Translations under genes and position numbers: made by a program
Notes under the pieces: generated by a model
What the model was told of the DNA's origin: nothing
What the model saw: the letters and a program-made list of their open reading frames with translations, nothing else
Database searches by the model: none
From: Clavelina lepadiformis
Lineage: Eukaryota; Chordata; Ascidiacea; Aplousobranchia; Clavelinidae
DNA length: 64,000 nt
NCBI RefSeq assembly: GCF_947623445.1
Contig: NC_135245.1
Coordinates: forward strand, 20,467,501 to 20,531,500
Reading direction: 5' to 3'
In this document: positions 1 through 64,000 of the stretch, one piece after another
How the letters are laid out: every line of letters begins with the position of its first letter
Numbering within the stretch: the first letter of the stretch is position 1

Positions 1-645
1 CTGACGCTTGGCAGTAATTGGCCGATTCAGATATTTTCAACTCAAACAACTCTTCCGTCCGAGAGCGGTTTCTCTGTGATCGGAGGAGCAGAAGGTTTAA
101 ATGGTGTCTTATACAAGGACGAGTCGCTTACTGATTGTTTGAACGTCATCTGCAACAACTCAACAGATAGACATGTCGACAACACTTCTGTTGGATACTT
201 CAAGGTGGAGTGGCAGAGACTGGATAAGTTTGGTGACGTCCCGAGGGTCTTAACGACACTGAAACTACCCAATGTGACAGCAAAGTTGGTGCCATTGCAT
301 GTCAATGCATCGTTACCATCGTTCGCTGTTTTAAGGGAAGCGTTTCAAATATCCTTCTCCATCGAAAACCAGAGCAATGAGTCAAGGCTTGTGGAGATCC
401 AGTACCTTTCCTCTGACGCCTTCATGTTTGCTGGCCCAAAACAGACCAATAACTTTCTTTCCCCATTCTCCACCCACTCCCTTACTTTCAACATCATTCC
501 GTTAGCATTGGGATATCAGACCCTGCCCCACTTGCGCATTATGATGTCACACTCACATGCATCCGTAGATGGAAAATTTGAAGATGTTGATCTTTTGTCG
601 CTTCCAACACATTTGATTGTGAAACCTGCCCAATATAATGATTAG
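1..645 (+). CDS. TRAPPC11: TRAPPC11-like C-terminal region (5' partial)
   Basis: The frame is open from base 1 to a TAG at 643-645, giving the last 214 residues of a longer protein; the gene starts outside the window. The sequence resembles the C-terminal Gryzun-like beta-sandwich part of TRAPPC11, a subunit of the metazoan TRAPP III complex that acts in ER-to-Golgi traffic. Landmarks are TLKLPNVTAKLVPLHVN near residues 86-102, a run of hydrophobic beta-strand repeats, and DAFMFAGPKQ near residues 140-149, which corresponds to a block I recall from the vertebrate protein. The visible part is one exon. It lies 476 bases upstream of VPS45 on the same strand. The identification rests on remembered family similarity, so a related beta-sandwich trafficking protein is possible. 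Confidence 0.68.
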   Translation: MTLGSNWPIQIFSTQTTLPSESGFSVIGGAEGLNGVLYKDESLTDCLNVICNNSTDRHVDNTSVGYFKVEWQRLDKFGDVPRVLTTLKLPNVTAKLVPLHVNASLPSFAVLREAFQISFSIENQSNESRLVEIQYLSSDAFMFAGPKQTNNFLSPFSTHSLTFNIIPLALGYQTLPHLRIMMSHSHASVDGKFEDVDLLSLPTHLIVKPAQYND

Positions 646-1104
646 GAGAATATTTTCAAATTTGCCTGTGTAAGAAGTAGTCTTGATTGCTGTATATTTA
701 CCACACAAGTTTATTTCGTTAATTCTGTGATTACAAAAAAATTTTGGCTGTTTATGTCTGGTTAAGAAACGTTTCAATTTGCTATGAATGCATTTGTGAT
801 TTACATAATATGCCTTGTTGTTATATTATATGCTGCCTCTGGCGCTTTGTGTATCTCCGCCCCTTTTATGGACGGGCTATGTTGGAGGTTGATTGCATCG
901 TGTAGAACTTGTATTGATTATTTGTACATATAATGAATTGTGCAATAAGCTGATGATTTTATGACCTTAAATGTGATTTGTCATTGTTAATTGCTTGTCG
1001 TACCACGCTTGTCGTGTCTTGTAGCGGATGGGTCAGGCAAAGAAATGCATAGGCAGTGAAGTTCTTAATTTTGTTGCTATTTAATTTTTCTGAATATTTT
1101 CCAG
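646..1104 (+). other. Spacer between TRAPPC11-like gene and VPS45
   Basis: About 460 bases of AT-rich DNA that hold the 3' UTR of the upstream gene and end in a polypyrimidine tract and CAG acceptor at 1102-1104. I see no canonical AATAAA near the stop, no ORF with family similarity and no RNA gene. Confidence 0.6.
1088..1104 (+). promoter_or_regulatory. Candidate trans-splice acceptor for VPS45
   Basis: A T-rich tract ends in TTTTCCAG at 1104, and the VPS45 ATG follows 17 bases later. There is no obvious upstream donor. In tunicates the 16-nt spliced leader is commonly joined at such sites just before the start codon. A cis-spliced 5' UTR intron remains the alternative. Confidence 0.5.
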
Positions 1105-1120
1105 GTGGTTAGGTTTAAAA

Positions 1121-2767
1121 ATGGATGTTGTGCTGGCTGTTAAGAATTATGTGTCCCGGATGATCACGGATGCTGGTCCCGGGATGAAAGTGCTCCTGAT
1201 GGACCGAGAAACGACGGGGATTGTGAGCATGGTCTATGCAAAGTCCGAGATTCTCCAGCAGGAAGTCTACCTTTTTGAAACGATCGATTCGATGCACCGG
1301 GACGAAATGAGACACGTTAAAGTGATCTCTTTTCTCCGACCTACCCAGGAAAATATTCAACTGCTTTGTCAAGAGTTAAAGTCGCCAAGATACGGGAAAT
1401 ATTATCTCTACTTCAGTCATGCAGTGAGCAAGAGCGACGTAAAACTTCTTGCCGAGAGTGATGAGAATGAATGCGTTTGCGACATTCACGAGTTTTTCGC
1501 TGATTATTACCCGATTGACTCAAATCATTTCACTTTGAATTTGCCAAAATGTTCACGCCACTTCATGTGGAAGCCGTCTGACCTGACCCGAGCTTGCCAC
1601 GGCCTCACAGCTGTGCTGCTGGCACTCAAGAAGTGTCCGATGATCCGGTACCAAGTTAACTCCGATATGTGTTGTCAGTTGGCAGACAGCGTTAAGTCGT
1701 TGATATCTCGTGAAGCGTCACTCTTTGATTTCCGTCGTGCTGACTCAACACCAATCTTGCTCATTCTCGATCGTCGCAATGACTCGATTTCACCGCTGTT
1801 AAACCAGTGGACCTATCAAGCGATGACTCATGAATTACTCGGCATTAAAAATAGTCGAGTCGATCTTTCAAAAGTTCCAGGAATTTCAAAAGATCTCAAC
1901 GAAGTGGTGCTTTCCCCATTGCAAGACCAGTTTTATTGTGAAAATTTGTACAAAAACTTTGGTGAGATTGGCGCCAGTATCAAGGGCCTTATGGAGGAGT
2001 TCCAAGCTAAGACCAGGAGTCAGCAGAAAGTGGAATCCATTGAAGACATGAAAGCGTTTGTCGAGAATTACCCCCAGTTTAAGAAGATGTCCGGCACGGT
2101 GGCAAAGCACGTCACTGTAGTTGGAGAACTCTCTCGTATTGTCTCGGCAAGAAACCTGCTCGAGATATCGGAATGTGAACAAGATGTTGCGTGCCAGAGT
2201 GACCACTCAAACGCCTTGCAGCGTGTGAGAGAGCTGTTAAAGAAGCCGACAACCAACCCATTGGATGCCCTTCGACTTGTTGCTCTATACTCCCTTCGTT
2301 ACGAGGCTCATGCTAACAATGCGACAACTTCACTCATGGATCAACTCTCATCAGTGGATGGGCGGAAGATCATATCGGCGATCATGAAGTATGGCTCGAT
2401 CGGGAAGCGGACGAACCACGCAAATGACTTTCCAGGAGCAATCTCGATGACAAAGAAGTTTTTCAAAGGCATGAAAGGAGTTGAGAATGTTTACACCCAA
2501 CATATTCCCAAGATCAAAGACATTCTCGATGATTTGTTGAAAGGGAAACTAAAAGAAGCAAATTATCCTTATGCTGGAGCTTCTGTGATGTCGGACAGAC
2601 CTGGTGATGTCATAGTGTTTATAGTGGGTGGCACCACTTACGAGGAAGTCGCGTGCATCGCGGCTTATAACGCTGACAACCCGGGGGTTCGAGTCGTGTT
2701 GGGAGGCACCACTGTTCATAATTGTTCGTCTTTTATAGACGAAGTACGATCTGCGTGTGCTGCGTAA
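1121..2767 (+). CDS. VPS45: VPS45, Sec1/Munc18 family vesicle-fusion protein
   Basis: A single uninterrupted exon encodes 548 residues, close to the roughly 570 of other animal VPS45 proteins. The N-terminus [15 protein letters not shown] and the internal block [20 protein letters not shown] (near residues 205-225) are typical of the Sec1/Munc18 family, and the overall match to VPS45 is clear. VPS45 binds syntaxin-type SNAREs (Tlg2/STX16) and promotes vesicle fusion at endosomes and the trans-Golgi. Near the C-terminus, [11 protein letters not shown] and [13 protein letters not shown] form the conserved domain-1 strands. The ATG is the first after a strong acceptor at 1104. Lack of introns contrasts with the 7-18 exon genes around it; in tunicates intronless genes are over-represented downstream in operons, so co-transcription with the upstream trafficking gene is conceivable. 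Confidence 0.96.
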
Positions 2768-3388
2768 CGTAACGCTTCTTTATACCATAGCTACTGTATT
2801 TCTGTGACGTATGAACTTGTGTTGCCCTCATCAATTTATGGGGTTCGTTGCTACAAGTATTTAACAGAAATGGCAATGACGTGTTAACTCAATGTTATTG
2901 TAGTTTTTATCCTCGCAATCGTTGTGAACTGTTTTAGATTCGTCAACATTCATTTGCCAGAGTTAACGTTGTGTTGGGCTGCTAACAACATCTACTCACG
3001 GTCTTGTTATTCTGTTCATGTACACTAGGTGTGTGCCAAGTATGGAAAGATTTAGTTACATACAAATTACAATCGATTTCTGTATTTAATCAATTTTGAT
3101 TCTGCTGACATTGCCGAGTTGGTGAATTGTTTGTGTTTCGTTTTATGTGAACCAGTCCACCATCTTTGCACGCATCTTACAATTGAAAACTTAATGTTTT
3201 GCAACTGCTTATATGCAAAATGAAGCCCCTTTTGTGAAGAATTGAATTGTGTTTAAGCTCACGCTATGGAAATAGTCGCCCAACCAACACCTGCGTGGAG
3301 TTTATCTGAAGTCATGTTATGTTGATGTTCGGTGCCGTGCAATAATTTTTTGTTGTTTATTGATTTCAGCAGGATAATAGTAATTGTG
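2768..3388 (+). other. VPS45-PEX13 spacer with 3' UTR
   Basis: About 620 bases, AT-rich, holding the VPS45 3' UTR and ending in the PEX13 acceptor. No ORF or RNA gene could be supported, and no clear AATAAA was seen. Confidence 0.5.
3353..3372 (+). promoter_or_regulatory. Candidate trans-splice acceptor for PEX13
   Basis: A T-rich stretch ends in TTTCAGCAG (AG at 3368-3369 or 3371-3372), and the PEX13 ATG follows at 3389. The arrangement matches the one in front of VPS45, which fits spliced-leader trans-splicing in a tunicate. Confidence 0.45.
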
Positions 3389-5219
3389 ATGTCATCAAGT
3401 GGTGCTCCCCCCAAGCCTTGGGAGATAAACCGGGGTCAGTCGCCCGGTAACTATAGCAACCTGCGATCATCTGCTGAGATGGAAGAAACTCGTACGGCCC
3501 CCCCGGTCCCAACCCGGCCCTCCCAACAGCAAGTGGGTTTAAATTGTTTCGTTTTCAAGATTTTTTTTATTGTTATTTTTTTTAATTTTTTATTGTTCTG
3601 TCACTAGAGGGCATCATCTCCTCTTTACCGACCAGGTTATGGGGGTCTGGGTTACGGCGGTTATGGAGGAACGTACGGAATAGGTTACACCTCACTATTT
3701 TATTAAAGGCATTTCTGCTTCCAGTTGTAGCCAGTTAAATAAAATAAATTAAGAATTAAACTGTGGGTTTTATATCGCCTCAACGGCTGCTTGAATTTTA
3801 TCTGGAAAACTTTCATCTGATTGTTCGGCCTCATATTGTGTGTAATAATTCGCGTCAGGTGGATATGGTGGTATGTACGGAGGAGGAATGTACGGAAGCT
3901 CAGGCATGTACGGCTCACCGTATCGAAATTATTCTTCTTTGAACAATGCCGGTAGTTTCACCCAGCAAGCTGAAGAGAGCACGCGGCAAGCCTTCCAATC
4001 AGTTGAAAGCATCGTTCGAGCTTTCTCCTCGGTAAGAGCCGCCACGACCATCTGCTCACTGCGTTGTCGCTGTTTTGCTCATTTAAATTCTCTCATCAGG
4101 TCTCGGCGATGTTGGAGTCCACATTTGGCGCTGTGTACAGCTCGTTCCGTGCCGTACTTGACGTGGCCGACCACTTCTCTCGGGTCAAAGCCACATTCAC
4201 AGACATCTTATCTTCAATTGCTGTTTTCAGGTATGTTTGAATCTTTGTAGTTGAAACAGCAGACTCTATGTTTAATTGAAATTCATCGGCAGACTTTTCC
4301 GTTATCTTTATCGTCGAGCGATGGCAGCATTGGGCGTGCACCCGTGTGACGAGGCGTGGGAATCAATCAAACCGACATCAGCTGCTGCAGTGAGTGAACA
4401 ACACTAAGCTGAGGCATTGAGCTTATGAAAATTTATTTGCGATGTATATTCCACTCGATAAGAAACAACAATTCGAATATTATATCAGTAAGATGTTAAT
4501 GTGAACTTTTTCCATCTTTAGAAACCAAGCACGCCATCAGAGAAGAAATCGTGGCCAATCATGTTGTTTGTCGCTGTTGTGCTTGGAGGACCATACCTTA
4601 TATGGAAGTTGTTAAAGGGAATGAGCTCACAAAAGTATGAGGTAAAATTGTGGCCAGCGGTAACACACTGGTGATTGTCGATGACATTTCAGGCCGGACG
4701 CATCGACATGGATGAACGGAGATGGGGATCATGTGATTGCACGGGCAGAGTTTGACTTTCAAAGTGAAAATGACGAGGAATTATCATTCCGAGCCGGAGA
4801 CAGACTCATTCTCGCCCCAAGAGGTCAGTCCCAGCCCAGAGAGAATTATAAGATAGATATCTTATAATTCTTTTCACATCTGCAACATCTGTTTGATAGA
4901 CCAACAACCCCACGTAAGGGGATGGTTGCTAGGGACGGCAGATGGAAAAAAATCCGGATATGTGCCAGCCAATCACGTCAAAGTATTAGGACTACGAAGA
5001 GGACGAAGCCAAGCCCAACTCCCATCAACCAATCAAACAACAGCGACTGATGAAAGTGACGCGGTAAGCCAACACAAGGAGCATAAATTTTAGAACTTAA
5101 TGTGTTGAAACCAAATGTCCTGAATTTCACAAATAAAGCAACGATTGCACAATTGTTACAATGTCTTGTTGCAGTGGAAAGATATCCATGGAAATGTGAG
5201 AAGTCTCGATGGGAAGTGA
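3389..5219 (+). CDS. PEX13: PEX13, peroxisomal import docking protein
   Basis: Nine coding exons join in phase: 3389-3532, 3608-3683, 3859-4031, 4100-4230, 4293-4389, 4522-4634, 4693-4823, 4900-5063 and 5175-5219, giving about 357 residues against 403 in human. PEX13 is an integral peroxisomal membrane protein that docks PEX5 and PEX7 cargo receptors with PEX14. The N-terminus PPKPWE, the Gly/Tyr-rich segment (repeated GYGG and MYG units), QQAEESTRQAFQSVESIV, the membrane segment ending VVLGGPYLIWKLL and a C-terminal SH3 domain (ARAEFDF through GYVPANHVKVLG) all match the family in order. The last exon is short; an alternative is read-through of the preceding donor to a TAG shortly after 5063. 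It is convergent with WDR25. Confidence 0.95.
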
Positions 5220-5248
5220 ACGTCGGACGCCAGAACCAAAGAACACTT

Positions 5249-7871
5249 TCACGAGATTATGTAAACATTGCCTGCCCAGTTGCTAATGGCAACCATGCTT
5301 GGCATCACTGGGTGGCACTGTACATCAACGCAAGAATCGCTTTCATTTGTCACAGACAGAGAAATAGTCCTCATGTAATTTCCGTTGTTGTGTTTGTAGC
5401 AAACAACTGATCCATTGGAACTTCCCGAAACCACAAACTGACCATCCCGTGAAATGTCAAATCCAACTGGATACTCGTTCACCTGCAGACATCATATATA
5501 TAATTAACTTTTTGGCATTTTGTGGCTTTTTATTGATTCACTGCTATGTACCGTGTGGTTCTGGTATCGGACAAATTTATCTAGTCTAAACGGTTTTTGT
5601 GTAGAGAAGCGTGCGATGTAGTTTCCAGTTGTCTGCGCTAGAATGTTCGTTCCGCTTGGATGAACTCGAAGATGGGGGCACGTGTATCTCTCCTGAAAAA
5701 AAATTATTGTGCAATAAAATTGTTGTGTCAATTGGTACCATAGCCTGTGTTTAAGTACATACATGGAAAATTTGGTTTGAAATTTTTGCCGCTGTCCTAA
5801 CGTCCCAGACTATGAGGTTGTGTTCCGCGGATTGTCGATTCACCTGGTCACAGCTTGACATGAAACTTGTGTTGTTGATGAAGAAATCAAACGATAAAAT
5901 CTTCCCGCATTTAAACCTGTATCTGCTTGCTTCCTGTGTAATATAAACAAGTTGAGGTTGGTTATAAAGATATAAACAGATGTTCACAAACTTCTACTGT
6001 TGAAAGCGTTGCAGCCAAGTGTGATACTGTAACATTACGATACAAGACAAAAATGTGACATTTCTGTGTCAACATTAGAACTTTTTTGGCGGTCAGACCT
6101 CACATGAACCAGCGACCCAACGCCAGTGATGATGCTTAGCTTTTAAACTGATAAATTTTTAACATTCTATGCAATAATTCCTGAGAAGTTGAGCTACTGG
6201 TCTATGAAACATAATTCTTCGATTTTTAACAACCCACAAGAATGAAAAAGTTGCAAAGAATAAACACAATTTCAACGTTCACCTTGCCTGTACGAAGATC
6301 ATAAGATGCAAGGAATGAGTTTTCACCTCCAACTAAGATCATATTTTCATCATCTCTCCACCACTGGAGGCAGGATGGAGTCTCAGGAATTTCTAAACTT
6401 AAAAGATTTGAGTTAAAATTAATCTCAGATAAGTTGCAATCAAACGACAACGATTTCAGCAAACTCACGTGCAAGTAACTTTCCCTTGAGAAAGAAAATC
6501 AAAAGCTTGTACTTTTTGATCATATGAACAAGTAGCAAGCTGACGACTAGTACGCGACCAGTCGCAGTGCCTGGTGTTAGCTTCATGTTGCAACGTGTGC
6601 ACCACCCTGCAAGTAGAAGCAGGAACATGAAATATCGTGTTATATGCAACCATGCAAGTTTATATCTTTTACTTAGTCAATTGAAAATTCTTTCATTCTG
6701 GTTTGATTTCAAATAACAATAAGCTTTGTGGGATAATAATCATAACTAAACGGGTTGAAGAGATGTTTATGCAAGTTTACTTTATTTCGTTATCCTTCAT
6801 CACATCACAAAGCTTGACTGTTTTCTCACAAGTTACTGCCAGCAAGTGGCTGAATTTTGGGCACCATCGAAGGCACCACGGTGGGTCACATGACAACGAA
6901 GCTTTCTTACAAACTTTTCTGAAAATAAACAACTTTGATGAATGCAGTCATTCTGGGGGATGATCAAACGGAAATCTCTAAATACCGCATGAGAACTTAA
7001 GATGTCTGTGGTATATGGCTTGCTTATTTCTCTTAGTCCTCTATGGGTATTTAGAAAGGTGTATTATTTCAATCTTGGGCACATGACAAGTAAAAAACAA
7101 CAATTTCATGCAATTATCAATCTTACTTTTTAAGCAACACATGAATCCAAAATAAGTAAACTTAAGCAAGACCTAACAGAAATCAAAGCAAAAATGGATC
7201 TATTGAAGAATGTTCACAGACAACCACTGCACCAAGGGGGCAAGACTTGTCTCAGTCCAAGGGTGAACATGGCGACAAAGTTGGTTGCCAGTTCTTAATA
7301 CTAAAGTAACATTTTGGAGCTTATAGGCAACTTATTTGTTCACATATTGTGACATCGGTCGATAGTCGAGTGGTTACAGCACTGGCCTTGCAACAAATGT
7401 GGCTCAGGATCCATGTTCGATACCAAGTGGCACCATACCAAATGTTGTAATGCCCTTGGTCAAGGCATTAATGACACTTGCTCCTGTTCAGTAGACAGCT
7501 CTAAATTCGGGCAATACTATAAAAATCAAAAAACCATAATAAAAAATGTGTGACAATCGGAACTCGAACAAAGAATAGCTCGGTAACCTGGGCTTAATGC
7601 GTGCAAAGACTCAGTCCAAGGATAAATATTACAATATCAATACGTTTTAGTGACATGCCTCAACCAATCACCTTGGCAAGTTATTTTTGTGAAACTTGTC
7701 TTGGTACTCAAGCACAGTCTCATTAGTTAAAAAAAGCTCTTTAAGATCGCTTTCCTCCAAGGTTTCACGCTCGTTTTCATTCTCAATCAGCAACTTCTTC
7801 TCCGCAGCGGCCTTTTGTCTCCTTTCCCATTTTGTGACATACGGTCGGAGCTTTTTAGCTGGCGGTTCCAT
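5249..7871 (-). CDS. WDR25: WDR25, WD40-repeat protein
   Basis: Seven coding exons on the minus strand join in phase: 7871-7672, 6918-6781, 6606-6469, 6397-6283, 5933-5763, 5692-5552 and 5482-5249, giving about 378 residues, shorter at the N-terminus than human WDR25 (about 540). The blocks LIVWDVRTAAKISNQIFH, TCPHLRVHPSG, LAQTTGNYIARFST and VGFDISRDGQFVVSGSSNG correspond to the C-terminal WD repeats of WDR25. The family is poorly characterised; it resembles PRP17-type WD proteins. The N-terminus (MEPPAKKLRPYVTKWERRQ) is basic and could be nuclear; that is inference. Intron 1 (6919-7671) contains a SINE copy. The fourth acceptor is non-obvious: the frame needs the AG at 6399-6398, not the next AG downstream. 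Confidence 0.92.
7345..7632 (+). repeat. tRNA-derived SINE copy in WDR25 intron 1
   Basis: The head has tRNA-like promoter boxes: GTCGAGTGGTTACAGCACTGG (A-box region, near 7361) and TGTTCGATACC (B-box-like, near 7414). The tail, from about 7479 to 7622 (CAGCTCTAAATTCGGGCAAT through CTCAGTCCAAGGATAAA), reappears in a second copy at about 36470-36650. The end lies about 40 bases inside the intron from the exon 1 donor. A small related fragment with CTCAGTCCAAGG also lies at about 7252. Confidence 0.7.
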
Positions 7872-8847
7872 TATTCAACTTCTATCGAGCAGCACGTTAG
7901 CACGTATCAAAAGCAGCGTAATCACTCGATTCTTGAACACTGCAAGAAGCTAAAGCGGTACGTCCCCACTTTCCACCATCATCGTCTTACTCATTTCCGA
8001 TTGAAAATTTACATTGCTTGGTTATGACGTCATTCTGTGCTTCTAATGAAAGTTTTAAATGCCATGGGAATGGGCCATGTTGCTAAAACAACAACTAGCA
8101 CGAATACAATGTTAGCGGCAGTTTTTAAAGCAGACTGGAATTAAATTGTTAATTTTTCTTAAGGCTACACTACGTGTTTCTAAATAGGAATAAGTTTCGA
8201 CAAAAGATTTTTGGCTTTACAGCACATGAAAAAAATGTAAAAAAATGGGCTGAAGCTACTAAACCCGTTTCGGTATAAAATATCAAACTGCGTTGCAATG
8301 TTTTTAAAACAGGAGAATCTTTAGTTCGGCTAAGGATCTGTTATTTTATTTTCACTTCACAACTCGGCCAGATATAACAGACGCCACAATTTATAACGTC
8401 ACATAATTTTCTTCTTGTTCAGGCGAGACTCGGCTTCCCTTGTTCTTAGAGGTCAGGCTTTGTTGCGGTTTTGTTAAGTTTGCTTAGCAAGTTTACTTGT
8501 TCTAATAAAGAAAAACGACTGGTCCGTACTGAACTTAAGTTTTATGTTCCGTTTGTGTTCCAGCCTACCTGGGATACGAACCACGTTTTTGAATAAAACA
8601 TGCCCCAAAGGCTAGATTGCAGATTTGAATGTGCTGGTCAAAAGGACATCCGGAAAGTAATTCCGCCATTATCAGATCACCCACCTCGTCATAATAGCAA
8701 ATTTCGTGAACACTTCTTACGAGTGTTTGTCAGTGAAGATGAGCAGATGGTATTAGTCCTGCTACACCAAAGATTTTTCTCTTTTTTATCTTCGGTAGAA
8801 TTTGCAGGCCTGTATATAGATTAGTCTATAGCCCAGCAGATCAGATA
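7872..8847. other. Upstream/intergenic DNA before MITE
   Basis: AT-rich sequence upstream of WDR25. A 74-codon ORF at 8600-8824 (+) has no recognisable similarity, and I do not call it a gene. One TGACGTCA palindrome occurs near 8025. No TATA-like element is convincing. Confidence 0.4.
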
Positions 8848-9048
8848 GTTAAAAGAGTGGCTACTGCATGCACGAGATTCATCGACGTGCACGCCCATTT
8901 ATAATAAATAAGCAAAGAAAAGTTGTTTGAACGCCAGTTTATAATAAGTAAACTAAGAATTGAATTGAATAAATAAACTTTGGTGTACGCCATCATGCCA
9001 AAATTTTCATTTGATGAATCTCGTGCTTGCAGTTGCCACCCTTTCTAC
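8848..9048. mobile_element. 201-bp MITE with TA target duplication
   Basis: The two ends are inverted repeats about 37 bp long with about six mismatches; the best part is GCACGAGATTCATC on the left and its complement GATGAATCTCGTGC on the right. Both sides are flanked by TA (8846-8847 and 9049-9050), as expected for a Tc1/mariner-like non-autonomous element. The inner part (AAGAAAAGTT, then CACCATCATGCCAAAATTT) is shared with sequence at about 60800-60895, so the family is dispersed. There is no coding capacity. Confidence 0.65.
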
Positions 9049-9189
9049 TATTGGCTGTTGTAAGGTTCGAACTTCATGCAAATAAGGATTTAAATTTATG
9101 AGGAAAACATATACGAAGTGAAGTGAATATGATGACCGTTGGATTTTTGCTGATGGGTTTATCTCTCTCGTTTTAGCCGGGGAGAAGAA

Positions 9190-9290
9190 AGCAATGCAGT
9201 GGTGTAGTGGTTAACGATGGCTCTCCTATGCTGGTGATGTCGGGTTCGAATCTTGCTATTGCTGGACTTTTTGTTTGTCCAAGTCATAAA
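9190..9290 (+). repeat. tRNA-derived SINE head
   Basis: GTGGTGTAGTGGTTAACGATGG (A-box region, 9200-9221) followed at a tRNA-like distance by GGTTCGAATC (B box, 9243-9252) is a Pol III internal promoter of a tRNA-derived element. The sequence between does not fold into a proper cloverleaf, so it is not called a tRNA gene. Downstream, GAGGGGATTAGTT occurs twice (near 9309 and 9436) as part of an imperfect duplication. Confidence 0.6.
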
Positions 9291-10739
9291 TGGTAAAGGT
9301 TTGGGTCTGAGGGGATTAGTTTTAATTTAATTTAGATTTTGCAAAAGTCCATGAGTTTGAGTTGAAAACAAAGTTCGTTTCAATTCGCAGCCAAGCTTAG
9401 TAATTTAGTCATGAAAAGTGAGATTTTAGGTCAGAGGGGATTAGTTCTAGATAAAGTTACACTTTAAAATAATTAGTACTTTGTTTTAATTTGAAAATGA
9501 GCAAACATTTCAATTTACTGTCTACCGTAATTACCGTTTAACATGTTCACAATTTCATACTTTGGTAAACGGCGGCCGAAAAAATAAGTGTCTACTTCAA
9601 TGGCCGTCATTTACCGAAGTTACAAAATACCAATTCCGTAACCGACTAACCATTTACCAAGGCAGCTCTTTCCAAATCCGGTAAACGGCCGTCGGTGAAA
9701 CAGACGCTACACAACAAATGATATATTCAATATTGATGGGAAATATTGGAATTCGACGGTGCATATTTTTAGTAGTTGGACATGCAAATCTCTATTTGAC
9801 TTGCTGAGTCTATATCCTGAATCAGACTTATTTATTCCTGCTGCTGCTTTTACACATTACTGGTTGGCGGGTAACCCTTTGCTATGAACCAGCCTTGAAA
9901 GTGTACAGTCCCTAATTTGAAATCACATTAACTTGTTGATGTTGCAAACAATTAGCACACAAACTTCTGGCCTGGTGTGCAATGCCAAAGCACTTTTTGG
10001 AGATAATGTGTTTTTGTATCAAGAATAGAATGATATCATCACTGGCATAAGTTTAAAATAGTGTGAATACTTCTATCACAGAACTTATGAGTTCTTACAT
10101 ATTTTCCAAACTAATGTTTCACATATTTTCAGTTCTGGTCTTTATTGTGCCAAAACCAGGTGATGTTTGATTAGCTTGTATGGCATTTTTATAAGATGTC
10201 ACTCTTTTGAAATTGGTGCATCACAGCCATTCATTTATGTTAGAGTTAAGACTTTGAATGACTTGCAATCCTTGTGGATTTTTGTTAATTCTGACTTCAA
10301 CCTGGTACGGAATGAAAACATCAGCATTTTTTACATAAATCACTTTACCTAAAAACCTTCCCATACAGGTTAATAGTAATTATTAGTTTTCCTCTTTCAC
10401 TCCACATGAAATGACAAAGCAAACAAAATGATGCAATGAAATAAGTGCGGTGACCAGTTTGGAAAGTTTGACAAGATTGATTTTGAGTTATAGCATAAGT
10501 TAATAATTACATTAACCACAATTACAATAACACTTGACATGTTATGGTGGGTATTATGAGCACAGATCACTGAACAGTTCGATCGACTTTCCTGTTTTTT
10601 TTTGTTTAACCATCAATCGGCTTATTCGTCATTATGCATTTGTTGCTTATGCTTAACCCCAAGTGTGCATAACCTATCATATCTTTGTATGCTTTAAGGC
10701 GGCTTGTGGTAGTGGTTGGTGTGTTGTAAGCAGCCAGAT
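9291..10739. other. Intergenic DNA upstream of striatin
   Basis: AT-rich sequence with short direct and inverted repeats of a GGTAAACGGC-type motif at 9560-9700, probably part of an unclassified repeat. No ORF with protein-like content. The 5' UTR and promoter of striatin should lie at its right end, but no element could be assigned. Confidence 0.4.
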
Positions 10740-13700
10740 ATGGATTTAGATAATGAGGGGAGAAATGGCCAAAAAGATGCGGTAAGCAACAAAATAATTG
10801 ATGTAAACAAAAGCGTAAAACAACGGTTTACAAGCATTTGTTTCACTGAATAGGCCGATTGTAAACCTGCGTACTCGATGCCGGGAATCCTGCACTTCAT
10901 CCAGCACGAGTGGTCGAGATTTGAGATGGATCGAGCTCAGTGGGATGTGGAGAGGGCTGAGCTCCATGTAAGAAAATTAACAATTTATTTCTTTCAAAAA
11001 GGTTTGTCTTGTTGTCGATTCAACTTATTGGATGTACCCGGAATGTGTTTTTGTGTCCAGGCGAGAATTGCCTTTCTCCAGGGTGAGAGAAAGGGCCAAG
11101 AAAATTTAAAACGGGATCTTATTCGTCGGATAAAAATGTTGGAATTTGCATTAAAGCAAGAAAGGTGAGTAGATTTCAAGTTTCCGGTTTATTTCATGAT
11201 TTTCACGAACTTTTCTGATAAGAGTAACTGTGTCTTATTCTTATTCAAACTATTTTTTCTGCAATATCTATACCAGGATTTATGAATTGTAAATATTTAT
11301 TTTTTTTGCTAGAGGCAAAAAATTAATTTATTTTAATTTGCCTTAATTTCTGCAACTGACCATGTGTGGTCGGAGCATTTCGTAATCGTGGGAAAAGTAT
11401 TTGGTGGTAAAATATTTTTGAAATGTGTTCCATGCATTCTCTGACATGTAATAACAATTCACACATTTGGTCGGCGTTCTCAATGCCAATTATTCCAGTC
11501 TTGGCCTATAATCGACGAGTGACTCGATGTTTTTTTGCAGATCCAAAGTCCACAAATTAAAGTTCGGGACTGATCTCCATGTTGACAATCGAGGAAGTGA
11601 CTCGAATGGTCAGTTTTTAGCTAATTATATATTCTTTTGCAGTTTAATGTAAAAAACAATCAAACACTCACTAGCTCAGCACGATGCTCACTTCCAGTTT
11701 GACGCACTGCATAAGGTTTAAGTAATTAATGAAAAATGTTCGTTGGTAAATCTTTCTTGAAAATCCGTCAACGTTTCAAATTAGCAAAATTTATGGCGCA
11801 GTGAAACAATCGCTTTTTGCCAACAACCATTCCATTCGTTCACCTGTGTGAAGATGTTTTCAATTATGAGTAAACAATGAATATATAGCTATGATATCAA
11901 CTAATCAAGTTGCAGCATGCGCTTATTCATTGCAGAGTGTATGGATTAAATTATACCGATGTGTTTGCAACTTGTCGCAATTTTCATTTTCCACATAAAT
12001 TATTCTTTTTGATTTGATGCCAATTGGCACCACTTCAGCTGCATAAACCAAGTTTGTAAACATGTGAAATTTGAGATTGGTGTCAACTTGATCGGGATTG
12101 ACTTCCATGACACAGTGATGGCGATTTTGATCCATTTCTTCATCAACTTTTGGTGAAAAGATTCTTTCATTGACTCGAGTTATATTTTGCATAGATGAGT
12201 CGAGAGGAAGCGACCAGACGAACAACGCCAACATGTCGTGGAGACACGGCCGACAACTTCTCAGACAGTAAATATTTTATGATTTCTGTGTGTCATCTGG
12301 TCTAGTCTATTTCTTCTGAGTTCTTCATCTGTCTCCCATCCACCAGGTATCTTCAGGAGGTGGGCTACAGCGACACAATCCTCGATGTCCGATCACAAAG
12401 AGTTCGAGCGTTGCTAGGCAACAATTACGACACAAACAAGACCAATGATAATGACAATAAAATAATTAACGGAGATTTGTTAGACCAGGACGACCAAAAG
12501 TAAGCGTGATATCAACTTTATTGATGGCCCTTGGCGCACATCGTAAATGCGCAGACTTGGTTTAATCATGTCTCAAGAAACAAGTTAACTGTTTGTTTAA
12601 CAATACCCTGCTCTTTGCTATCACGCTGTGATTGTGATGTCATACTATGATGTTTACGTCAGGAGAGAGACAGTGTCGCCCCGGGGCAAGGGGGAGCCGT
12701 CGGAGCACGATGTCCTCCAAGATTTCAACTTCTTGTCAGCCGCTGATAACGATGCTGAGATGGAGAGTGATGACATCACAGAGCCTTCTCGGAAGGTGAC
12801 CGTTGTTCTAGTGCTTCAAAGAAAAAATTTGAATTTTTTTTAAATTGATTAAATTTCAGAATGAAGTCGGCGGCTCTGATGACATGAATGAGACGGAGGT
12901 GGCACTCGCTGAATTCGCTTTCCTCAACCCTGAAACAGAAGAAACCGGTCGGTTTCGCAACATTATTTACTGATTGTGCGTTTACGCTGTGATGAAGAGT
13001 AACTTTGTCTCATTTTTTCAAATGCAGATGATTCAAAAGACATGGACTGGGCGATTGATCAGAACAAATTAAATGCGATGAAAGAGCAATTTCGTCTGGA
13101 GAAACGACACACAAAAAGAAAAGGAATGAAAAGTAGATTTTGAGTCTTAGATATGATACGTGTCTTTGCTTATTATGATTTTGTACCTGCATCTCAACTT
13201 CTAGGATATATGACATTTTTAAACAATTACCGATTATGACATAACAATAGGGCCAGATAAGAAGAATCTTCAAAGTATGTTGGACACGTTGAGGGGGACT
13301 GAGGTCAACAAAGCAGACGACGTTAACATTCACATCCCAGATGCAGGTATGTCGTCGCATCTCTGCTTTATTCTGCTTGAAAACTCACTTCATCTTGTCG
13401 GCAAACGCAGATAGCCTTCCATTCACGGTTGGTGGGACCAACATGGGTGACGAATCCATCGAAAATGCTCTAGGACTCGGGGCACTGGCTGGGCTGACGG
13501 TAGCCAACGAGGCTGACCCCCTCTCGTACGAAGTAAGTCCGATCTTGAGTGATTGTGGAAAATATTTCAAACCTGACCCCAATTGACTTCAACCATCTTT
13601 GTAATTAATTGTGGGCCACTTCATAAATATATGGTTTAGATTTGATAATGCCAAGTCATAACCTGTCATTATGTGTTTGATGCTTGGCCTTTATGTCAAT

Positions 13701-15605
13701 GTGATATCTCCGGGCAAGTCAACGTCAATGCTTACTCCTGTTTAACGGTTTTGGTAAACAATTTCAAATTTTAGAATGACAATGAAACAAAATTATGCGT
13801 TTATTTGCAAATTTGCACAAACACAAGTTTGATCACCGGGAGTGGTGTTGAGCCATTGCTGAGATGTGCGAAGATTTTCTTCATTCAAAGAGTTAATTCA
13901 CAATCTACCGAGTAAAGCTCGTAGCAATATTAATTTTGATTGCAATTTTTGTTGGAGTAATTGTCAAATATTTTTGAGCTAACTTATACATTACTCAAGC
14001 ATAAGAATGCAGAGAAAGCATTGCAGGGTACAGGGTACAGTGCTTTAAGTTGGCCAAACTGGAATTTCCAAAAACCCAGTGTAGACGTTGACAATTTTGT
14101 TGTGTGTGTTACAATGTGTCTATGAGATGAAGCTCTGTTGCAGAGCATTTTGCATCTCCAACTCCCACATTCAACATGGATGAGTCAAATTTCGATATTT
14201 TAGATCTCAGCAAACAAAGACTCATTTCGCAAGACGTGGAATCCAAAATACACTCTTCGTAGTCACTTTGATGGAGTCCGCGCGATCCGATTTCTTCCCA
14301 ACGAGTCAGCGGTGATCACGGCATCAGAGGACCACACAATGAAGTTGTGGAACCTGAACAAGCCACTTCCAAGCAAGAAGACACAGTCATTGGATGTTGA
14401 GCCGATCTACAGCTTTAGAGGACACATGTATGTTCGCCATCACCATTGTTATGTTCCACGCTCCTTCAACAAACCTTCACTTAAAATCATTTTATTTCCT
14501 AGCGGTCCTGTCTTGTGTCTAGAGGTGGATGCTGATGGGGTGATGTGCTACAGCGGTGGTCTCGACGCCTCTATACGCTGCTGGAAGGTTCCCAGCGTGG
14601 CCATCGACGCTTACGATACATATGGTAGTCACAGTTGGCTTATCTCGCATTTTATCTCCATTTAAAAATTAAACTCATTTATAACATCACAGACTCTACT
14701 ATTGCCGGCGATGTTCTGATTGGTCACACGGACGCGGTGTGGTCCTTGTCATACTCATCTCCACGACAACGACTGCTCTCTGCTGCCGCTGATATGAGTG
14801 TTCGATTGTGGAATCCGATGTCGAATGACCCCCTCGTGGACACCATCAACATCCAAGGTCAGTTAGCTTTCTGACGTCACACTCGGGGTTATTTATGCAC
14901 AAATTTATGAACCAATCACGTGTGCAGGTGATGCGACGCCAACTTGTGTCGAGTTTGTCAAATGTGACACAACACAAGGTGTCGTCTCACTCTCTGACGG
15001 GAGGTTGAACCTGTTTGACCTCGAAACCGGAAAGATTTTGTCGACGTTGGCCGAAGGGGACGGAAGTAAGTGACGTGATGACGTATTTGGGATTCGTCGA
15101 CACAGTGATCACATTATTATGACGTCATACGCAGGTCGCATCAACTACGTGGTGAGCCACCCCACCATGCCGCTGACGATCACCGCACATGACGACAGAC
15201 ATATCAAGTTTTTCGACCACAACTCAGGTATGACTCGGCACATGACTCAGCTGGCCTGCTTGTAACTCTTCCGTGCGCAGGTGAACTCGTGCACTCGATG
15301 GTGGCGCACTTGGACTCGGTCACGAGCCTCTCCGTCGACCCGAATGGTCTATATCTATTGTCCGGCAGTAAGTACCAAGTTATTACGTCATAAGCAAAAC
15401 TCGCGACGAGCATTCAATCAATGGGCCATTGTTAGGTCACGATTGCTCCATAAGGCTGTGGAACCTGGACACGAAAACATGCATCCAGGAACTGACGTCA
15501 CACAGGAAGAAGTTCGACGAATCGATTTATTCTGTGGCCTTCCACCCCAGCGCCACATATATCGCCAGTGCGGGTGCCGACGCGCTCGCCAAAGTGTTTG
15601 TATAA
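10740..15605 (+). CDS. STRN: Striatin, B-type PP2A regulatory/scaffold subunit
   Basis: Eighteen coding exons join in phase: 10740-10781, 10854-10967, 11061-11164, 11541-11608, 12195-12267, 12347-12499, 12663-12795, 12860-12947, 13028-13132, 13251-13346, 13411-13532, 14204-14427, 14503-14624, 14693-14857, 14928-15065, 15135-15227, 15281-15367 and 15436-15605, for about 698 residues (vertebrate STRN, STRN3 and STRN4 have about 750-800). The N-terminal block MPGILHFIQHEWSRFEMDRA, the coiled coil with ARIAFLQGERKGQENLKRDL, and GRQLLRQYLQEVGYSDTILD are near-identical to striatins. The C-terminal half, from about residue 366, is a WD40 propeller (TASEDHTMKLWNLN, SAAADMSVRLWNP, SHDCSIRLWNLDTKTC). 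Striatin scaffolds the STRIPAK complex linking PP2A to GCKIII kinases. As a single invertebrate gene it is probably co-orthologous to all three vertebrate striatins. Confidence 0.96.
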
Positions 15606-18600
15606 TTCTAGTATTTTAGTCGGATCTATAGCCAGGCACATCTAGTAGCTTCAGCGCGCTTAATTGACCTAATACGCGACCATTAACTAACCTAATACCC
15701 CTTGATCGCGCATCTTTATATTATGACATCACAATAGGTAATGAGTGCTCCATTGTTTTGCATGTGTATTGTGCTGCAGTATCACGGTTATTTTGCTTTC
15801 TGTGATGTAGCATTATTTTTTTCTCACGTTACCAGAAAGAGCAGCATATACAGCTCCGAATTTTTATAGACATCTTATATTTTATGGCCGATTTTGCGGA
15901 TGGATGTCGTAGCGTAAAGTTCTATTATTGTGTCGTCACAATCAATGTTTTCAACCCTTCAGTATAGTGACGTATACCTTGGTTCGATTTGAGTTTGTAG
16001 AAAGTCGGTGCTTGTCACGCTTTGTTGAACATGGAAGTCACCTGACTTGGTGCGAAATCCTGGAACGACTCGCTACTGCCACCTAATTATGGGCTTGACC
16101 AGTTTGCGTATTTTGAGTAATGCAACGTAATAATTAGTTACTACTGTTATGATTATGCTGTCATAACCCCGAAAAATAAAATTCAAAATGTCGGATGTTG
16201 GATGTTTACAATTGATAAAAGATTAGCGCTAGACGGCGCCCTAGTGTCATAGTTGTGCCTGATGAGATGTCGCTTTGCAGTTTAGGAACAAAAGTAGAGT
16301 GGCGACGTGTAGGGATATGTTTAGGTGTTAGTGACAAAAGCTGGGCTTCTGGTTTTCATGGTGTACCGACCAGTGGCCAAACGCTAATAAATTCGCTTCC
16401 AAGAACGCACAAAGCAGTTGCAATGTGGGAATGATTGCAAAATGACTTTTGCGTCGATGACCGATGTTGACCATTTATTTGAAAGCTTCATTCCATTTGC
16501 GCCTGTATGCAAACTAGCCTGTGTTAGAGACTTCAGAGTCTGCAAGACTAAGTTCATTCAGCAGTAAATTGTACCGGCGTTCTGTTCACACTATGTTACT
16601 TTGTGATTGTTTGGATGTTTCTAGAATCTAGATATTACATCACCATCGCGTTTGTTGTTTCCAAGCAGATCTTTACCTGGCAATTTTGAAATATTTTTTC
16701 CATTTCCTTTTACACCTGAAGAATCAAGTTTGTGTAGAAAAATCAAAAGTAAAGTTAACGTCGAGAATACCACCTTTTTATATTGTGTTTTATTTTCCTC
16801 TATGCAGGCTAACACGGTTCAGACGCCATCAACTTAGAAAAAATTACCAGAATTTCTCACAAAAATTAAATTTCATCTCCGCTAGGGAGCGATACTTCAC
16901 TTGTTGACCTTTATATGGTGTGACGTCATAATTGTAAAGGTCTCCAACGCAAATTGTTTTGAAGAAGGTTGGTTCAGGAGAACGTGTGTTGCAAGATCGT
17001 ATAGCGCTGTTTCTTTATTTTTATACTACCTAGTTTTTAGGCTTATCACAAAACTGCTACCTTGCTACATACTTTTAGCGATATTTTTATGTAGGCCTTG
17101 CAGGTGTAGGCTAAGCTTATTACTAGGCCTATATAGGCTACGTCCTATACACTACAGACAATTAACGTTTATGATTAAGTGCGAGATTGAACAGCAAGAC
17201 TGTGTTGCAGTTTTTCAAGGGATTAAACTGATTTTGTTTGTACCGTTATGTGGTCTTTGCCGTGCGCAGCGGCACAGGCCGTTTTGTTCACTTGTTGCCC
17301 ATAGGCTACAAATAAATCGTTTTTATTGCAACGAGGAGAGATCGTCATTCCATCGTTGCCTGTCACGCAGTCACTGGATTGACAAACTAAATTTAGGAAT
17401 GGGAGTTTTAAATTTGGCATTCATAGCTGAAAATTCGCCATGACGTCACCTGAAAAGTAAAGTGGTGCTTTTTGGCAGTAAATTGTTCGACAAATCAACG
17501 TATAAGCTACTAAATCGTTAATACTTCGTTTATTGTAAATTTATTCACGTTATTTTTTTCCAAAAGAGCGATTGTTGGGTCTCCTTTACTTGCATGAGAA
17601 TCAAATATTGAGTTTGCATCATAATTTCTTTAAGTCCTAAAACAGGTTTAAAAATTAAGGTGCTGGGAACAACTAGCACTTCCGCTAAACCCCCATTGAC
17701 GCAAAGATAAAATTATCGGCGTGCATGTTGATGAGCAGCCCTGTTTTACACTTTCCACTGTGGGTCATATGAGTGCATTGAAGCTGTAGTTGGAATTGTG
17801 GTATTGAGCATGATGTCACAATGTTGATGAAATCGAGTTAAAAGAATGAAGAAAGATGATATGCAATATTGATGATATGAAAAGATGATGAAATTGTAGC
17901 GGCCTGGGCGGCATTTTTAATACCATTACATCATTTCTTGGAAAAGTGTTTTCTAGTTATTGATTGAAGTTTATAAATTTATTATTTGATAACTCTTCAA
18001 CTGTCGTTTGATATTTGGAAACTTGCTCTGAATAACTTTGTGTGAACACTCCTTTTAGTACGTTCCCAGGTTGTTTCCAGCACCTGTGCTGATAAGAAAT
18101 CTTTATTGCAAATGCCCGCTTCTTAAATTTATACTGATTGTATTTATCTACACGTCAGCTTCAACTGCATGTAACTCCCATTGCCAACATATTGTTTTCT
18201 TCGCTGCACATGTTTTGAAATGCTCCGTTTTTGTTGTCGAATATTTTTACTTCCATTGCTTCACGTTTTATAAGCTCGCACTTCTACCGGCGACCGGGCG
18301 GAGAGATGCAGAGAGAGGCTGATGAGCTTACTACGCTTGTAATGGTGTTTGCAACTCAATAGACATCTTATAAGCAGTGGTATTACTATGTTTTTGATTA
18401 TGCGTAATATTGAGAAAGTGTACAGCACCTATAATAAAAACCTTTTCTTGTAAACTGTATCTGTTGTAATATTAAAACCTTTTGGCTGACAAGAGGTTAG
18501 AGTATTCTAACAGCACGCAACAATAGAGTCAGATAATTCAACATGTAAATTAAGTTAACATAACATAAGTTAAGACAGATAAGCTCTGCATTTGCATTAA

Positions 18601-19766
18601 TAAGCTCTGCAAAATGAAACGATTGTAATATGAACACTAACTGGCCAGTTTAGCTTTGCGTTTTGCTCGTCTACTTAACATAAAAAGATTCTTGTTCTAA
18701 TGTTTGGAGTCTGACCTGGTTTGAGGTCACATTCTCAGCATTTGATGCCAATGGTGTTTTAGCAATATCAGCTGTGTTACTCCTTATGTTTGTGTTTTAT
18801 TTGCACGACGCTGTTTGGTTTACAGCACTGGCTAGAGTTGGCCAGGTGTCTGGCAGCCTGCTCAATAATGCTGTTAGCTCTGCTTAACTGTTAGTATATT
18901 AGCTGTAATGTGTCATGATGCGAAGTATTTATTTTATTAGGACTGGTGAAAGTCAGTTTAATAAAGCCTTAGTTTCTATTTTCCTCTGTATTAAGTTATA
19001 AGGTTAGGGCAATGATAAATAAAATCACACCCCAGTATAAGTAATGTTGTGGTAGTGGTGCACAAAGCCCATGCACTTGTTGGGGTCCTCATCACTCTTG
19101 GATCTGGTCATATAATTTAGATGCATTTGTCGTCATGCCGACGCGTAACTTAGCAAAGCCATTCAGTTATTTATGGCAGGGGCCACCAAACTTCGAACCG
19201 TAGGCCAGATCCGACCCGCAAGATTAATTTCTCCGGCCCGCCTCACTTAACCACAAATGATTTTATTGTATGGTAGTCTATTGAACAAAGTGGGAATTTG
19301 GCCTCCAATCGTCAATTTTCAAGTTCATCTGAGACTTATTAAAAAAAAGTTTCGTGACGCCTGATTTATGGATTAGAAAACAAATACAAAGACTTGGATA
19401 AGTCATTGTGATAAAATATTGCATATGGCACACTTCCAATTCTAAAACATGCTCATACTTTATTTATGTGGCTTGCACGCAATGTGTTAATGGTTTACAT
19501 GTGTAAATTGGGACACTTACTATGTAACTGTGTAAACCTACAGCATGCAAACTGATTATGTCATGAATAAATTTTGTGGGCTTGTTCCATGTTGTCATCA
19601 TATGATAGTTGAATTGCAAGTTTTGATATTAGTTGCTATGACAACAATAACAAGCTTTTTAAGTTTAATGCTGTCAGATATTGACTTGTTAAAAACATGG
19701 CAATATATTTTTCAGAGATTCTTAGGCACATATATTGTTGGTTTTGAAATGGGTTAAGTGAATAGA
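15606..19766. other. Striatin 3' UTR and 4-kb gene-free stretch
   Basis: No exon chain could be supported. An AATAAA near 16172 could end the striatin transcript; others lie near 18430 and 18970. The longest ORF (16901-17443, 180 codons) has a biased composition and contains GGCCTATATAGGC-like repeat sequence, so it is treated as non-coding. A solo hAT-like end (CAGGGGCCACCAAACTTCG) lies near 19179 without a partner. Confidence 0.45.
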
Positions 19767-22700
19767 ATGAAGTTGTTTGTACTTGTCACAGGTCAGTTTT
19801 AAAATTCTTGTTAAATCTCTTTTTACTTCACTTCGAGTTTATTCTCACGTTGACTGAAGATATCTTGTTTTAGTTTTCTTCCTCGTCCACCCTTCATCGC
19901 CCTCTGATGTGCTGGACTGCCCATTCTGCTCGTCAACATGCCGTGAAGCTGGATTTATGTCATGTGACACTTGCCTATGTGCACCATCGTGTGATGTAAG
20001 TATGTTCAATTATTTTGTATCAATTGTTTAAATAATACATCATAGTTACAATACTACAATTATCATAAGGTAAATACATATCTCACATGCACATTCTAAA
20101 TGATGGTTGGATGTGCAAATAATTTATATCATACAAGGCCATTGTGTATTAATTATGACATAAAAGTTCACATTTGCTGACTCAGGATGTTTAAGTTGTT
20201 GGATTGGAATAATAAATTTTTTTACATTGATCGTGCCTCACATCTCATGACTCCAACAAAATGTTAATCCCGTGAACTTGCGATTATGTCAACGTGCTCA
20301 CTCTACGATATGATTGTTATTGTTACAAGGGTGATTGATTAGACGCCCATGTTCTGTTGGTGGTGATTCATGCCAAGACTGCCGCGTGCGATATTATTTG
20401 TACATTTTGAGTTGTTTGCTGGAGAGGACAAAATATCTGATTTTGTGTCACTTGATATGATCAAAAGCTCAACAGCTGTGTTCTGAGAATCAAATTTCAT
20501 GTTCACTTTGGCCCTTAATAATATGGAAAAACTTTTCTCCCAACACAGGAACATGTATTAGTGCTGTAGTGAATGTGGTGTACATGTCCTGTGTTCTTGC
20601 GGTTTGTTTATTCCTGAATGAGCAGATTATCGATCTCATTTTCTGTCATAACAACGTTGGTAAACTGAAGTGAAATATCATGCTTATGGGGTGAATGTAA
20701 AATTTTGCCGACCAGTGTAGATAGAAACTCTCCAAATATTAGCTTTGGCGTGTCCTGTGGTTTGCTGTTTACAGTCAATCAATCACCGCTTCTGCGTCTG
20801 TTTGCTGGGAGGCTACGAATGCTTCAAGCAATTTATGTGGCCACATTAATGCTGTAAAAGACTTTCTTCAATTTTGCTTTTGCTCAAGAATGTTGCAAAC
20901 TCCCCAGAGCTGATGGTGATCAGCCTTGAGGTGGGCGAGTAACCTTTACATTATCCAGAACGTGAAGATTAGTTTCTAAAAATTGCCTTTTAAGCTTTTG
21001 CCATGACTTTCGTGCTACAAAGGTTTGTTTGTGTGTAAACAGACGTGGATGAGTAATCGTGAATGCGCGTGTCGATGTCAGGCTGATCGCCTTGTGCTGC
21101 CCATGTCAGGAGATAAGAATCAATCACTTGTATCACAACATGTTAATATTCGCCATGCCCCGGGCCATAGAGATCTTAAATCTGATTATATCTTCCTAAC
21201 AGTCTTCAGCACTATTTGAACTTTCGTTTCACAGAAATTTTTTTACTTTATAGAACTTTTTTATTCCTGCCTGGAATGTTGGTACCAGGTTGATTGTCTT
21301 TTATTTGCTCAAACCAGTACATTGATTCATACAAATGTTATCTTTTATCCGTTCAATAGGTTGCATAGATGCTGCACAATACACATATTATAGAATCTTA
21401 TCTTTTTACCGATCATGTGAGGTTGTTTCTATTTATTGGATTTTAGAGTGAGTTTGTGTTGATAATAATATTGTTGCCCTCACCTTAACACAAAATCTTT
21501 TATGTTCCAGCTAATAACTTGCTCTCCTCCGAGAGAATGCGTGCTAAGGTCAGAGGACTGCGTGAGTGAGCCTTGCCCTAAGCTTCCAACATGTATTGGT
21601 GAGTTTTCTTCAAAACAAGTCGCCCACTTGAATGTTTCAGTTTATCGAGTGGGCTTTGTATTATATCTCGGCTTAAGCTTTTGTGATGTTTTTAGTGAAG
21701 ATACTTTCTTCCCTGTCACATGCTTTTTTATCATTAAACCCAGATTTTTCTCGAGTCTGCAACAGTGTGTTACGTGATCACGATTCCGTGATATTATGTG
21801 ATATGAATGAGGTGAGGTGTCCACCTGACTTCATGTGCAAGAATGTCACCGGGCAGGACATTGCTGTCTGCTGCAGCAAGGATCCAAAATTAGGTGGTGA
21901 GGAAAATGGTTTGCAGCATTTTATCAAGTATTGAGATGTCTGTTGACACGAATAAAGTTCAACTTTCACTTTTCCAGGTTTTGGCCCTGTGGCAGTCAAC
22001 AACATCCCAGACATGTTTCTCTCATCCTCGGATGAACCCATCCCAGGTAAGCTGCGTCCCAGGAGACATCTTATTACATTCCCTTAATGCGATCTTAATC
22101 AAGACAGTCTATTGCTCACATCTATCGGATGGAAGCCCTAATACACTTTATTATCCTCACAATGATATTTCACAGACCAATGGTTTTGATTTAACTTTTT
22201 ACAAATATGTTCAGTGGAATCTGCTTTTCAATCATGATCTCACAATTACGCTTAAGTGAATAATTTTATTTCATAATGTTGGAAAGTTTTTATCACGATT
22301 TCCCTCAATAATTGACTGGAAGTTGGACCTTAGTCGACTGAATACCAGTTTTCATCAGAAAGCATTCATGAAAGTAACAGAGCACATGCTTTGAAGAACA
22401 CACAGACAACAAACATGATGTGTCTGTAGTTTGAGGTCAACCACCACCTTTTGCGGATGAAAGCGCAAGTTTCTAATTTGTGCCCGCAGTGTTTTGCTGG
22501 CTGGCTCATATGTTCCAAAGCAGTAATTAGCCAGTACTTTTATGAACCTTATTGTTGACTTTCAACTTCAACTTGCTTGATTTGCCTGAGCGCTTCTGCG
22601 TCCTAATCATTGCTGAGCACGTTCCAACACCAACCGAGTACGATGCAGGAGTTTACTCGATCATGGTTTTTGAATTTCGTCCGAAACTGAATTTAGCTAA

Positions 22701-23793
22701 AACCGAATTTTAGATGGAAGGAATCGGAATTATTTCGGCCATTCTACGACTGCAAATGTCTATAAAGTAAAGTATTCAAGGAAATGCGGCGGTTGAAATA
22801 ACTGTGAATGAAAAAGACTTTAATTTCGTCCTTAGACCGACTACAAATTCTGTTCTAGGCGAGGCTGGAAATAATTTTTTCAAAAATCGAATCTGGGCAA
22901 ATTAGTTGGGCCTGGCGACGTCTTCGTTCACTTCCAGTATTAACACTTGCAACATCGTTGGTTGCCTGAAAGAGTTTTTGTTTGTCAAAATTGAAATCAC
23001 TTTTAACTCTGTCCGTCTCTAGTTTTTAAGGTTTGTGTTCAAAGTTCTAATCATCGATGTATCTGCAACTACAGGTGATTCAACCGACTGTGACTCGTGC
23101 CCGATCGAACCTTGCAAGCTTGCTCAATGCCCGAAAAATCCAACCGCTCAGTGCGTTACGGATGACTGCAGTTGCACTTCATGGTTCATTGACCACGACT
23201 TGAACGAAGTTGATTGCTTCGGAGGTTGTTGAGTCTTTTGATTGACGCGCTCAGTAATTCAGCGCCGGAAGTTTTAGCTCAAATTGTTCAACTTTTGTCA
23301 ACAGAAAACACTCAGACCATTCCCGGCTTCCTGCTCCCTGGTATCGACGGGGAAGTCCCTATTCCGCCCATCGACGTTGACGAGGGAGGAGGTTCGGACG
23401 AAGTTGACTTTCCGTTCCCCCCTAACCTCCCCCTCCCACCAACGAGCGTATATTCCCCACCTGGTGACAGCCTGGACGTGGGGCCGACTTTGAAACCCAA
23501 ACCACCCCCAGCCCAGCCTAGCGGAGTCACTGATAACCCACCAGATGCAGCTAATGACGTCATATTGCACGTGGTTATTGCGTCATGCGTCGTATTCGTG
23601 TTCATTATTCTTTTACTTCTCGCTTGCAAGGTAGGTTCTAAATAATCCCCGACTGTCAATGTCACGTTCGCTTTTAACCTTTGACCTTCCTCAGGTCGCC
23701 AGTCATCGCAAGAAATCGCTTCATCGAACGTCATACGAGGAACAGCTCAAACCTCTCAAAGTTGATGTCGAGAAAAACGGGAACAATAACTAA
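19767..23793 (+). CDS. Unrecognised cysteine-rich type I membrane protein
   Basis: Eight coding exons join in phase: 19767-19791, 19874-19995, 21511-21598, 21744-21893, 21978-22046, 23075-23224, 23263-23630 and 23695-23793, for about 356 residues. Seen in the sequence: a signal peptide (MKLFVLVTVFFLV...), several short cysteine-rich modules (CPFCSSTCREAGFMSC; an EB/lustrin-like module ending DIAVCC near residue 125; CPIEPCKLAQCPKNP near 158-172), a Pro-rich stalk (residues about 215-295), one membrane segment (VIASCVVFVFIILLLLACK, about 305-323) and a basic tail of about 33 residues with a YEEQL motif. That predicts a cell-surface protein with a small cytoplasmic tail. I do not recognise the family. 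Exons 6 and 7 are joined across a 38-nt intron; without it the frame meets a stop, so an indel is the alternative. AATAAA lies at 24468. Confidence 0.72.
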
Positions 23794-25136
23794 CCTCTAT
23801 GACGTCACAATCCGTCCTAGACGTCACCGTGTCCCCGCGATAGGTGTTTGTGGAGAGGTGTTCGTTTTCCCAGATCACGTGTTTGTGGTCGTTGCTGCTT
23901 TTTCTTCCAAATATTATTGTTGTTATTGCGACTTACCCGTTCATATCTTTTCTATTTTTCTATTCTTCCCACAGAAATTGGATTGTTGCAGTTTGTTTAA
24001 AATTTTGCCAGTATTTTACAGCTCTCACCACCGATTTTTTACACAAAATATTTTTCTAACCCAACTACATGCTTGTTCTACTGGACACGAATCAACTACC
24101 TGAAGCATCAAAAATTTTCTGCATTGATAGTGACGTCATACTAAGACACTGCTTGATGATTTCCTGGATGAAAATCTAAAAGTTTTCAGGAATTTGTAAA
24201 AAGCTTTCGTGTAGACTCTCCTATGACTGTACAATCGGCATCGTTTGGTGCACCAACGTCACGACTGCATGTGCGACGTTGATGAGCAATTTTTACGTGG
24301 TTTTTGTTCCTGATCATTTGCAAGGTGTACCCTCTTGTTCGCTCTTAATCGCGCACTGTTTGTTACGTAACAATGCATACTTTTACTAAAATGGAATGTT
24401 CAGAAAAAGTAATCACAAAATCAAGTTCGGTTGAAATTTCTTAAAAGTTTTAACGATTTTTTATTGAAATAAAAATCAAGCAAACTATTTTCTAGCTAGA
24501 ACGTGCTACAAACAAATAAAACGAAATTACTGTACTGGCGACGTATTGATGAAACAATTGGCCACAAACTATTCCGTTGATATTTGCAAGCTGGCACCAT
24601 CACTAAACTTCAGCGAAGAGAAGTTCACTTTTATTTTGATAAATTTTAAGACCACGCGATAGATCGAGTTTTCTGTGTTTGTAAAACTTCCACAGAGATG
24701 AAACAGAAATGTTTCACAAATCTGACTTTTCTAAGGAAATCAAGCTAGTTAAAGGCCTGGTTGCCTGTTTTGTCCTTAGCCTGTGTCGCATTCCATCTAA
24801 CTCGTCACTGCATTCATGAGCACTTCTAACCTACACACATCAACAAGCGCCACAAAAGACGACCAGCCTTGAATATCTCGCGTTTATTTACATTTTGCTG
24901 AAACGCTTTAAGAGTGAAGACGACACAATCCGGAGCTGTAGTGCCAGTTACTGCGCAATCTTTTGGTTGCGGCCAAAACACAAAAGTTGTTTTTAGTAAA
25001 ATCTGAGACTTTCGGTCAGAAGATTGAGAAAGTAAATTTTTGAAACCGCGCTTTGGTTGCTCTCACCAAGAACTTTTCACACAGTTTATAGATGTTTTAG
25101 TGGCGTGGCAGACAGGTCACTAGACATGGTGCCATT
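23794..25136. other. Convergent 3' UTR region
   Basis: This lies between the membrane-protein gene (+) and the first CUB gene (-). An AATAAA at 24468-24473 (+) and its complement TTTATT near 24891 (-) are candidate polyadenylation signals for the two convergent genes. No further ORF could be supported. Confidence 0.45.
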
Positions 25137-27130
25137 TCAATAAAAATAAGGTGGAGTGGCGTGGCATTTTTTCTTCCTGCAGAAGAAACAAGTCATCCGG
25201 ACACTGGAAACTGCAAAAGAGTTCAAAGGTTAGTTGTGGCGTTGAGTGGCCGCCCCTGCGAAACACCCCCCTGCACTCACCTCTGCACCTCCCGCAGCTG
25301 TACTTGTAATACTTCTTATTGTTCCTCCACACAGTCGAGCAGTAGCTGCTCCAACACTTCCTACCAACCCCGCCCACGCTGCGCCCTGCCGCCCCTACTC
25401 CTGGTTCAGGGACAGATTCTAGAACTGCCTGTTCTACCTCCTGTTCAGATGGGTCTAGGGTCGGGTCTGCTTCCAGTTGGTTGTTCGAATAATAATCCAG
25501 GATGTCGTCAAATGTATAAGGACAGTTTTCCTTTACAGACGTGAACGTTTGCAATATGACGTGATAATGCGCTCTATGACACTCAATTGTGACGTCTTAC
25601 CTCATCATTTTCGCACCGCCTCACAATTTCCGGAATCAAGTCACAACTGTGAGGGAATTCCCCGTCGACACAGGTGACGACACTAGGACCAGTGAGCTGG
25701 TAGTTTTCCTTGCACTCGACGGAGCAGGAACGCGCGCGGTCGTCGCCGTGCGTTTGGTCGCAGGAGGTCACGGTCGACCTTACCTCGAGCAACGAGATCT
25801 CGCAATATCGCAATTCTTAATATTACCAAACAATTATTCGTTTATTCGGCATAAAATAGTGATTTGTTTTGATGACGAAATCACTTGTTACGTCATAAAC
25901 TACTCACCCAGTGCTTGGCAGTTAACTTGGGTGAAAGCTCCATTTACGCATCGCGCCACCACGCCACCATGTGGTTCGTAACCATATTCACACTGAATCG
26001 TGCATTCTGTGGCGAATCCGGCTTTTTCGTCGCTGCATGACGCAATGTGACCGTGTTTGACCTTCAAGTGCTCTTTTATGCAATGGGTTCTCGGGTTGAC
26101 GACTGCGAATAAATACTATGTTGCTTTGTTACGTCACAGACCTGCTACATCACAAAGGTTGTAGAGACTTACAATTGTAGTCGATCGAGAAGCCGGAGTG
26201 CGGCTGGAAGTTGGATTTCCGGGGGGCGGTGACAAATTGCATCCTTACTTTACGCCTCGTGGAAATATAAGTAAATGGCGTCTCCAGGTAGCCCGTGTAG
26301 ATGATGCCTACGTCATCATCGCTCATGCGACCGTCGAACACCTGAAAAAATGAAATTCTGAATTGTGGCGCAAGGACGAGCTTTATGACAAAACAATGCA
26401 GACTTACTTGCAAGTAATCGTGCGGTTTTCCGTCTGTTTTGGCAAAGCTGAGAGAAAAAGATTTAAAAGTGAGGACGACAATTTCACCTTTTCGCGCCTT
26501 CACCACGTACTCCAGGTGAAGGTTCCCGGGGTAGGTGTACGAAAAACTACCACTAGGTCGCTCCAACGGGCTCTCGATGGTCCCCCCCTCTCTGTCGTTG
26601 TGCAGGATTTCAGTCCCTGAGACTAGGATAAAATATTTTAAGATTAAAACTTTGCTTAATTCGTCGAAATGTTTTTCTCAGGTTTAAAATTGTCTTTTGT
26701 TTTCAATTTTCCTCCCAAGCATTGACGTTTGTCAAGCAGTGACGTCAGCAAAACACTATAATTAACTCTCCGTGGTCAACATTTCTTGTGTGACGTCACA
26801 ACAACTTATTTACTTGAAATTATGCAGTCAGGCGTGAAACTTGAGACTCGAGGAGAAGAAGAAAGTTTTGTTGCAAAAGAATTTGAGGTTTTTATCTTTT
26901 TTATCTGTTTCAATTATTTCACCAACAAGATTCACTCAAAAAAGCAGATCTCTTGCCACAGACTCACTGTTGCTTACGTCATCTGAAGAAACCTACGCTT
27001 GTCAGGACAAATTAGAAACGTTTCCGAGTCAACAATATTCTAGAATATACATGGCAACATTTCATCATGTCTGACGTCACTCACCTGCCCACAAAAGAGC
27101 CGACATCGTAGCGAATCGAAGCAGAAACAT
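25137..27130 (-). CDS. Secreted CUB-like/CCP/Cys-rich protein, paralogue A
   Basis: Seven coding exons join in phase: 27130-27085, 26622-26408, 26341-26173, 26102-25908, 25815-25601, 25530-25281 and 25210-25137, for about 387 residues. Order: signal peptide (about 1-16), CUB-like beta-sandwich (about 17-144, with YLQVFDGR and VRMQFVTAP), a first CCP-like module with six Cys (145-209; ATECTIQCEYGYEPHGG), a second with seven Cys (210-281), then a C-terminal region beginning NCPYTFDDILDYY and ending in a compact domain (CWSSYC, SCGRC, TCFFC, KKKC). The CUB-like domain contains no cysteine, which is unusual. The neighbour upstream is a clear duplicate with identical intron phases. A TATA box lies about 50 bases before the ATG. 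Function unknown; secretion and ligand binding are inferred from the modules. Confidence 0.85.
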
Positions 27131-28097
27131 TTTCAACTTAACTTGATGCAGATCTGATTCAATCAACGCTCCAGGCGACATATTTATACCTTTCGTCGAA
27201 ATCTTTTTTTCTTAGTTGCCTTTTTCTCGATTTCAAACTCACTTCAAAGTTCGAGAACTTTCGCAGCAACTTCATTGAATTTCGATTTCGCATACTGCTT
27301 GTGTGATGTCATAATGAATAGCGCTAATGACAGCAGAAATACCGGAAATGTTTTCTCTTTTGCTGCAATAGAGCGGCCAAGAATCGTGACGTGTTTACTC
27401 AAAATTTGTTTAAAATAGCGTGCGTCATAAAATGTTTCCTTCACCGAAATGTCACTGGTCAAGATGACGTCAAGAGTTTTGCAGCAACACTCGCTCGAAA
27501 CAAAACTGCAAAGTTGCTGCAACTTGAAAGCGGAAACTTTCACACAGGTCATTGCACTTTGACCTCGTTTAACCCTATCTACTTGTGACGTCGGTCTTGG
27601 ATAGCGTTTAAGGTTTTCGTGGTGGCCGCTCAATCAATCTCAAGCAAAATTTCCAAACTTGCGGGGAATTTTACTTCGAGACTCCGATAAAGCTTGAGGC
27701 ATAGCGCGGTAAAACACTCGGCTGACGGGTTTGCCAAATCACGTTTCCTCAAAAAGATGTGCGTGTCTCGCGCGCAGAATCTGAGGAATGTTTTCTCTCA
27801 AACCAAGTCATCTCTAGTCACGTGATCAGCCCCTTTTCCTGGGCGCCCAGGTCACGTGTGTGACGTGTGACATTTTCACTTTCGCGATCAAGCTTTCACA
27901 AAGGACAGTTCAACAAAAAATTCATTATTGTCCAAAATAAAATGTATTTTTTCGCAAAACGTTTCAATGAAGATGCGTGTGACGGCATAATAAGCGTCTA
28001 TGATGTTGTACACGATGATGTCATAGGAAGCAAGTTTTTTACAGAGCAAAACATCGACATAACATAAAATGAATGGTGAGCTGAGGCGCTGATGATG
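27131..28097. other. Spacer between the two CUB-like paralogues
   Basis: About 970 bases contain the promoter of paralogue A and the 3' UTR of paralogue B. One TGACGTCA lies near 27463. Several short E-box or CACGTG-like words occur around 27820-27870 (TCACGTGATC, GTCACGTGTG). No other gene was seen. Confidence 0.45.
27181..27188 (-). promoter_or_regulatory. TATA box of paralogue A
   Basis: On the minus strand the sequence reads TATAAATA, ending 50 bases before the ATG at 27130. At the usual 25-30 base distance the transcript would start near 27155, leaving a 5' UTR of about 25 bases. The equivalent position before paralogue B also has a TATA-like element. Confidence 0.65.
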
Positions 28098-29632
28098 TCA
28101 TCCGGCGAGATAGGAGGGCGGCGGTCGGTTGCATTGCGTCACGTAGCGACAGAATACGCAAGCCTTACGTAATCGGGGCCCTGAAACAACATGTCAATGA
28201 CGTCACAAAGCTAAAAACTGGAGAGGGGGAAATTACCTTTGCATCGGCCGCAGTCGTAGGGGTAAGGGGGCGCTGGGACTGTGTTCTTGGCGCAGTATTC
28301 GGCGAAACAACGCAACCCACCGGCCGCGTTTCCCAAACGCACGGTAGGGTCAGGAAGATTATCCAACCAGACTTCTTCACGTATTTGCTGTGAATGTGTC
28401 AAAGTGACGTCATCTTGCAAACGATTTCCGTCGTAGAAGTCGATTATTTCCTCGATCGTATACGGACAATCAGTCTGCAAAGAGCGCATGAGCTTCGAAG
28501 ATTTGTGGGCCAAAATAATCTCACCTGATCGGTTAACTTACCATGTTGTTTCTCTCGCATTCCACTATGACGTCATTCCTTAGTGAGCACATCGGTTTGG
28601 TGTCTTCAACAACGCAACCAGTGACGTCAGAAAGGTAATTGTCAGTGCAGCGGACCATGCATCCCCCCTGTTGGCTGCCCTCCCCGCAGGGGATTATCCT
28701 ACTGCCTCTCAGTTCTTCGTCTGTGAGCTCACAATAGCTGGGCACTAAAGCGGATATAATACGTCACCATTATCAGAAATTCTTATTGTTGACGTCATCA
28801 CCACTCACCTATCTGTTGGCACGTGACCGAGGTAAAGGACCCGTCGACACAACGCGCTGTAGCGCCACCCTGGGGTTCGTACCCATTTTCACAACGAATC
28901 GTGCAGTTGGTCGCGAAACCAAAAGATTCATCGAGGCATGACGTGTCCATGACGTGCGGAAGTTGAAGGGTTGACACGGCGCAACGGTTTCTCGTGTCGA
29001 CAACTGTTAATTATGAAGTAATAAGACTCGTGCAGCCTGTGTTTAAAGGGAAGCAGCAACTCACAGTTATATTTTATTTGGAATCCTCTGAGCTCTGCCA
29101 CGTGATCTGTGACGAAGAGCATCCTCACCCTCCTCGTGCTCGACACGAAGCGTCTCGGAGCTTGTCCTCCGGTGAACTTCTTCCCCACCTTGTCGTGCTT
29201 CTTCCTCCCGTTGAACACCTGCGCAATAAAGCGACCTTTGTTTACTAACGATCAAGTGCTTTATGACGTAAATAGAATAACATACTTTCAAATAATCGCT
29301 GAAATCGAGAAGAAAATCGAGAAATTCGAGAACAACGACGTAATCATCACTCGGGGCGTTTATGACGTAACTTTGTTTGAAATTGGTGGGATATGGAAAG
29401 GGGTAATTTGGACTGGAAAATACTCCCCCATTTCTGTTGTTGAACCATAACTTTGATCTTGACCCATCTGAAAAACACCAACATATCTTCACTTTCTCCG
29501 CTTATGACGTCATAAAGGAAGACAACAGCATGACGTCGGTGTCAAAGTGAGATATGCCTGGCGCCTACCTGTGCTGACGTAATAATAAGAGGCCAGAAGG
29601 AGGATGATTGTCCACAAATTCGTCATCTGCAT
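28098..29632 (-). CDS. Secreted CUB-like/CCP/Cys-rich protein, paralogue B
   Basis: Seven coding exons join in phase: 29632-29569, 29467-29286, 29218-29065, 29003-28809, 28744-28542, 28474-28237 and 28180-28098, for about 372 residues. Same order as paralogue A: signal peptide (about 1-21), cysteine-free CUB-like domain (22-134, with GGVFSSPNYPFPYPTNF and VFNGR), CCP-like 1 (ATNCTIRCENGYEPQGG), CCP-like 2 with seven Cys, and the C-terminal region starting TDCPYTIEEIIDFY and ending with CFAEYC, YDCGRC, CVFC and a last Cys. Intron phases (1,0,1,1,0,1) are identical in the two genes and the fourth coding exon is 195 bases in both. The start is the first ATG after a TATA box. Likely an extracellular protein; substrate or partner unknown. 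Confidence 0.85.
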
Positions 29633-29660
29633 TCTTCTGGACACTGAGCTCGGAGCCACC

Positions 29661-29670
29661 TAATATATAA
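29661..29670 (-). promoter_or_regulatory. TATA-like element of paralogue B
   Basis: The minus strand reads TTATATATTA, about 30 bases before the ATG at 29632. If used at the normal distance, transcription would start almost at the ATG, so the 5' UTR would be only a few bases, or the real start lies further upstream. Confidence 0.5.
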
Positions 29671-32600
29671 CCGGAGATACAGGACTCCGGGGATTTCTAT
29701 CAAGTTATTTTCAACCTATTTGCTGCAAAGCGCCTCTGGCAAAAAAATTTTGAAAGATTAATCATCAAGGAAAGTTTACAAAATGTAACGTGCCACCCGC
29801 GTCATGCTGATGGAATTTATTGCGTCATAGGATATGTTCATTGTTTCGTCACTAAACGACGTAAGTTGGCTTAACGTTTAGTGGAAAGTCTTTGATTATG
29901 TAAACAACGAAGGTAATTTCAACTTAAACTACGAATCTAGTTTTTGCAAATTACTTCTCCTCACTTAACCGCCTATCTGTAACAATAGGCTTGGTGACGA
30001 GAAAAAGCACAAAAACAGTGCGTGCTAACAAGCGTGCTGCTATGACGATGGAGGATTAGCGCGGCTGACAAACTCAATAAATTTTGTTGCGCAAAAACAA
30101 GGTTTTGCTTGGAATGAAGTATAGGGCCATAGGCTGTCACTATTTCACCTGAAAAGAAAAATCCCGGGCCGCGTGGCTTGTCACGGTCAAATGGTCACTT
30201 TCATTCTTAATTTAGTTTTGAAGACCTGAGAATGCGGTTACATTAGTGATAGAAATCAAAAGAAGGAAACCCTTGTACTGTGCAAGATGAGCAAACGCTG
30301 AAATGTTTGATATTCAGCTTGTTGAAGATTTCCAAACAAAATGCTCAAAGCAATTTCAATGCAACAATAAAAGTTAATTTTTCTTAAAGTGTCGACCAGT
30401 GCTGCACAAAATGTTACTTTGAGATTAAACTTAAAAGTTTAGGGCTCATAACTGCAGCTGCTGATGCTACAGAGTGGATAAATGAACGACTTCGGTACCA
30501 GATTGTAGGAGCAAGTATCGGACAATCAAAGAAATATTAATCTAAGCAACCTCTCAACATATTCCAGAAAAAACTAAGAAATATCGACCCTTACGCCTAA
30601 GTTTTAAGAAAACAAATCAATTCTGTTCTTTGAAGTCAAGAAAGAAAAACAAAACATGTTTGTTTCGGTAACAATGCGATGACGTGTGACCATCGCGTTC
30701 AGTGAATGGACAAAATCGCATGTGACTGAAAGCCACAGAACGTGGCCGCAAATGAAAGCTGCCGTTCTCACACTTTGAGCGCAACCATCCACAATTAAAT
30801 TATTCATGAAGATTATTTTTGTTCAATATATATTTTTTTACTTAAAATTGAACAAAAATCGTTTTAAATCATCATCATCACTTCTTAACTTTTCAAGCTT
30901 CGACTGGTTATCGCCTGTGGTTCACCATAACGATGGTTAACCCATAATGGTTAACACCACCCCCCTATGCTGTGTTGGCCTGCCGACGTTCTCGTCACTT
31001 CTGTTTACATCTCGCCACTATTTCTTGTTTATTACTTTCGCAACGTCTTTCGCGAATCACGTGACAAAAGTGAAACATGTCATGTACTTGCGGCTCAGCT
31101 TCCTGTGACGTCACAATTTGAATCACGTTTAATCACAAACGCTTTCTACAGTTTCCTGCCGGTTTCTTGTCGTGAATAGAAAACTCGGTTTGAGGAAAAA
31201 TGATAAAAACCCATTCGAGTGCGCTTAGTTGTGTACACAACGCTTCATACTTGAGATTTCTAGAATGTCATAAAACACTTCCTACGTCACAGATATAATC
31301 GCCATCATCTTTAAATCAGGCCGCAAACACTTTTACCGAGTCAATTCTGCCAGAAATTGCCCAACCAGACATAACAAAGCGGAAATGATCTTTGCAGGGA
31401 AATAGTTTGTACAAAATGATCGCCCAATAACATTACTCCCACCCCCTCCAACCTGGCTGTCTTAAGTTTGGTTTCATGAAATGTGACGCGCTCTTGAAAT
31501 TAATCCCTGTCACAGACAGCAAAGTGACTTCAGTTGGATAAAAATAATATCGCGTCTTCGCCCGAAGCCAAATTTCCGCGGCTTAGTCAAGGTCGGTCGC
31601 GTCATGAAGAGGGTGAGCTCAAGGTCATGGTCACGGTCAAATAAATTAAAGTTCCCATTTCAAGGTCTTTTGTTGAGGAAATGTCTATAAAATATTTGCG
31701 TTTTAAACTTAAACATTACATGGATATCATATAATATCCACTGCGTCATTGTCGTTGGCCCACATAGATATCACACTACTTAGATATTACGTATAATGTA
31801 AAATATATGGTTGCGATAAGCATAGATATCATATATTTTCGGTCTATAAGAAACCACAATCAAGTTGACGTTGTTCATGATCATTTGCAAGAAATCTCTG
31901 CCAGGACCTTTGATATAGAAACTGAAAGGTTACGTCATCAACCTCTCTGAAGAACGATTTTGGATTTTGTGAGGGGCCGCACCAAATTTTGGTTAGTCTG
32001 TGACTGTTACGTCACGAGTCATGGGTTGTTTTCGAAATGTTGAAATTTTATTTTGGTATCTTGCAATTCAGTTGTTGACCAAGCTTAAATTCTCCTTAAT
32101 GACGTTCAGATAAATTACCTCGCTTGAACTGGTGTGCCATATATATACTATTGTAATGTTTACAATCTTCCCTTTACTTTTTTCGTTCTCACTTGTTACC
32201 AAGCGCAATGTAACATTCAGTAAGCTTTGCCCGAAGGTGAAAGCCTTAGTGTCTGATAATAAATAAAAATGGGAACTTTATCATTTAATAATATGCATAC
32301 ACAGAATTTAAGCAACTAACAGTATAGTCACGCCGTTTGAGAAATGAGTACTCATACCATCGAAGCAGAAGTGAAACAAGTTATCAACCATCAATCGTCC
32401 TCGCTCATATTGTAACAATTACCGCCAGTGTACGCGGTCTTTATGGCAGATATGTTTGTTGGGTAATACTTCACACAAGTAATACAGCAACGAATTAATA
32501 TTTGTCATAAATTGGTGAATTGCACTCCCTTCCATCACTTGTGCATTGAACTCCCTTCCATCACTTGTGAACTCCCAGTTACTTAAACTTCTCCATCTGC

Positions 32601-35304
32601 TTCAGTGTTTCGACACACATTTGCACTAAGCAGAGTCGCTTGAGAAGCATATTAGAAAGTTTGCTTGTTTTCCTGACGGAGTCATTGCAAGCATCTGCAA
32701 AAAGATCGAGTGCACGTTTATGATCAAGAGGAGAGATGAGGAAGAGGAGAGATGAGGAAAGTGAGGAAGATGAGGAAGATGAGGAAGAAAGTCGAAAGAT
32801 CCAGGTCGTCCGCAAACAACAAATGACTGAATCAAATGTTGTTAATGATGACGCACTCTTCATCAACGCTGTCCGTTCAGTTCAGATGAACCAGCAGTGA
32901 CAGCTCTAAACTATTCGCCGTGGTAGGCGCCTTACCAAGCGCGGAGCTCAATGCAAAAACTGTTGTCGATTTTTAATAACGTAATAATAATAACAATATT
33001 AATAATAATGACAATAACAGCGTAAACCGAACATCGACGTTTTGTTATTCAGCTCCCACCAAGGCTTTGTTCCGTGGTATAATTTCATCAAAACATTCTC
33101 TTTCAAGTACAAGTTAACACGGTGATTTGCGGAAAATAAAAGCTACTTTGTTGTTTTTGTTTTAAAGCTGATCGGTGCTGACCCTGACACAATCGCATCG
33201 TTGTCATTGGCTCATGGCTGGTTTTAAATGAAAAAATGCGGTTACTCACAATTCTTCATGCGCTTAAAACTTTTGTGTTATCTTAATGCGCCCGCTTTTC
33301 ATTCCTCACTTTATAAGGACGTGAATCCTGGAAACTCACTGTAGATAGTAAAATAAGCATAACGGCAATGGAAATGAGATGCTTTCGTAGGTAGTTGGGC
33401 ATCTCGAACAAAAAAAGTTAAAATCATCCACAGATAGGATCAGCAGCAAGATCAACCCTCGAAGACAATCCTGCAAGACACGGTAACAGGATGGAAAAGA
33501 AGATGCAGACAAGCAAAACGATGAAAGATAAAACCCCTGAGTGCACAGGACTGAGACTTGGCGAGGCTCTAGCAAGATCTTCTCTGGTTTCCCCACATCC
33601 TAGAAAATTACAGGATTGATTACAATTACAGGCTTGTACGATGACTCACAATGGTTGTGTGACGTCACAGATCTGGCCGTCAACGGAGCAACTTGGCTAT
33701 TATATTGACTTGCATCGGTTTTGATAAATTTCTATCATTTTTCTTGGTTTTTCTCGGTTCCACCTCCAGTCACTGCAAAATTTTGCAATAAAAACAAGGA
33801 AATAGGCGTCGAGCGGCTCCAAAGTGAAGTTCCGAAACTTTTGCAAAGTTTATTAACTAAGCACTAAGTAGCTTTATATCCGACATCTCTCTTATCTCCA
33901 AACTCAAAATTTATTTCTTCCTGCTCGTTTCATTTTTAAAATTTTAGAGTCCCAAAGCAATTTTTCCACAGGAAAGTTCCGAGCCAAGATCATTATGATC
34001 ATTAATTTTGTCCTCAAACCATAAAAGTACGCCAACTGCAGAAAATCGTATATACTTTAGTACAGCAATATCTAGTAAATGATTTGTTAACTTATACAGA
34101 ACAAAAACATTTTAGGATTGTCAATAATGTGTTTGTGGCAGTCACGGTGTCACCACGCGGTGATTCTGTGGTTTGGACATATCACTTTAAATCGTCTCTG
34201 CGTTGATTTCTGGCATGCGTGGTTTTTGCTTGTTATTTATACATCGTACTTATTGTTGTAAGAACGTACTTGCAGTGTTGTAAAAAATTTGACCTGGTAT
34301 TTAAACATCGATAATTCTTAGCCTGATGTAATAATGCCTGTACCCATGAGAATCTCACGACTTGATGTTATGCTAACTGACGTCGCTTCTTCCGGGATGA
34401 CAGTTTGCTGCAGTGTAAAATTCTTAGAATATGGCGATATAGCAACGCCTTTCCAAGCACCAACAAACAAACATACTTTCACAAAAAGTTTGCATTTTGT
34501 TGATTGCATGGTTGTGCCGACTGGCGCCTAATAACGTTGAAGTGTGGTTATGAAAAATATTATCCTTTAATCATGTAAATACATTTGTACCAAAAAAAAG
34601 TAACTTTTGCTTTTAAGCACTTCTGCAAAGCTACATTTTCGCATTAGTTTTAAGTAAATACCGTGGTACAGCAAGAAAACTTAGGAAAGCTGTAAAGCTA
34701 TTGCCTATAAAGTCTAAAAGTAGACTATAATCGGGTCATAACCTTGGCTTAAATGATGTTCAAAAGCGACTATTCATCAGCGATTTTTTATTCATGGAAA
34801 ATTTTTGCTGCTACTCGTGGTAAAAACAAGAAAAATACGAGATTTTTTTATTACTGCAGGCTACAGTTACTTTACGTCGGTGGATTGTGTGCACTTGTAT
34901 GACTTTGCCAGAGACAAAAATATCACTTGAGATTTGTAATTGGACGTTTATTGTTTTAACATCAGTAACGCGTAGGCTACCATCAAGAAGTCGTATAGAA
35001 TTTTTTTTTTGTAAAATGGGGTCGCATACCCAAAAAGTGTGAGAAGCCCTGCTCTATTTTGTTATTTGTTTTCTTCGCATCGCCTCATGTCATTCAGTCT
35101 GTGATGGTTATACCCAGGGTGGCCATCTGTTTGGACTCAAAAATAAGGGCGACTAGGAATGAAAGACGAATACCACCTTAAACAGTGCACAACAGGACAA
35201 AGCAATCAATGTTCCTAATAAGGAAAAAAATATTTTCTAAGACACAGACCTTCAAAATAAGGATAAAATGTAGATTTAAGGATGGCATGGCCAACCCTGT
35301 AGAG
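29671..35304. other. Gene-poor repeat-bearing DNA
   Basis: No exon chain recognised over 5.6 kb. Contents seen: an imperfect two-copy direct repeat of CTCCCTTCCATCACTTGTG at 32525-32575; a purine-rich GAGGAAGATGAG stretch at about 32725-32795; a solo hAT-like right end (GTGTGAGAAGCCCTG) at 35038-35052; and a pair of facing CAGGGTGGCCAT / ATGGCCAACCCTG words at about 35115 and 35287 that could bound a small decayed element but lack a matching target duplication. Confidence 0.45.
32725..32795 (+). repeat. GA-rich low-complexity tract
   Basis: About 70 bases made of GAGGAAGATGAGGAA-like units. Both strands have short open frames through it (acidic on plus, Ser/Leu-rich on minus), which is what such a repeat produces by itself. 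Confidence 0.7.
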
Positions 35305-35777
35305 CAGAGGTGACGAACCTGCGGCCCGCCAAACAATTTTGTGCGGCCCACCAAACGATTTGACAAACGCCCATACATACAAGGCATATAGGACTTATAG
35401 GAAATTAGGGTTGCCATACCGTCCGGAAAATTCCGGACATGTCCGGAATTTAGGCCATACATGTCCGGAATTTAGGGTTAAATTTTGCGTCCGGGAGACC
35501 AGCAGTCTTGAACTTTCTTTCACCTGTTTCTAATCTTTGCGCAATGCGATATCAAAAGCTGATAGCACAATTGAGTCGCAGCAGTATGTCTTCAATAGAT
35601 TGCCGCACTCAATCGATGTATTTTTTGCGGCCGCGGGAGCAGCTAAAAATCTGCCAAATGAAGCGGTTGTGCTTGAATGCTAATTATTATGCAAAATGTT
35701 AAAAAAATTGTACGGCCCGCTTGCTCAGCCGTAACTGACAAAGTGGCCCGCGTCATCGAATAGGTTCGTCACCCCTG
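35305..35777. mobile_element. hAT-type MITE, 473 bp
   Basis: Terminal inverted repeats CAGAGGTGACGAACCT (left) and the complement of CAGGGGTGACGAACCT (right), one mismatch in 16. A perfect 8-bp target duplication CTGTAGAG lies at 35297-35304 and 35778-35785. The inside carries GCGGCCCGCC / GTGGCCCGCG subterminal words and, near 35408-35480, a stretch with repeated TCCGGAATTTAG words that may be a separate insertion. There is no transposase. Confidence 0.88.
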
Positions 35778-36419
35778 CTGTAGAGTGTAGAGTTGTAGGC
35801 TATAAGGAAGAGGAATTCTATTTTTCAACTCAAAACTTCTCAAATCGTATAATTACAGCAAGATTATATGATTTATTGTCTATTCTTTGTTGCGTTGGAA
35901 CTTGGAAGTTGAGTTAAAGAAAAAAACCGATGTTGTAGGAATGGTGGTTTGTGGGTTTGTCAGTCCTGTTTTAACGTAGCCTATTTACTATAAACCAGTC
36001 ATAGACGTTGTATAGGCATTACTACGGTGTACTGTAGACTATATACAAATATTATATGTTGCTAAAGTGAAAAGTTTTGTCGTTAAAGTGTTGGTAAGCT
36101 TGTTTGGTATTTTATGTTCATGGCAATTACGTACAAGTGAAATGACCGAATTAGGATAGGGCTGGATCCTACTATACCACAGTACAAGCCGCAAGTGGTA
36201 CTAAAACCTAAGTAGGTCTATAGGTTTTAGTAATATTTGACTCAAAACTTTAACAACCCTGATGGGAAAGTGCGGCAGTATTCGAATAAACTCGTGCGTT
36301 CAAATCAGCAAATTTTGACATGACGTCATGCACTAAACTCTAATTCTTTGTTAATTTATCATTAATTGGTGTGAAGATAAAAAAAGTTTGGTGTGCACTT
36401 TGATGAACCTTATGTGTGC

Positions 36420-36655
36420 AGGTGCCCCACTTACCACTATGGTTAACGTCATTTGCTTTTGTTCAGTGGATCTGATGGACAGTTCTAAATTTGGGCAATG
36501 CTATATTAAAAATCCAAAAAAAAACAAATCAAAAATTGTGTGACCATCAAAACTTGCGCAAAGGCTAGCTTGGTTGCTCAAGCGATGAGGAATCATCGCC
36601 GAGTTTAGGTCTAGCGAAAACTTTCCTCAGTCCAAGGATAAAAATTATCCTACCA
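36420..36655 (+). repeat. Second copy of the tRNA-derived SINE family (tail)
   Basis: It shares the body and tail with the copy in WDR25 intron 1: GACAGTTCTAAATTTGGGCA, then GTGTGACCATC, CTCAGTCCAAGGATAAAAAT. The tRNA-like head is degraded or absent here. Confidence 0.6.
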
Positions 36656-37153
36656 TTGCTAAGAATGGAGAAATAGGCCCATTGGTTTAATATCAAAGTG
36701 CATTAACATATCACAAATTGAAGTAGTCCTACTGTTGTTTACATTCAAATAACAGAATTATAACATCACTATAGACTACTTGCATGGCATTGTACGAGGC
36801 TGCAAGTCCATGCTGATGATGTCATAATAACATCAGAATGAGGAGGACAACAGGCGAGTTGCTTTGGTGTTAACCCATAAGTTAAAACCGAAAAATATCA
36901 TTAAAATAAATATGTACTTTTTGTCGATGAAGTAGGTTATTTATCCATAACATGAAAACATTTGTCAGTTTCTTCTTTTTATTCATCACTGCCGCACTTT
37001 ATCAGTTGTTGAGCAATTTATTTAGAAGAGTACTTTTACTTACTGGCCTATACCTGTCTATACTCTGTTTTTACATTGTTGTGAATAAGATATTGCTAAG
37101 TTCAAAGTTGAAGGTAACGCAGGCACTTACATGCCAGTATGTCTGATTATGAG

Positions 37154-37492
37154 TCATAGACCACAATGAAACATGGCAGCTGGGAACGAGGACTCGACAC
37201 CTTCACGTGAGTAACGCCGATCGAGCGGCGAAAACTCAGTTTGATCTTGGCATTGTACAAGGCAAATCTCATCTTGGCGCAACTCTATTAAAACCATGTC
37301 AGCTGCAAATTCACTTTGCTCTTCCGTATATTTCATATTTATGGCAAAAGAACAATCTCCTTTTTTAGAGATTGCAGTTGGTATAGCACGTCTCTGGCGC
37401 GCACTTGTTACGTATTCCAAACTGACCTTCGTCGTATGCATGGAATGCATCCTAGCCTGATCATTAATTGCGGAATATTTTTTCCACTTCAA
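37154..37492 (-). other. Unassigned 112-codon ORF
   Basis: It is open for 112 codons on the minus strand (first ATG about 15 codons in). The composition is protein-like and there is a TATAAAT word upstream near 37565, but I recognise no family, see no partner exons, and the region is repeat-rich. It could be a small single-exon gene, an element fragment or chance. Confidence 0.2.
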
Positions 37493-37941
37493 CCAAATTC
37501 TTTGACTTCCGATACTTTCTTAATCCTCTTTGGCTCCTTTCACTTAGGAAGAAGTACTCAGACTAATTTATAGGGTTATTATGATATTTTTCCGAATATA
37601 TTCTTCTCAAACACATGGCCAACAAAAATGGCAAAAGCTTAAAACTTTGAACTTGAAAATATCAAACCAAGTATTTAAAATTAAGAAATGACTTTATTGC
37701 AATAAAATTAGGCCACATAGCTTGTTCTGTGCAACGCGAGGTAAATATCGAAAATAATCTACTCACGGAAGAAGCATGAAAAAAATAAATATGACCGGCA
37801 ACCTGGTGAGATATTTTTCTTCCAGATTTATTCTTGTAAGCTCATGAATCTGATTTCAACTGCAGGTGATAGGGTGACATAATGACTTGATGATTATTTT
37901 AGAAATTTCAAACAGTATTGAGAGAATATTGGCACAAAGCA

Positions 37942-40900
37942 ATGCTTTTTCGAGATCAGGTGTGTCTTGTGTATGATGTCTATCACATGAACGTGTTGTT
38001 CTAAGTTGTATTGTTAAGTGCTAAAGCTTCTAGTTGTAGTTCAGTTCAATTAAACTTAATGCTGTTTTGTTGAATAAGGTTGAAGTTTTGGCGACATGGT
38101 TTAAGAATTGGAATGAATGTGAACAGACGGTGGCGCTTTGTTCACTCCTGAAACGAGTAAAGAAATGTCAGGCAAAATTTCTAGCGCGATGCCTGGAACA
38201 CTTCCTTAACGACTGTGGTGAATTATTGCCACTAGAGGAGGAAGCTAACAACCCAGGTGAGTTTTCATCAGGTGTCGTAATGAAGTGCCTCGAAGCTACT
38301 CACGACGTTAACTTTTTGCAGATTATGTGAAACGACTTTTTACAAATCCCTACTCATCTGAAGTCATCGATATTTTGCTAAGTCATCTTCCACTCCTTCG
38401 GCCGGGAAATGACGTTGCAAAAAATCATTATCTTGAAATTCTGCCGACTGTTCTCGGTCACGCGATAGAACAATCAGAATATTTGGAAGAGGTGAGCTCA
38501 TTGTATTCTTGCATTATCACCAGCATGTTTATTATAAGTTAAATTAAATGTTTATTTTGTGTCTATGTGTACAGTCAAGACAGCTTTTGTCATACTCGTT
38601 GATCCATCCCGCGTTTGACAACAAGGAGCGACATCTCCTCACCTCTTGGATGGCTGGCCTGGACGGGAGAGTTGCCCCTGACAACCACATCCCATCATCA
38701 CCTGGAGAAACTTCACCGGAAAATAATTCAAGTAAACTTCGTTTTGTCCTTGTAGTGATGTCATAATGTTGAATTAGTGGTGCAATGGCATGAATGTTAA
38801 ATTTGGATGTTGAAACGCGTCTTTATTGAAGACTTTATTGAACATGATTGATAACTTTGATTTTGCACTGACCGGATTGTCTGTTGCATTTCAGCAACAA
38901 ACTCACTTGAAATCGGCGCATCACTCAATGACTGGCACCAGAACACTTTAAACGATGAATCATCACATTCAAAAGGTAACAATATATAGAAATGTGTTCA
39001 GCAGAGTTATTATTGCTTGAATAGAACTTCTTCCTGATGTAAATAGTATCAACTAGAGGTGAGTGGTTGCTATGTAGTGTTTCAGATCAAAAATTTTAAA
39101 TTAAGATTGCGGGGGCCAGTATGACACGATATCATCCACTGCCTCCAGCACAGAACAACAATCGAACTCGACGGAGAATGCCACAGACGGAATGGCAGGT
39201 CAGTATAGGGGATGAGCCGTTGTTATATTGGATGAGAGGTCAAAATTAAATGTTGCCACAAATGTTTTTTAGATGTTAAAATCTGGCTCAAATCGCTGCG
39301 ACTTCATAAATACGCCGATCTATTCTCCCATATGACCTACGAAGAAATGATGGAGTTGAAACCAGACATGTTAGACGCCCAGGTACATGCACTGTCATGT
39401 TTTATGCTGCTTGCTGAATTATTCAGGTGTAACGGCTGCGTGAAGAGAAGTCTAAGTCTGAATGGCAACGTCTTGATATCAACATACCTTTAACTTATGT
39501 CACTTAAAGTTGTCAAAACCCCCAAGTTGCTTTTGTCTGTAACTTAATCTTCGGGTAATGCCTACCCTGATGACATCATGGGCTATTAGTCATTGTCAAT
39601 TGATTTTGCTTTTCCCACGAATCTAAAGTTTAAACCATCACTGGTAGAAATGTCCCAGCATTTTAAGAGATGTGAGTTTGGTTTCATTCAACAAATTCTT
39701 TTCACAGTGTTGCCTGCTCACTGCTGGTCAACCTGCTTCATGGTTGATCGTCGTCATTTTTATCCTTTTTTTTGGCTTGAACTTGGCTGGTGCTCCTCTG
39801 TTCCGCTCCACTTCTTCTCCTTTGACCTATTTGTTTCTCATTGTGACATCACAATGCCAGTGAAGCGTTAGTTTTCAATTTTAGTGTGGACGTTCATTGA
39901 GGCGTAGCTGTGCCATGTTGGCCAAATTATTCTGTGCTGAATCCTCAATTTTTATCAATAATTTGCTGATTTCACAACCAAGTGATGTCACACACGGTGT
40001 CATGTGCTTCATTGTTATGCAAGCATACCTGTGTTGATGATGTCACAATGAAGGAATTCTTGTGAAATTGTTGACTCGTAATGTCCTTTGAGTGCTGAGG
40101 AATGTCGATTCAATGCAAGCCTTGTGTGACCTCTTTTTCTTCAAGAACTTAACATTATTTATTTGTTTTGTTTACACAACTTTTTGCTCCATTCAACATT
40201 TTGAAGGAAAAGGACTTTATAAAAGTTTATGCTTCGCACTGTTTCTCAAACTTCTCAGCGATGGAAAGATTTCATTGAAAATCACTCAAGTGTGTTAGAA
40301 TTGTTAACTTAACGACTAAACTTTATATTTTAATGATGTCCAATTTGCCAACTTGCTTGTCCCTTACATAGATCTGGTGATGTTTCGTTCACCTTCTTAA
40401 TGTTCTTTATCGTTGGTTCAATGTTCACTAAATTGTTCACAACAACTCGTGTTGTGGCTGCAAGTTGTAGTGGGCAGGGTTGTTTGCTTTTGTTCAAAGA
40501 CACTACTTTTCAGTTGTAAGAATGGAACGGCAATGTTGAAAGAATATGCATCAGTCAATTACTTTCGTCAGTTCTGTGGTGAAGACTGTCAAAGTAGCAC
40601 GAACACCTACGTGGCTTGCATAATAACAACAGTAGTGAGACTGATAGTGTGTATGAGACAATTCCAACCGTCATCGTTTCGAGTTGTTGTTTTAATTTTA
40701 TAAAATTGATTAACATTTCACTTAATTTTTCAGAATGTTACGAAAGGAGCGAGAAACAAAATAATACTAAGCATCAAGAAACTCCATGAGAGGTTCAAGC
40801 AGCTGCAGAGTCTAGAAAATGTGAGTTATCATCACCATATTTGGTCAATTTATTTCTAAAAAGTGAAGAAACTTTTAAATCAGTTTCTTAAACATCAAGA

Positions 40901-43137
40901 AAATGATATCTTTAAATGCTGCAAAGAACCAGGAGTGTGCTCTCTGTTGAATGAACAATAGATCTGGTTTTGTAATATCCTATTCTCTGATGCATCGAGT
41001 GTCGAAATAATTCACGGAGAATATTTCAGGAAATATTGGGAGGAGGGTCGCTTCGTTCCGCACTGCTGGAGCTGAAGATGATCATCCAGACCCCGATAAA
41101 GAAATTTGAATCACCCCCGCTTGAGGAGGGAGTGGTCTTGAAAAGGGACGTCATTGAGGAGGGGGACATCCCCGCACTCTACACCAAGGTCATGGGCAAA
41201 GGTACAACATCATATAATTTCATGTAATAGTTCATATTATTGGAAATAACTGTGATGGGTTGACAGCTTGCACCCAGCTCCTTGTGTCGAAGCCCGATGA
41301 GGAGAATATCACTCTGTACATGAAGCTTCTGGAGAGGTGTCTGCAACATCCGGTCAGTTTCTCACTTCTAATAAAAATCCTGCAGGGTGCTGGTGCTATT
41401 GTAAATAACATTTTAACTTCAACACCAGGCGTTCCCGGAAGCGCAGAAGCGACGACTTCGCTCGTGGAAGCAGCAAGTGAGCAAGATGTACCACTCTCTT
41501 CCCCGCAACTCTCGCACTTCCGCCGCACAGAGGTGGGTTTTTGCTCATATCCAATCGATTGCTGACGGTGATCGCCAAATGTTTTTCCTCCCCAGACCGA
41601 GCCAGCAGGGTGTGGGCTACCCTGGGCTGAGGAAAGGTCTCGGAAAGTCGTCAAGATTTCCACCTCATCTTACCTCTGGCTCCCGATCCTCGAACCCCCT
41701 CGCATCTCCACCAATGAGAGCAGTTGGAATGTTTCAACCTCAGAATGTACGTCGTCGTGGTTGAGTGAACAAGTTTCAACCGTCTGCCTCTTATTGGTTG
41801 CTTAATAGAACCAATCCTCTTGTTTCTTTTGAATTACCTACATGAAGTAATAAGTGGCCATTGTTGCAGCAGATGACTTGGTATGCAAACACGAACAGTC
41901 TCAGCGCCTCATCCACCCCTGTTGCCCTGGATTCCGTGAGAAAAGCGTCCTCTCTTGACCCCAGACTAGGTCAAAGGTCAGTGTTTGGATTGAAAATATT
42001 TTGTCAAGTTTTGCAAAACGTAATTTTGCTTCAAAATCTGCAGAATGTTTGCTGACAATGAAGGGGAAAACCCCTCGAGCGAGATCACAAACAGGTTGGA
42101 CTCGTTGTGTCTGAGTGTTGCTGAACATGCATTGGCAGGTAAGATGTCTATTCTGCCATTTGAAATCCACCTGCATTCCAAAAAATTACTGATGTAAACT
42201 GTAACTACCAAAATGTAACAACAACGCTGCAGCAACAATAGTCAGGCAGTGCGATGGTGATTGAACCCTCTACCACGATGCTTTTTTTAAGAAATTTTAG
42301 TCAGTCCCAGTATTCAGTGCTTTTGAAGTGGTTACTTTAGTTTAGGGTCTTAAGTATTGGGCGCCGTTTGTAAAAAATAATATTTCGCCAGAACACACTT
42401 TCTTAAGCCAACATTTGTCAAATGAGGATGATTTATTTTTAATCGAACTGATTCAGTTTCATGGGATCATCTCTTTCAGATTTAAATGAAATCCAACAAG
42501 AACGTTCGTTGTCTCAAAATTGGGTAGATCCACTGCGGGGCCAACATAGCTTGACCGCTGCCAAGTCAACTTTGCTCTGAAATTTATGCTAAATTTTAAA
42601 ACAAAATAGTGGAAACAAGAGAACTAAGCAACACTTTTATAGTGCCCTCTTGTCAGTCAGTTGGGTTACACTGACAAAATGAACCCTTACAGATTCTTAA
42701 CCCTATAAGCCATTAACCCATTCCTGCAGTGGAAATTACCCAATTATGCGACATTGCGTGCTTAAATGCTAAATTGGAACGTTCTTGTCGGATTAAATTT
42801 AAATCAGGGCAATTTATTTAAATCTGAAAGAAATGATCTCGATGAAACTAAATCAGTTCGATTCGGTGCAAATCTTCAGCTGCATGGAGTGACCTCACAT
42901 ATATTTTTACCTGGAGTAACAAGTACTGGGTCATCAGTAGAGACAAAAATCCCACTTCAGAAGAAAGCACCAAACCACTTTTTTTGAACAGAGCTGACTG
43001 CTGGCAACGGTGCATTTTTTGCAAAGTACCTTACGAAATACAGGCTGGCCACCCCTGCAGGCAATAAGACTGCCTCTATTGTGAGCTAATTGTTGGTCAT
43101 TTTCTTAGATGGCATGGACGGAATTTCTACATTGTGA
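37942..43137 (+). CDS. SAMD4: SAMD4/Smaug, SAM-domain translational repressor
   Basis: Fifteen coding exons join in phase: 37942-37959, 38079-38256, 38322-38491, 38575-38731, 38895-38975, 39106-39198, 39273-39382, 40734-40820, 41030-41201, 41267-41352, 41429-41532, 41596-41746, 41870-41976, 42044-42138 and 43109-43137, for about 545 residues. The N-terminus [34 protein letters not shown], the RNA-binding SAM domain ([36 protein letters not shown]; about 233-298), [14 protein letters not shown] and the C-terminus [15 protein letters not shown]...DGMDGIST match vertebrate SAMD4. Smaug binds stem-loops with a CNGG loop and recruits deadenylation and repression factors in the cytoplasm. The last exon is only 29 bases after a 970-base intron. 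AATAAA lies at 43608. Exon 6 uses the acceptor at 39105; an upstream AG at 39085 would give a stop. Confidence 0.95.
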
Positions 43138-43839
43138 TGGAAGAATGGATCTTTATTACATCATATTATAAGAAATGTTATTTTGCCTGAGTTATATTTT
43201 ATTACAAATGTTTCATTTTCAATATTGACGCGATGACGTTGCAACTTTTAATCATATTGCCGACGCATTATAAGATGTCGATGCAGCCAGACATTGTTAG
43301 GTCATATGTGCTGCCACTATCTTTTATATTATTTTGTACATAGATATAAGTTATATAGTTTTATGGGTGCTATCTTTTACCACATGCTTGATGACGTCAT
43401 CATTGTCTGGATTTCATCACCATTATGACATCATCATCATATTTTGGCCCGAAGATTCCAGAGAAATTTCCTGTTTTTTATACCGACAGTATTTTCACTC
43501 ATTTCTATGTAAATGTCTTTATTTGCTTAAACGTTATTATAACGTCATAATTGTGCATTTGTTTTGTAACAACTAACATCCTCTGGCAGGAACATGTTGC
43601 TACTAACAATAAATTTTCATTTCAAAGACTTCAGACGTGTTCCTTTCATACTCGTGAGGGTATTTTTGATAATAACAGGGTCCTGTTGTGAGATAAAATA
43701 GTAGCTGATGTTACTGAACAGTAATATGCTATGACAGACTCATTGACCTAATGTGACTGATAAAATTGCACCAAGTGTCCAATAATTCAATTTTCCTGAT
43801 CTTTTTAAGCTGTCAAAGAAGAACAATTTATATTGACTT
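43138..43839. other. SAMD4 3' UTR and convergent spacer
   Basis: The SAMD4 3' UTR runs to an AATAAA at 43608-43613. The remaining 226 bases to the LIPT1 stop hold the LIPT1 3' end. A TGACGTCA lies near 43389. Nothing else was seen. Confidence 0.6.
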
Positions 43840-45762
43840 TCATTGCAAGAAACTTAAAATGTTGTCTGATATTGAACGGTAAAGTTTTTGATCCAATGGC
43901 GGCACTAAGGAGCTAAGAAGATGGGTCAGATCTTGCGAAGAAAACCTGCATCCGACCATCCTTGTTTGCAGGAAGGTTGTGATGGCGACCATCTCATCGA
44001 GTCCTGGAATGATCTCAACATTTTCAATGAAACCTTTCTTCACATGGAGTTGAATCAAAATCTTTCCCAGGGCTTCATTCAAAAATTCTCTTTTCAAACT
44101 AAACTCCGGTGTTTTCCCAAATATCCATTCCCACGATGAGAGCTCCTCACGGTACTTCCCCACGCCAGGCAACAACTTTTCGTCATTTGTTGAAATTTCA
44201 TAAACTTCTGAGCTAGTGTGTTTGCGTTGGTAAATATCGACCACTTTGCTGCAAATGAGGTCAAAGGTCAGATGGTTGTCTGCGTCAACCAGATTGAGAA
44301 CACTGGAACGAACACTAGATGTCGCTTTACAAGTGATATCAATTTTTGCCGAAAGAGTTTTTATGACTTGGGTCTTGTTGGCATCAAGCAACATTGTGCA
44401 ATGATGATAGGTGCTTCGACGTCCAAGTTTTGACGAAGATCCAGAGATTTTGTGCCTGAAAGAACAACCCATAATGCTTTACGAGGATAGTTCTTAACTG
44501 AAGGCCTCGATACATGCTTTTTATGGCCCTCTACCCTGTTAAAATCTCATTTTCAAGCTGGAAGTTGTGAAGCAATTATGCATTTTCAATGATAATGATG
44601 GTTGACCAAATCAGTTTTTAAAATTAACAAGGTCAATAAAATTTTCATTCATTCAAGATCGAGATCAAGAAAGTTAGAACTCAATCCTTTCTTTTTTAAA
44701 GGAAATGGTTAAAAAGAGCGCACTGAAGGCTGCAAATACTTTCCCTGTCCTGACTTTAGCCAGTCAACATTGGGGTGCAACAAGCACAGTTAAAATATTT
44801 GGGGGTACAGTTGGCTTCACAATGGTTTATTATGACACCATCAAGTACCTGTCATTAAGTATGATGTCATCTCGCTTGTTTATTGCAACGTCAAGATTTG
44901 GCGACAATTGTTGCAGAGCAGCAACGATGACGCGTAAGTTGGAACATCTGTCGTAGCTTGAACGATCCGAGAAGAAAGTAAAGTTGATGTTGCCGAGGTC
45001 GTGGTAGACCGCACCTCCGCCGCTCCTCCTTCTACAGATGTGGATCTCCCTCCTCAGCAAGTCTGAAAAGGTCAAGTTCACGAGATTGAGTTTTGATTGA
45101 CAGATTGCACTGATATTTATAAACAGTTAATTTGATGGCAGTTATGCTAAGGTTTAATTTGAAAGGGGACAGCCTAGTCTAGAATAAGGCTAAGGATTCG
45201 GCCCTAGTACACAAGAGCACAACCAAATGATGTCACAATTTGGGTAGCTGGGGTCTAGTATACAAAGGCATCCTGCTGTTGTGCACTTGCATACCAGACC
45301 CAATGATTCTATGTAATAACTATCAGGTCTAAGACTGTAAGAGGAAAAAGGCAAGGTAAAGTTCACAAACTAACTTGAATTCGAATCAAAGTGGATTAGA
45401 AATTTCAAAACCTTGCAAATTTGATGGATGATTGATTTTCACTGTGTCAGTGTATGGCTGCACGCAGTTGACTCAAATTAACAAACCCACTTTTGCTCGA
45501 TAACTGGCAAACCTGTAACTGGACATTCCTTCCATGGGTTCTGGTGTCTACCAATAATAACTGAAGGCTCATTTCTCCAGATGAACAGGCAGTTTGAAGA
45601 CGAGAAATCAACTTTTTCGTACATCCAATCTTCAAAGGCTAAATTTTGGTAAGGATCTGTAGCTTTGGTGGTGTACACAATGCATTTCTTTGTTGATTTT
45701 CTCCTAGCAGGTGATTTAAAATAATTGGACGCAGAATTCCGTAATAAACCGCGAGCACACAT
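43840..45762 (-). CDS. LIPT1: LIPT1, mitochondrial lipoyltransferase
   Basis: Three coding exons on the minus strand: 45762-45513, 45062-44849 and 44455-43840, in phase, for about 359 residues (human 373). LIPT1 transfers lipoyl groups to the E2 subunits of 2-oxoacid dehydrogenases in mitochondria. Landmarks: DPYQNLAFEDWMYEKVDF, EPSVIIGRHQNPWKEC, the signature RRRSGGGAVYHDLGNINFTF spanning the lipoate-binding loop, and KISGSSSKLGRRSTYHHCTML, then WEWIFGKTPEF near the end of the catalytic core. The N-terminus (MCARGLLRNSASNYFKSPARRKS) is basic and free of acidic residues, as for a mitochondrial targeting peptide. An acceptor (AATTGCAG) ends 24 bases before the ATG, again suggestive of trans-splicing. 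Convergent with SAMD4. Confidence 0.95.
45177..45300. repeat. Dispersed repeat in LIPT1 intron 1
   Basis: The segment with CACAATTTGGGTAGCTGGGG and GCATCCTGCTGTTGTGCA has an inverted relative at 59758-59835 (complement of CCTAGCTACCCAAATTATGA). A low-copy interspersed repeat; family not identified. Confidence 0.45.
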
Positions 45763-46856
45763 AGCTAGATTAATCTACATACGAGCTGCAATTAACTGGA
45801 TAATTTTGATAAATTGTACAAACTTCACAGTTCACACAATAACACAAAAATACTGAAACATTTTCGTTGGTTAGGGACTTTCCCTTATGAGATTATATTT
45901 GTTTAATTTTGAAATCTTAAGATTAAAAAAAATCTTCCTCTTGACAAATTAAAAACAAAAAAATCTAAATTGCATAAAAAAACAGCATGCATGCAGGTTT
46001 CTGTTGACAGACACGAAACAAACGCTGCATATGATATCACAATCTTTATCCGAGTAATGTCTTCTACTCAGCAAGCATAGTCTTAATGTACCGATTTATG
46101 GCAAATTTTGTATTGCGTTAATACTCTGCTGACGATTTCACCAACAACGCTACTTATAAGTTTCTGGCCACCGCCGAAGTCCGTGCGTGACCTTCTTGAC
46201 TTTGCGAATTAGAACGCATGAAGTGAAAGAGCGGGTGAATAGTGACGACACAAAGGGAATTTTATTTCACACGTACAGTGAATAATTCAAAACATACTGT
46301 TTCTATGGTGTGGCGTGTGGCGTTATCAGCCGTCATAAGCTAAAACAGAATCTTTGGCAACGTTTATGGCTCAAGGTTGAAGGTAGGTGCCCGGCAAAGT
46401 CGGATAATTTGACAGGATGAACCAGAGAGATCCATCGTTCATCCATTTTTATTTTCGCTTTAAATGTGAGAGACGAAACATTGTGCTGATGTAGGTGGTT
46501 GCAAACATATTAACAATGATGATAGCTTCCACAGATTAGACGGGCAATGTGGAAATACCTTGAAGGAAAAAACGTACATTACGATAGGATAATGTGAAAG
46601 AATAAATTTTGAAAATCAACGCAGCCACCACACGAAAATGATAAAAAGCGTAATTTAAACACATTAAAATAAAACAGAAGTAAAGCTAATAGTTCGTTGG
46701 TTGACGGTTGCATCCATGGTCGACAGATACCACTAGACGCAACGTCGATATGTAGAGTATAACACAATTGTATGATTACAGGCAGAAAATAATTTAGTGC
46801 GTACCATTGGAAAATACTCTTCGGAGGCCGTTGCTACAGATAGATATTCCATCAGC
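45763..46856. other. LIPT1 upstream DNA
   Basis: AT-rich intergenic sequence up to the nested transposon block. The candidate LIPT1 splice acceptor is at 45786-45793. I see no ORF or RNA gene that can be supported. Confidence 0.4.
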
Positions 46857-47137
46857 CAGAGGTGAACAGTCGGTACTTTGAAAGCACCGTCGGTACCGGC
46901 AGTGGCGTAGGAGCATATGCTGCCGCCCCTGGCTTTCGATGAAAATGCCGCCCTATGTAGACTGCAGCAAATTTTGAAGTAGAGTTTCATGTTCAAGCAA
47001 TCTTTTCAATAAAAATAATTACAGATAATGTGCCGCGTCTCAGAAGTTCTATATTGCTTGAGAAAGAAGCCTCACTGTCTCAGCGTTAAGGCCTAAAATA
47101 AAAGACAAAAAATGGAGAACAAATGTCAAATGTATTA

Positions 47138-49879
47138 GGCAAATAAAAGATCAATAACCGCCTCAAAATTGAACTTTTCGAGCTTTCGCCGAAGCAAAAT
47201 CAGCGATAATATCTTCAAAATCAAGTTTTTGAACGTATAATGTCTTTCTATAGAAAGAATCGATAGAGCTGATAGCCGATCATCATTCATGGTAGAACGT
47301 AAATAGGACTTTATCATTTTGAGCTTTGAGAAACTCCTCTCACAGCTCGCAATTGAAACACCAATGGTAAGATAAAGTTTCAGACGCAAGCATAAATATG
47401 GTAGGCCTACGTACTTGTTGAATCAAGTAGGTGTGATTTAGCTAACCACTGTAAAACATCAAACGCTGTTGCATTACGATCAAACGTGGTTTCACTGCTT
47501 CGCACCAGCCTCTTAAATCTGTCAATTTCCACAGCTAGCTCCAAAAAGTCCACCTCGTCGTCATAAGTGCTTCTAAAAGCGTTGGTGAATCCATTGTGAC
47601 TTTCGCTTTGCAGCAGCGCGTGAGGATTCAAAAATCCAAACATATATTTCAAGTGGTGTATGCCGGTAAACCTAGTTTCAGCTTCAAGTTTAAATCTGTC
47701 CAATGCTTGAAACATGCATCGTCTTACTTCTCCAAAAACACTAAGGCCAGCATCTTCTGCGTGTTCGCCAGGCACTCTCTTTTTTCTGCGAACTCTCCGA
47801 TCTTCAACTGGAATCTCTAGCTCTGCGCATTTTTTGATCGCTGCATCCACAGAACCTTTAACCAGATTATCTCATTCTTCCACTAAAAAGTTGACAAACG
47901 CTTTCATCTTGTTAGAGCATTGCGCTAACAGCAATCCTTTTCTGCAAGTAAGTTTAAGTATGATGAGATTCTCGCAGGATTACTTTCCAAAAACATAAGA
48001 AGAAAAAGAAAGAAAAATTCTGAATCGCTTCTAGAATACTATGAGCGTCACCTCGTGTATTAAGATTTTCGTTTGGATTACATAGTTCCTCTAGACTCTA
48101 GAGCAGTGGTTCTCAACCGGGGGTCCGCGAAACGTTTTCAGGGGGTCCTTGAGAACTTCGAAATTTGCAACATAAAGTACGAGTTTTAAAAATTTTTTTG
48201 CTGTTTATCATTGCTTTTTGAAATAGGCTGGAACATTTGCTTAATTGCCTATTGTGATGGGACAATACGAAAGCTTATTGAGATTTATCACCCGCAGGGA
48301 AGGCCTATTGTGATGCAATAGATTGCGGATTATACGAGAAGACAGCTGGATACAGTGATTTTAAGTTGCTGGAGATTGCACGTAATCGCTTTCTCAGTTT
48401 TAGCTTGTAACTAGCAGCTTGTTGTGAGCAAGGTATAGATAACGCTTTGAAATAAATAAAAATATCCGCATAGTTTTATGTTATCGTGAATGAATAGCGC
48501 AGTTGTGCACCAAGACTATTAAGTAAAACTAAGCAAAGCAACATTTAAGTGCAGTCTCAGAACCCTTAGTTTGCTTAAACTTCAGGGGTCCGCCAACTGC
48601 TTTGACAGCACCAAAAGGGGTCCGCCAAGATCAGAAGGTTGAGAACCACTGCTCTAGAGCATCCATAAACTCATTAAAACCTGCGTGAAGGGCCTTTACA
48701 GCAGCGTGATGTGCGCTCCATCGCGTATCAATCACTCGCTTCAGCGCGATTGGCGCCTGCTTTAGAAGGACATCCCCTCTATGAGTAGAGGCAGCAAAAA
48801 AACATACTTCGTAAAACAGCGAAAATCTGTCGCTTAAATGCAACGATCCGACGGCATGAACATCTGCAAGATTCAGTGTGTGATTTCCACACGGTACGAG
48901 TAGTGCTTTTGGATTTATGTTTTTGATTTTTTGCTGAACTCCAGTATGAATTCCCGACATAGTAGATGTGTTGTCGTAGCCTTTTCACCTACACATCATC
49001 ACATCTAAGTTGTTTAGTTCAAGTTCATCTAGAATAGATTGAGAAATTTCAGCTGCCGTTTTTCCGCTCAACGGAAAGAAATTCAAAAACGATTCCTTCA
49101 GTTGGGCAATACTGTTTTTGATTGTTACATATCTGACTATAAGAGTCATTTGATCAGTATGTGATACGTCCGGAGTACTGTCGCACATAATCGCAAAATA
49201 TTTAGCTTCGCGCACCTCTTCAAGAACGATGTTTTTGACTTTTTTACTGAGAAGCAAAATAAGCTCATTTTGAATAGTGGGAGAAAGATAAGTAGTTGTC
49301 ATCTTCGTAGAAATACGAATATCAGAAAGGTATTTGATGATTACGGGACTATATTTTTCCAGAAGCTTCACAGTCTCTAAAAAATTCCCTTGGTTGTTGA
49401 ATTCAAAAGCTTCACGATGTCCGCGAAAAGGAAGGTTTTGCTTACTTAGAAATAATATGACATCAACAACGCTTTCTAAAATTGCTTTCCACTTTTTTCG
49501 CTCTTCATCCATATAAATGGTGATCTATAACTTCAGGCCAAGAGGCCACATCATTGGACAAATTGTTGACTATTGCAACTGCTTCGTCGTTATTTTCACC
49601 TTCGTCTCCATCTATAACTGGCAATGCATAATTGATTTCATTGGTATTACTTTTGATAGACCCTGTTTCTTGCGTTTCTGCTGATATTTTCAGGATCTCT
49701 CTGGAGCTCAGCGTTATTGTCTGGGTTTTCATTTGAATCGTTCTCTGGTAATGTTAAAGAAACATTTGAACCAGAAGAGGTTACAAATTTTAGCATAGCT
49801 CCCTTGTGCTTTTTTAATTCTGCTTCTCTTGCTTTCTCTTCTTTTTAAAAAAAGCTCCACTCTCTTTGACACGTTTCAT
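47138..49879 (-). pseudogene. hAT-family transposase, decayed
   Basis: The reading starts MKRVKESGAFFKKKRK near 49879, typical of ZMYM1/TTF-type hAT proteins. It continues with the catalytic-core block FAIMCDSTPDVSHTDQMTLI, then KGYDNTSTMSG near 48985 and VPCGNHTLNLADVHAVGS. It ends with the dimerisation domain ASCERSFSKLKMIKSYLRST near 47300. The expected product is about 700 residues. The frame is broken more than once: a TGA stands just before KGYDN, frame changes occur near 49510 and in the C-terminal half, and a 548-bp MITE sits in the middle. It therefore cannot make an intact transposase as it stands. Confidence 0.88.
48104..48651. mobile_element. Inner hAT-type MITE (548 bp) inside the transposase
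   Basis: Perfect 15-bp terminal inverted repeats CAGTGGTTCTCAACC / GGTTGAGAACCACTG and a perfect 8-bp target duplication CTCTAGAG at 48096-48103 and 48652-48659. Subterminal GGGGTCCGCGAAAC and GGGGTCCGCCAAGATC are typical of this widespread hAT MITE type. It is the youngest layer of the stack. Confidence 0.93.
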
Positions 49880-50525
49880 TTTCGGGTCTAAATTAACACT
49901 AAGTTAGTATAAATTTAACCACAACCTGTCATTTAAACGTTTACTATCAATAACAACTTAAAAGTTTACAATTAAACGTTTAAATGCCCAGGACTGGTTC
50001 ACCTTCCACAGTTTTCTTGGTCAGCGGGACCAAATTGTAACAAATGAGCTTGTTTACCGCTCCATTTTTTTTAAATTCTCGTGCTGTGTGCACTGTGCAG
50101 CCTCATTTTGCCGCCCCTTGCAGCCTGCCGCCCCTGGCGCAGAGCCAGAACCGCCAGGTGGCTGCTACGCCACTGGGTACCGGTACTTTTGTACAGCGGT
50201 TTCTGTTGCAAGTGCAATTTTTTGCCAATATTAAGACCTCGCTAAAGTTTACTTCAGGTCAAAAAATAGGTCAGCTCACTCTTTCCAGCTTTATCGGACA
50301 TTTGTTGATCAAAAAAGAACAAAAAGCGCTAAAATTGGCATCAAGTTTAAATTAAAGTTTTAAGTACATACTTTTCAAAATCTTGAAGTAATCATTTTAA
50401 AAGTACCGAGACCGACTTATGTTTCTTGAAAAACGTAATTTGGTACAGGGATTGGGTACTTTCACCGCCGGTATCGGTACTGAAAAAGTATCGCGATACA
50501 GTAACTCGGTACTAATCCACCTGTG

Positions 50526-52031
50526 CTACCAGCAAAAGTTTTACCATCGCTTACAAAGTCTTTGTTACGTGTTGTTATCTTCGTTTTGGCATGACGCCGT
50601 TGGTGGCGTTTTCTGCTTTCAATCATACCACTAGGCCGCGCTAAGATACAATTCTTGGCCACAGGAACAACTTCCTCGAAGCAAGTCGGGGTGTAGGCCT
50701 AGTTTTGAAGCCTCCCAAAAGGGAATGTTCAAGCCGCCGTCGCTGATGCAAAATACACTCTGTAGTCTGTAGTGGAACGAACAGTTTTTGTCGAAGAGCT
50801 ACGTTTCAGCGAGTTACGTCTTAATGCTCAACTATAGTAAGTGGCCTATGACAGCAGTTTGAAGAGGGTTATTACTATTAGTCGCCGTTCACATGAGAGA
50901 GGTTTTTCTGTGCACTCGAGAAATATTGATTGCTAGGCAATAAGTTTTCATATTAGATGCCACTATTCCACTGGATAAATTCGTGCGTTCAAAGCTATTT
51001 TTCACAAAACACAAATTAAGAAAACCCTAAATAGCTAAATCCAACTTCTTGCATCAAAATGAAGCTAACAGCTGATCTTTAACAGTGGGCGGCCCGAGGC
51101 AATTGCTTCCGCATTTCCGTTCATCTCACAAGTTGCGCGCATGTCTGTGTTTCAGCAAGTGCTATGCGACTGTAAAACATTTCAGCAGAAAGCTGCTAGT
51201 ATTGATGTGCTGGTCTTTGCGTCGTTCTCAACGTGACCGGTACACAGTGTTTAAAAGGACAGATACTTATAACATGGTGCGTATACTGATATAAGCAAGT
51301 TGGTTGCTTACAACACAGAATAATGGATTAGAACTGCGAGCAATAAGCCACAGCCATAGCTAATTAGGACTTGTTTATAAAAGAGTTCACCACAACCAAC
51401 TAGAAGCAGGCATGACGTATAATTGTCCAGTCGGGTGCAAACTGCAGTGAACGAGCGAACACGAACAACGGATTACTTTAGAAGACTGACACTGTATATA
51501 AACATAGCATGTGGTCGACCCTTTTGTTAGGAAGTAGCACAATTTATCAATCAACGATGTGTCAACTGACTGACGTAACACAGCATAAAATTGTAAGATA
51601 AAACCTGCAGAGTTTTTGAACAAGTCACAGCCGATACGTCGATTTCCAGCAGGGGCAGAAATGCTGTGAGCCTGTGACGCCTTCGCACGTTGTAAAAACA
51701 GTCCTCGTCTGAAAAATAATTGTTAATTTTATGAGCAGTTGAGGCAGCAAATGTCGAGTTTTAGTCGGTATCAAGTCAGGTGGGAGACTGCAGTAATTTG
51801 AACATTCTCTGGTTTATTGCGCGTCAGAGTCTAAGTAATTTTGCAAACATAGGGCCAGTAGGTCTTCATAATCATGATTCATTATGGAGTGAGCCCGGCC
51901 AATCAATCAATCATGTACATGCGCTAAACCCTCTTCTTCACTCTTCCAGAAGTGTCAACGATTTGAGTTGATTTAGTTCTGTTGTTAAGCCTGCCAGGTT
52001 GTGAGTAAGGCCGCCACAGATCAGCAGCAAG
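50526..52031. other. Intergenic DNA upstream of the fucosyltransferase
   Basis: AT-rich sequence with repeat-like patches (AGGCCTAGTTTTGAAGCCTCC near 50694; CAGTGGGCGGCCCGAGGC near 51083, possibly a solo hAT end). No ORF with recognisable content. Confidence 0.4.
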
Positions 52032-55000
52032 ATGCGGATGAAGGTATGGATTGTAATATACCTCAGATGGAGTTGCTGTTCGGTTCGCCCTCTACTGTGA
52101 CTGTTTTGTTTTCAGAAAAACGGCAACTGGCTTCCTGCCAGGCACCTGAAGACGAGGAGCATATGTTTCCTGCTCTCAGTTGCGGCCATCTTCGTCGTTT
52201 CTATGTCATTGTTCAAATGGCGATATAATGACGGTTTCTTGTCACTAAGAGACGTTTTTTTTAGGTCCAAAGACGAATTTCTAAGTAAGTCGAGTCTCAA
52301 CAGAGGTGCTGGCCTCGTTGTTGACTGATCAAACAAGATATGATAAGCAGGGCAACCAAAAGTCAATATGGTCAATTTTTTTTAACCTGCCCAGAATGTT
52401 ATCAAACAAGCACAAAACAAATTTCAGCTTTGTACGACGTGTGGTATAGAAGTTATTAGGTCAGATAAAGTCAAAATGTTACGTTAGGTCAAAATACGAT
52501 CAAATTGTTTCTTTAGGTCTTTTTTTTAGGTCAAAATCTATTAAACTTGTAATTTTGTAACCATTTTGTAATATTATTCTTCCGTTTTTCTCTTTTCTTG
52601 TACCGCAAACAATTCCAGTGCCGCAAATTTTACTTAGAACCAAAGCCACAAAGAGAGGGAAGGCTTTTCAGCGCGTTTGGTGACGTCACGATGTGACGGC
52701 ATTGCATTTGAAACTGCAAGTTGTCAATCTTAATACGCAAAAACGAAAAAAAGTCAATACTAGAAAAGCATTTTGTCATTTTTAAATGCAGCTTTAGATT
52801 AGAAAGTTGCTGTAGACAGTGTAGAGACTATCAGTATAGCGTTTTTCAAAATGAGGTCAAAATTTAAACGTTTTAGGTCAAAATAAGGTCAAAATTTAAA
52901 CTTTTTAGGTCAAAAAACTGGTTGCCCTAATGATAAGATATGATAAAACCAACAGCCGGCATGTGTCGTGGTGCTTGGACGATGGAAGCTTAGCGCGGCC
53001 ACTGGCCCCAACATGACATGTTTATTATGGAATTCCTTCATCACGTCGTCATAGTTTAATTTTATTTGAAGTGGGACCAAAGATTACTTATGACGTAACC
53101 ATAGTCACTTTTATGCTTGTGCAACATTATCACGTGATCGTTCTGCGTAGATTCGTCGAAACCCCTGATCCTGTTTTGGAACCCCCCATACCACGCCGGA
53201 AGTTGGCCCTACGTGCCCTCCACCCTCCTTTGCGGCGGCGGTTGTGATGTCACAGTGAATCGACGCTATTTAGAAAAAAGTGACGCTTTGGTGTTTTATA
53301 TGAAAGCGGCAGATTCGTTGGATTTACCAAGAAAAAGGTGAACGCGAATGAACTTGACTTCAGTCCATGCGGCAAGTTCAAGGTATGAGCGCTTTGAGTC
53401 TCTTACGTCACAGTTCAAAGTGAATTGTGTCCATCGCAGACGACCTGACCAGATGTTCGTGTGGTGGTCCCATGAGAGCCCCTTCACCGTGATGCATTAC
53501 TACAAGAAGTCGTTAGATGATTTCGATGGATACTTCAACGTCACAATGCACTACAGGAGTGACGCCGACATCACCGCTTCCTTCATCCCACACACGGCCC
53601 GGGACTGGTATCTCCATAGAGTTGGAAGGTTGGTCCAAGTTTCTGCCGAGTTTGTAATTTTCATTTTGAACTTATGAATATTTTGATTCTTTGCATTTTT
53701 TGCACCATCATGAAAACCAACCAATGATTGAATCAACAATTAAGGCGCGGTTCAGTCAAATGAAACACCTTTATTTCCTTTCTGTTGTTGCGTCCAGTTA
53801 TTTTGTAATTGTGCAGCAACCATAGATAGAGATTTGAAATTTTTTGACTTTTTATAAAATTTATCTCATCATCAGATGGTCGTGGTTTCGTCAAACTAGT
53901 TTTTGCAGCTTTCACGCCATATTTTAGAAATTATATTAAGCAGTGGTGGAGCTAGGATTTTATGCTTGGGAAGACAGTTACGTCATCGCTAGCTAATTAC
54001 GGAGAATTCCCATTCTTGCACCAAAGCAGTAGAAACACAGCGTGAATTTGATTTTTCGGGGCCATTTACCGTTCATTGGAGATTTTATTATGAACTCTTT
54101 TTATGTCTTAAAGCAAGTTATCTCTCGTTTCGAACGAATTCACGCGTCCGCCTCAAGTCTTGTATAAAGGCCGTTCTGTAGGATGACATTTGTTCACTGC
54201 GTTGCTTTCTAAGGAGATAGAATAAAAATCGGGAATGCATAGACACTAGGGATGTGCCGCGAGGAAGATTATTCTGGTTCGTGCGAACCCGAATATCATG
54301 AAGGTCGACACGAACGAATCCCGAATCTATTCGTATTGGAACCAAACAATAAAATTTCATCCAGAAGTTGTCAAGTCTTGCTTCTAAAATGACGTAATCG
54401 ATAAACAAATCGCTTTCTTTCAAAAAATAGTGTTTAAAAAGCGATCGAAAAAGCAAAATCGTTAGGAAAACGATCTTCATTGTAAGTACTGCTGACTCTA
54501 GTTTAGCAATATCGGGAAACTACATCATTATTTTCAACGAAAGTCAGTAAATTGATAAGTAATACTGTATTCGGGTTCGCCATTGTTGGTATTCGTGTTC
54601 GCCCGAATCTTCCATAAAGGCGATATTCGGCGAATCTATTCGGGTTTGGGTTCGTATCGGCCCATCCCTAATAGGCACCGACCCACGTTAGCACAAACGT
54701 CATTATTGCATCATTATTGCATCATTATGCAGCATTATTGCATCTTTATGCATTTTATGTATCGTTTTATTGCAAATCTGAAGTCCTGGATCAAATCCTA
54801 TCTAATATTAGTAAAAACGTCGGTTAACCGCTTAAAGGAATAAATCAGATTATGGCAAAAAGTTTTGTCTCAGTCGCTGCTTTCATTTAACTAACCGCGT
54901 ATCCTCGTGAGCAAAATTTTCCAACGATAAACATTTGTAAGTCACGTGTTTCGTGACACAATAACTCATTTTTCTTTTAAATTCGTTGCTGGTTTTCTTC

Positions 55001-58000
55001 CTGCAGAATAAATGACAAAATAATCGCAACGTGTCGTCATAAACGCCATTATCATCATTTGCCAAATCGCGTCCGCTTTTGTTTTGTCTGTTGCACTTCG
55101 CGTATGATGACGTCATAATTTGGCACCTTTGCAAATCGTCATACTGCACAGCGCGGTCAACCAAGTTTGATGGATCCCTGCGCACGCCACAAGGGAGTAG
55201 GGCCCTTGTTATTCTTAGCGGTATGCATTGCCACCCTTGTTGCTTAGTGTCCACATAAGCAGCAAAGACGCCTTTTGCGAAGAAAAAGTTAAGCTGCAGC
55301 CGAGGCCTTGTTAATATAAAGCATTCGTTTTAAAACAAGGTTGAACAACAGACCAAGCCAGACACTTTATTTAAATCCTCATTGTCATTGATAAACCAAC
55401 ATTTTATCCTGATTTTTGTTTTGTAAAGGACCTTAATTAAACAGCGCAGGTGCAACGACTTTCATTAGAATTCAAAATGCACCAAACTTAAATATTAATG
55501 ATTAATCAACGCTGCGATGTTAAGTTACGTTCAATGACAGCCAAAGCGATTTTCAATTATGTCGACAGTCAATGATTTTTACCAACATGTCAAACAGACT
55601 TTATATCGATTAGTTTGTAAATGAATTTTTTTGATTTTGTTGTTATAACCATAAAGACATGTCCATTGTGCTCGTCGCACGAGCGCCATTTCAACCGATC
55701 CGACAAAATGTTTTAACCGCACTCGGTTGCTATCTCCATTGTATTACCTCGGGTCATATACGGTCTGTTCCGGCCCTGATAGTTTTGTTTTTGTAAGGCT
55801 TATACGCCGGTCTATATGGAACATATGGGTTTATCTTGTAGTGAAGTTTGTGTGACTTTGTTTGTGTTTTGTAGAGTACGCAATCGTCTGTTCACGGTGA
55901 AGCTTATTTATAGAGCAGACCGCTAAAACGCATATAACGGGTAATCACATAAAAATATCGGACAAAATTGGTGTGCAATATCAGTAAGCTACTTGATATA
56001 AATACTTGAAGTAGCTACTTGATATAAATATAGTAAGCTACTGATAATATAAATGAAAGCTACTGATACGATTATCCAAACTCGTCTGTATCTAAATATC
56101 CTTTAAATAACTTATAAGCCTGTTGCTCATGGACACTTATTTCTAGTGGCACACTATAGCACGTAAAATGGCATTTACACCACAGCTTGGGTGTATGCAA
56201 AGTTGAGTAAAAATAAATGATGATTAAAGCGACCTTGACGTTAGATTGTTGAAGACGTCGATGGTTCAAGAATAACGTCATCATTTTGGCGGAATCTGAG
56301 ATCACCTTTTTGGCTGAAACATGTTGTAGTTTTTCATATTTTATGAAAGCAATTTTCCAAAATTTTACCACTGGCACACTCTCCAAATGCGGTTTGAGCA
56401 ACATGCGTCGCACTGACCTAGTTTTTCAAAGGTGTTTTCCCACTACTCTATGAGGTCATAATTTCATGTTGCATTGTTACGTTCCGATGTAATATTGTTC
56501 TTTGACATTGGCCGAATAGTGACAAGTGTTTCGTAAGAAGAGAATTGCAGTTTATATTTACGAGTGTTAATTCAGTTCCAATACGCCATGAACCCTTAAT
56601 CTAATTGTGCGAAACTAAACCACTGCATCACAGACCACTGATCATCAAGATATTTTTTGATTTTGTGGTTTCCTCTTCACGCGCTCAAGACGTGGCGGTT
56701 TGTTCATCTTAAGATTGTGAAGAGCACTTGAGCGGTTTAAGGGGCAGAGCTCTCCACAAACGCGCCTTATCCTGTTGTTCGCGAGCGGTCCATGGGCCTG
56801 TTAAGATGTGGAGAGAAAATTAATAAAAACCGCGCTTGAGCACGAACTGCAAGATTAAACTTTATTCTTTACATAGACATCTTTCACCAAAGTTATTGGT
56901 CGCGCATTCCCTTGCAAAAAAAAAGAGCAAAATGCGGACAAATTTTACAGTTAAAGATATTTTTGCTTCAACTGTAAGGTTTGCGCTACATATCACTGGA
57001 CGCTGGTATCGGAAGTCTATGAAACTAAGCCTTGGAATCTGCCAACGCTTAGAACGCGTCGGAAACGTTTATGTTCTACAGATTCTCGAAATTATTTCAA
57101 ATGCCGGTCAAGCATACGCGATGACTTCAAAATATATGCTAAAAAATCTTCTCATTACGTCACAGGAAGGCTGAGTCAACGTTGGAAGAGTTGCCATTGG
57201 TTACCAGCGAGAAAGAGTTTGAGAGGATGTTTGATGAACTGATGAAGGTATCTGGACACTTCGTATGTTTTCTACGTCACAGACATGGCTCTGTGAGCTC
57301 ATCTGTTTAAAGCGGCCCGATATCATATCAATTATTCATCGATCGTCACGTTCAACTTGTTCCCGTCCTCCGTTTGTGACGAAACAATTGAAGCCATTTC
57401 CGGCGCCTTATTTTGTGTGACTTGCACTTTCAATTTTTTGACGTCATAACTAGTTGAGGCTGCGTCATTCAGGTGAAGTCAGGCGGAACGTCCTGGGTCG
57501 CCAGCGACTGCAATGATGTTGCCGGCGCCACCAAGCGGCTACAGCTGGTTAATGAAATTGAAAAGAAAGGAAATTACGTCATCGATCGCTACGGAAGGTG
57601 CGGAATAAGAGAGATTCCCCTAAATGGTTCCATACTTTATGATTTGTTGCGAACCTACAGGTATGCTCCGCGCCAATGAGGTGGAATGCTTGAAAGCAAC
57701 CAAGTTCTTGTGACAATTTGTTTTTAACTTTCCAGATTTTACCTCGCGTTCGAAAATGCGCAATCGTGCAAAGATTACATATCAGAGAAGTTCTGGTACA
57801 ACGCTCTCTATACAGGGGCTGTCCCCATCGTGTGGGGTCCAACCAAGGCCGACGTCGAAAGAGTGGCGCCCCCTAATTCCTTTATACACGTCGATGATTT
57901 CGATGGAGATTGGACACGCCTGGCCAACTATCTGCGAAGTCTCGAAGCAGACGTGGATGCATACAAGGAATACTTCCGGTGAGATGCTCTGTGACGTATT

Positions 58001-58294
58001 TTGCATGAGTCTGATTCGAAAAGTCCGCTTCATTGTGAGGTAATTATTACGCCATAATGTCGTAGATGGTGGACAATGAAGGGTTTTTTCCCCATCTACA
58101 AACTAAGACAACCTGATGACGTCAGAGATATTGTGACGGACAACGCGTGCCACTTCGAAACTAACGGGATGTGTCACTTGTGCAAGAAGCTCAACGAGAA
58201 TCGACACAAGAAGAGTTACAAGGTCGTTAGGAGTCTTAGCGATCATTTCTATGGACCGGAGATCTTTCGCTGCTTCAAACCAAATATTTGTTGA
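52032..58294 (+). CDS. Alpha-1,3-fucosyltransferase, GT10 family
   Basis: Eight coding exons join in phase: 52032-52043, 52116-52284, 53151-53337, 53440-53628, 57166-57247, 57473-57660, 57736-57978 and 58066-58294, for about 432 residues. It is a type II Golgi membrane protein: short basic tail, signal anchor CFLLSVAAIFVVSMSLF (about 23-39), stem, then the GT10 catalytic domain. Landmarks are ILFWNPPYHAGSW, FVWWSHESPF, GYFNVTMHYRSDADI, VIDRYGRCG and the family signature FYLAFENAQSCKDYISEKFW followed by NALYTGAVPIVWG. The enzyme transfers fucose from GDP-fucose to GlcNAc on glycans. The first exon is only four codons (MRMK); an internal Met near residue 35 is a weaker alternative start. Intron 2 and the 3.5-kb intron 4 hold hAT-type MITEs. 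The subtype (FUT4/7/9-like or arthropod-like) cannot be assigned by eye. Confidence 0.92.
52348..52929. mobile_element. hAT-type MITE with repeated AGGTCA words, in fucosyltransferase intron 2
   Basis: The ends CAGGGCAACCA and the complement of TAGGGCAACCA are inverted with one mismatch, and a perfect 8-bp target duplication ATGATAAG flanks them (52340-52347 and 52930-52937). The interior has at least seven AGGTCA words, most within TTTTAGGTCAAAAT, clustered at about 52460-52545 and 52850-52915. No transposase. Confidence 0.85.
53941..53960 (+). mobile_element. Solo hAT-like end
   Basis: CAGTGGTGGAGCTAGG at 53941 resembles a hAT terminus, but no matching right end or target duplication was found in the intron. 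Confidence 0.3.
54247..54670. mobile_element. hAT-like MITE (424 bp) in fucosyltransferase intron 4
   Basis: Ends TAGGGATGTGCCG and the complement of TAGGGATGGGCCG; subterminal CGAACCCGAATA-type words at both sides (GCGAACCCGAATATC left, CGAATCTATTCGGGTTTGGG right). Target duplication ATAGACAC / ATAGGCAC, seven of eight identical. No coding capacity. Confidence 0.75.
54701..54758 (+). repeat. Short tandem repeat, TTATTGCATCA unit
   Basis: About five imperfect copies of an 11-base unit (CATTATTGCAT, with TTATGCA variants), directly after the MITE in intron 4. Confidence 0.75.
55980..56066 (+). repeat. Minisatellite, AAGCTACTTGATATAAATA unit
   Basis: Three to four imperfect copies of a unit of about 20-30 bases containing AGTAAGCTACTTGATATAAA, in intron 4 of the fucosyltransferase gene. 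Confidence 0.75.
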
Positions 58295-61200
58295 CGCGGT
58301 TGAGACAGTGACGTCACATGAAGTGTTCAATTTCCGCCAGAGCAGTGGATTGTGATTATATTTTGCTGGTTGTCCACCGGTACTGTAGTAATGAAGTCAG
58401 TGTTGACAACTCCTCGAAAAAACAGGTTTCTTTCGGTGTTCCTTTCTGTCTATAACCCTGCGCTTTCTTTCGTGTCGTCTACGTCATCATCCTGGTGGTA
58501 GACCCATTTTTATATTTACCATGTGTTGTCCGGGCAACAATTTTTCCTTCTAAAAATGCATTAAGTCATATTCTTTGAAAAATTTCATATTTTTTTAAAT
58601 CCTTTCGTAACAGTTTTCAACGATTAGATCAGCTGAAATTTCTGTTCAATGAAGATTGTTTGACAATTGGATTTATGCCGGGAAAGTGCATTCAAATGCT
58701 TCTTACATTTTAATTCTTCACCGTCGTTGTTTTTGTAGAAGTCTAACTGCTAATGTGAATTTCGCCCCATTTATGTGATTTATCCGCTACAGCGTGCAAT
58801 TAAGATTTCATTATGCTGAGCTGCTGAAATTATTGACACTTGCCAAAGGCGCCGCCACAGTATGGCGCCAACTCCTTGCAGATTGGTCAAACAAGAATGA
58901 ATACGCTCATAAATAACATGTAGCCTACGCAATTGTGACTAGAACACTTTTTACTTTATCTTTGCACGTCGTAGAGAGTCGGGCTGGCTGAGATTGCAAA
59001 CCGCTCGTTTTTGTTTGTAGCGCTTGCTAAGTTGCTATTGCTTCCGTGATTAACCAATAAAGTTGCTTTCATCGATCGGACTGTGCAAGGCGGGAGACCA
59101 GCAAGGCGCTTTAAAGATGTTTTGGTGTCTGGTTGAAAATGAACCAGCGCCTCTAGTCATGTTAAGGAGTCTGTACGACATCGGCCATATTCGAGGGCGA
59201 CTTGTAACCGTTTATTAATATTACTCTTTGGCTATGTTTTGATTTAAGACCAACTTGTTTCTAGATCGCCTCTCACTTTGATATGCAATAGATTTATAGA
59301 TGTCTATGGCATTTTTGTCCTCGAACCCTGGCCACATTTGCCCGTCTGATTTGTGGAAATTATTTTCATAACTTCTAATATGTTTGCGACCACTTGCGTC
59401 CGTACACCCCCCCCCCTCCCCCAATCAAAGGCAAAATGGGCGAGTGTTGAGGTAATGACTCTTGATCCTGCCGAAGAGTAACATGAATTAACTGTTCACA
59501 ATGCACGTGACATGCTGTGCTGGAATAAATAGAAATTTCAATGAAGTTGTTTGAATTGAATGGTAGGCTTGGTAGCCATTCGTCTGGCTGCAACAGTGTC
59601 AGAATGCAATGGAATGAATCTTCCATACGTCCGCATATTTACCATACTTGCTGATTTTAACTGTTTTTTTATGACCCTGACGGGAAAGTACGGCAGTTTT
59701 TGGAGGGGAATCGTGCGTGCTAATACTGCAACATGCCAATTTTGGTTCTAGTGCAGAAGTTTGCAACCACAAGATGCTGTTGCGTCCTAGCCCCTAGCTA
59801 CCCAAATTATGACGTCATGTGGTTGTTCAATTCATGACTTTTGCACTAGACCTCAAATTTTGGTGTGATGACGTCCGCTGGACCATCAGCAGTTCTATAT
59901 TTACTGTATTATGAATCGGAGTGATGACGGAAACGTTCACCATGCAAGTATCTCACTTTCCACTATAGTAGGCTGTATTTGTAGGTTGTTTTACTAGATG
60001 CAGAATTCCGGTTATTATTAGGGTGCTTGGTACGGTACTAGGCTAGGATGTTCTGCAGCCTGCCATAGTGGATACATGGCAACTGCACCCTCGAGAAATT
60101 TTAATACCGGTGATGTGCTTGGTCTAGGTGCAGCCTTGTGTCAACTTTAGGAAAAGGTGCATTTACTTTTGCTTTTTTTGTCTTTGTTAGTGAACACAGT
60201 GTTGCCCGTTTTTATATATCGCACGTGTGCTGCCAAAATTGGGGGTCCGCAGTGTTTTTTGAGCAGGTATTGCAAAATGTACCTAGTGCATCGTTTTGAA
60301 TTGCCACTCTGCATCCCTTCAGAATCCAGCTCTTGTTGAAAAGTGCCGAAAATTTTCCAGTTTAGGATAATTCACAATAAACAAACAGCTGAACTAGGCA
60401 AATTTTGTTGTTTAAACATTAATTTATCGTAAATGAACAAAGAATTACATAACACTTCATTACATGCTGTCACAAAAAAATTTTTTTCTCTGAAGGCACC
60501 ATGTCTCATAAAACGTATGTTGTCTGGATGCAAGCAGTAAAATCATTTTATCCTTCATCAATGATTAATTAACATTGGTTCCATCAGCATCACATTTGGC
60601 TTAAACCTATATGGCACTTAACTTAGCAACAACAGGTTAATTGGGAGGATTTTCTAAGTTTGTGGTGACTGTGTTTTCATCTTTTGTATCATGATATTCC
60701 ACCCAGGCCAGATGCTGGGGCATGAATCGAACAGCCATTGCGTTGTGCTGCCATCCAAAACCATGTATTGCATCATGAGAACCTCTACACCCACTGATAA
60801 TTAATAAACAAAGAAAAGTTGGTTGCTTAAACACCAATTTATGATAAATAAACTTCAGTGCACACCATCACGCCAAAATTTGTGTTTTCGCACGCACAAT
60901 TTCTTATTAAAACCTGCCGTACTTTCCTGTCGCGTGCATTAGGAGACTGAAGCTTGAAGGAATTGGAATGAGTAGAATTAATACGGCTTAGTGCTCATGG
61001 TTCATATGCACCGGTGGCACAAGCATGGGGATCCCCCCTCCCTAACTCGGGATCCGTGTGTGACGTCATAGTCCAGTATTTTGTACCTGCTGCTTTCTTG
61101 TATATTCTAGTATAAATTGTTTTATAATGTGTATGTTGATGTCTATAATATCTATGTTGCAACAACAATTAAATTGACGGATGCAATACATGATGACACG

Positions 61201-61307
61201 TCTTTCTGAGCTTTGTTAGGGCAACATTTGGAATTTTGCCTATGGGCTGATTACGCACTTTGCTCGAATCAATCATCAAACATAAGTGAAGTCTCTTTTA
61301 TAAAACT
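58295..61307. other. Fucosyltransferase 3' UTR and repeat-rich spacer
   Basis: No gene could be supported in about 3 kb. It includes a poly-C tract (near 59406), a repeat related to the LIPT1 intron (59758-59835), and a pair of facing GGAAAGTACGGCAG ends described separately. Confidence 0.4.
59675..60940. mobile_element. Possible 1.26-kb element with inverted GGAAAGTACGGCAG ends
   Basis: GACGGGAAAGTACGGCAGTTTT at about 59678 faces its complement (AAAACCTGCCGTACTTTCCTG) at about 60911, each followed inward by GTGCGTGC. A third copy of the end lies near 36263. The inner right part (about 60800-60895) matches the inside of the 201-bp MITE at 8848-9048. Exact termini and target duplication could not be fixed. 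Confidence 0.45.
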
Positions 61308-64000
61308 TTATTTGAACTTTGATGTACAAATCACAAAAACGATGTTCATGTTGTATGTACACATAATAAAAGCATATTCACAGATTACATTTCTTTCTGA
61401 ATATAGCATACCAGATTTAGAAAAGTACTCTTTGTAAATCAGGTTTTTAGCCAAATCTTTTGTTGTTACAACTACAAAATTTGAAGAATGTTTGTTTAAG
61501 AAAAATGGGGACATTTTCAACGTCAGAATATTGTTGTTGAAGTGACGATGTTTCTTCAGAACAAGATGGAATTGTTCACGCAGCTATTCAGGTAATACCT
61601 CTCAAGGAAACACCTTTTGATATTTTTCATGCCTGTGGTAAAACACAGTGTTCAGTTTATTATGTTTAACGTGTTTTTCATTGACTAGGTTGGCAGTATT
61701 ATAAATGTTAACACTACAATGACAAACAATTTTTCCTCATAACTCTATTTGCTGAAACTAGAAACGAACATGATTGTGTATTTTGCCTTGAAATAATGCA
61801 GCTGTCACGTTGATCTTACAACGTTTGAAGTCATTGGAGCATTTGCTTACCTCTGAACTTGGAGCATTTGTAAATATATTTTCCTGTTTTTTGTCTTTTC
61901 ATGCAGAAGTATTCTTGTTGTGAATACCTTCTCTTCTGCAATAATACGTTCAAACTCGATAGCATCGATCATTTAACTACATCGGTTATATGATGTATAT
62001 TTCTGATTTTCTGTATATATCTAAGTACATATCTTCTTACCAGACTTGCTCCAATTCTGATTCCATCTGTGTCCTAAAAAGTTGAAATAATAGTTTTAAG
62101 AAAACCCATATCTACATAATCAATGCCGGCTGTTACGTGGAGTTCAACTTTCCAGCTGTTGGCCATGCTGTATACATATCCAATTATCTATATTGTTGGA
62201 CATATACATTTACAACAACAAACTTGTACCATGTATATCGGCAGATCTGTATCTTCAAGCCCGCCTTCTTCTCTTTGAAAGAAACTGACAAGCTCGTCGA
62301 TCCCGTAATAGCACTGTCAAGAATTTATTGCATTAATTTTGCTTTAAGTCCCATAAAGGCAAGCTTTGAAATTATGACCGGTCCAAGTACATTTACTTCA
62401 GCATCAGCCGCGTCCCAGTCAAAACAAAGAGCTTCCAACTTGCTCCGAGGAATGCAGAGATTGTTTATCGCAGTCCTCCAATGCCGGTCCCTTCACAACA
62501 TAGAAAATAAAAGTCGCCTTGTACCCTGACCACTCAACGAAAATATAATGCGTCGAGAATTGTTGTTATGTGATGTTTATTTACCCTGCGCATGAGACTC
62601 GTGTCTTGTTCATGTTCACCGGGATGTATTCAGGCAACTTGCAGTCGAAAGTGCAGTCTGTTGCATCACAATTACGATTAACAAGCTCATTGACAACTCT
62701 GCATGGAGGTCTGTCGTGTGCTCGTGGACGACCTGTTGAATATTCAACGTAACATGTTTATATGTTATTTGCTCACGTCCTTTTAGGAAAGTTTTATTGG
62801 CATAGAAATATCATTTAGATAATTGTTTTGTAAGAGGAAAGATGCAAATCAATGACGAGGCACTGACTAAGTTTTTTATAATTTCCCAGGATCCTTGAAC
62901 CGGCTGAAGATGGAATTGAAATTCTGACGATTTGCACCGGACTCTCGATGTCCGACTGGAAACTTTCTTCTCCCAGGATTGAGTGAAAAATTTGGAAGTC
63001 GCTTGTTGGTTCCGCCTTTGTCTCTATCTGAGGTATTTAAGTCAAAGTGTCATCACTTTAGTACTGGGGCAGGGATTGGGAATCAGCAACCCCTGTCCCT
63101 GTGTGCCACTTGTAACATAGTAATCTAAACCAAACCTAAATCTTCCTTCTAATCTTAATCTAACTTTAATTAAACCCAAAAGAAATAACAAAATATCAAT
63201 TCTTTTTTACCCATTTTTCTAACCTAACAACAAACCTATCTTTAACAACGGGCTGTGTGACCTACTTACGGTGAAATAGTCGCTCTCTATAAGAAATTAA
63301 GCGTATGATTTATCATTGTCTTAGACTAACACTGTCTTAAACTTGCAACTTTGTTGCTGTTTGCTTTGTCTTTTTGTGTGGATTGCAGCAGACTTGTAAA
63401 GCTGCAAATATTTATGGAAATCTGCTCTTAAATGCCAAATGACTGCATTTGAGATTATTACAATGATTAATGATCAAATAACATGTCTGTTTGCTGACTA
63501 TTCAAATCAGATTGTACAAAAACAAAATTTTTTGTCGCTCTAAGTCATTAACAATTCGTAAACTGGTCAATTGCGTTTAAAAGGTTCCCAATCCCTGCTT
63601 TAGTAGATATCCATAGAAATAAAAACCTTACTTAAAGAACTATTTGAAGTGATTAAGCTTAAAATTAATGTCTTAGTTTTGTGTAAATTTTCAAGGTTTT
63701 TGCTGCAATATTTCAGCACACAAACAGAGCATTCTTACCACAAGAGGTTGCTGAGTGCGAGCTGCAATTCTCAGACGAAGGTTCTCCCCGTGAGCAAGGT
63801 TGAAGGTCAGATGACTTGTTGGACAGTTGTTTATCCTCCTGATCACACCACGATTGTTAAACATTTGCTTGCGGCACCGATCTGCGTTGGAAGGCAAGTT
63901 GTTTGTGCATTTGTGTCTCCTTGCAAATATTTAATCACACATCTGCTTACGTTCTGTTCTCCCCTGCCACCTCCCTTGTGGCCTGGAACTCACACTCAAA
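61308..64000 (-). CDS. Unrecognised extracellular protein with sushi-like module (5' partial)
   Basis: Minus-strand exons join in phase: 64000 (window edge)-63951, 63919-63739, 63027-62868, 62732-62585, 62490-62397 and 62313-62230; the next two, 62073-62041 and 61583-61308, are tentative but keep phase 0 and end at a TAA that overlaps an AATAAA. The protein has a segment with CRKQMFNN, SHLTFNLAHGENLRLRI and SPVQIVRISIPSSAGSRI that looks like a beta-sandwich. It is followed by a Cys-rich sushi/CCP-like stretch (PPCRVVNELVN, CTFDCKLPEYIPVN, RVSCAGDRHWRTAINNLC) and an acidic part (DELVSFFQREEGG). I do not recognise the family. The intron at 63920-63950 is only 31 bases. An alternative 3' end splices at 62168 and stops at 62144. 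The 5' end is outside the window. Confidence 0.6.

What the first reader, a model, noticed from the sequence alone, without database searches (positions are those of the whole stretch)
25137..29632. Tandem pair encoding a CUB-like/CCP/CCP/Cys-knot-like secreted architecture that I do not recognise
Two adjacent minus-strand genes share domain order, intron phases (1,0,1,1,0,1), a fourth coding exon of identical length (195 bases) and a C-terminal region with eight conserved cysteines that starts CPYT-(F/I)-x-(D/E)-I and ends CGRC...C-x2-C...C. The last domain is split by an intron at the same place (after CGRC) in both genes. I know of no named family with this order, so it may be a tunicate-specific secreted family expanding by tandem duplication.
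Basis: partly seen in the sequence, partly recalled or inferred. Interest (0 to 1): 0.72.

Follow-up and report, generated by a model that had tools for sequence, protein, structure and literature searches.

The report
Paired sea-squirt secreted CUB–sushi protein genes
Two neighbouring genes in what looks like a sea-squirt genome encode related, probably secreted proteins made of familiar binding modules (CUB and sushi) plus a cysteine-rich tail that matched no known family searched, so they are a modest new arrangement of known parts with an unidentified end piece.

Summary
Two minus-strand genes, A (29632-28098, 372 aa) and B (27130-25137, 387 aa), share seven coding exons, intron phases 1,0,1,1,0,1, a 195-nt exon 4 and 38% protein identity (E 2e-75). 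All 21 cysteines are conserved; synonymous sites are saturated (pS 0.83, pN 0.41), so the pair is old and constrained. The CUB (cysteine-free) and first sushi are clear; the second sushi is weak. The C-terminal module (nine conserved cysteines, counting one at the end of exon 5) had no convincing match in Pfam, NCBIfam or PDB sequences and no further copy found in its own 209-Mb genome. It lacks CxGxC and CxC, so "cystine-knot-like" is not supported. Nor is "expanding": I found one further relative, gene C on another contig, with the same CUB and sushi-1 exons (again 195 nt) but a short tail. "Tunicate-specific" could not be tested. Best reading: a small old family of secreted binding proteins, possibly disulfide-linked (odd cysteine count), with an orphan C-terminal domain. 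In passing: TGACGTCA is about 30-fold over-represented in the window.

The parts
29569..29632 (-). Gene A exon 1: ATG and hydrophobic, signal-peptide-like start
   Evidence: 17-residue hydropathy window 1.27 at residue 3
29065..29467 (-). Gene A exons 2 (29467-29286) and 3 (29218-29065): cysteine-free CUB domain
   Evidence: Pfam CUB E 5.1e-16; no Cys
28809..29003 (-). Gene A exon 4, 195 nt: sushi/CCP 1 with six cysteines
   Evidence: Pfam Sushi 25.4 bits on the exon alone, cut-off 20.7
28542..28744 (-). Gene A exon 5: degenerate CCP 2 (six cysteines) plus the first cysteine of the C-terminal module
   Evidence: cysteine spacing; exon-5 profile has no PDB match better than E 0.13
28237..28474 (-). 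Gene A exon 6: orphan C-terminal module, CPYT...CGRC
   Evidence: no Pfam match at E 10
28098..28180 (-). Gene A exon 7: last three cysteines (CVFC...C) and stop
27085..27130 (-). Gene B exon 1: ATG and hydrophobic, signal-peptide-like start
   Evidence: hydropathy window 1.56 at residue 1
26173..26622 (-). Gene B exons 2 (26622-26408) and 3 (26341-26173): cysteine-free CUB domain
   Evidence: Pfam CUB E 2.3e-8; no Cys
25908..26102 (-). Gene B exon 4, 195 nt: sushi/CCP 1 with six cysteines
   Evidence: 54% identical to A exon 4; Pfam Sushi on the whole protein E 1.9e-5, 2 stretches
25601..25815 (-). Gene B exon 5: CCP 2 (six cysteines) plus the first cysteine of the C-terminal module
   Evidence: best Pfam Sushi stretch of B is residues 238-260, in this exon
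25281..25530 (-). Gene B exon 6: orphan C-terminal module, CPYT...CGRC
   Evidence: no Pfam match at E 10
25137..25210 (-). Gene B exon 7: last three cysteines (CFFC...C) and stop
29661..29670 (-). TATA-like box of gene A (TTATATATTA)
   Evidence: read; not tested
27181..27188 (-). TATA-like box of gene B (TATAAATA)
   Evidence: read; not tested

Best explanation
Genes A and B encode two old, constrained paralogues of a probably secreted multidomain binding protein: signal peptide, cysteine-free CUB beta-sandwich, two six-cysteine sushi-type modules, and an orphan C-terminal cysteine-rich module (C-x6-7-C-x52-55-C-x4-C-x13-14-C-x2-C-x8-C-x2-C-x4-5-C). Shown: gene structure, homology, CUB and first sushi identity, conservation of all 21 cysteines, and a third relative (gene C) that keeps the CUB and first sushi but in which the rest was not found. 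Inferred: the CUB-sushi part is the ligand-binding arm; the C-terminal block was added to, or lost from, a CUB-sushi core at a phase-1 intron; and because 21 is odd, at least one cysteine is free or bridges two chains, so the C-terminal module may make the protein a disulfide-linked dimer that clusters its ligand. In A the CUB has acidic residues at the three places where calcium-binding CUBs have theirs; B has one of the three, so A and B may bind differently.
For: Shared seven-exon structure and 38% identity, E 2e-75. Pfam CUB and Sushi. CUB profile of A, B and C matches cubilin at 3.7e-46, neuropilin-2 at 5e-24, C1r at 2e-17. First-sushi profile matches complement receptor 1 at 2.6e-14 as the sum of many repeats (best single one 9.3 bits) and E-selectin at 0.0034. 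Purifying selection: pN 0.41 against saturated pS 0.83 over 357 codons. 21 of 21 cysteines conserved, P 2e-9 if identities fell at random. Gene C with exons 2-4 of 191/157/195 nt, phases 0,1,1 after them, and a possible 110-nt last exon.
Against: No homologue in another animal could be looked for. Secretion rests on a hydrophobic start only: in the 17-residue hydropathy scan (six best windows shown per protein) the highest window of A is not the signal peptide (1.27) but one inside the CUB at residue 65 (1.41), which I take for a beta-strand. The odd cysteine count could equally mean one free thiol or metal-binding cysteines (CxxC-x8-CxxC is constant in both). The calcium-site reading rests on hand comparison with the cubilin alignment and on recalled knowledge of CUB sites. 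In LEV-9, the nearest functional parallel, the cysteine-rich WAP domain is dispensable for clustering (passage of PMC9083331), so that parallel gives no support to a role for the C-terminal module. Gene C's first exon was not found and its last exon is only an open, correctly phased stretch.
Confidence: 0.5

Rival explanations
1. CUB plus growth factor, as in PDGF-C and PDGF-D (recalled): the C-terminal module is a signalling ligand of cystine-knot type kept latent by the CUB and sushi domains and released by cleavage.
For: CUB at the N-terminus and a cysteine-rich domain at the C-terminus of a probably secreted protein.
Against: No CxGxC, CxC or CC in either C-terminal module; no Pfam growth-factor match even at E 10; no furin-type R-x-K/R-R site, though plain dibasic pairs occur in both.
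Confidence: 0.08
2. The C-terminal module is a zinc-binding or redox module: CxxC-x8-CxxC has fixed spacing in both genes and CGRC resembles a thioredoxin-type CxxC (recalled).
For: CxxC-x8-CxxC constant in A and B.
Against: No Pfam match; the only zinc-finger chain among the PDB hits had E 1.7; zinc knuckles are rare in secreted proteins (recalled).
Confidence: 0.12
3. The C-terminal module is a shortened, decayed CAP (SCP/PR-1) domain.
For: Profile of the two sequences hit two hookworm ASP-2 chains at E 0.011 and 0.013, the best two of four hits.
Against: Neither sequence alone hits any CAP chain at E 10; Pfam CAP not reported at E 10; no H/Y-Y/F-T/S-Q signature; no other CAP chain was listed, although PDB holds several (recalled); the module is about 105 aa, CAP domains are longer (recalled).
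Confidence: 0.04
4. Complement-type factor: a non-protease relative of C1r/C1s/MASP acting as pattern recogniser or regulator in body fluid or tunic.
For: CUB profile matches C1r, C1s and MASP chains; the first-sushi profile matches complement receptor and factor H chains.
Against: No EGF or protease domain found by Pfam; cubilin and neuropilin score better than C1r/C1s/MASP.
Confidence: 0.2

Closest known systems
CUB-sushi proteins of the SEZ6 and CSMD families
   Same: CUB together with sushi domains in extracellular proteins (SEZ6: start of abstract of PMC8081827 gives 2-3 CUB and 5 CCP; CSMD2: start of abstract of PMC6506821).
   Different: CSMD2 is a single-pass membrane protein with repeats of both domains (same abstract). 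A and B are short, show no evident membrane anchor and end in an orphan cysteine-rich module; their CUBs have no cysteines.
C1r / C1s / MASP proteases
   Same: CUB and a CCP pair in one secreted protein (their full domain order is recalled); CUB profile match.
   Different: No EGF, second CUB or serine protease domain found.
LEV-9 and Hig (secreted CCP proteins that cluster receptors)
   Same: Secreted CCP proteins; LEV-9 adds a cysteine-rich WAP domain to its CCPs (passages of PMC9083331; that WAP is cysteine-rich is recalled).
   Different: No CUB named for LEV-9 or Hig in those passages; 8 and 5 CCPs; no WAP match in A or B; LEV-9's WAP is dispensable for clustering.
Oikosins of the Oikopleura house
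   Same: Tunicate secreted proteins, some with CUB (oik4, oik6) or CCP domains (passages of PMC3390340).
   Different: Sequences not compared; the passages seen describe no CUB-CCP-CCP order.
Fester / FcoR of Botryllus
   Same: Tunicate family with a sushi domain (passages of PMC12065747).
   Different: Ig domain and transmembrane segments instead of CUB and secreted form; fester is highly polymorphic, uncle fester monomorphic.

Membership tests
CUB domain | Pfam PF00431 above its cut-off | tested here: met
   A 59.4, B 34.8, C 59.5 bits against 21.4
CUB domain | four conserved cysteines (often, not always, present) | tested here: not met
   0 cysteines in CUB exons of A and B and in gene C's CUB (sequence). 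PMC9083331 (passage) says the consensus 'often comprises' them, so this does not expel it
Sushi/CCP (first module) | Pfam PF00084 match | tested here: met
   A's exon 4 alone 25.4 bits, cut-off 20.7; 4 of 5 sushi-type modules of A, B and C match at E 10. Whole proteins: A 20.1 (just under), B 25.4, C 20.6 (just under)
Sushi/CCP (second module) | second module is also a sushi domain | tested here: inconclusive
   Six cysteines in similar spacing to the first; B residues 238-260 match Pfam Sushi; profile of both gives no PDB hit better than E 0.13
Six-cysteine (selectin-type) CCP | two extra cysteines between the first and second CCP cysteine (feature recalled) | tested here: met
   C-x14-C-x10-C-x3-C-x13-C-x9-C in the first module of A and B; E-selectin hit 0.0034
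Cystine-knot growth factors (PDGF, TGF-beta, NGF type) | CxGxC and CxC knot cysteines (recalled) | tested here: not met
   none in A or B C-terminal module; no Pfam hit at E 10
CAP superfamily | Pfam CAP match and HYTQ-type signature (recalled) | tested here: not met
   against this, the profile hits at E 0.011 and 0.013
C1r/C1s/MASP | EGF module and C-terminal serine protease (recalled) | tested here: not met
   no such Pfam match at E 10
SEZ6/CSMD | membrane-anchored arrays of CUB and sushi repeats (CSMD2 from abstract, SEZ6 anchoring recalled) | tested here: not met
   one CUB, one to two sushi; among the six best hydropathy windows of each protein those outside the N-terminus lie in the CUB
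Tunicate-specific family | present in tunicates, absent elsewhere | not testable with these tools
   no other animal genome was searchable; prokaryote and viral collections gave no confirmed relative

The most novel reading that the evidence does not exclude
The C-terminal module is a new extracellular domain fold, in this genome found only in this gene pair, that covalently dimerises a CUB-sushi binding arm, so the pair would be a new kind of secreted ligand or adaptor that arose by joining an orphan exon block to a CUB-sushi core at a phase-1 intron.
Probability: 0.3. Interest if true: 0.5.

Novelty: new variant of a known kind. Interest (0 to 1): 0.3.

Why it matters
If the C-terminal module proves to be a distinct fold, it adds a domain family and an example of how secreted proteins gain parts by exon shuffling. 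Otherwise it is one more arrangement of CUB and sushi modules, which are common in animal secreted proteins. Gene C, with the same core and a different end, gives a simple comparison for the gain or loss of the module.

Tried and rejected
CAP-domain reading of the C-terminal module: rejected after single-sequence PDB searches and motif tests. Cystine knot: rejected on spacing. Origin from bacteria or viruses: no relative confirmed in prokaryote genomes (38 pattern matches) or viral contigs (78 pattern matches). Further copies of the C-terminal module: whole-genome searches with each copy listed three places each, all in A and B (at E 1, 14 at E 10); this search scores only best candidates and splits at introns, so distant copies may be missed. 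Recent tandem expansion: rejected on saturated synonymous sites. Literature searches for the architecture: I saw 25 of 177 papers, 16 of 16 and 12 of 89, as listings with the starts of abstracts, plus passages of four papers; none of what I saw describes this order. One search (Clavelina transcriptome, 15 of 76,834 seen) gave nothing useful.
Full report
What is there. Two genes lie head to tail on the minus strand. Gene A runs 29632-28098 and gene B 27130-25137; each has seven coding exons. One exon start (B exon 5) I first placed wrongly; with the AG at 25817-25816, read, the frame is restored and the exon aligns with that of A. Both begin with a hydrophobic, signal-peptide-like stretch. In a 17-residue hydropathy scan, of which the six best windows per protein were printed, the other high windows (residues 64-65 in A, 61 in B) lie inside the CUB; A's CUB window (1.41) is higher than its signal peptide (1.27). 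I take it for a beta-strand, so secretion is likely, not shown. TATA-like boxes stand upstream of both ATGs (read).

Is it real. The proteins align over 376 columns at 38% identity, E 2e-75. Over 357 codons, synonymous sites differ at 0.83 (saturated) and non-synonymous sites at 0.41. At DNA level one stretch of 159 columns, almost all in exon 4, aligns well (69%, E 1e-11); the two other pieces listed are chance-level (E 0.08 and 0.93). This is what an old duplication under purifying selection looks like. All 21 cysteines coincide; random placement of the identities would give that with P 2e-9.

Domains. The CUB is certain, although it lacks every cysteine. The first sushi is above the cut-off in A's exon alone and near or above it in the whole proteins (A 20.1, B 25.4, C 20.6 against 20.7). 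The second is weak but has six cysteines in similar spacing to the first. The final module, about 105 residues, has no match in Pfam at E 10 or NCBIfam at E 1. In PDB sequences a two-row profile gave four hits up to E 10, the best two being ASP-2 chains at 0.011 and 0.013; B alone gave four hits, none better than 0.68; A alone gave none.

Relatives. Searching the host genome (G000, 209 Mb, 95 contigs) with each C-terminal module listed three places each, all in A and B. Searching with whole A at E 1 gave 67 places, many of them CUB domains of other genes. Apart from A and B, the one place where matches cover the CUB and the whole of this sushi is C2:389669-390355; three other places matched the sushi part alone and weakly (E 0.014, 0.21, 0.72), and I did not look into those. 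A second search with that gene as query, at E 0.01, gave 44 places; its sushi part was matched only in A, B and itself. I call it gene C. Its exons 2-4 are 191/157/195 nt with the same phases, its CUB is also cysteine-free, and it then seems to end in a 110-nt exon with a stop. No second sushi or C-terminal module was found within 29.7 kb: the only hits beyond the CUB and first sushi were one of B's second sushi to gene C's own sushi (E 0.014) and five at E 3.1 or worse. Its first exon was not found. So the family that I found in this genome has three members, two with the module.

Organism. The genome note for Clavelina lepadiformis gives 210.1 Mb in 102 scaffolds, chromosome 1 at 28.79 Mb, 2 at 26.54 Mb and 6 at 20.77 Mb (passages). 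Here the assembly is 209.06 Mb in 95 contigs, C2 is 26,529,800 bases, C1 reaches at least 28.64 Mb and C6 at least 20.53 Mb. That is close but not identical. Ascidia mentula has 95 scaffolds but 197.0 Mb (passages). I treat the species as likely, not shown.

How it may work. CUB and sushi modules are known mostly as protein-binding modules (recalled). An odd number of conserved cysteines implies a free or inter-chain cysteine. The simplest mechanism is a secreted, perhaps disulfide-dimerised binding protein. By hand comparison with cubilin, A has acidic residues at the three expected calcium-site positions, B at one. All of this is inference.

Verdict. The architecture is an unusual combination of common modules with an orphan end. 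The cystine-knot and expansion claims fail; lineage restriction is untested.

In passing. TGACGTCA occurs 30 times in the window against 0.93 expected (0 of 100 shuffles reach 30). Genome-wide it occurs 19,339 times against 4,891 for the same word read backwards: about four-fold, 0.93 per 10 kb, so the window (4.7 per 10 kb) is some five times richer than the genome. The first places listed on C1 recur at equal distances, so part of the genome count comes from repeated blocks. In 14 of the 57 loci then held, chosen not to overlap each other or the window (66.2 kb), it occurs 24 times with expectations that sum to about 1; 17 of the 24 lie in the three stretches around gene C and 7 of the 14 loci have none. 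Flanks of the 30 window sites show no longer repeat. Three of them lie inside gene A's coding exons, where they encode Asp-Val-Ile or Asp-Val-Thr at places where B is at most partly the same. Two literature searches listed 10 of 102 and 15 of 149 papers; none of those listed contained the word TGACGTCA.

Noticed in passing
window, 30 sites from 8025 to 61061; genome-wide: Palindrome TGACGTCA is about 30-fold over-represented in the window (30 against 0.93); genome-wide 19,339 against 4,891 for the reversed word, partly in repeated blocks. No longer shared flank at the window sites. It resembles the highly iterated palindromes of cyanobacteria (recalled) and deserves its own study.
   Followed up: partly
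28405, 28568, 28622: Three of the 30 TGACGTCA sites lie inside coding exons of gene A and encode Asp-Val-Ile or Asp-Val-Thr where paralogue B is at most partly the same.
   Followed up: partly
G000 contig C2:389673-390578 (L036): Gene C: dispersed relative with cysteine-free CUB and six-cysteine sushi (exon 4 again 195 nt) and a short different tail; first exon not found.
   Followed up: yes
G000 contigs C3:6653785-6655992 and C4:22846342-22868619: Long open reading frames (823-860 aa) with several CUB-like repeats read through in one frame, in local clusters (open-frame lengths; two of them translated, in whole or part).
   Followed up: no
1097-2764 +; 3852-4247 +; 14207-14662 +; 43843-44478 -; 48988-49524 -: Neighbouring coding stretches, 5 of 10 submitted: Sec1 family, peroxin-13, WD40 protein, lipoate ligase, and DUF4371 (transposase-like by recall).
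   Followed up: no
23023-23645 +: Open frames with a cysteine-rich part and a hydrophobic end next to gene B; no Pfam match at E 0.1.
   Followed up: no
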